This document shows, piece after piece, positions 1 through 64,000 of a stretch of DNA of 64,000 nt. The stretch is from Boletus sp. NGJ. Lineage: Eukaryota; Basidiomycota; Agaricomycetes; Boletales; Boletaceae. The translations under genes were made by a program, and so were the position numbers. The notes below the pieces were generated by a model. That model was not told where the DNA came from and did no database searches. It was given only the letters and a program-made list of their open reading frames with translations. The first letter of the stretch is position 1; each line of letters begins with the position of its first letter. The DNA lies in assembly GCA_019096195.1 (NCBI GenBank), contig JAGTXK010000127.1, positions 1-64,000 on the forward strand, written 5' to 3'.

Positions 1-638
1 ATAGCATTGCCCTCCAGGCACCCCTGGCCCCAAGGATGGAGAGTAATTCAACAACAAAGTACAAGGGGGAATAGCATAAATTTTACATCGTATTTACTGT
101 GTTGAGGAATGTTGTAAGGATAAGAGAACAAATGTCAGTTCATACCATTTAGCTTGAAGATGACAGCCAAGTGTGATAGAATGGAGAGAGCTTTCTGCAT
201 GGTGTCAATGGAGGTGAAATATATGTGATGTACATTAGAATCGTTAATGATTGCACACGCATGAATGGAACAACAGTGGAACAACATGAAGTTGCGGAAC
301 AATGATGTACTTGGAGTAGTTGAATCCTATCCTGGTGAGTAGCAGTACTCGCGCATGCAACCGAATGACACTGAGGGAAGTAAAGTCACACTTAATTGGT
401 GTTGATGACAATGATCGTGCCAAATTGAGTGTCTTTGTGACTGATTGCTTGGCCACATCTTATCAGTGTCATTAGCCTGACACTGGATTGTGGTGTTGGT
501 CACACTTGCCAATGATCTTCAATCCCAGGCTAGTTGATGATACTCATCTTCAGTCCCATCACTAACACTGGTTATCAGCCTAGAGCAGCCTTTGTTCGAA
601 ATGACTATTAGTGCATGAATTTAATGCTTGTTACATTG
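1..638. other. No gene seen at left edge
   Basis: This stretch holds only short open frames without family resemblance. It lies downstream of the 3' end of the minus-strand transposase and may be the terminal part of that element. No terminal inverted repeat or target duplication could be recognised by eye. Confidence 0.4.
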
Positions 639-3600
639 TCAGATCATCTCGTCCATAAACAACTCGTCTTCACTCTCACTCTCACTGCCCTGCAGCCTCA
701 TATACTCATCGGCGAAGCTCGTAGCTACCCCTCCCAACAATCTATCAACCACTCCCCACTTTTTGCAAGTTTGCACAAGACCAACTGTGGCTTGAAGGCT
801 ACGAACGTCAGTGATGATACTTGCTCTGCAGGATGTCATGAACACAGTTTCCTCCGAAGCCACCTTTCCGTCTGTGTTCCATGGAGTGATAAGAGCGAGA
901 GCTAGGGTTTTACCACTAAGTGTGGTGAAGAAGGGATCTTCTGGCATGGTCACTATGACGATTTGTTCGAGATCTCCATAGTTCACTTGTTTCACAATAC
1001 CACTTCATGTCTCAAATTCTACAATGTACTAGATTTAAGATCTCAGCTTCCAATAGCTCATGCAGTATAATGAAAAATGTACCTTAACATAGTAGTTTCT
1101 CCTTGCCCGCCATGTTCTGGATCTCTGAGTAACTTGTTTTGTTTGAAAAACATTGCCACCATTTCGGATTATGAGTTTGCCTGCAGAATAGGAAGGCGCT
1201 GGTAATCGTCGTTTAACTTCCGAGTGACATTTGCCAAGTACTGATCCTATATATATTGCAACCTTTTCCTGCAGCCCAGGGTCAGCTCCTTTGAGGTTCT
1301 TGTATGGTGGGTGAAGTATATGGTTGGGATCTGAAAGGGGCCAATACAATATCAGACATGATACACTTGTGCCACTGTAGATTTTGCACCCACATTCACT
1401 GAGACTACGCTCATGGCCAATCACACCATCACCTTTTCGGTCATCCATACACACAAGCTCATCAGATAGTTCAAATTGCACAGTGAGCTGTTCGAGGTAT
1501 ACCATATGAACAAGGGAGATGTCCAAGTTACTCCATGGGCATGCCTGGGACCAATGTACATGCTGAAGCATGCTGCAGAATCTCTCCATATAGAATGTCC
1601 AAGTCGTCCACACAGGTCCACAGTATTGGATATCTTGGGCGATGTGGAGGAGCCCGTGAATCGTCAGTGTACAGGTTGATAGGTGTTCGATTTTGTACTG
1701 ATAGTAATACCTACTAGCTCTGATTAGACCCAAGTGTGCCAGATCAACTATAAAGCGTACTTTTCATACTTTTCTACCCATCCAATAAGATGTTCTTTGA
1801 TGTCGTTGACCTGTTCAATAGTACACCAAAACTGCAGTGTAATCTTCATGATGTCAATGAGTTCGCACATGTGCTTGTAGTACTTTTCTTTCGGAAAGCG
1901 GTCCTTGAGAAGAATCAGGTGCAAGATAGATGAACCAGAAACACCATGACTCTGCAGTGAAGAGTGACTGCTCACTGGCAATATTGCTCAGGACTTGCAT
2001 GAATGGAGCAGGGATATTTTCCACCACAGCGGCAGTCTCTTTTCTGACCTCCTCCCAGATGTGTTGACTAATCTTGAACTCCTCGTCTCCTCCATCAAGC
2101 TCCTTGAATCGCCCAGTTCAAAAGTCTACAAGATTCAGAATAACATTCTCCAAAAGCAAATGAAACCATTCCCAAGGGATGCTGCGAGCGTAATCCAAGG
2201 CACCAACGTGCAGCGCAGAGCGGGAAGGTCCTTGATGCCAGTTTCCTTTGCGATTCTGGCTCTCTCAGACTTTGTCGTTGCTTCATTGAGCTGGCTGACA
2301 ATATGGATAAACTCTTGATGACTTTGGATGGGGAGATTGTCCACTCTCCACTCTGTTTGGATTTGGTTCGATGAGCCAATTTGTTTCTGGAGGTCGAAGA
2401 GGAACATAGTATGTCTTTCCTGTGCCGCGAACAGCTCGTATTTTACATGACCGACATGGATAAATTGCATTGTGGCCTCTGATTTGCATGAACTTCTCAA
2501 TTGCAATGATGTCGCCGAGTTTGAAAATAATACTGTATATGCATGCATCTGAAACATGTTTTTTTCTACTGTGTCAAATGTTGGCACACCATACGCAAGT
2601 TCTGCCGTTTCATTATCAAGTGGGCATAGAAAGGATCCAATGTCTTTGGGTTGACATGGGCCAGGAATGATTCCAAGACATATCAAGTTGTGAAGTCGCA
2701 TCCGAATCTGAGGGGGGAGGTTGTAATTTTGCAGTAGGATAGGAGTCACTGATGGCCCTCCTCGTCATCGCCTTTGGAGCAGGTAGCTGTCTGTACAAAG
2801 CAACAAGGCAATGTCGCGTGGGTCTGAGAAGTACCGGTGGTTCAACTTCTCACCGTCAACAACAACATGATGACGCAGAAGACATTGATAGTGATCACCA
2901 TCGAAAACGTCTGATATTTGTCCCACTGTTCACTGATATGAGCTACAATATGACAATTTCTTGATCATGTCGGTGCTGGAGAAAAAGCCCTGGAGATGGG
3001 GAATCAAAGGAAGGTAAAGGTATTGACGATGAGGCTGTCCATTGTGTTTCAGGCGTGGTTCTTGGCAAAATGGACAGTATTGGTGGTGAATATATTTCTC
3101 CATGCATGTGATGCATGAGTTGGGACAACAGTCATAGAGGACAGGCTTTACGCCTGACAAAACAGCAATTCGATGGAGGATAACAAATTTTGAGGCGATG
3201 TTGATTTTACGACGGAATGAGATGCGCATCAGCTCGAACGCTCAATGGGAAATTCCACTTGCAAGCAGGAAGTTGAATGTGCAGATGTTGTCTCAATCAT
3301 CATCAGTATGGACTTTGTTGCCTAGATAACAATTGTTTAGCATAGCCTGACATACAGCTGGTGTCTAACATATGGAAATCAAACAGATCTTGCTCATTCA
3401 ACTGGGCCGCTGTGAGATCCAGATCATCTAACAAATTCTGCTTGAACAGATCGGTGAATTCATTGTCAAACACATCATCTTCTATCCAATCCCAGTCGTT
3501 GTCCAATTGACCATCATCTGACCCTGACTCGGAGTCTTCATCCAGTCCTGTTTCATCAGCAGACGAGCCAGAGTCCAATTCCAATGAGCTGTGTGATTTG

Positions 3601-3640
3601 CACTTGTTCATCTCAATGTCAGAGCCTATAAAATACTATA
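600..3640 (-). mobile_element. Decayed tnp2-type (CACTA/CMC) DNA transposon
   Basis: The region carries nearly all segments of a basidiomycete tnp2-like transposase in the right order on the minus strand, spread over several frames. The outer ends are unknown because no CACTA-like termini or inverted repeats were found. The divergent acidic gene starting near 4202 may be a second gene of the same element; this is inferred from arrangement only. Confidence 0.6.
639..3611 (-). pseudogene. tnp2-family transposase, multi-exon and probably broken
   Basis: Cut-and-paste DDE-type transposase of the CACTA-like group common in mushrooms. Segments in order on the minus strand: an acidic N-terminus (3611-3303, rich in D/E/S, true ATG at 3611); a cysteine cluster with CCPNSC and CPFCQEPR (3229-2930); the core with NYNLPPQIRMRLHN, CLGIIPGPCQPKDIGSFLCPL and a PCRSCKI metal-binding-like motif followed by YYVPLRPP (about 2749-2283); the C-terminal part with TIHGLLHIAQDI and WTFYMERFCSMLQ (about 1733-1450); and a tail with WGVVDR (995-639). 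The blocks lie in different frames. Some joins must be introns, but several do not meet at clear splice sites, so the copy is probably inactive. Family assignment is fairly sure; exon structure is not. Confidence 0.65.
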
Positions 3641-4201
3641 AGAAATCAGTGGAGCAAATGGAAGATATTAGAATATCTACCCTTCTTCTCCATCTCTCTT
3701 TCATTGATCATATAGTTCATCGGCAGCATGTCCAAGTCACTTGTGTTGGGTAGCGTCTCTGAGGACTCAATGTCGCTTCCTCCTCCCTTAGTGGCCACGA
3801 TGGCACGGTGTCAGCGTTGCCGAGAATAACTGAGTATTTTCCCGCAGGTTGGTTTGCACCAGCAACGTTTTTTTTTATGAGACGAAGCCATGCATGGCAG
3901 CGACTGGCTGTAGAAGTTGGTTAACTTGACAGGCAGCAGTGGTTGGTGGGAGCTTAAAAAGCTGTCTTCAACTTGTAACCAATGGGATATGGGATGAGCT
4001 GAGAAGTTGATGAGGGCAAGGTAGAGTCTCATACTACCTCAAATCTTCAACACTGCGATGCTTCCTACTAGTAACCCTAACCATACCACAATACGTGACT
4101 GTGAAAGGTCTTATTTGGCTAAGGGCTTGATCATGTGACCGTGTCAGGCTATCAACAGACAGAGCGCAACGTGCATCTTATCTTTGTATCGCTATGCAAG
4201 C

Positions 4202-6742
4202 ATGGCTAAGGCAAACCAGCTTGATGTAGTTGTGAAACCCCTTACAGAGCTCAACCATGAGATTGAAAGACAATGTTGTATGTGATCATCATCTCTAACT
4301 GCACATACCACTTCTTGTTACTGGACACTTTGCAGGTAAGGAGCGAGCTGAGAAACATCTCCACAAGACAGAAAGCTGGCGAGATATTCTTCAAAATATG
4401 ATTCCGAAGCCAAAGGGATGTGCAGGACGAGGTGATGGGTACTCACTGATTGACGCGATGGGTCTTAGTTCCCACAAAGTCCACTATAACATTTTATGTG
4501 TATGTATTCTGAGATTTATCAGCCCTGACTTGGAAGCTAAACTATTTCTAGGATACCATTCGAAAGCTCGTCACCAAACACTTAGACACCAGCCTCACAC
4601 TCACCCAGCAAAAAAATAAGTTACTGATCGAGCAGGTCGTCCTGAAGGTGAGTAATGCACTCAGTTTATGTGCATATATGCACACTTTAAGCTTATATTT
4701 GTCAAGGCCCACTCAAAATCACGCACACTAAGAAGATACGAGGGCGGCTGGGCCATTCGTGATATGATAGCTCAGTTTCTGAGGAACCGATCTGCATGCG
4801 GGAACGGCAAGTGGCAGTGATATTGACGGTAAGCAATGTTCTATCACTGTACCACTATGCTCCATTTACTAACGACCACAAGAAACGAGGAGATCATGCA
4901 TCTGGAAGCAGTCAAAAAACATATAGTAGTGATACCTTCGAAAAATCTGATGCCAGTGACTCAGATGACGAAGGTAAATGTTCTGGAACAGATAGTGAAG
5001 GGCAGGAAAGCAACAATGAGATGGAGTCAGTGAGAGAGAAGGGGGTCAAACCAAGAACGAAGAGGACAGATGGGGAAGCAAAGCCAAAGTCAAAGTCAAA
5101 GGTAGTAAGTGAGATGAAAAAGACCATTATTGCTAAAGTAAAGTGAAAGGTAAAGGACGCAAAGCCGAGGGATGAGGGACCCAAGAAAAAGAAGCTGTTG
5201 AAGGTAACGAAAAGCGACGCAAAGGGAAAAGCAAAGGAGGTGACTGAGCACAGACCCACCATGCATTCAAAGAATGGCCTCGACATTAACCCCAGTACCA
5301 ACAAGAAGGCACTGTCTGACTCGGAATCCGACATGGACTCAAACACTATACCAATTTCTAATCAGCGCAAGACGAAGAAGGCACCACATAGATTTCAACA
5401 GTTGGTTCTATCTGACAAGGAGGAGGATATCGATAGTACAAAGGTAAGAACCACTTGAAGCTAGTCCACCATATTGATCCAGCGCCGATGGTATCCGGAG
5501 GATCAATCCCGCTAGTCAACCCCAGTCTCACACTCCATCCTCCCTCAAAGACACCAATAAAGTCCTTCCTGAGCCAGTCCGCCCAGTCACTGCCTTTTTT
5601 GATGAATCTGATTCTAGTGATGAGGAAGGGAATCATAACCCTTTCCAAAGGGGAACATATGTCCCGGTCTCTCCTGTTCAGACAAGATTCCATCCGACCT
5701 ATCACCCCAGCTTACAGATGCCCTCGCTCGCTACAAGAACATGTATCAGGCAAAGGGGCATGATTTTGTCCTCCACCTCGGAGCTGATATCTGCATCCTC
5801 GTTAGCAAAGAGTATCAGAGGCATGATGCTCTTGGGCTTTCAGCAGATCATAACTGGCCAGTAACTTCAATCAATTTCAAGGTGATACCGGATCACATCT
5901 GTGCGATGTTCGAACAGTTGAATCACATCGTGTTTGACAGGGACACACGGGAAAATCTGCATGTGTGGACCTCTTTTGATGGTGATCTCGAAGGCAACGG
6001 GTGAACAATTGAAAAATTTGCTAGAGTACCACCCTCAAAGATTCCCTTACATTCAATGACAGCCCAAAATGCCAGGCCTGGATAGTAAGTTGTTTTGACT
6101 TCTGGGACGAGCAGATTGTCTAACTCAAGTCTGGGAAGTTACGGTGCTAAAGGGGGTGCGATTGTATTGCACACATTACTCAGACTCTTCCCTTCTCAAA
6201 CAACGGTAACAGATGCGTTCAAACCACTCCCATACCATCACTATTTCACGTACTTCTTGGTCCCTCACATTGTAGCAAACCTCATCGCCGAAGACTTGAG
6301 CACAACAGTCTTGAATGCCCACTGGACTATGATATCCAGCAGTAATGCTGGCGAACTCTTGCACCCCGAAAGCGATGACGACCCCGAGCTTGATGCAATC
6401 TATCGGCAGAACATCAACTTTTTCAGAACATGGAAACCACCAACTAATGGGGCTATTTCAGGTGCCATCGATAGTGGGATCGAAAACGCCACAAATGCTC
6501 TTCTGAAACTGAAGGGAGAAGCTTTGGGAGTGTGTACTTTCAACTATTATTGGTTTTAACATCAGTTTTAAGAAGGACAGCTTGGTGACCCAGGCCCATC
6601 TCACCCCTGTCCACGGCCCTTTCAACATCCCGATCAGGCTGTAACCTCAAGGCAACAGGAGTCGGTTGTGGCATGTAATGATGCCATGGTGGTCTGTTCC
6701 ATGGTCGAGCATATCCTGGTCGTGTTGACCTGCTAGTTTTCA
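4202..6742 (+). pseudogene. Acidic hypothetical protein, fragmented; possible transposon partner gene
   Basis: Function not recognised. An ATG at 4202 opens a series of short exons with plausible fungal introns (for example donor GTATGT after 4276 and acceptor CAG at 4335). A recognisable segment includes LRRYEGGWAIRDMIAQFLRN (about 4726-4785). A low-complexity acidic/lysine-rich stretch follows (about 4880-5440, many S/D/E/K, likely disordered and nuclear), then a part with GHDFVLHLGADICILVSKEY (5755-5815). The C-terminal block contains FLVPHIVANLIAEDLSTTVL and ESDDDPELDAIY (about 6250-6410). From memory, this block resembles uncharacterised Agaricomycete proteins often found next to transposases. 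The frame changes several times without good splice sites, so it looks decayed. It is divergent from the tnp2 transposase, with a spacer of about 590 bp. Confidence 0.4.
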
Positions 6743-7770
6743 AGGTTGATAAAGCAACGTGTCACACGAATCATCAAAATGGCCCCACTGGGCCCGGGCC
6801 AACCCGCAACAGCGCTGTCACAGTTCAAGGTGATCACAATAACGACATACTCACTAGCAAGCCAAGCAAATGAAAGAGGGCTAATGCTAGCAAAGAAGCG
6901 AAATCAAATGTTTGCATTCCTCTACCTTCTCGTCACTGACTGTTCAGAGAAAAAGTATAGGATCAAGTTACCAGTAGGAAACGTCAAACACAATCCAAAA
7001 CCCAACGTACTGGAACCTTGATTCTGTGACAGCCCTATATATCAACACCGAATACCTCCTTCAAAGCGGTTCAAATTTTCTCAGCGCCCAGTCAAGATAT
7101 GCTTCAAGTCATGCATCAAGTCTTTTTTCAGTCGATGTCTCTAGTTGCTCCACCCTCCTTCCGAGTGGTTCGAATTCTCCCAGCACCCAGTCAAGATATG
7201 CTTCAAGCTATGCATCAATTTTCAGCCAATCTCTCAAGCTTGCTCCCAAGACTCTGACTCTCTGATACGAACCAGGCTGTCGACTCCAAGCCGGATACTC
7301 TACTTTATTTGTAAACTATACTCATGCAGTGCTTGTTCCTTTCTGTGCCTGTACCCAGTCTCGAGTCTCAACTCCGTCTCATGCACATAATAACCAGATC
7401 CCAGTTATCCCAGTGTTGAGTCCCCAATGCTACTGAGTTCATGCATGGTCGTAGGTGTAAATTATACATGATCAACGGCAAGAAGATCCAGGGACACAGC
7501 GACTGATCCTTAGTAATGCTGGTACCACAAATCAATAGCAGAGTATGAAATATCCACTAACACTTAAGCTACAAATAACACCAGGAATCCATGGTTTTCA
7601 CTAACATGACACCGCAAATTCAGTCCCATCGAGACTAATTGTCAGTTGCAGAAATGAGCAAATCATTGCCAGCTCATGGGACTGATTTCCAGTGATTGCC
7701 AATGATTTTTTTTAACATTGGTACCACTTAACAATGCACCGGAGACTAATAATGGTTGCTTCCACTTCCC
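6743..7770. other. Intergenic, contains a two-copy direct repeat
   Basis: Apart from a 99-bp direct repeat near 7068-7265, no gene is supported. Small open frames here lack codon-like character or motifs. Confidence 0.45.
7068..7265. repeat. Two tandem copies of a ~99-bp unit
   Basis: The segment starting at 7068 recurs at 7167 with about a dozen differences. The shared core, CAGTCAAGATATGCTTCAAG, is identical in both. This is seen directly; no coding or structural role is evident. Confidence 0.8.
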
Positions 7771-8427
7771 TCAGTGATGAGCACTCATTAAAAAATCGGT
7801 GTCCTGGGACATCAGCGTATACATCGACAGTATGAAAGGTAACGGTACATCTACGAGAAGAGACGACAGCCCATCATCATCAGGCGCTATCCGATATTGT
7901 GTTTTAAGAAGATGTGACGAGACATAATGAATCCCATTGCGCGACCACATCGTGCATTCTTGGGACTGCAAAAATTCATGCACAATGCGTGCATCATTCT
8001 CGTTCGCGTGCCTGCGTTGACTGACCCTTCTACTTTTGCGACGTTGCTCGAAGACGAACACGAGATCAGACTCGCAAGGTGCATTACATTCATGACGGCG
8101 CAGTTCTTCCACGAGCCGATTCTTAGGCCAGCGTCGACTAAAAGGAACATGATGAATCGAAGCGACACTCTCCAATGCAGCGACAGTGAGGTACGGAAAG
8201 GAATGAACCAGTTGCGTCAGCGACTGAAACTGAACGAGTACGCGAGGACCCGCTGGCCACAAACGCACTGTCGGGAGCGGCATGTGACGAACACCCACAA
8301 AGTCGAACGCATCGCCAAGTCTGCGCGAACTGACAACGCCGTTCGCTACGTCCACATCACACTCAATGTCCTCTGAAACGGCCAAAACGACCTGCACGTC
8401 CGATTCGTTTACGACCAAGCTCGACAT
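7771..8427 (-). CDS. Hypothetical protein, 218 aa, single exon
   Basis: Not recognised. A complete open frame starts at an ATG at 8427 and ends in TGA at 7771. The protein has no signal peptide or membrane segment. Residues about 45-100 contain FVGVRHMPLPTVRLWPAGPR followed by LTQLVHSFPYLTVAALESVA, then RRWPKNRLVEELRRHEC, which loosely resembles a SAP-like helix-turn-helix (DNA-binding) fold. The middle is basic (EQRRKSRRVSQRRHANEND) and could be a nuclear signal. I have an impression of similar orphan proteins in other mushrooms, but no family name can be given. Single-exon structure beside multi-exon genes fits a lineage-specific or transposon-linked gene. Confidence 0.55.
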   Translation of the reverse strand: MSSLVVNESDVQVVLAVSEDIECDVDVANGVVSSRRLGDAFDFVGVRHMPLPTVRLWPAGPRVLVQFQSLTQLVHSFPYLTVAALESVASIHHVPFSRRWPKNRLVEELRRHECNAPCESDLVFVFEQRRKSRRVSQRRHANENDARIVHEFLQSQECTMWSRNGIHYVSSHLLKTQYRIAPDDDGLSSLLVDVPLPFILSMYTLMSQDTDFLMSAHH

Positions 8428-8753
8428 GATAAAATCGTAGTACTGTTGTTGTAGATAATGGAGTGTTCAGATGATGGAGTATTGTGATGACCGCCAGCCC
8501 TCTGCCCTGGGCGACGCGAGCCCCAACCCTGAGGTTAAGGTTAGGTTCCCCTTAAGTCAAGCCAAGACTTCCCACGGGCGTCGACTTTTGGCACTTCCCA
8601 CGCATTCTTGGATCGCAAACCTGTCCCCTCCGGGTCCAGGAATATTTTTTCGTCTCCCGACCATATGCAGTATGAGATAGTGTACTGTACCTATACAAGC
8701 ACAAGCATTCAAGAGATCGGTCTAACAGTTATCCATCAACACACTCTGCCACA
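8428..8753. other. Intergenic spacer
   Basis: About 325 bp between the orphan gene's start and the stop codon of the P450. No feature seen. Confidence 0.5.
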
Positions 8754-10969
8754 TTAAACGAGAATACGTTCCAGGACCTCCTTACTTATGTGTGCACGAG
8801 GAGTGAGGCGGCAAGGGAACATGGTTGGACGGCTGAAAAAATAAAATAAAATCGACGGAGAACATGTAGTGAACTGCGAGAACTTACAGTGTGAGTCCAC
8901 CCTTGAATGTTGCTTCAAAAACGATGTCGTCGCCATTCTCATCTTTCGCAACGTTGAACTCGAGCGTAGCCAGCATCGTCGCGATGGCACACCAGATTGA
9001 CGCTTCCGCGGTGTGTCGACCTATCAGTGGTCACGGTACGGCACCTTTTGTGTGAGTGACACACTCAGCTTGGAATGTGTGCTGTAACTTGCCTGGGCAT
9101 GATCGCCGCCCAAATCCAAAGATGAGCTCCGCGGGGTCATCTTCAGTCAATAGCCCTTGCGTATCCAAAAACCGTTCGGGATCGAACGCTTCTGGGTTTG
9201 GATAACGAGCCTCGTCGTATAACATTGCCCTGTAGAATTGTAAGAATTTCTGCCATAATCAATTGTCTACCGACGACATACCAAATATTTGCAGTGATAG
9301 TTGCCCCTATCAAACGAATGTCACTATAGGCCGATTTCACTCGTAGATAAGCATGCCTTTTGGTATATAGAAACCCTTGTAAATGTCGCTGCTTATAGTG
9401 GCATGCGGTACATCTTCAGGCCATTTAGATATACTTCATCAAGGAAACTTGCTCCCAAAAACGCACTCAAGGGGACAATGGGTTTCCATCTGTATGTTTC
9501 TCGCACAATTGCGTCAACATATGGCAGCGATTGCTTGTCCCCAAACTCGGGAAGTTTGTCAAGCCCAAGGACAGCATCGATTTCTGCCTGAGCGCGTTTC
9601 CACACCCTCGGATTCTTGACCATTGCGAGTGTGAAGTTCATGAGTGCCGATGATGTCTGTATCTTGTGTAAGCGCCACACACCCGTGCAAGATCTGCTAC
9701 AGACCGTCTCCGTGGAACCTAACATACCCATAGTGAGATTCAGCCATCGGTGATTCGCGTCAGCGGAGTCTTACCAATGAAAGCGGTGATAGCAGCATGT
9801 TTGAGAGCTGCCTCGTATTCGGCGCGGTACGAGGCATCGAATTTTTGCATACGAGTGATATGATCGAATACCATCGCATTGTTTATGTTGTCTTTGGATT
9901 CCTTTCGTAAGGGCTTGTTAGGCCACATTCTTCCTATCGGGTCATGCAAAAACTGACCATGCGCTTCTGAACATACTGGTATGGCACATCGACCACCTTG
10001 TTTCTCAGTGCGGATGCCTCTCTCGTCTCGCGTTTGATCCTTGATCCGGGAAGCCAGTCAGGTATATACAGCACTTTCCAAAATGGCATGAGTAAAAGAA
10101 ATCTCATCTATCTTCGTCCAGAATCACTTACAGAACGGGAAAGCCTTGAGAAGCACTGCCCTCTCCGGCGTCGATGCTGGGAAAGTAACATGGATGAAAC
10201 TGTCAATGATGGACACCATGGGGTCATTACGAGGCTTTGGTTCATAGTCATACACACTAGACATAGCCACCGCAGCAGAAAACCTATGGTAAACAAGGTT
10301 ATTTCAACATAGGCGAGCTGAATTACAGATATTTTCTTACGTCGAATAATGAAACGGATACTCCTCAGGATTATCAATGATGTTCACGATAATCTGACGG
10401 GCTCTGTGAAGCTGCATTGGTCGAAAGGCGAGGGCGGCTTTGGCACGGAATGTTTCATGGAATATTCGGCGGCACAACCTCCAATGATCGCCATGCTTGG
10501 AAAAAGCAAAGTTACAGTCTTGACCGTACCTGGAAGTATGTGAGGCCCAGTCACGAGAGGAGTTGAAAGTTACACTCACGGCTCAACAGTTGCAATGAAT
10601 GGACGGTCGGAGTATATCTGTGATCGTTTCCCAAGCAATTCCGTTGCGATTTGTGGCGAGTTCAGCACGATCACATCCTCATCCAAAAGTCGAATGTACA
10701 TAATATCCCCTAAGAATGGTCAGAGTCGCTCATTCCAGCTTTGCACTGCACTCACCATACTTTGCTCGCCATTTTGTATATGTCAACCAGGGTTCCTTAG
10801 TGCTCACAGAGAGGGCACTTCCCAAGAGTGGGAACGGAGTAGGACCAGGAGGAAGAGGATATCCCTTCCTCTCAATGCGATTGCGGAGAATCCGTCGAAT
10901 TATATCCACGATTACAATCCTGAGTAGAACTAGCGCTGCCAGCTGGGTAACCGGAGTGGACCACTTCAT
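8754..10969 (-). CDS. Cytochrome P450 monooxygenase
   Basis: Membrane-bound haem-thiolate monooxygenase; the substrate cannot be told from sequence. It is split into about ten or more exons. The chosen start (10969, MKWSTPVTQ) gives a hydrophobic anchor, LAALVLLRIVIVDIIRR, followed by the proline hinge YPLPPGPTPFPLLG. An in-frame ATG 48 bp upstream (11017) coincides with a TATA-like box and is less likely. Downstream come a C-helix-like HGDHWRLCRRIFHETF (about 10495-10445), the I-helix FIGGSTET/TSSAL across an intron near 9700, the K-helix ETYR in YVDAIVRETYRWKP (about 9525-9480), the PERF box in PEAFDPERF, and the haem loop FGFGRRSCPG (about 9120-9090). The C-terminus (FPCRLTPRAHISKEVLERILV) ends at 8754. 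All key motifs are intact. Overall it resembles the large group of basidiomycete P450s annotated as O-methylsterigmatocystin-oxidoreductase-like. Confidence 0.88.
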
Positions 10970-11016
10970 GGTGGCTGTCAGATTGATGGTGTCCTCCAGC
11001 CGGAAGAGTAAGGGCA

Positions 11017-11024
11017 TATATTTA
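11017..11024 (-). promoter_or_regulatory. TATA-like box for the P450
   Basis: On the minus strand the sequence reads TAAATATA, ending about 48 bp before the chosen ATG at 10969. The position is consistent with a core promoter, but this is a motif match only. Confidence 0.35.
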
Positions 11025-12500
11025 TGTGAACATTCAATGCGGCGTCTGGTCCAAAAATTTTCATCCACAAGCGGCATCTCCTGGTGAGCAAAGTGTCATT
11101 GGACAGATGGAGTGCCATTTCCATCTCCCCTCGTACGTTTAGAAGACTCGAAGAGAACATTCCACATTCCGACCCAAGCGAAAACCGGTGGCGCATCGCA
11201 CCCGATTTATAGATTCTCTTCATAATACGTGTTGTCATCGGAATTTTTGAAGGTTGGGGAGCCATGCTTAGAGCGTTTCACCCGCCATTTCGAGTATGAG
11301 TCAAGTGAACATGACAGAGACACCACCTCGAAAGAAGGTGATAGCACCGAATCATTCTGACATGGCGTGTATCCCGCGCGAAAAGTCTTGCTTCTAGCCT
11401 ATCACTCAACCTGATACTCGGTATACGTGCTGAAATACACACTCACGTATATCGACCCACTTGGAGGGAACGAAATGATATGCGGCCCAGCGGCAACTAC
11501 GCGCGTCCGCACGGGGATTGCTAAAGTTGCTTCTATCGCGATTTGATCCGCTCGTATTTGATGACTGGTTTCATACACTTCTCGTGCAACTCCGTGTGCG
11601 CAGAACCAGCAACTTGTCAAACACCGACTCGTCGCGACCATTCTTCTTGGTCGATACAATGATCCTATTCCTGAGCCGCAGTTTGTCGAAGACTGGTTTG
11701 CACTCACCACCAATCCGCCGCCCCCAACAAGTGTGGCAGAGATAGGTGTTGACATTAAAAGGATGGATATGAATAATTGTACCGTCCTCCTGAGAGGCAG
11801 ACAGCGGCGAGTGGGATGATAGACGTGAAAATGTCACCAGACGCCGAGGTGTCAACGTAGATCTCGGGCCCTGCTTTCGCCTGCGCGTCCGAGTCACGGT
11901 ACTCAGATTGTCGATCCATCTACACATTACAGTTGAGTCGCTGAGCTGGAACTTGCAGCCAAGTTGATGAAATATCCCGCAGCGCCGAATCCTTGGGGGA
12001 ATCCTCACCCCCTGAGGCCTGAGTCCAGTCCGTAGGTGATTCGATTGCGGTGATGGCAGATGCTGGACTAGTAAGTTAGATCGTTGGCCGACCTGCTGTC
12101 TGAAGGAAGAGAACAGCCTGGGTGGGTCACGCGCCATCGGCCTTGCTTGAGTTGTTACCAGCACCCACCATGGGTATATATGACGGGCCGTTGCCGCGAG
12201 ATTTCAGAGGCGAGTCATCCTTATACTCTCCCCCGTGTTCAACTCAGTCCTAGGCTTCAACCCACATGTAACTTGGAGTCTTCCCGAGTCGGTTCACAGC
12301 GGACGAGTCCAACCAAGCGATCTCCAGGGGGAGGGTCTGAATTATCTCAACTGACATCTTGCCTCACCACATGATCATAACGGCTTCCCCATAGCTCCCA
12401 TGCGCGGCAACGCTTGTAACCCATAACGATACCGTTCGACACAGCCGTATGCACCGGATTCGACTCTATCTCTCATTAAGCCGTTCCTCCTACCTGGAAG
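11025..12500. other. Divergent intergenic region
   Basis: About 1.5 kb between the P450 and the first DUF6593 gene, which are divergently transcribed. Open frames here (such as one on the minus strand at 11571-12164) have no family character. Presumed promoters of both genes; nothing else identified. Confidence 0.45.
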
Positions 12501-13193
12501 ATGCGCCTTGTCTTCAGCACGTCCGATTATACGAATTCAGACATCTCTGATGAACGGGGTCGCGTCCTCTATTCCATGTCGACACCTCTGGCTTCTAAGC
12601 GGGTGACCACGATTACCAAGTACCGTTGGAGTGGTCCGAGTAGTGTCTCCGAGACGATGGCGACGATCGAGTGGCATAAGTTGAAGGAGACGCTCATTCG
12701 ATTCAATGGGAACGAGATCAAGGCAGATGTCATGCTTGGGAAGCGTCGGTGGAGCACGTAAGTCTGCCTCAGGCTCCTATGTCATGTTATATTGACGCAT
12801 CAATGGGGAACCGACAAGTGGACGCTATTTCGTAGGACCCGATAAGCGTTCTTATAAATGGAAACTCGAATCAACGCACTGTTGGGTATGTTGCATGCTT
12901 TTTTTTCGCTCTTGCGGACTTTGCTGTTGTGCCAGAAAGAATCATGATTGGCTAGACGTCATCCTGAATAACCTTCCCAGATGAAACTGGCGGAATCACA
13001 CGTCGCGCTGGTGAGGTTCCACAAGAAGAATTTTGGGATTAGAAAACAATCGCACCCGCCGTATCTCGATGTCTCTCCAAAAGTGGTGCCCATGTTGGAT
13101 CATGTCATACTGACATTTGTCTATGTCGAGTCTCTGCGTCGAGAGCGACTTAACAACGCTGTCGGTCCGGCGAGTCAGACGAATACGTCGTAG
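12501..13193 (+). CDS. DUF6593 protein, copy A (178 aa)
   Basis: Member of a basidiomycete-specific family of unknown function (DUF6593; beta-rich small proteins). Three exons: 12501-12757, 12819-12885 and 12981-13193, with GT-AG introns and conserved phases. Key segments are the N-terminal MRLVFSTSDYTNSDISDERG, then TTITKYRWSG, IEWHKLKETLIRF, SGRYFVGPD-like with YKWKLES (exon 2), and HVALVRFHKKNFGI (exon 3). It has no signal peptide or membrane span. The second gene downstream is its close paralogue in the same orientation, separated by 542 bp without other features. Copy A ends soon after FVYVESLRRERLNN and lacks the Asn-rich tail of copy B. Confidence 0.82.
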
Positions 13194-13735
13194 CTCAACG
13201 ACGACGACGTGGAAGGGCCATGCAATAATAGCATATGAATATTTGGGTCGTGGGGACATCACTTGGCCTCATCCGTGCAACTTGAATAGTACCGTATGTA
13301 GGTTTTCTCAGAGGTCGTTGACATTAGATATGTGGCTGTGCTCGAGATAACTTACGTAACGGACGTTCCAAGACACCCTTCAATTGTTGGACAGCCTGTG
13401 TGCCACTGCCAGCTGGGAATGAACCTCAATACAGTCTTCTCTGGCACAATGGCCCACCCAGAAGCAGGTAGTCTAAAGCGTGGGTGGTATCAAAACACAG
13501 TGGGTTATAGTTACTTGCTTGCCGTATGTTGGACTGCCTGACTTTATGCTAGGAATCCTTTTTAAGGAAAAGGCATCCTTAGTTGAACTATGTTCCGCCC
13601 ATGACCTGGGAGGCGTCATCGCCTTCGTGCTCAGTCCGAATCGTTCTACATAAACTTTTGAGGTCTGCTGTACACGACCCACGAACAAGTCGAACGACGT
13701 CTTACTCTCCCCTACTCTCACTCTCTGTCGTTGAC

Positions 13736-14488
13736 ATGCGCCTCATATTCAGCACCACCAACCACATGAACACAGATATCTCTGACGAGCGAGGGTACAT
13801 TCATTACACCATCTCCACACCCTTCGCGTTCAAGAAAGTGACCACAATCACCAAGTACCGCTGGAGTGGTTCTCGTGGTGTCCCGGAGACAATGGGCGTC
13901 ATCGAGTGGCATCGCTTGAAAGAGACGGTGTTCCAGTTTGATGGGAAGGTGATACCCGCGAACGTGATGCTCGAAAAGCGCGCGTGGAGCAGGTATGTTG
14001 GTTCCTGATGTTTCGACGAGATGATGCGACGTTGACGGATATTCGTGAACTCGGATTGCGGTCGGGGAATCGTTGAACGCTGCTAGCGGCCGGTATTTCG
14101 TAGGTCCTGATCAACATACATACAAGTGGAAGCTCGAATCGGCGCATTGTTGGGTATGTCCGTTTCCGGTCGCTTGGGTGGAGAATAGGATGACGAATCA
14201 TGCTTTTGGATGTGTCGTGGACAGATGAAGCCTGCCGAGTCAGACGTCGAGCTCGTCCGGTTCCACAAGAAAAATCTTGGGATTTTGAAACCGTCCCATC
14301 CGGCCTACCTCGATGTTTCTACCAAGGTGGTTCCAATGTTGGATCACATCATTCTCACGTTCGTCTACGTTGAGTCTTTGCGGCAGGAACAAGCGGGGAG
14401 CCGGAGCAACCTTAACAATATCAACAATGTCAACAACATCAACAATGGCAACAACACGATTGTGATGAATAATGCTACCATGATGTGA
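13736..14488 (+). CDS. DUF6593 protein, copy B (195 aa)
   Basis: Tandem paralogue of the preceding gene. Exons are 13736-13992, 14087-14153 and 14225-14488. The first two exons are 257 and 67 bp, exactly as in copy A, with the same intron phases, which shows recent common descent. The core is well conserved (MRLIFSTTNHMNTDISDERG; TTITKYRWSGSRGVPETMG; YKWKLESAHCW; LVRFHKKNLGI). It differs from copy A by an Asn-rich C-terminal tail (repeated NNI/NNV/NNG triplets) encoded by an AAC-rich tract around 14408-14460. Molecular function is unknown for the family. Confidence 0.85.
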
Positions 14489-15710
14489 TGGGCTTATATG
14501 GTTTCGTGACACTTTATAACATCTTGTAACCTTCTATTTTGTGAATTATTCCCCATGGTACAGGGCACGCTGCCAAAAAAACTGCATAAGTATAGCGAGA
14601 CCGCGATGGCGGTGTATATTGCACACTGAATGAGTTCAAGATTGATCTCACTGTGGTCCTGTATACCACATGACGCCCATGATAGCGGCTCCCTCCGCTT
14701 CGAAACCGGTGTCCTTCCTCTCATCCGTGGCTTGTGTTCCGCCAAAAGACAAGAGACGACAATCACGTCCCTTGTATGGTCGTTCTCTGGCTTGAGAGCA
14801 ATGAATGCGTCGTAGATGATGCGTTTTCAATCTTCTACTCATTCATGGGATTTCGAAAAACCATGCAATCGCTCTGGAGTGGTCATGCAACTAGTAGGCG
14901 TTTGTCAACTGGGCCCCGGCTATTGAGACGCGCATCATCGTCAGCACCAACCGAAAGCTGTCCGACAAAGCTTTCTCTCCATTCGAACCGTTTGCCACCC
15001 TCTTCAAACGAGAACGGCCCTGAAATGATTGACCTTATTAACAAAGACTGTGACTCACAAGGGGCGACAACATTGGTGCTTCGAGCTAATCACCGGGATT
15101 AATAGGATACACCGGGAAAAGTGATTTGATCTGGTCGGAAGGTCTTGTGCTCAGTGGTGGCGAGAAGCAGATATCCTCCGTGGTCTGGCGTCACCAAGCA
15201 GACGGAGTGTGGTTTTCTTTACATCGTCAATGTCAGTGTTTCCGCCGGACGCAGCGGGGATGCTAGGGTCCACCAGGGGTGAGTTTGGAATCGGTGAGAT
15301 GTTCCATTTCTCGGTATGCTAGTGGCTCTGAATCAGATAGACGCCAGGGGTCATTGAAGTCTGAAGTCTGAATCGGACCAAGGCTGTACTATTGCAACCG
15401 AAACACAAATGCGGCGCGCCAGCGATGTATGATGAGTTGCGCTCGCATTGCGACTGTATAGTTCATGATGAAGAGCTGAAGATTTATGGAACGAATATAT
15501 TTTTGAGGACAAGTCCAAATCTGGACATATCCCTTGGAGTCGCCGCTTCAAAGCTGCCTGCGATATCAACGACAACTTTACTTTCCATCGTCGCCGTGCA
15601 CAGCGACGGCCAAGGAGACTCGTTCCTTTCCTTGTTGTGCGCCAACGTGCTTCAAGTACGCTATCAATTTACTTTTACTACTCACCCACTCCTAGGATCC
15701 ACCCTCCACC
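14489..15710. other. Intergenic, no gene seen
   Basis: About 1.2 kb between copy B and the EH-domain scaffold gene. It presumably contains the terminator of one and the promoter of the other. No repeat or conserved frame was found. Confidence 0.5.
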
Positions 15711-18700
15711 ATGTCCCAGTGGGGCCAGCCGGGATTTCAGTATCCCATGCAAACTGGCTTTCCTGGCCAGCAACCCCAGCAACAGTTTCACCCCAGTCAA
15801 CAGTTGAACCCCGCTGCTCAGTTCCAGCAACCTCAGAGTAGCTTTGGCGCTCAGCCAGGTGCACCAGGATTGGGCGCAGGGTTCGGTAGTCTTGCCCCGC
15901 AGTCAACAGGATTTCCCGGCCCACGTCCGCAAGGATTTCAGCAACCTCAGCAACCTGGATTCCCAGGCGCACCAGGCGTCGGCGCGAGCTTCTTGCAAGC
16001 ACAACCCACAGGTTTTCCGGGTGCTCAATCCAGCTTTCAGCAACGCGCTCCACCACCACCGGTTCCGCCTCTTCCCGCTTCCTATCAGCAGAACGCACCA
16101 CCACCCCCGCCCCCCGTACCCCAACAGCAGCCCGGTTTCTTGAATACAAACCAGAGTCGCCTAGGCGGGCCCTCGGCGCCTTCCTTTGGTTTGGCAAGCT
16201 TGGTCACGCAGCCGACTGGTGTTGGGCTTCTATCACAACCTACTGGTTTTGCAGGGCCTTCCCCGGCCCCATTGGTACCTCAGGTTACTGGTTTCGTTGA
16301 TCCTCGGCTTCAAATGATGTCCAGCTCATTTATGCCTGTTAATATTTCCGCTCCATATACATCCGGAGGGGTACCACAGCTCGCACCGCTCCCGCAGCAG
16401 CAGCTCGGTGGTCTTTCATTGCAGCAGAGCTTCCAGCAGCACAATCAAGCTCACGGAAGGGGGACAGCACCTAAAATTCCATGGGCGTTGAGCAAGGCGG
16501 AAAAGAAACAATACGATCAGATATTCAGAGCTTGGGATGCGCAAGGAACAGGGTTCATCAGCGGTCAGGTCTTTGGACAAAGTGGTCTAGATAGGAACGA
16601 CCTCGCCAGGATTTGGTCAGTCTTGACTCTTTTCTATCATAGGGTTTTGGATGTCTGATCGAATTCATTGACCTGCCGCAGGACGCTGGCCGATGCTGAT
16701 AATCGGGGTAAACTAAATTTAGCAGAGTTTCATGTTGCTATGGGTTTGATTTATCGACGTGCGTATGAAACTTTACCGATTCCCCATTTAACATGATCCA
16801 CGTGCTCATTGAAATTCGATCATTATCAGGACTCAATGGGAACGATATCCCAGATGAACTTCCTGCCGAGCTTATCCCTCCTTCCTCTCGAGACCTCGAT
16901 ACCTCTGTCAATTTCCTTAAAGACATCCTCAAGAACGATACTCGCGCACGTTCTCCATTGGGGCTTGATACTCCGATCTCGCGTCTGAAAGAACGATCTT
17001 TCACCTCTTCGTCCTCCTTTACGCAGCAAGGCGGGCGGCAAGATGCGACTGTCTACAAACACGAAGACGCCGAGCCCCCAGGTGGATTTTACCAACCCCG
17101 CAATCGTCACGTGGACCGGAGCGCCATTCGATCGCGCGTGGACGACACGAGTCCTGCGACGTCAGACTTGTCCTCCATCAAGAGACAGTTGTTGAACACG
17201 CAGAAAATACTGGACGATACGTTGGCGAGCGAGCAATCTTCTGATGCACTGGACAGAGAACTCGAAGATTTGCGGTATAGGATTACCCGATTACAAGAAG
17301 ACATCGAGTACGTTTCAAAAGGTCCGAGGACGGCAGCCAAAGACGAGGAAAGGAGGCGTCTTGAAAGAGAACATGCAAGGTTAATGCATGAGGAAGTGCC
17401 GGCGCTCGAGAAGAAAATGGAAGAAAGAGAAAGAAGGAGAGAAAGGGAGAAGCGGGAGTGGACGCGTGATCGGGATCGAAGGAATGAGCGATTTGGACGG
17501 TTCGGTGGTGATGACAGCGGGAGGTACTCACCAGCGTCACGATACCGAGAGGATGAAGAACGACCGTACTCTAGGGGCGCATCAAGGTACGATCGAGACG
17601 ACAGGGACTATGATAGGTCGTATAGCGATGGGGATAGAGATCGCAACCGCGACGCTGACCGTGACCGGGATCGACATCTTGAATTGTCCACTGCTACACG
17701 CATGCCGCCGCCGCCGCCGCCGCCCCAGCCTGCCAGCAGCACCAGTCAACCGCCACTGCCAGCACCAGCACCAGCACCTACTCGTTCTCCTGCACCCGGG
17801 ATAAAGAACATGACTCCCGAAGAGCGACGAGCCTTTTATCGTGCCGAAGGTCAACGTCGCTTGGAGTCCCGTATGAAAGCCCTTGGCGTCGTCGTTCCAT
17901 CGTCTGCTTCTGTTGCTTCCCCTACACTTGACACCACTATCGAGGACCGTCTCGCCCAAGAGAAGAAGGAAGCGGAAGAGAAAGTTCGCGAAGCAGAGAG
18001 GCAGGCCGAAGAGCGCGAAAAGCAAAGGAAGGAAAAGCTTGAGGCTGAGAAGGCGTTAAAGGGAGGCAAGTCCTCTTCGCCGACGCCCACAACTACGGCG
18101 CCTCCACCAGCCCCAGCGCCGGTGCCGACGCCGACTGTCAAGGCCGCCCTATCTAAGTCTCGTGCACCTGCACCACCCCCGCCGCGGAAGGGAGCTGTTC
18201 CTCGTACCCCGGCTCTTCCTACTCCGGCTCAGGCACCGACTCCCCTAGCTCCACGTGCTCCTCCAGCGCCTACTCCTGTTATTCGTGCACCGGTACCTCC
18301 TACACCCGCGCCAGCACCCCCCGCCCCCACTGTACTCGAGGAAGACCCCGCAGACGCCGCACTCAAAGCACGGGAAGAAGCTCTGCGCAAGAGGCGCGAA
18401 GGGCATGCGGCTCTCCTTCGCAAGCTTGAGGAGGAGGAAGAGGAAGCGCGAAAAGGCTGAGGAAGCGTATCGGGAACGCAAGAACCAATTCTTGACTGTT
18501 AAACCTTCTCCGACAGTCAGTCCAACCTCGACCGTATCGAAGTCGCCTGTTCCCCCTCCCCCCTCCCTCCCCCTTCAGCACTGTCGGTGACTTCATCCGT
18601 ACAAGCGGGGGAGGAAGCGGCTCCGCCACCGCCACCGCCACCGCCACCACCACCACCACCTCCTTCAGCTCCTGTTGCCGAGAAACCTAGTAACAATCCC

Positions 18701-20118
18701 TTTAGTCGTTTGATGAAGGGAGGCGGAGGCTCTACTCCCGCTACCCCTCCAACAGCCACAGCAAACGGAACCAGCAATCCTTTCTTCCTTACCCAGATTG
18801 CACCACCGGCACCACCACCACCCAAAAGCCCGGGTATCCCACCACCAGTTAAAACAACATATCACACTGCCCCGAGGGATAGCGACGACGACTGGGACGA
18901 TGTCATGGAGAAAGAGGAGGATGGGAGCAGCGACGAAGAACTTGGGACGAGGGATACACGAATGGGTCTCGCGCAGCAGCTTTTCGGTACTTTGTTACCC
19001 ACACGTCCCCAGTCGGCTGGACCGGCCCCATCTTCAGCTAACCCCGTCCCACCTGCTGCTCCGGCACCACCGCCTCCACCTTCTGCACCGCCTACATCAA
19101 CAGCTTCGTCTGCGCCGATTGCCGCTCCAGCACCAACAGGTGATCGGGGTGCGTTGCTGAACTCCATTCAGGGAGGTACTCGGCTGAGAAAGACTGTCAC
19201 AAATGATCGTAGTGGCGCTGCCACATCTGGAAGGGTCATTGGCGATAGTAATACACGACCCCTCCACGTGAACGATTTTGCTCGTCCACCATCACCACGT
19301 ACCGTTCCTTCTCCGGCGAGCTTTACAGTGTCTCCCCCGCCTGCGGAGCCTCTGATGGGGCAGAGTGACTCCTTTGGTCATGGAAAGAAGGAATCTGTGG
19401 ATTGGTACAATGCGCTGGCTGCGGACGTAAATAAGCGGGGGGTGGACCATCTTCCTGTTACTGCAGAGGAAGCCGAGGAAGAGCAGGCTGATGCCAGTGT
19501 GGTTCCTGCCATCCAAGTCTCAGAGCATGGTCCAGATAGTGGGTTTGAACTCATGGCCGATGTTGATCTCTCTACTGGTGCGTACATGTCATCTGTAAGC
19601 GGTAATCAATACATTGATGTTGGGTCTCTTATTTTAGAGCTCCGCGTCAGATCTTTGTATCCCTACGAAGGACAGCGAACTGAGGATCTAGGTGAGAATG
19701 TTTCCGTCTTCATATGTGGCTTTGTCACTGAAGATTTGAGTGCCAATTTGCAGACTTTGATACAAACACGATCATCGTTGCTCATCCATCCAGGTCTGGT
19801 GGCGATTGGTGGTACGGTACTACAGCCAAGGATGGAAAAGCTGGTTTCTTCCCTAGGACCTACGTTCAGGAAGTGGAGCAAGGTGCGCCGAGCCGCTTAT
19901 CTTTGCTTTGTCAGGTTGTTGCTCGTGATGACTGACCAAATACAGTTCACGCAACGGCACTGTACACCTACGAGAGTACGAACGCGGACGAGCTTGCATT
20001 TAATGAAGGCGACACGCTTACCATTGTCGACTGTTCTGAAACGGATTGGTGGAAAGTTGAACGTGATGGTCTCGTGTTCATCGTGCCTGCCGCGTACCTG
20101 GAAGTGACTGAGGGTTAG
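15711..20118 (+). CDS. EH / coiled-coil / WH2 / double-SH3 endocytic scaffold (Pan1/intersectin-like)
   Basis: Cortical adaptor linking endocytic coat proteins to actin assembly. Exon 1 (15711-16615) encodes a Gln/Pro/Gly-rich N-terminus with PTGF/QTGF repeats, then an EH domain (about residues 255-345). That domain continues through exons 16682-16758 and 16830 onward and includes the calcium-binding-type loop DADNRGKLNLAEF. Next come a long charged coiled coil, an RD-rich stretch, proline-rich tracts (including a run of about 14 Pro near 18625-18662), a WH2 actin-binding motif (RGALLNSIQGGTRLRKT, about 19146-19196) and two SH3 domains. SH3-1 spans two exons (RSLYPYEGQRTEDL; GGDWWYGTTAKDG; FFPRTYV); SH3-2 has ALYTYESTNADELAF, TDWWKVERDG and VPAAYLEV. 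The frame shifts by one base near 18455 (AAAAGG), inside EEEEARK/AEEAYRERK; sequence error or a real lesion. The stop TAG at 20116 overlaps a splice-donor-like GTTAGT, so the gene may continue into the DH-PH unit. Confidence 0.85.
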
Positions 20119-20344
20119 TGGATTTCCTTACCACGAAAAAGACACTCCTCTTGAGTTCCTCTTACCTTTTCTTACGTGCTGGGGTGGATATAGACTGAAA
20201 TATATCTTTTTTCCTTCGTCTTTTGCTATCATCCCCTCGTCCTCATCGTTGGTTGCATGTTATGGATGCCATCGTACCCGTTCCCTCGCGCCTCGTTTCT
20301 TTGTTTTATTGAACTCAAACGCCACACACCACAAAAAAATCGTC

Positions 20345-23206
20345 ATGTCTTGCACTGAAACACTGAAAAAATTTCGTTCGAATACCAATACGAATTCAAA
20401 AATTCTACGTTTTTGTTCTTTGTTCCTACGACGTGATTTTGATTGCGATTTGGGCGTAGACCTCGATTTGGACGTCCGTAGGCACGCTCAGTTAGGTTTC
20501 GGACAGGACCGAGGGCACGCGGTCCAGGCCGACGATGCAGATCGTGATGGTGACAGTGATCATCACGAGAGGGTGACCGATGTTTACAGCACACCTTATA
20601 CTTCCCCCCAACACACGCGTCAACTAAAAGCACCAGAGTTGCATGGGACTTCGTCCATGGACGGAGACGAGGACGAAGAGGATGCGTACTATTCGCTGGA
20701 CGAAGGGGATAGTACATCCGAGTTGGAGCACGATCCTGAAGGTGAGCGGGAGACGGCGGCGCGCGAGATCGAGCGACGGCGGGTGCTGGAAGCGGCTGGG
20801 TTAGTTGTTAGTCCGCTTGCGGACGGGGAGGACAAAAGGCTACGTCCACCTCTCTTTGTCCCATCCGATATCGTCGTCAGGGAACATAAGCACGAAGATG
20901 AGCATCACGTCCCATCCGCGGCTGCGCTGTGTACGATCACGCGCTCAAATTCGGGCTCGGGCACGTGTTCCGTAGGGGCTCTTTCCGAGTCTCCAGGACG
21001 AAAGCGGCGTCCGGCGCCTGCAGTCCCACCACGCGGATTATCGCATCTCTTGACAAAGGACCTCCCGTCAATTCCAACGCTCTATTTACCAGAGACAGAT
21101 TCGCCGGACCTGTTGTTCGGATCTTTTGAAACCACCGCCTCTGGCAAGGACAACGACGCTGAGGGGGAAGAGGATGGGGAGGTGATGCTTGGAACGGGCC
21201 ACTTCAAGATGAGGTCGGATGGGAGTATCATTCATCCGGACGACGCGTTTGAGCGGTACGAGACGTTCAAAAAGAGGCTAGCGTCGCATAGTCATGGACA
21301 TTGTCATTCGCCTCTGTTTCCAAACTCGATCTCGGCATCGACGAGTAGGATGTCGATGTCGTCGTTCGATACCGGGTCATTGGCACCGACGTCGCCTCCG
21401 AAGTCACCCGTTGCATCGCTGACGCCCTCGCTCCGGGAACGGGAACGAGAACGAGAAGGTGGAGGGAGTGGGGAGAGTCGCGCGTCGCAGTTTCTCAGTT
21501 TTCTCGGACGCCATACGCGTGCAGGGACACCAGAAAACCCTGAGCGCGATCGAAAACTCGTCATCTCTGGACCAATCTTACACGCGCAGACGCCCTCGCC
21601 AGTGTCTGCGCCATTGACCAGCGGGGAGGGTGGTCCGACGAGAGAGGACAGCCCGGTATTTGGATCCTCCTGGGCGAGTCTGGTCAATCGGTCTGCGTTG
21701 GAGGGGATCCCAAAGGAGGAGCGGAAGCGCCAGGAGGCGATCTTTGAGCTGATCTCTACCGAGGGGGATTACGTGCGGGATGTCCAACTGATCGTCGAGG
21801 TACGTGGCTTTTGGTCGTGTTGTTGCCGATGCAGATCCCCGCATGACGTGTGAGGGATACTGCGGGACTGACGATTGTACCTGCAGCTTTTTTATTCTCG
21901 TTTGATGGCGGTGTTGGACGAAAAAGCCACTGCGATGATCTTTTCAAATATCGAAGACATATTGCTCACGAACACGGTGAGGAGGGGATGTTTGCTCTTT
22001 TGGGTTGGTCGTGATATTCAATCCTTGAGCTGACTCGCTTTGAAGACGTTCCTTTCGACTCTCGAAGAACGCCAGCGGGACTGTCGCCTCTATATCGACC
22101 GTATTGGTGACTTGTTAGAAAAACATATGCCGAACATGGGCGTATACCTCGTACGCCGCTGCTCGTCCTTGTTTTATGGCTGCACCCAATGCGGTCGCCC
22201 CCGTTTGCAGAACTACTGTGTCAATCAAGCAAACGCTGGAAAGGTCCTCCAGCAAATGCGGGAGAGTAATCCCACTCTGGCTGCGCAGCTGCAGGTGTGT
22301 TGTTCGTCTTGATTTGTGACGCACGCGTGGAGCTGAGGCCATTCCGCTGGAGAACCTTCGGGAAGACCCATCAGCACGGAATCTGGACTTGTCGAGCTAC
22401 CTGCTTGTACCTAGTATGTTCCCTAACTCCCTAAAAGATATTCAGAACACTGTTGGCTGACGTGCTGCCGCTTACTCGCTCTTGTGACCCATGTTCATAG
22501 TGCAACGTCTTACCCGATACCCTTTGCTCATCCGTCAGATCCTGCGTTACACGGATCCTAGTTCGTCACCATCCGGAGCTATTGACCCTTCAGCATCGTC
22601 GTCATCTACGTCTTGGGGTGATATTGCCGAAAGACAGTCCATATCCGCGGCGCTCCAAGCGGCCGAAAAGATCCTCGAAGACGTGAACGAGACGATCCGA
22701 GATCGAGAAGGGACAGAACGGCTGGAAGAGATCAGCCGCGCATTATGGATCGGACAAGGTAGGCTCGATTTGACGGCACCGACGCGGCACCTCGGTCCAC
22801 GTAAACTTGTCAAAGAGGGCGTGTTGAACAAGGCAAAGAGTGGGCGCAAGTTGCGAGTGTTCTTGTGTAACGATATCCTGGTGCTCGTGGACGAGGCTGA
22901 TAAGGGGTTATATCGCGTGGTGAGTTTGTTTCCCGTTTGTAGTGCCCTGTGTGATCCATCGATGTTCGGTATGTGACTGATCGAAATGTGGGTTGGTCTC
23001 AGCCGATTCCGGTGAACGAAATTCAGATCAAACCTTCGAGGAGCGACCGAGAAGACCCACTTATTCGAATCCATTTGGCATACCCACGTGGGGGAGACAC
23101 GATCCTATTGCGTGCATCCAACGTCCGGGAAGCAAAAGCGTGGGAAGGGGCCATCTTGGATGTTGGCAGGAAAGCTCGGGAGATGATTAGAAATGTGGTA
23201 CGGTAA
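20345..23206 (+). CDS. RhoGEF (DH) plus PH domain protein; possibly 3' half of the upstream scaffold
   Basis: Guanine-nucleotide exchange factor for Rho-type GTPases. 20345 is the first in-frame ATG; the open frame upstream has no other. A long acidic/Ser-rich region comes first (with APAVPPRGL and repeated RERERE), then the DH domain. DH starts at EERKRQEAIFELISTEGDYV (about 21718-21777) and continues over short exons: LFYSRLMAVLDEKA from 21887, TFLSTLEERQRDCRLYIDRI from 22046, and a later block with MQRLTRYPLLIRQI (the conserved DH helix, about 22500-22540). A PH domain follows (KEGVLNKAKSGRKLRVFLCNDIL; VNEIQIKPS; W-containing last helix AKAWEGAILDV), ending at 23206. The DH-PH order is typical of Dbl proteins and of the C-terminal half of long intersectins. 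It may be a separate gene or the continuation of the scaffold through a 382-bp intron (20114-20495). Confidence 0.85.
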
Positions 23207-23711
23207 CGTGGTGAGATGTAACCATGATGGTGACATGGCATAGACGGACGGACGGATGCATATATTTATTGTCGTTTTCGTTTGCTGACTTTTCTTGGGA
23301 CTGTATCTTTGTCTTGTTTGATGGTGATGTAGCATACAACTCAGCTTGGAGTATGTGATAGTATCCGACCGCAACAACTTTAGACATTTTCGGAGCTGCC
23401 TACAAAGGAGGAACCTAGATTAAAATCCATAGTAGTGGGCCTTAATTTATGAGAATTAGATGGATGATACTCATGCGCAATGAACGATTGGCCAGCTGCG
23501 GGCCGATGCATAGGATTTAATGTTGAATCAAGTGACCTCGTCCGCGACTTCCTCTTCGAAAACCCGGACCAGAGCGCACCCCAGCTGTTCATGTCGAAGG
23601 AGAATAACACATGTGGATGTTTCTCCCGCTGTTACTACTGCGCCAATGACATGTGACTACTAGTTTGTGTCAACGTACCGATGTGAGTCATGCGTTCGTC
23701 GACCGAGTCGT
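23207..23711. other. Convergent intergenic spacer
   Basis: About 500 bp between two converging genes (DH-PH and the inositol kinase). It should hold both terminators; no other feature seen. Confidence 0.5.
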
Positions 23712-24982
23712 TCAATCATTGGATTTTTCTACCTCTATGAATGCTGCCACTTCCTGCTTCCTGCGATCCACTAATCTTATCAACGTGTCCATTCCCGTCA
23801 AAACCCCCTGATCAGGGCCTTCCCCGGGCACAACTCGCGTGTGGGCGAAATCGATGAGGGAGATCGTGTACAAGCGGGGCTGTGGATCCGTACAAGAGCA
23901 AGAGGAGGACGTCTCGGTAGTACTGCCTGAAATGGACTCCATGATGATTTCCCCTTGTTCGTCGACTTCTACCTCGATCTGATCACTTTCGGTTTCCTCG
24001 TCCTCTTCGGTTTCCACCTCCTCGAGACTGTCAGGTCCTCCGCCACGACCGGATGCAGTAATAGCTCTTTCCCAGTCTCCTTCGTAGACGATCAGGACGC
24101 TACCACCGACTATCCTCACATGTGCGCCAGAGAGGGATATACGGAGATCGGTGAGTGACCCATGGAGGGATGTGAGGAGGGTAAGAAGTGTATCTGCAGG
24201 GAGGCCTGTGTTGAGATTCGATGGGGGTGAGGTTTCAAGATTGGCGTTGTTCAAGGGAAGCGAGATCGAGCAAGGAAAAAAGTTCCCAATCCCTTCCTGT
24301 AGTTGTTCCGCATTCAAACTATACCCGTATGCTTTCCCATATACGATTGGATCAGGAGAGTGATTTGAATATACCTATCGGAATGAATGCGTGACATCTC
24401 GGAGCTATTTACAAAGGAAAGGCTCACTTGAAAGCCGGTCAACCTCACGCCGGTTTGTAGAGTGGTTGTTTCTGCCGCTTTCTTAATCATGCGCGCCTTT
24501 TTTTCTTCCGAAGCATCGTCGTCGTAGAGTACCGTGCCAAGTTTTACATCCAGGACGCAGGGCTTGCGATAGCCGTACAGCAAGTTCTGGAGAACAAGGC
24601 TTTGGGAGGGTATATTCGAGGGAGCAGTATCATTGATGTTATCGAGGGAGCAGGACGTATATGTACCCTCTAACTCTGGAGCAGGAATGATAACGGGCAC
24701 GACTCCCGCATCGATGTTATCGGTTGGATCGGCGATCTTTCCCTCTAGACTCAACAAGCCAAAGAATTTGGGTATCCAAGCCTTGAGCGTGTGTAATCCC
24801 GTGGAGGGGTCAACGATGTCTCTGACGAACTGGTAAAAAGCAATCTCGCGCGGCTGGGTGGGTTTGAGTAGAAGCGATTCGTCTTCTGTGACGTGTACGC
24901 CTGCATGTCCGCCAACTTGTTGCGAGAGTGGTGTCGTAGGTGGGAGGGTGTGTGTACGCTTTGCCTTTGGATGGGCCGCCAT
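23712..24982 (-). CDS. Inositol polyphosphate kinase (Ipk2/Arg82-type multikinase)
   Basis: Phosphorylates inositol polyphosphates (family reaction: IP3 to IP4/IP5), feeding inositol pyrophosphate and nuclear signalling. Two exons: 24982-24428 and 24374-23712, joined by a 53-bp GT-AG intron in phase 0, giving 405 aa. The family signature PxxxDxKxG is intact as PCVLDVKLG (residues about 141-149). The N-terminal QVGGHAGV matches the usual QVAGH motif. GGSVLIVYEGDWE corresponds to the SSLL-type strand, and SLIDFAHTR (about residue 357) carries the catalytic Asp of the DFG-like IDF motif. An acidic insertion (EEVETEEDEETESD) lies between, as in yeast Arg82. The single intron and complete motifs indicate a functional gene. 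It converges on the DH-PH gene. Confidence 0.92.
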
Positions 24983-25542
24983 CTGGATCGTTGGGGAAGA
25001 ATTGCGGGATGGATGCTTGAATCAGTGATTTGCAATTCCGTAATCATCAGTCATGCTGTATGAAACTATCGCAAAAGCGTTCTACGCAGGACCAAGGATA
25101 AACAAGTTGGACAAGGAGTCGATACGGTCTCGTGGATGAACACTCCAGTTCAATTAGTAAAAGTAGAATGCAGCATCGTCGCAATTGTGTTCCTGTCATA
25201 CCCATGTACGTAAAGTTATCAGTTTATTATAATACCATTATTTAAGTACCGTAGCAGAAATGAACTTACGAACTTTGCGCCGTATTCCAGACTCGATGAA
25301 CAGCTTGGCTAGATGAGCTGATTAACATCGGTGAGCTTGTGATTGGTAAGTCTGAATGCTTCGCTAGAATGTAGGTCACAGGACATCATAGGTGATTACA
25401 GTAAACAAGCACAATTGTATCGCCATTTCCAAGTTCTAACAAATTCGGCACAAGACGACGTCACGGCATAGAAAGAGAGGGAGGGCACGCCAGGCACACA
25501 ATCGTTCCACCCTTCACTGTAGGATGCACTCTAACTCATTCT
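24983..25542. other. Intergenic, no gene seen
   Basis: About 560 bp between the kinase start and the stop codon of the MFS gene. Nothing recognisable beyond presumed promoter sequence. Confidence 0.5.
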
Positions 25543-27627
25543 TCACGCAGCATCAGCATGCAAACGATCCTTCTCGTTCTGCAGCGTCCAATCCTGATCG
25601 AGCGTGTTGTGCAGCAGGAACCCTTTCATGAACAACGACGCCACGAATCCTGCACCACCAATCACAGCCAGAATTCTCCACAACACCGCAAGACTGCCTG
25701 CGAAGGCGACTTCGAATTCGGACCTAATTTGCGGAGGAAACGTGGAGAGCTCGGGAATGAGTGAATACATGACGGCAGTCCCATGTGGGACGGATTGGAT
25801 AAATGATTCGGGAAGCTTTTTTTCGAGCTCGTTTTGGAGGACAGTGCTTCCGATCGTGATGCCCCACACCTGCGGTGGATGAGAGACCTAAGGATGTAAC
25901 CACGGTTATAAGAGGAGTCGAGATACTCACGGTGGCGAACGAACGGAGGAACCACATAAAGGCAAGTGCAGGTGCGTTCTGCGTGACCGGTAAGGGTGCT
26001 TGAATGGGATATACGGTGGTCGTGTGCAGGATACTGCCATGGTTTAAAGCTGGAGTATCAGACCGAGATAATCCTAGGTCAACGAACTTAACATACCCTA
26101 TACCCCAGCCGAGTAGCAGCAAGTACCCAACGGGTTTTTCCACAGAGTCCGTTGCGAGGACCGTGGTCATCAAACCAAGAGCGATGATGGCCAGGGTCCA
26201 GCCTATCCACATCTGTGGCCGATATCGTCCGGTAAGTCTAACTGATATACCGGCGAGAATGGCTGCGGGCGCGAGCGATGCAAATGCGAGCGAGTAGACG
26301 CCAGATGTGACGGGGGATGCACCCTTACAAGCCTGGAAGTAGACTGGGAAGAAGTCTGAAAAAGGATTATGCTAAGTAATGAATGTGGCTAGATCTTTAA
26401 GTGAACTTACAGATGATCACCATAGTGACCACGGTGCTGCAGAACGTTTGTATATATCTGATGTTGCGTGAGTGGTCGCGAGAGGGGACAATTAACGATG
26501 ATATTGCTCACCCACTAACGCTGGTCGAATTTGTCATCAGGGAGAATGGCAACTGACGCGGGCAGGGTGAGATGCGATTCGGATAAAGGTACATAGAGAA
26601 GCACATACGATTGGGTGCATTGCAATGGTGGCCTCGTAGGCGATAAAAATTGCGAGACCAACAAAGCCGAGGACCAACGGGGCGAGTACCTTGGCTGAAC
26701 CCCATGGCGCGGTCAAACCGCCATCCGTAAGCCCTATCGTATATGCAACGGTACTCGAGATAATAAGAAAGTTGCCTCTGTCATTGGACGTGGTCAGCGA
26801 GATCAAGTTTATCATGAGCACTGCATTAGACCCTACATCCAATCCATGCGTGTAAACTTCTCTCGGTAACTGCCCGGGGGAGTGGGTAGGTCTAGTAGGA
26901 AGATAACCGACACACATGCAACAAACGAGACGGGAAGATTGAGGTCTTGAACATCACTTGAGTATCTCAGACATTCTTGAGTAAGGCTCTGACGCTCACA
27001 GAAAATACAACGCCATTTTCCATGTGCCGCGAGGCTACCCCCGATGACAGGACCGATCGACGCAGCAAGACACCACGTACTACAAAGAGAGTCTGAGTTT
27101 CTCCCGTATATTCCATGATGGAGCAAGTCTTACAGTCCATATAAACCGGCGTAAACACCACGTTCTTGAAGTGTGACGATATCGGCCAGGATGATCCCCG
27201 TGAGAGACTGTATACCTCCTCCACCCAAACCTTGTATGGACCTGCCTACGATGAGCATAGTCATAGTTTTGGCGCCACCGCAAATGCTACTGCCGAGTGC
27301 AAAGAGACCTAGGGTTATCAACATGGCAGGCTGCCGACCGAACGTCTGAGCCAGATTACCGCTCATTGGGAGGAAGGCAGTCGCAGAAAGAGCATAAGCA
27401 GAGCCAATCCATGCGTAGTGAGACGTATGCAGAGCATTGGCGATGGTGGGGAGTGCAGTAGAGACGGAGAATAGCTCCAGGGCAGAGATAAAAAGGCACA
27501 AACACATCGAAGCGAAGATAAGCCAAAATTTGAGGCATTTCTTGGACGGTACTGTGTTTGGCTGTGTACGTTTACATTTCTCCTCCTCAGACTCTCGGGT
27601 CACGGAGCTTGGAATTGTTGAGGGCAT
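25543..27627 (-). CDS. MFS multidrug transporter (DHA14-like)
   Basis: Proton-coupled efflux pump of the plasma membrane with about 14 predicted spans; the substrate is unknown. The first true ATG is at 27627 (MPSTIPSS). Exons on the minus strand: 27627-27134, 27079-27000, 26945-26837, 26777 onward, then several more to the stop at 25543. All introns traced are 54-59 bp and GT-AG. Motifs: AWIGSAYALSATAF in span 2; NLAQTFGRQPAML (motif A type); VGRSIQGLGGGGIQSLTG (motif B region); SIGPVIGG (antiporter motif C type); DWIGNFLIISS across an exon join; and a late part with FFPVYFQACKGASP. The hydrophilic C-terminal tail ends NEKDRLHADAA. The first part of the gene and its promoter are duplicated at 30469-31220. 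Confidence 0.88.
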
Positions 27628-28310
27628 GGGAGGGTCTTCCAAGTGATCTCGTGGGGATGATAGAGCAGCGAGCGCTGTAAACCAATGATTCTGTTGGAGG
27701 TTTTTATCAGCGGGCCAATGTTCCCGCTGGAAAGATGAGGTATCTCCGCCGTCCCATCACGCAACCAACTGCGAAACACTCCGTTCAGGATTAGGATAAG
27801 ATCGAAATAAGATCGACGTTGGTATCTCAAACCGCATCTGCGTGACAATCGACTCGAGTCCATGTGGTAGTCCGTAACGGATGCAAGGATTTTCAAAACG
27901 TCTGTCTGTAAGCACATATGTAAACAGCCGATATGACTCGTGCGAAACAGGTAGCCAAAACTACCGAACGTCAAAATCGCACCTTTATAGTATGGGCCCT
28001 CTGTAGAATAACTTGTGGTTGGAAACCATGGTCGCAGTGGTGCTCCGCAACCACACCAAATCGACAGCTTGGCATTCGCAGTTTACGGAAATCTGCAGTC
28101 ATGCGGTTGTGGGACCTGGGTTGGTCGGAGCTAGCGATAAGGTGTTCGACCAAAGACCTAAAAGCCGAGATAAGGAGCCAAGTGAGGCAGTTTGTCGCAC
28201 AAAATGAACACTTAAACTGTGTCTCGGCTTGTGCGAGCCTGTGAGAGTGATGTGGTGGGCACGAAAAGGATGTACATCGAAAAACCTCCCGCGCAAACTT
28301 GAGCTTGAAC
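27419..28310. repeat. Source copy of a segmental duplication (MFS 5' part plus upstream)
   Basis: From 27419 (GAGACGTATGCAGAGC) this segment matches 30469-31220 in the same orientation. Similarity is near-identical over the MFS first exon and lower, with gaps, further upstream. Shared blocks include AAATCGACAGCTTGGCA and the stretch ending CATCGAAAA. Both copies are described from direct reading. Confidence 0.85.
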
Positions 28311-28869
28311 GACAACCTCTACGGTTAGCGCGTGGGAATCCGCGGAGTCCCCTATTGTAAACCTCAACGAAATTTACCGGACCGTCTAATCTATCTTCAT
28401 CGCAATCGCGGCCCATCCTCATTATGAAACGCGTCTGGTGACCAGACCAGCCTGAGGTACCATCCACAGTAAGGAACGAGTTTGAGATAACGCAAGGTTT
28501 TGACCACGCACGCCATACTAACTTAAACGCCCTACCCCCATCAGGGAATACCCAACTCGTTGGGCGTAAGAACCTGATAGTACATATAACATGGTACTCT
28601 TGTGGAGACATCTTCCAGACCGAATCTTCACAGCAGAGAAATGAGTAGTCTTCATCGACTGCTCGGCGGATCGCAACGTTATCAGCGGCACTCACAAATC
28701 AACGGACCTTTGACAATCGCACTAAGAGCAAGGGATATTCACTCACCTCCCCCAATCTTTGGAAGCATCCCTCTGTTAACTCCGAGCGACCGTCACGGTG
28801 GTTGGAGCTGCAGGCGAAGTGTGCTGAGTGTAGTGCTGAGTGAGGATGTGTGACTCGAGTCTGTGAAAG
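28311..28869. other. Spacer between duplication and retroelement relic
   Basis: About 560 bp. Frames here give no recognisable product. The left boundary of the copia relic could not be fixed. Confidence 0.35.
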
Positions 28870-30240
28870 GGGCTTATCTTAAGTAATGGTAAGCTAAAAG
28901 AGGACATCTACATGGAGCAACCCCGGGGGTACAACGATGGCACGTCTCGACTATGCCGCTTTGATCAAAACCTTATACGGCCTGAAACAATCTGGTCGAG
29001 AATGGAACGAAGAGCTCAATAGTAAACTCAGTGGGATCAATTCCACATGTCTCCACACGTGCAGATCCTTGTGTCTATATACGACACGAGGGAAATTCCA
29101 TCGAAATCATCACGGTATGGGTTGACGACCCCCCACCGTTCACAAACAGTAAGGAAAAAATGGTCACACTCAAAAAGGGCTATTCGACATTACCGATCTA
29201 GGCAAACCGAACAAGCTCGTTGGGCTGGGATTCACGCGCAATCGAGAACGGGGAATGCTCACCATTCGGCAAACTCAATTTATTGAGAACCTACTCGACA
29301 AATATCTCCTGCACGATGGTAGCACTGTATCGACACCCCGCTCGACCCGAACGTGAAACTAGAGCCTTGCGAATCGAGCACTGAGCCAGCGTCCCAATAT
29401 GGGAACTATGTGTCACTCACACGATCCTTGATGTATGCCGCCATTGGAACTTGCCCCGACATCGCATACGCTGTCAATAAGCTCTGTTCCTTTAATAACA
29501 ACCCAGATTTGGTACACTGGACTGCTGCCAAACGCGTCCTACGTTACCTACGCAGGACAAAGGAACTAGGTATCATGTATGCCAAGGGCAGCACAAGTGG
29601 CGAATTCTATGGATATGCCGATGCAAATTTCGCAAATAACCACGATCTCACATCGACAAGCGGCAATGTATTCATCCTGAATGGAGGCGCTATTACCTGG
29701 AGCTCAAAGAAGGAATTATCCCCCGCACTCTCGACTGCAGAGGCTGAATTCAACTTGATGGTGCCCGCCGAAAAGGACATCATCTGGCTTTGACACCTCT
29801 ATAATGAGATTGGATATGAGCCAAAGAAAGTGACAGTCCTGTATGGCGACAATAAATCCGCCATTGCCATCGTCACAAACGCCCAGTTTCACAAACGAGC
29901 TAAGTACTTCGACCTTAAAAACCTTCATATGAGGGGATCAATCCAACTCGGCTGGCTCACACTCGTCTATTGTCCGAGCAAAATGACCGCCAATATTCTC
30001 ACCAAAGCCCTACCTCGTCAGCCGCACATCCTCCACACCAAACTCGGCCTCCGCTCGGCTTCAGGGGGAGTATTGGAGGATAGCGACTGCCCACTAGGGT
30101 AAACATGTGCAAGCCAAGCTCAGTCTTGGGCGGCATTAGATTCGGATTATACATCTGAGTCGTCCATTTGCAATAGTGCGATAGTATATAGCTCGGCCTG
30201 TACTGAGGGGATACAATAATCAAAGTCGTCGTCCCCGGCC
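28870..30240 (+). mobile_element. Ty1/copia LTR retrotransposon relic (RT and RNase H part)
   Basis: A partial, broken copy of a copia-type pol gene. It holds the end of the reverse transcriptase (GREW-type segment near 28990) and the RNase H domain (for example DIAYAVNK and STAEAE segments, 29350-29790), followed by the usual C-terminal extension to about 30102. A polypurine tract at about 30063-30071 precedes an LTR-like stretch of uncertain end. The front of the element (gag, protease, integrase, most of RT) is missing. It carries several breaks and is not functional. It sits between the two copies of the MFS duplication. Age cannot be set without a second LTR. Confidence 0.8.
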
Positions 30241-30468
30241 CTCACAAGGGGCTCCGTCTGTGTGTTCTAAGTCACCCCGCGCCTTTCTCGTCTTACGAGA
30301 TAGGTTACTCTCTTTCGACAAACCAAGGACAAGGCAAGGGTGGATATGCAATGCATTGCAGGCAATGAATGTAGTGTACAACATGAGGGACGACAGGATT
30401 ATGACGCGTGCGCACGAAAGGGAGAGACGAACTTGAAGGGGATCGAACCCAGCAGGGTAATGTGTGAT

Positions 30469-30676
30469 GAGACGTATGCAGAGCATTGGCGATGGTGGGG
30501 AGTGCAGTAGAGACGGAGAATAGCTCCAGGGCAGAGATAAAAAGGCACAAACACATCGAAGCGAAGATAAGCCAAAATTTGAGGCATTTCTTGGACGGTA
30601 CTGTGTTTGGCTGTGTACATTTACATTTCTCCTCCTCTGACTCTCGGGTCACGGAGCTTGGAATTGTTGAGGGCAT
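30469..30676 (-). pseudogene. Truncated second copy of MFS transporter exon 1
   Basis: It starts at the ATG at 30676 and matches the intact MFS gene for 69 residues with two substitutions (R to C and Y to H), up to ANALHTSH. There the similarity stops at the duplication breakpoint (30469) and the frame runs into unrelated sequence. It encodes only the cytosolic N-terminus and the first membrane span, so it cannot make a transporter. Upstream sequence is also copied, so a promoter may be present. Confidence 0.85.
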
Positions 30677-31220
30677 GAGAGGGTCTTCCAAGTGATCTCG
30701 TGGAGATGATAGAGCAGCGAACGCTGTAAACCAATGATTCTGTTGGAAATTTTTATCAGCAGCTCGCTTAGCTCATAAGGTATCTCATCACCCAATTGAC
30801 AGAGTGCGAAATAAGGATAAGATTGACGTTATCTCAACCCGGCATCAGCTCCCTGCGTAACAACCGACTCTGGCCCATTCGGAGGCAGTCCACAGGGTAT
30901 GCATTTCGACACCCTGAAGGAGCAACTGATTGTCCAGTCACCTCCGCTGGCACCACTCCAAATCGACAGCTTGGCACTTGGCGCTCGCGGTTTACGGAAA
31001 TCCGCAGTCATGCGATCGGCGGAGGTGCGGTGGGGAGCTACTAGCGATAAGGGGTTCGACCAAAGAAAAGGCAAGACAAGGTGCCGAGTGAGGCAGCCTG
31101 TCGGACAAAACGAACACCTAGTAAGACTGTGGATCGCTTTGTGGGAATTCTGTGAGGGAGATTCAGATGTGGGTGGGCACAAAAAGGATGTACTTTACAT
31201 CGAAAAGACTACCGCGCAGA
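30469..31220. repeat. Second copy of the MFS 5' segmental duplication
   Basis: Same orientation as 27419-28310 and shorter by about 140 bp. The breakpoint at 30469 is sharp; the upstream end fades near 31220 after CATCGAAAAGACTACCGCGCAG. Confidence 0.85.
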
Positions 31221-32705
31221 TGACGACGAGCTGTACTAGCAGCAAGGTGGAGGGGAGGAAGGCGCAAACGAACCCACGGCCTCAGCTCACAGATTCAGCC
31301 GCAGTGTGTTTCTGTCAAAATAATAATGTTTATTTATATTCGGTGTGCCATGTTCATCAGTAAAATTACATGTGTCTTAATCTGGCTTATTTTAGCTAAT
31401 TCTGCTTGTCAAATTGCAATATATATATATATTCAATACCATGATCATGTGTTCCAGAACATCAGAAACATCAACTACAATCAAACTATTTTACTTTTCA
31501 ACAAAATGAAGCTTAGAATTTGTTTCTGTGTCAGATTTGGAAATGTTGTGCAAGTCAATAAGCTGAATAAGACAGATTAAGATGCATGTAATTTTACTGA
31601 TGTTGCTATGACTTTCTCTGACCAGTGATGACCACACTCCTTTCTCTTTCCCTTTCTCTGTGCCTAAAACACTTTAACTCACCAGATGTATGACCACACA
31701 AGGTATCTTTATGCATGCAAGCTGCCAAAATGGCAGCTACAGGACATGGCCGACAACCAGACAACCGGCTGGCCGGGTGCCACGGGACGCCGATCAACCG
31801 GTCACCGGTGGGGATATTCAAGTGACTTTGCGTACACAGAAGACGCCTCAGAAACTAGAACACCTGATTTATGGACTCATGGTATGTAAAGTGTCGTTGA
31901 CTGTCCCGTCAGCATTTGCTTACACTAGTTTTTGGGCCCTTCGGCTCTGTGCGATTGGGTAATCCGGTTGCTTGGAACAACCTTCAAAGAGGAATGCGAG
32001 AAAGGTCGTCAACGGAGAAATTTGTTCCCAGACCGCTGAACCTCGTTGCTGTCAAACGAGAAATTCGTTGGTATAAAAACCATTGAATTGAATTGGTCAG
32101 AAGAATCATGTTACTTCGACAGGGAATACATGTTGTAATCATGTTGTAATCATTCCCCCAGGTTGCTATGCCTTGCAAACCGGAGGATTCTTATCATCCA
32201 GTGGAAGCTAGTGCCTTGCCTATCACAGGAAGATCTCACTCGGACATTGATAACACATTTCCGCTTATACATAACTCCAATAACCCAGCCAACTCGTGTG
32301 TCTCGCCACTAACGCCGATCTCGAAACACTGCCCAATCAATCCTGCCCTCAACGTGATATCTACTCTGCAAGGATCGCAGAACTTGCATCTCCCGGACCT
32401 GTTTTCGACAGTGTCTTTGTCCAGCGTGCAGATCTAGTTTCCCGGATCGAACGTCACTGGTACCAGCGAGAGTTGCCTTTGTCGGGGCAAGCTAAACTTT
32501 TACGGCATGTGGTAATGATCTGGGAGTGATCCAATCGTGGATCAGCGCTGCACCCATAATGATTTTGATGGACTTCGATCTAGGATAACTCGCACGGTAA
32601 GTTCCGCGACTTCAGCTTAGCTCTTATAAAAACAGTGGAGTAAATATTTTTTATCCACCCCACTTACTAGTACGCCTTTCTCTAGTACATATCCATCAGC
32701 ACCCA
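31221..32705. other. Intergenic, AT-richer, no supported gene
   Basis: About 1.5 kb with a short TA repeat near 31420. Small open frames, for example 32168-32437, have no recognisable family. Confidence 0.4.
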
Positions 32706-34579
32706 TGTCTTCTGCGGTACAATCCACGCTAACTGGCCTTCAGCAGAACGACTATCTATCTCGTATGTCCACTCTCACTCGTGGGGGCTCAATTTCACAA
32801 GTTTATTACAGTTGCTATGCTCATTGCCGTTGTATATGACTACGGTGAGCAGTTCGGTCCCAATACGAGATACTAACTTATACATTACATTGTCAGTCCT
32901 TACATTTTCGGATGAGGTATAATGCCGCATATTCCTTTGCAAGGCATTCTCACTGATGATAATCCATGTAGATTGAATACATCTGGGTCAGCAGAGACCT
33001 GCTGGGGAAGGTAACACGTTCCTAATAAGAGCACAGACGAAACCCTGGACTGGGGTGTCCACGTTGTTTATTATTGTGTGTATTGAACCTCCCGGCAAAT
33101 TGTCACAACATCCAATAGCTCAGCGTTTGTATAGGTTCGTTATGCTGGGCTTTGCACCTTGACGTGAGTCTATGGTTGCTGCAAGCCACATATTGAGTGA
33201 TGGCTCCAGACGGTTCATCAGAATTGTTTGCCTCAGTATGTTTGGCACTTAAAATGTAACGTCGATCGGACTGTGACCCGTCCGAAGTAGGAACTAGCTT
33301 CCTACCTGGCCCTGCAAAGGTATTTGTCTCTGACGCCAGTGGATAGTGAACGTACTGAAGTGTGTACCAACAGACGTCCGTATTCGTTCTATCCTCATTG
33401 TCAGGGCTTCGCAATGTAACTGATATCTATTAAATAGTTGTGAGCACACTCATCCAAATCTTTCCCTGCCCGTTCTATCCACGGATGCTTTCAAAAGGTG
33501 AAATGATCTTCACTACCGGTCAATGGACATACACTTTGTTTCTTGCTGCAGCCGATAGTGAGTTGTTGTGTAACCCATTCTTAGAATAAACAAACTATGA
33601 CGACTGTAGTCGCCATGATCCTCCGCGTATGGGCAATGTATAATCGATCGAAGCTAATCGTCAGAACGCTCCTTGCGTTGTTTTCCCTGGAGATCATTTC
33701 TACTCTCCTCGCTGATGGCATCTTCCAAGATTCGAGGTATATGCCGGGTATGTTGATATTGACCGAATCAATGGTATGCTGCACTGACCCGCTATCCACC
33801 TCCATTCCGTTTCTCGGCCGTCACATAGCGAACACCATCCAGATACTGGACTTATCATATTGCGTGTGGCAAAATGAATTACCCAGTTTGACGAAAGTGG
33901 TTTCCATTTTACAGATGACGCATGCTGCAGCGATGTGCATCCTCGCGATTGCCCAGTTCGTGAGGCAGTTGCTTCAGATGTACCGCGTGACGAAGGGTTG
34001 GCAACTCAACCGGTATATGAATTTACTCGTCCAGCAGGGCATCCTCTATTTCCTTGGGTATGTCCCTAACCCCATTCTTTTTCTCTGTATCCTCCGCTGC
34101 CATCCGAGTTCGCAAACAAATGAATTACCGACCGAACTAACAGTAATTTCCGTCACAGCATCTTTTTGTATAATTTCGTCGTTGTATTCAATTACTCGGG
34201 AGGAGTATGGCAGGGTTACATGTTGTACATACTAGCGTATGTGCCCATGTACACTCTAACCCCTCGCTTCATCCTGAGCATTCGGGAGTTGTATGCGCGT
34301 GATGTCCAGGGTAGACGTGGGGAAGGGATCGACACTGGCTTCGGCTTGCTGTCAAGTGGCCGTGGCGCTGTTGGGACGGCAATGGTGTTCGCGGATGTTG
34401 AGCCGAATGAGAGGTTGGAGGATGATGTTCGGGGGGACGGGGGTGACACCAGGTTCGGCTTGTCGTCATCCAGCCGTGGCGCTGTTGGGCCGACGATTGC
34501 GTTAGCGGATGTTGGGCCGAGTGAGGGGTTGGAGAACGTCGAGGTGCCGGGGGACGTTAGGGCGACTTGGCCGGAATAG
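32706..34579 (+). CDS. DUF6533-family multi-span membrane protein
   Basis: Basidiomycete membrane protein of unknown function. ATG at 32706 (MSSAVQSTLTGLQQNDYLS). Tiny exons joined by GT-AG introns give the family's N-terminal signature: VAMLIAVVYDY, then VLTFSDE, then IEYIWVSRDLLGK (about 32810-33010). The next exons (about 33010-33530) are unclear; expected family residues are weak there, so the gene may be damaged or the exons small. A clear exon resumes near 33590: VVAMILRVWAMYNRSKLIVR, then hydrophobic spans to QGILYFL at about 34058. After an intron ending CACAG at 34160, the last exon encodes FNYSGGVWQGYMLYILAY, PRFILSIRELYARD, and a Gly/Asp-rich tail with two related repeats (SGRGAVGTAMVFADVEPNE and SSRGAVGPTIALADVGPSE). 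The stop is at 34579. Confidence 0.7.
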
Positions 34580-36853
34580 TTGAACGGTTGCGGGCGTCGC
34601 ACTTTTTACCGTTGTGGTCCTTCCAATAATAAGTGCACAGACCGTCCAAGACAAGGAATATGCGTCCTGTGCGCGGAATATATCAGACGTGCGTTCTGCG
34701 CAAAGTCGGTGAATGCATGGTTCACTGTTCAGACGTCCATCGGTCCAACTTATCGATCTGAATCTAGTCTGGCGTCCGGAATTTAGGCTTCAGCTAACGT
34801 TGCCGCGACTTCGGCTAGCTGTTAGTAGTGGGTACTCGTGCAACTGGAGCTGCAAGATTCGAGTTTCACCACAACGCAACCGTACATATACTAATCTTAT
34901 AGTTTGATAGTATCATTACATGAGCCTTCTATTCATTTTGAGCAAAAATGGAAATGGTGATTGGTAGCTGAAGAAATAGCAGCAGTGTATTAAAAACCCA
35001 GATCCGAGGGATCCCGCAACAGAACCACCCACAGGAAAATGGCATGTAGCTACCATCGGGATATTTTATTTTCGGGAGATTTACATTTAAATGACAGCGA
35101 GAATAAAATATATGAGGGGGGACACTGTGACCATGGATGAAATCGCGCTGTCGGCATGGTTCATTGACAGGCTCCGCCTCGGCATATTTACACTGGCGGC
35201 GTGGCAGCGTATCGTTCGCTCGCGGAGAAATGTTCCGGACTCAAAATGGCAGCTATGCCGTGTTGTGACGACGCAGTGGAACACTGCCGCTATTCCAGCC
35301 ACTCAACGAATCAGCCCCCGGAAATGCGAGCAAGTAACTTAGCTGAGACAGTTCTATAAGTGTTTATACCGTGCCGGTAGCAAACGGGTGAGTAGTTGAA
35401 GCGCTATCCTTAAATTTTATAAGCTTTAGGTTTTGCAACTCTATATCTGGTTGAATGATAGTATATCGCCAAAGTTCGGCAAGTGGATTGAAATCATGGA
35501 CGTTATTCCATTTTACTAGTACTGTGAGGACACGGTCCACGAGCGAGCGATACGATACTCACCCCTTCATCAGGGTCATCTGATGTAATGTTTATAATCG
35601 ATCGTCTATTATTAGCGCGCCGTGCAGGACATGAATCGAGTCAAGAGGGGAATAGAATAAAGCATGACCTGAGTACGTGTCCATGTCTTTGAGCAGTTCT
35701 GTTTCAAGCAACAGGAACTCTGCCTCCGGTTGCAAGCGCCGCTGAAGGATTTCATTTACACCCAATGGCGGGGAGGAAAGGAACAAGTGGCGGCATTGGA
35801 CACGATTAGGCGTCAATCGGGGAACGTTCGAAACGACTGATCTACATTAACGGATGTAGAGCGTAGAATAGCCGATGATGTCTGACAAGGTAAAGGGTAT
35901 CAGGATGACGATGCGAGCTTCGGCGTGTCCCAGATGTGATGTCCGCGGTCACGGTATTATCCACAGAAAGAAGGAACCGGTCTGAGATCAAGGTGAGCAC
36001 GCGCCACGAACACGTTGGAATTTTGGAAGCGATGCAACGTTCGAAATGGGCTGTCCAACTTGAACTGACTGTCCAGTGTCCACAACGCCTGAAACAGGTT
36101 AATTTGGTATCCCAAATACTACCACCGGATGTCACGGTAGCCACGCAAGGTGTTTTTATCCACGCAAACCATACTTAACCTCTCTGTTAACACTGAGCGG
36201 CCGCGAGATTTGCCACCTGCGTGATTTGTAAGGGTTGCACTTGCCCGTCAAGTTACATGGATTCGCTAGGTTGAGTGGATGGTTGTGCGCATGCCATCAG
36301 ATAGCGTCAATATTGTCGGGATAGTTGAATTCGCTGCAAACGAAAATCAGTTTGCCTTGCATTGTTTACATGCACGTGATCGCCACGGAGGTCCATATTG
36401 GTTGTTGTTTATACTTACTCAACACAATCATTGAGTCACTCATCGCGTGTTGCACTGGCAGGGGCTGTATGTAAGCCTGCCTCGTGTTCCCCAACCCGAA
36501 CCAGGCGAGCTCCGGGTTCTTGCTCTGCGTTGTTCCAACACCGTGTTGTGTCCCAGTAAAAAGGTGGGTCATCATCGCTGCGCCTGTCGACGAGTGGATG
36601 CTTACCTGCCGATGTCTGTACTTTGGAAATGACTCAATATCGAAACAGGGCGGAGATTTGTTTACTGTTCCTTGCTGCACCGCACGCAACGAGCTGCGCA
36701 GGACGTTTCCATTCTCATCTGTCGTCTTGATAATCGCAACGTTTCGTGCGCGAAGCTTGACCCCCCATTTCTCTATTTGCACGCATCAATCGATCGCAAG
36801 TAAATTGCGGATCGTTTTTATTGTGCAACAACGACGCAGACTGGTCTTTAAAT
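34580..36853. other. Intergenic, no supported gene
   Basis: About 2.3 kb. Short open frames only. A TTTAAATATG box immediately upstream of the next ATG (36854) may be its core promoter. Confidence 0.4.
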
Positions 36854-38305
36854 ATGTTGGCTACACACACCCTTTCGCTATCGCTTCACTCTTCACCTCC
36901 GACTGCGAGACCCTCCTTATTTTCGGGCTCTCGCCCAGCCCTCGCGGATTCGACCAACGTCAATTCGCGCTCGAACGCCTGCGGTCCTGGTTATCCAAAA
37001 GGCTCTGTCTACCCTACCTCCTCTGCCCGGACAGGTTGTGGCTGGAGCGATTTCGAATCTACCACTGGATACATCTCGACCTCGTGCCATTCTCGCCAAC
37101 CTCATGTGTCCTCTGCGCCTTCCCTGTTCCCGGTGGCTCAAAAAGCCCCGCCTACCGTATCCATTTCGCTTTCTGCAGCTTGCTCACAGAGTATCCTTGG
37201 AGAACGGTTTTGTGGCTCAAAGGTGCAGGGCTTGGAGCCGGACCTCCCGGATGTGAAAAGCGTCGTTCCATTCCCAATCACACCGTTGGATAGCGACACT
37301 GACGTGGTCATGCTCGATGGAACATGTGTTCCTTGTCCCGATGGACACTTGCCGTCCGCTGGCCAGGCTCCTCGCAAACGTCGCTCCGCGCATTCTTCCG
37401 TTTCTTCTTCACAAGGTAGTCTTGGAAAGAACGCAACACAAAAACGCCAGAGGAAAAGCAGGCGGCATGTAGCAGAACTCTGGGGGTTGGGTGTCGTCTA
37501 TCGAAGTATCTTGCGCGCTATCGAGGATCGCCAATCTATTGGAGAGCTAGACGCCTCCGATGGGTTACTGTCCGGGCTACGTGACTTTGATGCTATGGAT
37601 CGTGTGTTGGTCGAAAAGATACAGAAGAGATTGGCTGAAAATGGTTGCGTTGAGGGGCGGGCGCTGCCTAATCCATTACCACGGATATCATCCCCAAGTA
37701 TATCGGCGCCCTGTCTGACCCTCTCAGCGCCGAGCAGGAAGACCCCGGCAATCAAACCAGACTCATTTACCCTCCCATCGGAGTTGAACCCAAAATGGAA
37801 TGACACCCTCGACGGAACTACCACCTCTCCGCCAGCATCCAATGGAACCCCTCGTGCTTCATTACCGATCACTTCCCATTGCCTTATCCCATCCGCCAGG
37901 TCCACGTCTCACAGACGCTACGTTCATTTCGAGATTCCACAACGACCCTGTCAAGGTCAACCTCATCCGAGCATTCCTCGACGCTCACCCTCCCCTCCAG
38001 CACGAACAGGGACAGTCCCCACTAACGTACAAATGCTCACGTTGACGATGCCGCAGCTGGTGGCCGCCCTTACACTTGCTTATCGTGAGCGGGGTAGGCT
38101 GCGGTTGCGGGGACGGACGTATAAGGTTACGGAATGCGGGAATAATGCTGACCGTTCCGTGCCCTACCAGGCTGTACCGTGTAGCGATGGTGATGCGATC
38201 CACAACAAGGAAAGAGTGCACCAGTCATTCACGCCACGCGTGAGACTGTCGAGCACCCCGGAAAGGAAGTCGCCGCTGTCTCGCGTCGCGTATGCTGAGA
38301 GCTGA
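36854..38305 (+). CDS. Hypothetical Ser/Pro-rich protein, 483 aa
   Basis: Not recognised. One long open frame with ATG at 36854 and stop at 38305, interrupted by no obvious intron. Composition is Ser/Pro/Thr/Arg-rich, so most of it is probably disordered. A basic cluster RKRRSAHSS ... KRQRKSRRHVAELWG (about residues 185-220) looks like a nuclear signal, and is followed by a predicted helical part (VVYRSILRAIEDRQSIGELD; RVLVEKIQKRLAENG). A second ordered segment near the C-terminus reads LTMPQLVAALTLAYRERGRL. The length of the open frame against five stop-rich alternatives argues for a real gene, but the start region (LATHTLSLSLHSSP) is low-complexity and conservation is unknown. Confidence 0.5.
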   Translation: MLATHTLSLSLHSSPPTARPSLFSGSRPALADSTNVNSRSNACGPGYPKGSVYPTSSARTGCGWSDFESTTGYISTSCHSRQPHVSSAPSLFPVAQKAPPTVSISLSAACSQSILGERFCGSKVQGLEPDLPDVKSVVPFPITPLDSDTDVVMLDGTCVPCPDGHLPSAGQAPRKRRSAHSSVSSSQGSLGKNATQKRQRKSRRHVAELWGLGVVYRSILRAIEDRQSIGELDASDGLLSGLRDFDAMDRVLVEKIQKRLAENGCVEGRALPNPLPRISSPSISAPCLTLSAPSRKTPAIKPDSFTLPSELNPKWNDTLDGTTTSPPASNGTPRASLPITSHCLIPSARSTSHRRYVHFEIPQRPCQGQPHPSIPRRSPSPPARTGTVPTNVQMLTLTMPQLVAALTLAYRERGRLRLRGRTYKVTECGNNADRSVPYQAVPCSDGDAIHNKERVHQSFTPRVRLSSTPERKSPLSRVAYAES

Positions 38306-39232
38306 GCTCTCGCGTCCATGCGGTGTCCCGGGCCATGGCTTGCGTTTCAAGCGACTAGGTTTCTGAAACCGTTGACCTATTCAAGGGCTACGCTTTATGG
38401 GAACGCCCATGGTTGCTCTGATATTGACTACTGTATACACGCACGCTGCCGATACTTTCACACTTTAATCGCTCTCTTCAGTTGTTGACAACTATCTTTT
38501 AATGTAGATTGATTCTACTGTCAATGGTTTCCATCTCTCGTTGCACTAATTACGTTGCACGCTTGACTCATCCACGACTTTATGATACTGTGTATCGATT
38601 AGTCTTGTCGTGCTACTTCATATCCGCAATCATTACAATGAGTCGGATGACAGGTGTGTTGAGATGAACTTTCAGGCCTCAGGCCTCAGTCCCCAAATTC
38701 AAAATCCACTCGTTCGTCCCTTGCGTGTCCATTCACTTTTTCTCATCTTCGTCCACGGGCCAACAATAGCCAAGGGACAAATCATCTGCCGGCGCGTAAA
38801 ACTCATTGTAGCATTTGTTGTATACTTGATCATCTCGCCCTCATTCTCCTTTGATTATTTCTCTTCATAATCATTGTTCTTCGATGTACAGATGGCGGGA
38901 CTTGGACAAATTGTTGATGTTGATGTCACGTGAGCGATAATCCTCGCGCGAGGAACTCGCACACGGTGACTTAACTCACTTAACCTACTTTCGTTCAACC
39001 AGACCAACTGACGTGCTGGCAGTGAGCGGAACCGTTGCCCACCGAACGCAAGTCCACGACAAGCTACAGCGCATGTACGTCTCAGGAACTGGCCTAATAT
39101 CGACTTTGACTGCACCATCCAGGCCAACAGACCAGTGAGCTGATCCTTTACCCCGAGGTTCAGTACATGAATGTTTCAAAATGACAGAAACTGACTACGA
39201 GACGACTTTGTCGAGGCAACTTTGAAGCAATC
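38306..39232. other. Intergenic with candidate short 5' exons
   Basis: A possible small spliced frame starts at the ATG at 38892. Exon 38892-38929 (donor GTGAGC) joins exon 39003 onward (acceptor CCAG), then a donor GTACGT and acceptor CCAG follow. It encodes MAGLGQIVDVDVT-PTDVLAV and more, about 41 residues if it stops at TGA near 39136. It may be a tiny gene or 5' exons of the CM1 gene downstream. The splice signals are good; the product is not recognised. The rest of the stretch shows nothing. Confidence 0.35.
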
Positions 39233-42200
39233 ATGTCAGCCGCACTCGATGCACGCGCCGACTCGTCCTCGCAATCCGCCATGACACTCCCTGATCTCTC
39301 CCTTGGTTCGCTTGTATCTGGCATCTCTACACCAGGTAGAAACCACAGGGTCCCTTCCATATCATCCCAAACGACCGCGCCGTCCTCAGCGCCGCTCTCT
39401 ACCCCTTCACCACCAGAACAAGTCCCCGTCAGCTTACGCAAACGGGTGGACGAGCCTGGATCTGCTCTGAGGCGACTAGCCGTCTCTGGCCATGAGGAGG
39501 GAGACGATATTGGGGACGGCGGCGACTTTTTGGACACCCCCGGACACAAATGGGGCGATGGCCCAGACACGCCTGTCGCGAACCGCAAACGTACACGAGC
39601 GACCCCGAGTGGTAACAAGGGCGTCACCCTCACGCTCCGCGATCAAGAAAAGGTGGTTTTTTTTTTCTTCTCATCCGTCCATGTTATGCATGTGATAACC
39701 TCATTGCGCCCCACTCAGCACATCGACAATCTCAAAAAGGAAAACTTCAACATCAAATTGCGCGTGCACTTTCTCGAAGAGCGATTGGCTCAACTCGCCC
39801 CTGACCAAGTCGACGCAGCCCTCAAACAAAATGTGTCCCTGAAAGTCGAGGTGCAGCAACGTGGTCTAGAACTCAAGAAACTCAAGCGACTTGTGCTCGA
39901 GCTCGAGCGTGAGTTGGAGCGTTCACAAAAGGAGCGTGGTACGGCAAGTTCGCGCGATAGGGAACGTGATCTCGAGGCGAAGCTGCAGGAACGCGAACGT
40001 GAAATTCGAGAACTACGGCGAGGGCGTGTATCTACTGCCGATGAAGATGTTCTGCGACGGGCCGAACTCAGAAGCGAGGAGCTCGAGGAAGAGTTGGATA
40101 ATGTCAGAGGGTTACTCGAAGACAACATGGAAGAGATCGAACGTCTCCGTGAGATCGTTGAGAAGCGTGGTGATGACTCTTTTGGTGGGCGAGGAGACAA
40201 CAGGCGCGAGCGGTGGCAGCGGAAGCTTGAGGAGCTCGAGGCCGAGAATGACGCTCTACTCGCTCGGATAGAGGACCAGAACGAGCTTCTCCTGAGGAAA
40301 GAAGACGAGAAAGAAGAACTAGCGGATGAGATCGCACAGCTTGGTTTGGAGATCGAGGACATTCAGCGAAGGAGAGAGGCAGAGTCGATTGAACGCAGCG
40401 AGAGCCGAGCCGAGGTGCTGGAAGCACGAGAAGAGCGGGAGACTGTGAAGGAGGGCCTCGATTCCGTGCGTGACAAGCTCGCTGCGACAATGATCGAGCT
40501 TTCACAAAGAGAAGACGAGATTGAAATGAAGAACAAGGAGATCGAGGACCTGATCGCTGAGCATGATCGGATTGTGGCGGTGGTCGAGGAAGAGTGGCGA
40601 GGAGAAGTCGAAGAGGCGCGTGGACACGTCGAGGAACTCCGCGATGTATATTTCTTTCAGACCAAGCATCCACCGACAACTGATTGCTTGTCATCCCTAG
40701 GCCCTTGCAGAACGGGAGACGGAGTCAAAGGAACTTCGTCTCAACATCTCCGAGCTCGAAGCAAACACCAATGAGCTCCATACCAAGTTCGAAGCCACCT
40801 TGCGACATCTCGAGAAAGAGGCAGACGAAAAGGACGCCGAGATCGAAGCCGCCAATCGAGAGATAGAGAAAACTGAGCGATCAAGTCTACTTGCTAGAAG
40901 AGGAGAACGACCGCATCAAGGAGGAAAGCGATCGCCTTCGTGAAGACGATGTTGTCGAGCGAGAAAGACTCGAAGCACTTGCAGCGGCTCTCAAGGAGGC
41001 GAGTTTAACAAACAGCACCAAGTTATCCGACTAACTTGCGCCACTCACAGAAAGTCAATACACTCAAGACGCAGCTTCAAGACCTGCAAGATCTCTATGA
41101 TCAAACTTGCCAAGACATTCTCGTTCACCGATCACGGCAAGAGGAATTGGCGCGCCATGTCGAGGATCTCGTTGAAGAAGTCAAGCACGAACGCGAGGAG
41201 AGGGAGCGCTTGGAACAGGAGCTCCTCAAAGTCGAGAAGGAGTATGACTCTCAGCTTCGCCATGAACGACGGAACCTCGAAATTAAAGAATCTGCCCTCC
41301 AATCTACACTTGACAGCCTTGCGAAGAACGAGACGCTCCTTGAACAGCGTCAGTCCGATATCAAAGCCGTGCAGGACGCACTTAGAACCAAGGAAGAAGA
41401 GTCGAAGAAGCTTGGCGATTCGCATACGACTGCGAAGTTCTCGCTCCACCTTGAAGTCGATCGTTTGAAACGTGATGTCCAGACGCTCGAGGATGCTCTC
41501 GCACGTGCACGTCAAGACATCGCGGCTCGTGAGGGCAACACGCGCGAACGTGATCTCACGATCGACAAACTGCACAACGAAGTTCGCGATCTGACCACGC
41601 GTCTCGGCAATCAGACCCAATCCCGTCTTCACCTCTCGGAAAAGTTCGATACTACCCAAACGAGCTTGAAGACTGCAGAGTCCGAGGTATCTACGTTGCG
41701 TGCGAAGGTTCAGGAACTCGAGGCACGGTTGGCAAAGGATCAAAAGTCACTGTTGAGCAGTGAGAGTCAATACCGTGACCAGCTGACTGAGCGTAACACG
41801 TTGTTGCTCACTATTTACCAGTACATGGACAAGATCCTTGGTGTGGACAAGACCCCGGTACGCTTTTCTTCACCTTCATCTCCATTATATCTCTCTTGAC
41901 ATGGCGTGTCCGCAGAAGAAAGGTGGTCAAGCTGAGACAAAGCCATTCACTAACTTTAGCGTCTTTCATGATAACCTCATCACACGTCTCAAAGCGCTCA
42001 GTCAGATACAACTAGACTTCGATAAACGCGTCAAGGAGGCCGAAGCGCGGTTCGCGGAAAAACTGACGGACATGCGGAAACAGCTCGACATGCGGTGGAA
42101 GCAGATCGATAAGTTTGAGACAAGCGTCAAGGCGTACGGCGATGCGAAGGCGACGTGGAGGCGCAAATATGTCATTAAAGAAGGCGAGCTGGAGGCGCTC

Positions 42201-42732
42201 AAGGTTCGTTGTGTTGTGGTGGAAGTTTCCCGTTTGCTGACCCAAGTCGGTAATGTTACAGGGCACCAACGCCGACCTCGTCCAGCAGATCGCGACCGCG
42301 AGACGTCCCGCACAAGGCGACTCGCAAGAGATACGGACGCTCCTGTCGCGCGCTGTGAATGCGGAGAAACGGCTGGTGGTGGCAAACAACCAGCTACTTC
42401 AGCATGAAGAGAAAATATCGACATTGAACCAGAAGACATCGACCGCGGACACCAAGTGGGAAGCGCGGGTGAAGGAGTATGAAACACGCTTGAAGGCTGC
42501 GGAAGAGAAATACAAGCGAGAGCGGCAAGGGAGCAAGGAACGGGTGCTCGAGCTCGAGACTCAGATCAAGTACGTGACCGCATCATCGCCTTTTCGTCGC
42601 TTTTTCATCTGTGCGGTTGTTTGTAGGAGTCTGGAGCGGCAGAATGAAATTGCCCAAAAGCGCAATGTACAATTGGACGCTGTCACGGAGAGCGCAAGGA
42701 CGAGCGGGAGTGGGAGAGGTCGTGATCGGTAA
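39233..42732 (+). CDS. CM1-motif coiled-coil protein (gamma-tubulin complex recruiter, Mto1/Pcp1-like)
   Basis: Recruits and activates gamma-tubulin complexes at spindle-pole bodies or other microtubule-organising centres (known for the centrosomin CM1 family). Exons: 39233-39652, 39719-40645, 40701-40998, 41051-41857, 41916-42203, 42262-42569 and 42627-42732; introns 52-66 bp. A Ser/Pro-rich N-terminus precedes the CM1 motif, which crosses the first intron (TLRDQEK + HIDNLKKENFNIKLRVHFLE, about residues 134-160). Roughly 850 residues of nearly unbroken coiled coil follow, about 1,050 aa in total. No PACT or MASC domain was recognised at the C-terminus, so the exact orthologue is open. Two oddities. 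The frame shifts by one base in an A-run at 40869-40872 (EIEK/LSDQVYLLEEEND). The intron at 40999-41050 appears to use a GC donor (GCGAGT). The last intron (57 bp) has no in-frame stop, so its retention would keep the frame. Confidence 0.85.
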
Positions 42733-43229
42733 TACGATCTAGATTTTGTTCGATGTTACTTTCTTTCTTTCTGCCTTTCTTTTCTCTCTTTCTTTTTGCT
42801 CTCCTCTCGTGCTTTGGGTAGTGGCTCGCATATACCATGACGTACCATACACCTTTCGACGTACTAATCTCTATCATGAATTTGACTTAGTACTTCGTTA
42901 GACCGGAGTGCAAAACGGGATACATGCAAATATGCCTTGTACTACATAATATACAGTAGCATGAATTTTAGGTTCGTGCTAGTGAAAATACTAGCTCGTG
43001 GTAGGATACCTTGAGAACCCTTATTTTTTTCCCTGAAACTGTCAGGGTTCCGGATTTGCATCACCTAACGTGTCCATCGTTTGATAACGAGACGCAGGAG
43101 GTTACATGCTGTGTCACGCAGCATTGGCTCCCCTCAAAGGGTAACGAACCATCATTTCGAGTTCTTCGAAAGACCGGCCGAATATCTATGAGTCAAAGAG
43201 TTTGAGCACGCATCGACCTGGAAAACGTT
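42733..43229. other. Convergent intergenic spacer
   Basis: About 500 bp including a pyrimidine-rich CTTT tract just after the CM1 gene's stop (42750-42800), presumably 3' UTR. No gene seen. Confidence 0.45.
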
Positions 43230-45071
43230 GGTCATGACCAAGGCTTACCAGCAGGATCGTCGCCAGATGGAAGCCTTGGCGGGAAAAGGAAAGCAACTGT
43301 GCTCGGTGGAACGATTGTATTGTGCGTTCAGCATCTCCTTGCATCAGGTACATATTTGCGAGAACCTTGGAAGGGTCTTAGCGGTGCCGTCGTTGGTAGA
43401 TAGTGGAACATGCCTGGAGGCAGTTATACTTTGCACTGTCGTCTGCGACGGCGATGAGGTCGTTTACGCGCGCTATTGCGTTTTCACGCTTCCCGGATAC
43501 AAACAAGAGGATCGCCTATGTGGAACGAACGAAGTCAATTGTGCAGAAGTCCGATCGAACGACCTACATACCCTTATGAGTAGGAGAAATCTAGTTTCGC
43601 CTGCACCGCAGTTGCAAAAGACAATGTCAAAGGCTTTGAATGCGGGCTCATGTTGACCTTGGCCAACGAGGGCGACAGCCTTTGCGATGTGACCGATGAT
43701 CGTCGGCCGAAAGGCGAGGGACTTGGGTAGACTCGAACAAACATGAGAAACCGGAAGAAAGGAAGGAAAGCTACCTGGGAAGCACGTTTGATTGCTATGT
43801 GCTGTTGGTTCATATGTGCTTGTAGAAGAGCACGATATGCAAATGCATGGGCACGATGTGGGTTATCACCCATCTCTCGGCACACCGACGTCTCAGCTTC
43901 GTAAAATTTTTGTTCTATCCACGCCTGGAATATGTCGTTATTCATGTCTATGAGAGGCAGGCGAGAGGTAGGCTGCGAAGAGTCTGATCACGTCCAAGTT
44001 AGGTGATGTGATTGAATATTTACATCAAGAATGACATGCAGGGGAAGAATATTTCTGAGAGCGTGGACTGTGATCTTTATGTCGTTCATTCCACATGCAA
44101 GGTAATTATCGTCAGACGACAGAGCAATGGAGAGAATTGAATCTTGAAATTCGATAGTGGGACCAATCTTCTTTGAGGAAATGTCCCAAAACGAGAGCGA
44201 ATGTCCTGCAGAACACACGATGAATCTGCCATTGGTCGCGAGTGAACAAGGTGTCGAGTCATCGCTGGCAGGGACTGGCTGATACCACAGCGGGGCCAGG
44301 CAGGTCAAGGATGCGCCGAGACATTGGCACTGGATCCCTGTGGGGGTTACGGCTACGACGAAGACGCGCTGGCTGTCACTGGACCATCCGAGGGGAGTGC
44401 ATGTCGGAATCTGAGTGAGGTTACCAGTGGGGTTGTAGAAATAGTTCGAGCTGGTCTGGAAGACTAGAGTACCGCTGCGAGCATCCCATACCCGGACAGG
44501 ATCCCCATGTGCGGCGGTCGCGAGGCGGTCGCCATTCGGAGAGAATTTGATCCCCAACAACGCTATTCTTGTGTTGGAGTGGGCCCAAAACTCTTAGCCC
44601 AGTGGTGATGCTGAACACGCGGACGGTCTTGTCCTCCGATCCCGAAGCAAATCTCGTTGAATCTGGAGACACGTCGATCGCACGCACTCCCGAAGCATGC
44701 TCGCCGACTTCGACCCCTTCGGTCGTCGTCGTGTTCCTCACCACCACCCGATTTCCCATGATAATCATGATCCACTGGCCATCCTTGGACACAACAGCAC
44801 CATCAACACCATCGGTCGTGTCCACCAAAACTTTCGCCTTTTTGTCCAAGTTCTCGCCTTAAATCGGGCATCGCCGAATCCGCCCTCCGATACCCCCGGT
44901 GTTGGAGTAGCGCTCGCCGCTCACGATTTTCCTTCCGTCAGACGTGAAGGTGATTGAGACAGGGAGTGTTGCTAGGGCAATCGATGTCGATCGATTTCGG
45001 GGTACGACCTTCGCGAACGGTGAGCACTGCATTTTCACCTTATTCGACCGGTACGCACTAATCGTAGTCAT
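43230..45071 (-). pseudogene. WD40 repeat plus TPR-like protein, interrupted
   Basis: Member of an expanded Agaricomycete family with N-terminal WD40 repeats and a C-terminal helical TPR-like part; biochemical role unknown. ATG at 45071. Recognisable blades: ITFTSDGRKIVSG, VRAIDVSPDSTRFASGSEDK, then GIKFSPNGDRLATAAHGDPV. The tail has FYEAETSVCREMGDNPHRAH (43945 down), GHIAKAVALVGQGQHEPAFK and MYLMQGDAERTIQSFHRAQ (to about 43250). An in-frame TAA lies at 44862-44860, just after GGRIRRCPI and before GENLDKKAKV, where relatives read through. A one-base frame change falls at about 44560. One tail intron (43413-43366) looks like GC-AG (CAG/GCATGT, 48 bp). Two lesions make it probably a pseudogene, though sequence error could explain either. 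Confidence 0.7.
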
Positions 45072-47499
45072 CGTGAGCTCAAAATGAGTGCTACACTCGT
45101 AGTGGTTCTATGATTCAGATGGTTGGGGAAAAACCTGCGTGTGAGCGCTTAAGCGCTCACGTCCGCCTTACATACGCGTTCCTTATCGATACGGATCGAT
45201 TTGCAACTCCCATGTGCCTCCCGTGTTTATTCGCTGACTGCCGGGCACGGCACTGCAACAGCTGGCGAGAAAAAGTGGCCAAAATGTGCGACGAGCTTTG
45301 GCTTGCACATGATCCTCGATCAATTCCACGATCTAACATTGTATTAGTTTGATGCAATAAAACTGCTGAACCTGCTGTCTCTCCACCTTGGATCAGTCTA
45401 AGTAGACCACGAAACACCTCAGCTCAGCGAGTAGTTGGTGGCGTTTGAGCCGGGGATCGGGACTGTCCAGACGCATTCAGAGCACGTCTAGACACTGGTG
45501 TGGCGGACTAGCAGATCTAGTGCCAGACTAGATAGTCTATGCGTTCCGGCTGCTTGTCCTTATGAACGAATGAGAGAATTGAGAGAATTGAGAAAAAGGA
45601 ATGCATGGGTTTGGGCGAAAAGTCATAGGCGTTTCCGGACCGAAATTGGAACCCGAACCGGTCAGGAGCGCGGGCTGGGCTGCCGAAACTGCCCAGTGCC
45701 GAGTGAAGCAGCGTCGGACAAAATGAGTGCGAGACAAAGTTTATACCAAACCTGTGAATGGGAGTGGTAGGAGGGATGCGAAAAAGAGTGCATCGAGGAC
45801 TAACTGCGTGATATCGCTCACACGAGTGTACGGTGAAAGTAGATGTAACGTCGGTATGGTATGTACAAGCAGTGTTAGGAGAGAGAGAAATATGTCCTTG
45901 CTATGTGGCAACATTGTGTGTGGTCGGGCGAAACCGTCAGGTTTCCGACTCGAGGCTGGGCCCTAGCCTGATGGGAAAAGGTGAGCTGTGAGGGCAGGCT
46001 GGGCCCTCGCAGTCAGCTTGGCCGGCGCACGGACAGGTGTTCGGGCGACTAGCGTCGAGCAAAGAACCAACAACCTCAGGTTGTTGGTCTTGCGAGAGGG
46101 AGTGGTGGGTGGGTGACGACGAAAAGAAATGAAAACACGAGCGAGGTTCTGCTCAAGCTAGTCGCGGAGGTGGCAGGAAGAAGAAAGCACGCCACTTCGC
46201 TTAGCTCTCGCGCAGACCTCATCCGTACGCTGCTTCGTGCCTCTGCTTACTTCGGTCGCGAGGAACAGAGACGTCGGCTGAGGCTATACACAACGCGGGA
46301 GTCGCAGCAATTCATCAGTCATGCTTGTTGTCCCAGTCAAGTGTGACGTGGGAACGGATGCGAACATGCTCAAGGCCTATCGAATAAAGTCCAAACCGCT
46401 ACTAGACATGAATCCCAGGGAGAATTGGCCGTGTTGAATGATGCGAACTCATGTTGGCGCATGTTTACATGTAGTATCTGTTTGACGCATGGTTTACTCA
46501 TAAAGTGGGAGAGATTTGCATGCTATGGTATGCACCCCAGTGGTAATCTATGTTTTTAAAGCCAAATCATACAGTCGCACTAACCAGCATGGATTCCTAC
46601 TGCGTCCTGATGCTAATTGCAGGTATTCCTCTGCTACTAACCTGCCATTCCGCTTTGGTTCCAATCTGTGCTATTATGCGATCTCATGATATTGAATGCA
46701 TTTGCTGATGCTGACTAAACCCTCTATCCCGACACATTCCGAGCAACCTACATGCCATGCGGCACCTAAAAAATGATAACAAGAGCTAATTGGGAATGAA
46801 AGCTTGCAAGAACCAGACACTGAGGTGGAGAGACAATTTTAAGCAAGAATATGATGCATGAATTGATGGAAACCAAGTGATGATGCTATGACAGAACGCG
46901 GTGTGAGAGCGAATGTAGAGAGCGATGATGCGAGAGAGCAAGTGCAGCGTGACGTGATCCGAGTGCAGTATTGAGATGCTGGGGTATCTAGTGCAATTCG
47001 CCATGGTAAGTATCCTTGTTCCACGCGTCGTCAGGCTAGCAGTTCATCAGTATGGTTGTATCGATGTACTCATTACTTACCAGCACCTTTGCTTCAGTAT
47101 TGTAAGCCTAGAATCATGTCGTTAACACCTATTGTTCACCAAGCCAGTGGTGAACATACTTCTCACTGTGAATCATTGAGGTGAGTCTTCCAATAAACCT
47201 GGAATTCTTTGCTTGTTTCCTTTGTCTTCACCTGGGTCAACCAGCGCCAAGCACAGAGAGCACTAGAGGGAATCCTTGAATCAATATCGGACTGACACAA
47301 AGACTGTACTTACTATCCAGTGTCTTGGTGGTTGCATCTTCTGCTTAGGTTTTGCACTTGTATTGACTGATTTTCCAACTTCCTCAGCTCTCGCAGGAGG
47401 TGGTAGTGCTGGAAGCTTGATCTTAAGGTTGGATTGCGACAACATTCCACTGTCCAGCCATATTGGCAGTGGTGAGAAAGCCAATAAATATCTCATAAC
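45072..47499. other. Gene-poor accessory stretch
   Basis: About 2.4 kb with no supported gene. It contains a diverged copy of the repeat found upstream of the MFS gene (about 45690-45810). The rest may be repeat relics. Confidence 0.4.
45690..45810. repeat. Third, diverged copy of the MFS-upstream repeat
   Basis: The stretch GCCGAGTGAAGCAGCGTCGG followed by ACAAAATGAGTGCGAGACAA resembles 31080-31125 and 28185-28230. A later GCGAAAAAGAGTGCATCGA resembles the ACAAAAAGGATGTACTTTACATCGA end of the other copies. It is weaker than the two long copies. Confidence 0.55.
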
Positions 47500-48540
47500 T
47501 TACAGTGGATTCACAGCTATCCAATCTGCTGGTGATTCACTCGCAGCTGTGCTTGCACTCCCCTCAACTTCGGCCTGGCTATAATCAGATTTGGGGGGTG
47601 CTGAGGAAATTGATGGTGACTTGGATGTCTCCTTTGTGAGTTCCCCAGAAGGCTCTGGTGAGATGGTTTCACACTCCAAATCAACATTTGGAGTGGAAGT
47701 AGTGGATGCTGGTAGCCCACTTGGTGGGCTTGGTGATTCAGAGGCTGGTGACAGAGATGTTTCAACCAGGGTTTCCACCATTTTGGGTGTAGATGGGAAT
47801 GAGGGCATGCCAGATGGTGGTGTGAGTATTAATGCAGAGGGTGAGGCAGCCAGTTCAGGTGGCTCTAAAGAGATCTTGTACAGCTCCTCTGCCTCATTGC
47901 CTAGATCCTCAGCATTTGAAGGTGTATGTGGATCGTCGACTGTCACTAACCCAATCAGTAGTACATATATGTTACACTTGTGCAACCAGGATGTACATTT
48001 GAGTTTCTTATCTATCTGCTCCAACTTACTGACCCCCGCTTTTCGCTTGCAACTGGGTCCCAACTCAGAGTCTTCATCTTTGAACATCAGCTTACCATTC
48101 TCATTCAGGTTTGTTTGCATCCAACCAGGGTAGTCCAGAGAAGCTAAGTGTTCAAGCTTCCATCCATTCTCAGCAAGCCGAAGTGATGGCCAGTTGTGCT
48201 CCATGTAGTTCCTGACAATATTTTTGGCAGACACGGATGCTTTGCCCCATGATTTTAGTGCAACTCCCTTGATTGCAAGATCCCAGAAAACCATCTTGAG
48301 GTCCTTTCATAATGATTTGATCACCGCCCTTGTATGGGTCACCCCATTCTTGTCCTCTAGAAAAGTAACTGATGCAGCACTCTCCTTTTTTGCAAGACCT
48401 TCGGCCGAGTTAATATATGTGTTGAAACTTGTGTGAGTCCAAAATCGAATCTTCTCATTGTTCTGGTAGCCCATGCACACATTAGCCTCAGGGGCCTTCC
48501 CCTCTCTGATCACTTCTGTGAGCTTGTCAAAGAGTGCTCT
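47500..48540 (-). pseudogene. Accessory hypothetical gene of the Plavaka element
   Basis: Function not recognised. The minus-strand frame contains YAPRALFDKLTEVIREGKAP, EANVCMGYQNNEKIRFW, LAKKESAASVTFLEDKNG and, after an in-frame stop near 48306, VFWDLAIKGVALKSWGKASV. Next come NYMEHNWPSLRLAENGWKLE with LASLDYPGW, then a Pro/Ser/Glu-rich tail to 47500. From memory the pattern (W-x-KA ... P-LRL-x-ENxWK ... YPxW) occurs in many uncharacterised Agaricomycete proteins next to Plavaka-type transposases, which fits its position just downstream of the transposase on the same strand. No true ATG was found at the expected start, and the internal stop suggests decay. Confidence 0.55.
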
Positions 48541-49210
48541 AGGGGCATATAGTTGATAGCTTTCACACTATATCCTAAAATGAATTACTTACTGAATTGT
48601 GTCGCATTCAATGGTCCTTTGAAGGAGCTGCTGTTCTAAAACAAGACAGCGCTCCCGGAGAGTTTGTATTTGTGGGCTGTTGTGCATATATGCATGCTAT
48701 ATCAATAAAATAATGTTAATTATGTGTAGATAATGGTAAATAGCACACATGCGATGTCCTGAACCCCATATAGTTTGCTTGCTGTGAGAATATATGTCCC
48801 TGGTCACCAGACATGCTGAGACTACCTGACATCCCCTCAAAGCCCAATTCAAGCATGTTTCTGTGTTCAGAATATGTGTTGCTGGGTATTCTGAAGGTAT
48901 CATAGTCCATTGTATCAAGGGGGATGACAATGAGGGAGATCGAGACACGTCTTGTTGAGACAGGGGGAGATAACTCCAATGCGGAAATGGCTGATAAGAT
49001 AAAATTGGCATGGTGCAACCACATTGTATACAAGCACTTGTACAAAAAAAAAACTAATTGACTACTCTAGGCTATCCTCATTGTCATCCTCCTCCTGATC
49101 CAGCGAGTAAGGGACACCAAGATCTGAAACGTCTAAACCAGACTTCTCAACCATGCAAAAACAGTCCACCCTCTCCTCACCATGTGATAGCAAGGCCAAT
49201 TTGTGGGGAA

Positions 49211-52200
49211 TTATAGCAACCACACTCTGAATGGATTCGACATTGACAATGGTGAGCTGATTGAGAAGAGTTGAAGTGGCAAGTACTTGAGATGATTGCT
49301 TGAGAAGTTCAACATCTGGAGGGGAGAATAATTTGATGATGGCAACGGTCTGGAAGGACCAGTTCCCTCCCTCTTTGTCTGTGGGTATCTGAGCATAATA
49401 CTGTACTTCACCAACACAGATTGATCCCTGAAAGAGGAGCTACCAATAAAAGTCAACTTTTCCAATGAACATTTAGTTTTATATAGCAGACTTACCTTAA
49501 CATTACGCGAGATACACAATTGCTGATCAAGATGATCACTTTCTTTCCAAAGTGACTGAGCAACTTGACCATTGGGCAGGCGCAGCCAGGCCCATTTGAT
49601 GATGCAAGGAACAGCTTGATCACTGCCGAGAAGAAGTTGGATAGCTTGGGTTAACTCAGCATCAGGGGAAATAGGATGTTTGGCACATTTGCAACAGAGT
49701 ACATAGCCCCCACCAAGGTCCACCGCACCACGAGGAACTGCTTGAGGGGAGTCATCAAGTTCAGGTATCAGTGAGATGAGGGCGTTGACTTGACAACACC
49801 ACACTTCCTCTCATGCAAGGTTGGTGAAGGGTTTGGATGGCTGGTGAATTTGCTGACCCAGGTTCCCAATGGTACACTCCATTGTCCATTGTGCATAGCA
49901 TATTGGAGGTCCTTTCTGGATCACTTCAGGAACCAAATGCGCAACTTGGTGAACTGCTGGACAAACAAAGTGGATGTGACATTCTTTAAGTTGATAGTAT
50001 AGAAGTTCGAATTCACGTTGCCATCTGCAGAGAAGAGATTGCACATCCTTTAATTGCTCAGCAGTCAGTGAGTACTGGCACATTATCTGAAAACCGCAGA
50101 CCAGCTTGCAGTAATGGGACCAGTATTTCAATGGAAGAGTCTCGTAAAGAAGGATGGGTGCAATACCGAATGTGTAAACTTGGAATTCCTAGGTCTTATA
50201 TTGCGTGTTCAGCTTTTTGGCAATATTGTAAGGTTTGCAGTCATAGGAATCAGGGAGATGACATCCAACATTTTCGATATCCTTTCCGTGAGTGGTCCAA
50301 ACGTTACTGTCACAAAGTACAGCCCAGTCCCACATTGTTTTGTCATCCGCAGAGTCAAGATCAATGGTACCCCGCCAGAGTGAGAGGAGAAGATCTGAGA
50401 GATTACCAGCTAGGTGCATGATGTCAGTAGTCATGGACAAGGGGATGCCAAGGGAATGAGAGGGTAGGAGACCTAGGATCAATGGAGGCTTCATCAGACC
50501 TGTCTCAGTCTTTGTCTTGTCCCATTGAGTGGGATTATGAACAGCGACAATTTTGGTAAAATTATCAGCATAGCCAGTGGAACCGCCTGGGGGCAGCTTG
50601 AAGACATCGATATCTGAATGGTCACTGCCATGAACAACATGATCATGAGGAGATAAAAGTGCAGGATAGTAGTGTTTGCTGCCTTCTTTTTGGCATCCCA
50701 GAACACCACAATAAAGGTGGCAGCCATTTTTTCCACTATGGCCAACCATCCCATCCCAGTAAACCAATCCAGGACCATCAGTGGTGGTGAAGACGAGATA
50801 GGGTGGGAGGTGTATGAAGTATTGGTGAATGAATTCCAGATTGGCAAACCTTCTTGTTGTAAAGCAGCAAGATGGTACATCCCTGGAAAAAAATGAGTTG
50901 ACATGTTTATGGTCAAAGCGGGAGGGAGATGATACATTCCTGGGAATAGAAACAAGTCGACATTCTTGGGTTTGTTAGGTCCAGGGATAAGTCCACCAGG
51001 GAGGACATAAAGCTTGCGATAATGTTTGTCTGGGGAAAGATTCACTAGAATCCAAATGTACATCCAACAGTCAGACTCCTTATTACTATGTAACTGTGCA
51101 CCATCAAGGGAAATCATGAGTACAATGTCGCTCTCTTTAATATTGCCACTAAGCACAGCACCAAGAAAGTCCCAACCAGCTATGATATCATCAAGGATAG
51201 GAATGGTTGCATTGCATCAAGGGTGATTGTATTGTTCAAGGTCATCTAGAATGGCCTGGGCACGATCCCAGAGATAGCGCATGTGTTACGCTGGGTAACA
51301 ATGTGACACGTTCCTGTATAATCCCCCTGTTGGATTATAGGACTAGCAGGACTTGAGGGAGTTACTCAACCTCCAGAGGCCCAACGGTTTCCTCTGACTA
51401 GGGACCAACTGCTAGCTTTACATAGAGTCCTCTCGTTACCTCTACGACCAATGGTGGAGTCTCGGATTTACCACGGAATCCCAATCCTATAAGAAGGGTG
51501 GGCAGACCGGTGCGCAGGCCTAGGAGCAGTAGCCTTCTGTCTGCTGATTCCTAGGGCTTACTGGGCCTAGTATCGGTGGCGGAGTCCCGATGTACGAGTG
51601 CCGGTGGCGGAGTCCTGGGCTTGCTGGATCAGTGGCAGAGTCCTGACCAATGACAACCAACCTCTGTTGGTCGTTGGAGTTGCTGAAGCTTTAGGAGCCT
51701 GTTACGGCAATGACAGCGCACAAGTGCGAGGTGATGAGAAGGATTATCACAAGCACGAGGGCAAGCACCTCCAGATCGTGGGAGAAGGCTTCTGAGGTGA
51801 AGTGGAACCTTTAGCGGGAGAAGCAGTAGATTACACAGGAAGGAGTGTAGATCTAGGTTAAGGTTACATGAAGGGCCCGCGTCCCTATTTATAGGCCTTG
51901 CCTATCTAGGGCAGGCTTCGTGACGAATATAGTAATGTTTAGTCGCAGACGAAAGATTACTATAAATGGATCAGGCATGAGTCAAATGGGGAAAGTAGGA
52001 ATACTGGGCTATGCGCGAGAGAACATAGCCAAGGAGGCAATGTCTATGATCGGGTCAAAGAGAAAGAAGGCATGTATCAAATGAAATAGGAAGGCGGTGT
52101 CCATACCAAACGGGTAGGTTCCTAAAGAGAAAGTTATGAATAACTTCCTAGAAAGGTAGTTCCGGATGGGGCAATGCCTGGGTTGGTGTCGCGGGGGAAT

Positions 52201-52812
52201 CCCAGGGGAATCCCTGGTCAGAGTCAAAGAATAGGTCGTCCCATAGTCCTATAGGGGGAGAAGGAAGGGGAAAAAATGTACCCCCTTCGGTAACCGTAAC
52301 AGCATGTCTTTGGCACTCTCTGGATGGCGAAAACGAGTCTGGAGCTGAGGACCAAGTGGAATTGTTGTGAATTGTTGTGTAGGGACTTTGACGTGATCGT
52401 TCGAGCCCTGGAGAGTCTCCTTCCACCTAGACTTACCACACTCAGGATATTCATCAAGGGAAGCAAATGGACCTGTAAATGCCATACATGTGTTGGAACA
52501 CATGTTGTGTGTGAGTGGTTCAATGCCAGTGTACATCTGGATGGTTTTCTCAACTGCATGAAAGGACAAGAAGTTGTTAACAGCTAGAAAGTGTTGTTTG
52601 AACAAACGAGCAATACAAGCATAGGCATCCTGAGAAGCGTGCTCAAGTGCAAGATAAACAGAGAGACTGAAGCAGAGACCAAGGTCATTGACAATAAGTG
52701 GAGTACGAGGTGGATCATGGAGCCGGAGTAAAGCATCTGGGTGAAGCATAGAAAAAGATTTGATGGTGGAAGCATTGCGGAGCATTTGGATAAAATGGAG
52801 AGATTCTACCAT
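49211..52812 (-). pseudogene. Plavaka transposase split by a solo LTR
   Basis: DDE-type transposase. From the 5' side on the minus strand: SVYLALEHASQDAYACIARLF and the cysteine motif NMCSNTCMAFTGPFASLDEYPECGKSRW (two blocks, 52630-52440); IPLGPQLQTRFRHPESAKDM up to the LTR junction at 52306. It resumes beyond 51279 with RYLWDRAQAILDDLEQY, then DIVLMISLDGAQLHSNKESD (probable first catalytic Asp), YVLPGGLIPGPNKPKNVDLF, TTDIMHLAGNLSDLLLSLWR (probable second Asp), HFVCPAVHQVAHLVPEVIQK and QWTMECTIGNLGQQIHQPS (about 49900-49840, probable Glu). The C-terminal VNALISLIPELDDSPQAVPR ends near 49211. Domain content is nearly complete, with at least one extra in-frame stop beside the LTR site (51217-51219). 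Inactive as it stands. Confidence 0.75.
51284..52301. mobile_element. Solo LTR, 1,018 bp, with 5-bp target duplication
   Basis: Begins TGTTACG and ends CGTAACA, a 7-bp inverted terminal repeat with the TG...CA ends of LTRs. It is flanked by GCATG at 51279-51283 and again at 52302-52306, a perfect 5-bp target duplication. It carries no coding region, so it is read as the product of recombination between two LTRs. Superfamily (gypsy or copia) is undetermined. Perfect flanks suggest a fairly young insertion, younger than the Plavaka element it entered. Confidence 0.88.
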
Positions 52813-53400
52813 GGGTGCAAATGTAGCGTTGCGACAAAGGTTTTCGATGTCAATAATAGGGGGTTGTCTATGCTGATAATCAATTCTCCAGTGACATGGA
52901 GATTCCAGAGATGAAGTGGAGGGACCTAAGGGTGGTGAAAAAGGAGGTGGCAGGGGCGGATAAGGAGGATCAAGGGGTGGTGCAGGGAAGTCCTCACATT
53001 CTGGGGAAGGCAGAGGAAAAATGGGAGAATCTGGAGGGGATAATGGAGACAGATCACAAGCTGGAGGAGGTGGAGGAGAGTGGTGATGGTGTGGAGACTA
53101 GAAAAAATAATTAAGTCACAGTCGATCCAAATAACCAGTGACTTACCTGCTGACGGCCTTGCTTGGGGTGGGCAGGCTGCCTTCGTGGTCCAGTACCTCT
53201 AGATGGTTGAGGTAGGCCTTGATACTTGGCTTCACGAATATGCTGACGCTCTTCTTCAGAACTGGCTTGGTTGAGATGCCGATGCTAGGCCAACGATGAA
53301 ACAAAATGAGGTAGACCAAAGTTGTGCTTGATGCAGATGCAGTTGTAGCATATGGAGGGCATGAAGGCTTTGCAGAGGGCTGTACATTCAAGAGGATACG

Positions 53401-54894
53401 TGGCTGCCTGATGACAATACTGGTAATACTAGCAACATAGCTTTTTACGACGTACTAAGTACATTTCAACTAGGACAACTCGACCAAAAATAATGCAATA
53501 AGGATATTTATTCTGTGGAGGAGACTATTGAGTTTGGTGATGTGCCTTGTTCTGTGCAAGACGAGTAGTTAGCAGAGTTTACAACATTGGATTCATAGCC
53601 ATAACTTACAATTGTAGCGATTGATGCTAGGATTTCTGAATTGCTCTTGGGCTCAGTAGTGTCCAGGTCATCTAGCATAGCTACGTCAAACAGCAGATAT
53701 GGTAATAGAAAAATGTAAACATACCTGGTGATGATTTTCTCTTCAGCTTGCATGGTTTGATGTTGGATTGAGCAATGAGCATCTTGTCAGCATCCTTGGC
53801 TGGTGCGCAAGGTAAATCTACAAGGATGAGTGGAGTGAATACTTTAAATAGCACTTACTGAGTTCTTGAACAACATCACGGAGTTGTTCTGTGTAACCAG
53901 TGAAGTCTCAGACAGCTGCTTGTAACACATTCTGATTTTGTTGTGCAGAGACAGTACTGCCCAGGGTTGGCGATGGTCTGACCTCAATGGTCTGTAATAT
54001 ATACAGTACATGTTTCGTTAGTGGAGAGGCATTATCTAACCGAATCACAACTTACCAAGGGGCCAGGAAACTCAGAAAAATAGGTGAAGCGGTATACCTC
54101 TTGGTGTTTGAGAGGTAACTCGATGCATATCATATTCTCGTCTCGAAAGAACTTGGTAAGGGCAGCATGCACCATGGGGTAAAGGCAAGAGATTAGCTGC
54201 ACATGACGAGGAAGTGGAGGAGCATTGTCGCAGCCACCCGCACATGACAGTGGCATGTACAAGTGGCATGTACATGCACCATCCATGCCATCCATGCTAT
54301 AGGTGGCATGTGGCACGAGAATTCAGGCTTGGACACGTCAGACATAGATTCACAGATTGCGACATAGAAACATTGTGATATCATGAATAAACAGAGATAA
54401 ACATTATTCTGCATGACTAGTTTTCACTGGGCATGAATTCTGCACCCTGGGAATCGAGGCAATTAACGATCCCTATAGGCTGGACAATGTGAGGGAGCCA
54501 TTTCATACTCCGATCAAGTCTTCGAAATTTCCCTCATGCCCACACCTGTACTTGTACACGAGTAATGTCAATGACCCCGTAGGTGGGTCAGTTTCGTCTC
54601 ACAGGCCCTTGAGGGCGGAAGCAAGATAACGGAAGTCATAGAACCAGGGAGTGAGAGTTCAAGTGCGGATATCACCTTCGAATGAGTGTCTGGGTCACAT
54701 GTTTCAAGCACCGGTGGCATCATAAGTGGCTGCATTGGCAAATGCTTATATGCCCTATCTAATGGCGGTACACTTTGACAATGTACTTCCAACAAGATAA
54801 TAAATTTTAATTGTGTGTAATTGGATTGTAATGGTATATCACAGGACAAATTATTTTTCACTTCTTGCAAATATTTGCCCCACCTATGAGGGTC
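53401..54894. other. Upstream part of the Plavaka region, no clear gene
   Basis: Contains small minus-strand frames that may be degenerate leader exons of the transposase. Nothing recognisable. Confidence 0.35.
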
Positions 54895-54920
54895 TTATAA
54901 GCCCTCATAAGGGCTTATAA
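54895..54920. repeat. Small inverted repeat, 11-bp arms
   Basis: TTATAAGCCCT (54895-54905), a 4-base loop, then AGGGCTTATAA (54910-54920): a perfect hairpin. It may mark the edge of a mobile element; no partner copy was found. Confidence 0.75.
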
Positions 54921-55657
54921 TTCCTTGGCAACATATATCGGGGCGACTCAACTGTCCTTTTGAATATCGGGGACCTGTACTTTTCCTGACGTACGTAGGA
55001 TACCAGCTACTGACCTGCGAGAGGACGAAATGAAAAAACTTGAAGGTGGGCCACTCCGCAAGTTCTCACGCATAGACTTAGACTAAATCCTACGCGCCTC
55101 CCACTGGTTCCAATCCACTTGTGATGATGGCCTGGTTGCTCCTGTCCCTCAGTTGTTGACTGTAGAGCTTGAAGTCTCGGATTCTCCAATTCGACTCCTG
55201 GACCAAACCACTGTGACTGAATGTGGTGAGATTCCAACAGCAGTCCACGCGGCTATTCACTGGATAATCTCTTTCCACCCCCCGAACAGCTGTCGCTTCG
55301 ACTCCCCTTCCATGCATATGGCCCGTGGCGGAATGCACTTGGGGCTTTGGCCATCGACTCACTGGCATCCCTGTGAATAGGCTATGTATTTGAACAGATC
55401 TTCCACGACTGTTCATCGTCAACTGAGGTGGGTGACGTGGCGGGCTCCGCTTCAAAGCATGCAAGCGAGGGTTGAACGAGGGTTACATCACGATCCTGTG
55501 CAATCCCCAGGCCAAACGATAGTGATCTTCAATGTGTATGCACATGCGCATGGACCAACTCTCCGCTCCCCTGACGACTCGTCACTCCACCATATTGTTC
55601 CGCTCACAAGCGCCAATACCGGTGCTTTCCACGATCCATATGACCAGAGATAGAGTC
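54921..55657. other. Intergenic, no supported gene
   Basis: Small overlapping frames on both strands without family resemblance. The stretch leads into the large inverted repeat. Confidence 0.35.
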
Positions 55658-56640
55658 CATAGCCTCGACTATGATCGGACCTGTTCACAGCGCGGACCTT
55701 TTTTTGCCATCACAACACCGCCTCCCAGCATTTGTGATGGCAAAAAAAGGTCCGCGCTGTGAACAGGTCCGATCATAGTCGAGGCTATGATGTCACAAAT
55801 ACACTCCGTGAAACCTCATTCTCTTCATTTTCCCCGCCAGATACGAATTCGGGGTTGGTCCCCCAGGGTCAACTTGTAATATCAGTCGTGGCTGGGGCTC
55901 AAGACGCCGCCAGGGGAGGGGACGCAGAGGTGAGCATCTTTATTCTCTTCCGTTCGTTGTTCTAGCCATCGGAGGTAATCTTAATTTATTTGAGCTGAAC
56001 CCGTCCTACCAACACCATCACATCGGCCCTTGCCGCCCCCCTGATTGGCTCTCACGGATCTTAGGGAATTTTGCACTGGCACCATTCCTGTTCAGAATCC
56101 TGTGCAATCGCAAATGGTACTCGGGCATATCTTGCGTTACCTGCAATTAACCCGAGTCAGGGCTTATTGATTCTATGTACGGCCAACACCGCTCCATCGT
56201 CTGTTGGGACATGGGTATGGAGTGACTCTGGCTCCACGTCCGACTGCCCCACAAACACCCATATCATCGCTTACCGTTATCCATATGACCTGATGCGTCA
56301 TAAAACCCGTCCCCCTAAACAGGCGTCGACTATTAATAAGTCCATTCATATTATGGACCTTTTTTGCTGTCACAAGGCCCTGAGGAGGCTCAATTATGGA
56401 GTTCAGATGCGTAACAAATACGGTAAGTTCTCGATCGAGATCCTGGGTTTTAGACGTCGTATTTCGTCTAATACCCAAAAACAAACTCCGCGAATTTGTA
56501 ACGTCCTTCATTTCCCCATCCGCTTCGAATTCGGGGGTTGGTTCTCGTGATGGAGTGGGACTGAATGCGCCGCTAGGGGTGAGCACATCTCCATGATCTT
56601 TCTCTCCCTTCGCCTTTCTAGCCACCGGCAGTAAAGTGGT
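55500..56640. repeat. Diverged direct duplication, ~660-680 bp offset
   Basis: Landmarks occur in the same order twice: the poly-T motif (55694 and 56355), CGAATTCGGGG with GTTGG (55844 and 56526), and a CTTCCGTTCG/CTTCGCCTTT stretch followed by CTAGCCA (about 55950 and 56610). Identity between landmarks is low, so the duplication is old. It may be two relics of one repeat family. Confidence 0.55.
55658..55789. repeat. Perfect 58-bp inverted repeat with 16-bp spacer
   Basis: Arm 1 at 55658-55715 and arm 2 at 55732-55789 are exact reverse complements over 58 bases, starting CATAGCCTCGACTATGATCG in arm 1. The spacer is 55716-55731. A related motif (GGACCTTTTTTGC then GTCACAA) recurs once at 56355. 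Confidence 0.95.
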
Positions 56641-57583
56641 GAACGTTGTTACGCGACACACCGTTCTGGCTGAACTCAGCCAGCCACCGTCACGTTGGTC
56701 CGCCCGCGGATCACACAACGACCGACGGCCACCATGCTCCATCAATCTCAGCACATCTAGAGATCGACTGCCCCTCCTCGGTTACCAGGCACAGTCCAAT
56801 CTTTGACGCGTCGCTTTCGTGTATCCGTACGTACGCCGTGTTGACGTTCATGTGGCCAACGCCGATCGAACCGGGGCATTCTGAAAGGTGCTCCTCTAAG
56901 CCCGCCCAATCTGATGATGATCATAATGAAGCCACTCGTTCGTAATCTACATTCTCCACCGGCAATGCTTGGCGTCGGTCCGCTGCTGCGGATCACAAGC
57001 AACGCGACAATCTTACCACGACAATACTGTACGCATCTCAACTGCAGAGATCAAACACGATCGGAGATGTCGACATGAACTTTCAACCCATCCGTCCCAA
57101 TCGGAACTGCTCGTCGACGGATTGGGTCATACTTATCGTCGCACTGTGAGCAGTCGTGTTCAGAAATAAGTGCGCAGTGAGCACGACGAGCCCGATTTAA
57201 TCGCCCCGACGTCGACGCTCGGGAGAACGTGGAAATGGTACCTTTTTTCAAACTTATCGCGCCTGTCCTCGTACGCTTGATTATTTTTTTGGGGGGGTAA
57301 ACTGCGTCTCGTCTGGGGTGTGATGACAAGGTCCCAGTCACTCGGTGACGTGTCAAATTGCGAGGGGGGATAGGATGCAGCACATCCATTGAATTTTGCT
57401 CTGGTGCCGCGCGCCAGAGGGAGCTCCATGCACAGTAGTCTGTATCGATCATCGTGTGACGACAGACGGGAAACCCCCGAGTCTCCCGCACAAAAGATTC
57501 AATACACGTCCCATTTATCTATTGGTACAATCAACACGTCTCGCACGAACATACACCAAAAAAAAAAATCTTCCAGACCGACA
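56641..57583. other. Intergenic, no supported gene
   Basis: Open frames on both strands overlap one another and show no recognisable domain. A G-run follows a T-run near 57281-57297. Confidence 0.4.
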
Positions 57584-58111
57584 TCACACACCCTCTACAC
57601 ACGCATGCCCCGTCCCCCTTCTCGAAAACACCTTGCCACACACCTCACACCGCCACCGCAACAGCCCCAAATGCACCGTCAACACGTGCCTGACGACGCT
57701 CCCTCGCAGCATCGGTGGGACACGGCAGTCGCGCCAGTGACAGTCGACGTGGACTTTTTCGTTGCCACGGACGTCATGGGCGTAGCGGAAATGGTCGCAG
57801 GCGAGTTTAGGGTCTTGGGAGAGGGGAGCACCGCAGATGGAAGGGGATTCGTCCGGGGAGACCCATTGGCAGGCCAGGTAAGGTTTGGAGACGGGGGTGG
57901 TGGCGGTGACGGTGACGGATGGGGATAGGGACGGGGACGGGGACGTATGGGTGGTGATGAGGGTAGGCAGGACATCTGGTATGTCGGCGAGGAGCTGCGC
58001 AAGGAATTCGGCGCTGAGAGATGAATGCGTCAGCCCCTCATGGACATCAACGGTAATGACATACAGTGGATCGGGCGTGTTTTCTTGTTGATGAGCGTGG
58101 TCGTCGCACAT
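57584..58111 (-). CDS. Small C2H2-type zinc-finger protein, 175 aa
   Basis: Probable DNA-binding protein. Single exon, ATG at 58111, stop near 57584. The N-terminal half is acidic, then Thr/Ser/Pro-rich (THTSPSPSLSPSVTVTATTP). The C-terminal half holds three cysteine/histidine clusters: CQWVSPDESPSICG with ACDHFRYAHDV; CHWRDCRVPPM with VVRHVLTVHLG; and WRCEVCGKVFSRRGTGHAC. The last is a near-canonical C2H2 finger ending in Cys (C2HC). The spacing in the first two is loose, as in many basidiomycete zinc-finger regulators. Targets are unknown. It stands alone, with long gene-poor stretches on both sides. Confidence 0.7.
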   Translation of the reverse strand: MCDDHAHQQENTPDPLYVITVDVHEGLTHSSLSAEFLAQLLADIPDVLPTLITTHTSPSPSLSPSVTVTATTPVSKPYLACQWVSPDESPSICGAPLSQDPKLACDHFRYAHDVRGNEKVHVDCHWRDCRVPPMLRGSVVRHVLTVHLGLLRWRCEVCGKVFSRRGTGHACVEGV

Positions 58112-60907
58112 ATTTAGCGAGATTGTATTTCGACGACTGAAGGTCTCTCAATCGTTTCCACAGACGGGGAGGGGGTGAGGGACGAGGGGGTGAACACAGC
58201 TGGCTTTTAAAGCACACACCAAACAGTGGATCGGAATGCTCGAGTGCGTTCGAAGCTTCCTCTCGCCTCTCCAACAACCGGAAGTCTGCGATACGTTGCA
58301 CAGCACTGCGAGCCCCCACTCGTACGCTGATTTATCGATCAGATCCCCGTCACACGCTAGCCAACAAAAATCGCCACGTGTGGAGCTGTTGATGGACAGG
58401 TTAGCACACCGAGAGGGTTTGATCTGACGCACCCCTGATGACAATGAGGCTTGGCAAAACGCATTCGCTAGCCGCGCTATTGAATTCCTTCCCTCGATGG
58501 TGCAGTCGCATCCAGGATGGGTATCTTGATCAGACGGGGTCTTCATCGCCGACAGGGGAGTTCACGACAGCTGCTGTTACTATCGACGCCAAACTGTACC
58601 CTTCCCGGAAACCGTGTCGTAAGTCACAATGATGCACCTCCGATGATTGGACCATCTGGACACGAACACGGGTGGTCCTGAGCTGCTAGCAATCGCAACA
58701 ACGTCATGCCCAGCCCAATGTGGAGATAAGGCATGCTGTCAGAATATGCTCGATCCAACCACGTCCATGAACGACACGCACAGCGGATCTGGGGTGCTGG
58801 TGTAGGGTGTCAGCGTCTGAACGGGAGAGGGGCGATGTGAGGCGACAAACGAAACAATGAGGTATTCATTTCCGTTCCGATGATACGTCACGCGAGACGA
58901 AAATATGCCATCCCCACTCAACTCTCGCAAAGTCGGGCGACCCAGGAGCGACCAAGGGCCGTAATAGTAGCCAACCTCCATTAACCCTTTCAGGCGCAGG
59001 CTGTCCAGCGGCACTGTTAGGTTTCGAAAGACGAGATCGGTGACGCTAGCCTATTTGGGACCCACCCGCCCAAGCTACATCCGCAGTGTGCCCATCAAGC
59101 CGACTTGGTGGCAACATAGCCAGTCAATCACCACGCGCAAATGCGATGACCCTACGCACATCAGCATCAATGGAATTCATCCGAGAAGCGGGGGAATATA
59201 TCCCGTCCGTCCCGGATATTGCATGCCTCGTCTTTTTGTTCAGGTGGATGTCAACATATCGGCGTAGTCGGATGGAGCGATCCGATGCGGTTAAGTACTG
59301 CAGCTTGTCCAGGGTCAGGTTTAGAAATCAATATCCGAGGGCCTGGCGGGGGATAAGGCGGACACGACCATCGAGGCTGTTCAGACTAAGCGTTAAACAG
59401 ATAACCTACCCGATCGTGTTGGGTGCACTCTGATGCGCCACGACGGATGTCGATGACATCGCCAGGCACTGACGCTAGCACGGTGCCTGGCAAAAAGACA
59501 AATGAGCGCGATGCGGGGAGGAGGGGCCTATCGGGCCGTCATCTCTCCGCCTGGACGTCTTTTTTTTTCCAAAACATGCAACGCTGATCCCCTCGCGCGC
59601 GATGCTTGCCATTTTTCTGACGCTTCGCGTGAGAAGACGCACACCAAAAGGTTCTCCCGGACGGAGAGGGATATGAAACGACGTTAGAGGGATCGCATCG
59701 AGGGAGCTGGCGGGGGAAGGAACACTTTTTTTTTTTTTTTGATAACACCCGCGTGTTGTGCCTGACGCGCTTGCAGGGGTTAGGAGTACACGCACGAATG
59801 GGACTCTGATGGTTGACAAATGAAGGAATGGAAGTTCCAGTTAAATATCGAGATAGATTCCACGAGGTAGTGTCTAGGCTGAATGGCCGAGGGCTTTCAG
59901 GTGTGGTGGTGGTCGTGTCAGGTTAGAGTAGCTGGGAACCACTTGAGAGTTCCGGGGTTGAGGGACTCCGAAATGTGTGTCGTGCGACGCTCCGGCCTGG
60001 TCTCAATCACATCGTTTGCAGCTAGTGCTGCATTCGAAGTGAACCTAGTTCGTTGAATGTGGCGTTGAAACGGTCCAGGTGACATAGTGACATAGAAATG
60101 AGTAATCTTTTCCCATCTGCAAGGCAACTTCGAGGAGTCGGCCAACGCGCGTCTTCACACCGCCAGTTTTATTCAATAGCTGTAGCCTCAGCCTGTAGGT
60201 ACCGGAAAACGATATTGTTGCTCCAGTCTCCTCATTCGCGGAAGAACACTGAACAGTGGGTAAGATACTTTTCAATGAGTTTATTGTCGCATGACCATAC
60301 GCTAGTTGTCAAGCACGAGTGACTACGGCACTATACCACCCTTGTGTAAAATCAACCAGCAAATTTTGTAGATGACTGGCTCCGGCGAGGCTGTCGGTGC
60401 TGCAGACGTCTGTGGACCGTGGACCTCCATGTATGAATATATGAATAGGGGATCCGACCAAAAATGGTAGGAGGAAGCGATATAAGCTTTCTCAGAGAGT
60501 ACTGTAGTACGCTCAGAAGAGTCGTCCCAGACAAGATAGCGTCACGAGTCTGGGTATTGAGCTCCGGGTCGTTGGCGTTGGACCTCAACCGTGTATGATC
60601 TGAATCGCCAAGTGGGCATCGACAATGACATGTTGGGCATGGGTGACTATTCCCGCTTGAAAGACGAAGACCAAGCCACAGCAGAGCGGGGATGAATATT
60701 TGAATTCTGAATCCAAGTACAGCCCTCTGAGTCGACCGTAGTTGGACCAAGTAAAACGACCTGAATTTCGGGGTGGTTCGTGCAAGAAAGCAGTGCCGAT
60801 CAGTTATTACTTTCACACCGAGCCGCGGCAACATGTCGACGCGTGTCCGCTCGGAACCAGAAAATACAAACAATAACCACCTTAGCTTCGATCTCTGTTC
60901 CTTCCTA
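58112..60907. other. Long gene-poor stretch
   Basis: About 2.8 kb. Short frames only; a T14 run lies near 59727-59740. A tRNA-like TGGCCGAG at about 59885 has no matching B box. Nothing supported. Confidence 0.4.
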
Positions 60908-61751
60908 ATGGCCACCGTCAAACTCGCCACCCTCGTCATCCGTGTACAGTTCATCCCCTCCCTTGAAACTTTCCCTCTCACTCACCAACACCCCCAGACC
61001 ATCGCCAAACCCATTTCTGCCCAGCTCAGAAACCAAGCGAAACAGTACGTCTCGCTCGTCTTGCTCACCCTCGTCACCAGCAGCATAGAATGACACTGCA
61101 CACTACCCCACGTACCAATCGCACGCACCCGAACCCACGCATCGCATCCACACCCACACCACAGACACGACACCTTTCGCAACCTCTGCATCTCCCTCGC
61201 TCAAAAAATGCACACCGCCGAAATCTCCCTCCGGACCAACATCCTCGGTGAACCCGCCCGTCACCACATCCGACCCTTGTCCGAAACAAAGTACGTCCCC
61301 CCTTACCCCATTCCTCACTCACTCACTCACTCACTCACTCACTCACCACGCCACGACCCACAGAGCCATCGAAAACGGCGCCAACGCACTCGCCGAATCC
61401 TTCCTCTTTGCCGTCGCCGCCGCCCTCATCCTCGGCGAAACGTACCGTACGTCTTCTAAACAGTCCAAACGCCGCGACGATGTCGACGAGAAACTCGATA
61501 ATCTGCTTGGTGCCGTCGAGAGGTTGCAAGAGGCGACGACGGCGGTCGAGGGCGCGTTGGAGGGGGTGAGGGAGGAGGTCGAGCGGGAACAGAAGCGGAG
61601 GGAGGCGTTGGAGAGGGTCGTGGAGAGGTTGGTGGGGTTGGGGAAACGAGGTGGCGGGTTGGGAGATGCGTCGGTGTGGGAAGGGACGCCATTGAGCGCG
61701 CCGAGAGTGGGGATTGTGCGCAGCCCGGATCATTCGACCTCCTCGTCATGA
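60908..61751 (+). CDS. OPA3-like mitochondrial protein (198 aa)
   Basis: Conserved eukaryotic mitochondrial membrane protein (human OPA3; role in mitochondrial shape and lipid metabolism). Four exons: 60908-60943, 60998-61044, 61165-61290 and 61364-61751, introns GT-AG of 54, 120 and 73 bp. The joined protein starts MATVKLATLVIR, then AKPISAQLRNQAKQ, HDTFRNLCISLAQKMHTAEI, LRTNILGEPARHHIRPLSET and AIENGANALAESFLFAVAAA with LILGETYR, which are the family hallmarks. A charged coiled coil and a Gly/Ser tail follow. The hydrophobic segment FLFAVAAALIL is the usual membrane part. The third intron carries a (CTCA)n microsatellite. It converges on the GH5 gene with 132 bp between stops. Confidence 0.93.
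61314..61346. repeat. (CTCA)n microsatellite inside an OPA3 intron
   Basis: About eight tandem CTCA units lie in the third intron, between donor GTACGT (61291) and acceptor CACAG (61363). Seen directly; length is likely to vary between strains. Confidence 0.9.
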
Positions 61752-61883
61752 CTGGCAAGTGTATTTATCCATATACAACGTTTTACAGTTCGGTATGCTA
61801 CACGACCAAGGAAATGCGGCGTCCTTGTAATATCTGTTACAATAAGATATATACCAGCTCTTGCTCACCAGGAATGGATCATT

Positions 61884-64000
61884 TTACATGATCAGGCATC
61901 CCCCCGCACACAACCTCTCCACCCACTTCGTAATACCCCGCTTCCTAGTACTCCCCCCACCACCCGCCCTGGCAGCCCTCCGCGTGACCCTCGCCCAATC
62001 AATCGCACCGCCCACCCTCGTCACCTCAATCGACACCTCCTTCTCCCCACCGACCGGCACGTCATAAAACCACCTCAACATCTGCTCACCATCGTCCATC
62101 TCCACCCTCCCCTCCGACACCTTGACCTCCACCGCATACCCCTCCGTCTCTATCTTCTCCCGGCCAGACCCCAGCAATGTCGACGTCGCCAAAGGCAACG
62201 TGTCCGTCGACCTACTCCCACTCCTCACCGCGTCTGGATCCAACTCGGCTCGCTCCTCACGCGCCCGAACAGCGACAGACCGCTCGACACATCCATCCGA
62301 CGCAAAATGCACCAACGGGATAAAAATCTCCGTCGGGAGCATGCTTTCATGCTTGTTATCCTCGTCCTTGACCAAACCCTCTCCCCCCTCTCCCTCCGTC
62401 TCCGTCTGTGGTGCATCCGCCGGCGTGACGCGAACCTTGACCTTCAACGATGCCTTGCGGATGTCAAACTGAATGTCCACCGGCGTACCGACGACCTTGA
62501 CGGGATACGGTCGACAAAAGGCACGTATCGCGCGCGCGCCGTCCCGCAAGAACGCCAAAACCTCGTGTAGCGGCACAGACTTGACAGTCAAAGATGGGCT
62601 CGTAGACACATAGGGCGACGACGGGACAGGCAGCGTCGCCAACGACGCGCTCGAGGCGCGTGCCGACGCCAGCGACCCAGCCGCTCCGTCATAGTGACCA
62701 CATTTCCCCGCGTCGTCCTCGCTCCACAGACTCAAATCCTCGTTGTTCCACCCATCCCCCCACATATGGCTGTTATCCGGACAATACGTCCACACCGTAT
62801 AGCTCAACGCGTTTGGCCCGTCCGCCGCGTTCAAGCTCGCGTCCAGCGCACGCTCTTGAGCCGAATAATCACCATAACCCTTGCTCTTCGGATCGTATGC
62901 CTTCTTGTTGTCCATGTCCATCGGCGTCCCAATTTCGCCAATCATGGTCGGGTACCGACGCGGCCCCGGAGCGTCCACGCCAAGCTGCACGCCATCCGAC
63001 TTTAGCATCCCAAGCTGACTCTGAAAACTCGCCCGAATCGCCCGGTCCCCAAACTTTGCCGCGAATATCGGACTACTATACTTACCTCTGACGACGCCCA
63101 GCGCGTCCGCGTTGACAAAATTCCAATGACACGTAATGAGCGTCAGACCGTCGTAATAATGGGTCGAGTGGCAACCGCGTCCTTGGAGCAACGATTCCGG
63201 AATTGCCGGGGGGATGGCAAAGACGGGAGCTTGGACGAACGCGATGGCGCTTGGGTGGGCGGTGCGGATGCGGGTAACGTAGTCAGTCAAGTGAGGCAGA
63301 AAGAAGTCTTTGAGAAAGTTTACTGGCACGCCAGTGGCACCGGATGGGGAAGGATTATAACGAAAATAATCGGGTCGTAGCAGGGAACCGGAACGGTGAT
63401 CCCATACGCCATGGAGAGCCCATACACATGTCCCCAGCGTCCATTCGCTCGATCGTTGCCAACCCCACTTGGGATGCACGCCGTCTGGTTCGGTGCTGGG
63501 ATCCGCCCATATGCGAACACCCTTTGGATCAACCACGACAGACCCGCTGCGCGTCGATCCAAACGAACCAAAGGTATAGTTATCCAATACCTGCGCGACG
63601 CCCATCCCAAGCGTGAACGACTGCAGCGGGGTCGGCATGGTCCCCTTTTTCAGCGCCGATCCTTGCACGGTCGGATACACGCTCAGATCCTCGTACCCAA
63701 TGAACCCCTCGGAAGGTTCATTCATATTATCCCAGCCAATTACGACGTCGTCCAATAACCCTCCGGCGTCGCGAATCCGATCTGCGAGTATCCCAAAAGC
63801 CTTTATGAAATGGGACTGAAGGTAATCTTGAATGTTCATCCCGTCGATGATACATTTAGGGGTGTAAACTTTGCCACCGAAAAAGAGGGCAAAGAGGGTT
63901 TGGGAGGCGAGACGACTATAGTTGGTGGACCAGATCATGGAAGGGAGAGCGGCGGGATCCGGGGTGTCAGAAGAGGGGTTTGCGTATTCGCAGTGTACGA
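61884..64000 (-). CDS. GH5 glycosidase, steryl-glucosidase/glucosylceramidase type, 5'-partial
   Basis: Cleaves beta-glucosides of membrane lipids in the related fungal enzymes (EGCrP/ergosteryl-beta-glucosidase, GH5_12), a role inferred from family. The gene continues past the right edge. The visible 704 or so residues are one exon. Counting from the Met at 63938: catalytic acid/base E74 in WDNMNEPSEG; CHWNFVNADALG (270-281); nucleophile E335 in MIGEIGTPMDMD; TVWTYCPDNSHMWGDGWNNE. After the barrel comes a Ser/Ala linker and a beta-sandwich-like C-terminal domain (VKVRVTPAD ... FYDVPVGGEKEVSIEV). The end is STRKRGITKWVERLCAGGCL-IM, a basic patch followed by a CaaX box (CLIM), suggesting farnesylation and membrane attachment. 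No lesion seen. Confidence 0.88.
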   Translation of the reverse strand, partial: VHCEYANPSSDTPDPAALPSMIWSTNYSRLASQTLFALFFGGKVYTPKCIIDGMNIQDYLQSHFIKAFGILADRIRDAGGLLDDVVIGWDNMNEPSEGFIGYEDLSVYPTVQGSALKKGTMPTPLQSFTLGMGVAQVLDNYTFGSFGSTRSGSVVVDPKGVRIWADPSTEPDGVHPKWGWQRSSEWTLGTCVWALHGVWDHRSGSLLRPDYFRYNPSPSGATGVPVNFLKDFFLPHLTDYVTRIRTAHPSAIAFVQAPVFAIPPAIPESLLQGRGCHSTHYYDGLTLITCHWNFVNADALGVVRGKYSSPIFAAKFGDRAIRASFQSQLGMLKSDGVQLGVDAPGPRRYPTMIGEIGTPMDMDNKKAYDPKSKGYGDYSAQERALDASLNAADGPNALSYTVWTYCPDNSHMWGDGWNNEDLSLWSEDDAGKCGHYDGAAGSLASARASSASLATLPVPSSPYVSTSPSLTVKSVPLHEVLAFLRDGARAIRAFCRPYPVKVVGTPVDIQFDIRKASLKVKVRVTPADAPQTETEGEGGEGLVKDEDNKHESMLPTEIFIPLVHFASDGCVERSVAVRAREERAELDPDAVRSGSRSTDTLPLATSTLLGSGREKIETEGYAVEVKVSEGRVEMDDGEQMLRWFYDVPVGGEKEVSIEVTRVGGAIDWARVTRRAARAGGGGSTRKRGITKWVERLCAGGCLIM

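Follow-up and report, generated by a model that had tools for sequence, protein, structure and literature searches.

A stop codon within a predicted splice donor at the junction of scaffold and exchange-factor units in a putative Boletus intersectin gene

In a window of 64,000 nucleotides from Boletus sp. NGJ (assembly GCA_019096195.1, contig JAGTXK010000127.1, positions 1 to 64,000 of the forward strand), a scaffold of intersectin layout is followed directly, on the same strand and in order, by an intersectin-type DH-PH unit, an arrangement indicative of one long ancestral gene. Our gene model suggests that the two units probably form one intersectin gene spliced via a donor at position 20114, and the stop codon of the scaffold lies within this donor; that reading takes in both a functional short form and an intron that is always removed. 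The gene would be a single intersectin of the basidiomycete (Cin1-like) type, with the order EH, coiled coil, WH2, SH3, SH3, linker, DH and PH. All features described here lie on the plus strand of the window.

Domains of the two coding units

The scaffold carries a single EH domain at 16488..16897 (end approximate), interrupted by introns at 16616-16681 and 16759-16829, and the joined peptide matches Pfam EH at 2.5e-19. Its best PDB match is the EH domain of ITSN1 (8.6e-15, 58.1 bits), with Eps15 near (5.1e-14, 55.6 bits), and the Pfam and PDB matches together identify an EH domain of the intersectin/Eps15 type. A charged stretch after the EH domain was read, by eye, as a coiled coil between EH and the SH3 domains. 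Further downstream, and ahead of the SH3 domains, is a WH2 actin-binding motif at 19133..19216 (Pfam WH2 7.7e-12, residues 196-223 of translated 18548-19603).

The scaffold ends in two SH3 domains, recovered as two SH3_9 stretches in the joined protein. The first, at 19639..19882, consists of 19639-19691 plus the exon 19754-19882; the exons called by the GHMM described below agree with the end at 19691 and with 19754-19882, and the upstream exon boundary is provisional. The second, at 19946..20113, is likewise a GHMM exon, the final one that codes in the short form (Pfam SH3 3.5e-12 on 19936-20115), and the scaffold stop follows directly on this complete SH3 domain. As a family marker the SH3 comparison was set aside: its PDB matches are led by GRB2 and p47phox, with an intersectin-2 SH3 in 22nd place among the 60 listed, and the comparison gives no family for these SH3 domains, which are not specifically intersectin-like.

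Elsewhere in the scaffold, the reading frame changes and then reverts over 18448..18575 (limits approximate). This frame break could reflect either compensating assembly indels or a GC-AG intron at 18448-18516, a candidate whose donor scores poorly (-2.87). The break at 18448-18575 counts against the one-gene reading.

Downstream of the SH3 domains, a low-complexity linker at 20460..21740, part of the GHMM exon 20460-21799, leads to the DH domain; no Pfam families were found in 20345-21799 at E 0.01. The DH (RhoGEF) domain spans 21740..22758 (end approximate) and is interrupted by introns at 21800-21886, 21977-22045, 22151-22210, 22295-22352 and 22414-22500. Its join matches Pfam RhoGEF at 5.5e-41, and the RhoGEF match in the organism's own genome starts at 21740. 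The PH domain follows at 22759..23206 (start approximate), with an intron at 22920-23002 and a stop at 23204-23206, and matches PH_13 at 5.2e-8 when unspliced. At least one of the introns that the GHMM called in this gene, 22759-22815, is false; we rejected it, as the stretch is coding and aligns with the intersectin PH domain, and with the stretch included the score against ITSN2 rose from 133 to 159 bits.

The original prediction had a DH-PH open frame downstream, completing the domain order of a long intersectin. With the corrected exons (362 aa), the top seven PDB sequences all belong to intersectin 1 or 2 (1.4e-45 to 1.1e-33; two of the seven are engineered chimeras), ahead of ARHGEF16, the next family, at 9.2e-29. 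Judged by these matches, the downstream unit is an intersectin-type DH-PH. For a control we used five RhoGEF fragments from 20 other RhoGEF matches in the genome, each of 105-155 aa as against the 362-aa query: three (L001, L003 and L004) matched other families better than intersectin, while in the remaining two (L005 and L006) intersectin came first by a margin of less than 1 bit. Relatives elsewhere were sought with a 55-aa SH3 query against viral contigs and an 85-aa DH query against prokaryotic contigs, and none was confirmed.

A stop codon inside the donor

The SH3 frame is terminated by a TAG at 20116..20118 (GAG GGT TAG, reading LEVTEG*), and this stop of the short form sits inside the donor of the predicted long form. 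In the donor sequence G/GTTAGT, the exon G is position 20113 and the GT is 20114-20115, and the TAG occupies bases 3-5 of the predicted intron. The coordinates first proposed for this junction, namely a stop within a donor-like G/GTTAGT, a frame-keeping join to 20496 and an in-frame ATG at 20345, all hold. The join 20113/20496 is in frame (...YLEVTE-GFGQDRG...), with the acceptor TTAG ending at 20495 and an intron of 382 nt, and the ATG at 20345..20347, the potential start of a separate DH-PH gene, shares the DH-PH frame. A second acceptor, with its TAG ending at 20459, gives a join 20113/20460 that is in frame too (...YLEVTE-DLDLDVRRHAQLGFGQ...). Because the SH3 and DH-PH frames are not the same, read-through of the stop cannot yield the fusion, and we rejected it as a route. 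The junction region is present as a single copy in the genome.

To compare acceptors, we scored 194 in-frame donor-acceptor pairs spanning position 20250 (donors 19960-20116, acceptors 20255-20759). The phase-1 intron 20114..20459 (346 bp, GT..TAG), which lies on the best GHMM path and whose retention would end the protein at once, takes a share of 0.979 of the score-weighted total. The 382-bp intron 20114..20495 of the original prediction is in frame and second best, with a share of 0.008, and as a first choice its acceptor is 4.8 nats worse. The acceptors themselves score 3.33 at 20459 and 1.25 at 20495, where the 25th percentile of predicted acceptors is 3.35; a weak branch candidate, TTGAT, lies ~20 nt upstream of the preferred acceptor. 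In this model, then, 20459 is the likelier acceptor, which would shorten the intron from 382 bp to 346 bp, and the predicted long form would read ...IVPAAYLEVTE-DLDLDVRRHAQLGFGQDRG... The original prediction called the 382-bp intron long for the locus, and the preferred 346 bp is still about six times the median predicted length of 55 nt; the intron is T-rich. As for a 3'-end signal in the intron, the 5-mers over-represented in 3' flanks were resolved too weakly to be of use.

How unusual is a stop in such a position? Overlap with a donor (donor score at least 4.9) is seen for 4 of 82 predicted terminal stops, and in 42 of the 348 predicted introns whose frame is known, retention would bring in a stop that ends no later than intron base six. 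A stop within a donor is thus uncommon but not remarkable alone, and by itself it is no proof of a functional isoform. The striking aspect is which two coding units this one connects.

The same intron counts favor a reading in which there is one long gene with a constitutive intron and no switch, the TAG being incidental and any retained transcripts being splicing errors cleared by decay. Retention would place the first in-frame stop inside the intron in 63% of predicted introns, and all of the evidence for fusion fits a constitutive intron equally well. On the other side, the length and T-richness of the intron leave room for a 3' end, the stop comes directly after a complete SH3 domain, and short and long isoforms are reported for both Cin1 and animal ITSN (PMC3645719). 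We consider a constitutive intron a serious possibility, at somewhat below even confidence and about as likely as a real short form.

One gene or two

To model the locus, we trained a GHMM on 254 kb of the organism's own genome, made up of twenty 10-kb stretches plus the window minus 14501-24500. Training yielded 91 genes, each at least 300 nt long, together with 377 introns whose median length was 55 nt; re-decoding gave 379 introns. Since GC donors drifted to 12% in self-training, their rate was set by hand to 1.5%; the long-intron mass was likewise hand-set, at 1%. Genes with less than 300 nt of coding sequence were excluded from the intron, flank and start counts, and those with less than 600 nt from the artificial pairs described below. 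Exclusion of genes without a predicted start kept 348 of the 379 introns, exclusion of first exons shorter than 115 nt kept 52 gene starts, and exclusion of flanks shorter than 150 nt kept 56 and 54 flanks.

At the left-out locus, the GHMM predicts one gene at 15711-23206 that includes the intron 20114-20459, whose donor ranks near the 60th percentile among predicted donors. This one-gene path leads all readings with an intergenic spacer by 13.4 nats, or by 4.6 nats with a long-intron mass of 1e-6. The length of the intron, its mediocre acceptor and its weak branch candidate count against this reading, and long introns are scarce among the predictions: 17 of 379 exceed 150 nt and 7 of 379 exceed 300 nt, all of them predictions only. 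The score of this self-trained model falls on the side of a scaffold and DH-PH in one polypeptide and favors the proposed fusion from a stop-containing donor.

Alternatively, an ancestral long intersectin may have split into two adjacent genes, with the DH-PH unit translated from ATG 20345 and its promoter in the spacer. A distance of 226 bp would be ordinary for tandem genes (29.5% of 44 predicted pairs lie within it, small predictions included), and the ATG has an acceptable though low context, its start score of 3.47 lying near the 11th percentile among 85 predicted starts. The C+T-rich spacer could also serve as a promoter or UTR. This last point bears on the margin itself, of which ~13 nats reflect an intron-like, C+T-rich composition over 20120-20447 (8.3 to 9.5 over 20119-20344). 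Strand-specific 5' and 3' flank models over 20119-20344 recover all but 2.7 nats, and a promoter or 3' UTR could share the pyrimidine-rich content behind the margin. Content as intron-like as that of 20119-20344 is found in 2.9% of 5000 synthetic spacers and, among real predicted flanks, in 2 of 56 5' flanks and 0 of 54 3' flanks.

Despite these points, two genes remain disfavored by several measures beyond the 13.4 nats. With the flank-aware models, a start at 20345 is 8.1 nats down, a lead obtained as a hand sum of two score sets, and 5.8 or 3.5 nats down with a long-intron mass of 0.001 or 0.0001, respectively. As a calibration, 54 predicted gene ends were joined to 59 predicted starts with a spacer length equal to that of the locus. 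None of the 1200 artificial separate pairs was as fusion-like as the locus (0 reached 13.4 nats, 4 reached 10 and 215 reached at least 0), a control that is partly circular because the same model called the ends and starts. The onset of the coding signal is at ~20438-20460, rather than at ATG 20345: the 112 nt after this ATG (20348-20459) score -3.2, below all 52 measurable predicted gene starts, which are also calls of the same model. We regard a split, with a separate DH-PH gene starting at 20345, as rather unlikely. Nor is ATG 20345 the start chosen in the best single path with an intergenic spacer, which begins at ATG 20266 and has an intron leading to 20460.

Followed upstream, the DH-PH frame stays open as far as 20108, across the entire spacer, as it does in 176 of 5000 mononucleotide shuffles of 20108-20344. 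Together with the presence of another frame break in the scaffold, this openness would suit a gene in which the two frames are joined without the 20114 intron, through an assembly indel at ~20108-20118 or a 52-nt intron at 20104-20155, with the spacer being coding. Yet eleven blocks over 20108-20437 have coding scores that sum to about -3.5, and readings with coding at 20250 by the intron route, the indel being outside the model, score ~12 nats lower, at which deficit the coding spacer with a 52-nt intron was rejected. A join of this kind appears very improbable.

Proposed short and long products

In a single gene spliced via the donor at 20114, the long form would be made by removal of a phase-1 intron, most likely 20114-20459, whose donor lies just after the second SH3. 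If the intron were kept, or if the transcript ended inside it, translation would stop immediately at the TAG, and the short product would be the scaffold without the exchange factor, like ITSN-S. The retained-intron product has the layout EH-coiled coil-WH2-SH3-SH3 (the coiled coil by eye), which is that of a short intersectin. The long form may bring a Cdc42-type exchange factor to endocytic sites, physically linked to the WH2 and SH3 modules, and the short form may provide scaffolding without exchange activity. A real short form, one branch of the one-gene reading, is a tentative possibility at somewhat below even confidence.

According to the original prediction, Cryptococcus Cin1 and animal ITSN1 also make short and long forms, and the title of a 1998 paper by Guipponi agrees. 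A 2013 review reports both parallels (PMC3645719). Cin1 has short and long isoforms and contains one EH, a coiled coil, WH2, two SH3 domains and DH-PH, with homologues in other basidiomycetes (PMC3645719; PMC7324655), while animals have ITSN-S and ITSN-L forms (PMC3645719). A switch in the present gene is supported by its kinship with Cin1, for which both isoforms are reported with the same domain set; unlike those of Cin1, the isoforms of the present gene are predicted from sequence alone. Cryptococcal intersectin transcripts are also said to be alternatively spliced (PMC3925392), and intron retention is described as the commonest event in the mushroom Schizophyllum commune, where alternative splicing often alters domain content (PMC5034255). 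The matches listed in our literature search included no isoform study of an Agaricomycete intersectin.

Human ITSN1 resembles the present gene in that its long form extends the short scaffold by a DH-PH, but it has two EH domains, five SH3 domains and a C2 domain (PMC3645719), and the WH2 motif is reported as an acquisition of fungi (PMC4824007). The choice in human ITSN1 is between inclusion and skipping of exon 30 (PMC9519902), whereas the present gene would use retention of one intron. It is improbable that a switch with a donor over the stop after the last SH3 represents one homologous alternative splicing event, predating the animal-fungal split and shared by human ITSN1, Cryptococcus Cin1 and the present gene. 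Across the family, DH-PH is reported as the most invariant part of ITSN, with C2 lost in some fungi, ITSN homologues lost in ascomycetes and WH2 acquired in an advanced group of fungi (PMC4824007); a basidiomycete host for the present gene fits the ascomycete loss and the WH2 gain. Among unrelated fungal proteins, SKI7/HBS1 and PTC7 provide cases in which one gene gives two functional proteins by splicing (PMC3597508). Cin1 mutants without the exchange-factor domain are reported to have no phenotype (PMC3645719), and the long form may therefore not be needed under the conditions used.

Short and long intersectins may both date from early in the history of the family, the 2013 review suggests, and it raises the question of why Cin1 kept the exchange factor when other lower eukaryotes did not (PMC3645719). 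In the present gene, the same scaffold end is followed by an intersectin DH-PH, with a stop in the donor, which offers a concrete junction at which to consider that question. It also serves as a warning that loci of such layout could be annotated as two genes.

Reading frame across the spacer

The DH-PH frame runs without a stop codon from 20108 to 20344, overlapping the SH3 frame and crossing the entire spacer between the TAG that ends the scaffold (20116-20118) and the ATG at 20345. Shuffled versions of this stretch were equally free of stops in the DH-PH frame in 176 of 5,000 cases.

Other DH fragments and a further predicted gene

Two DH fragments elsewhere in the genome, at 1501-1815 of L005 (+ strand) and 1501-1926 of L006 (- strand), both have intersectin as their top PDB match, in each case by a lead of less than one bit. 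The window also carries a large predicted gene on the + strand (36291-42732), with 12 exons and 4,674 nt of coding sequence.

Departures from the gene model

Frame translation and coding scores show that the scaffold reading frame changes within 18448-18575 and then returns to the original. One frame reads EEEARKG and then stops, while a second carries on as AEEAYRERKNQFLTVKPSPTVS up to a poly-C stretch. The gene model bypasses this break via a GC-AG intron; compensating assembly indels look likelier.

Within the PH domain, the model labels as intron a stretch of 57 nt (22759-22815) that begins with GT, finishes with AG and contains no stop codon. Sequence comparison aligned this stretch with the intersectin LGPRK region, so the intron call is rejected and the stretch is coding.
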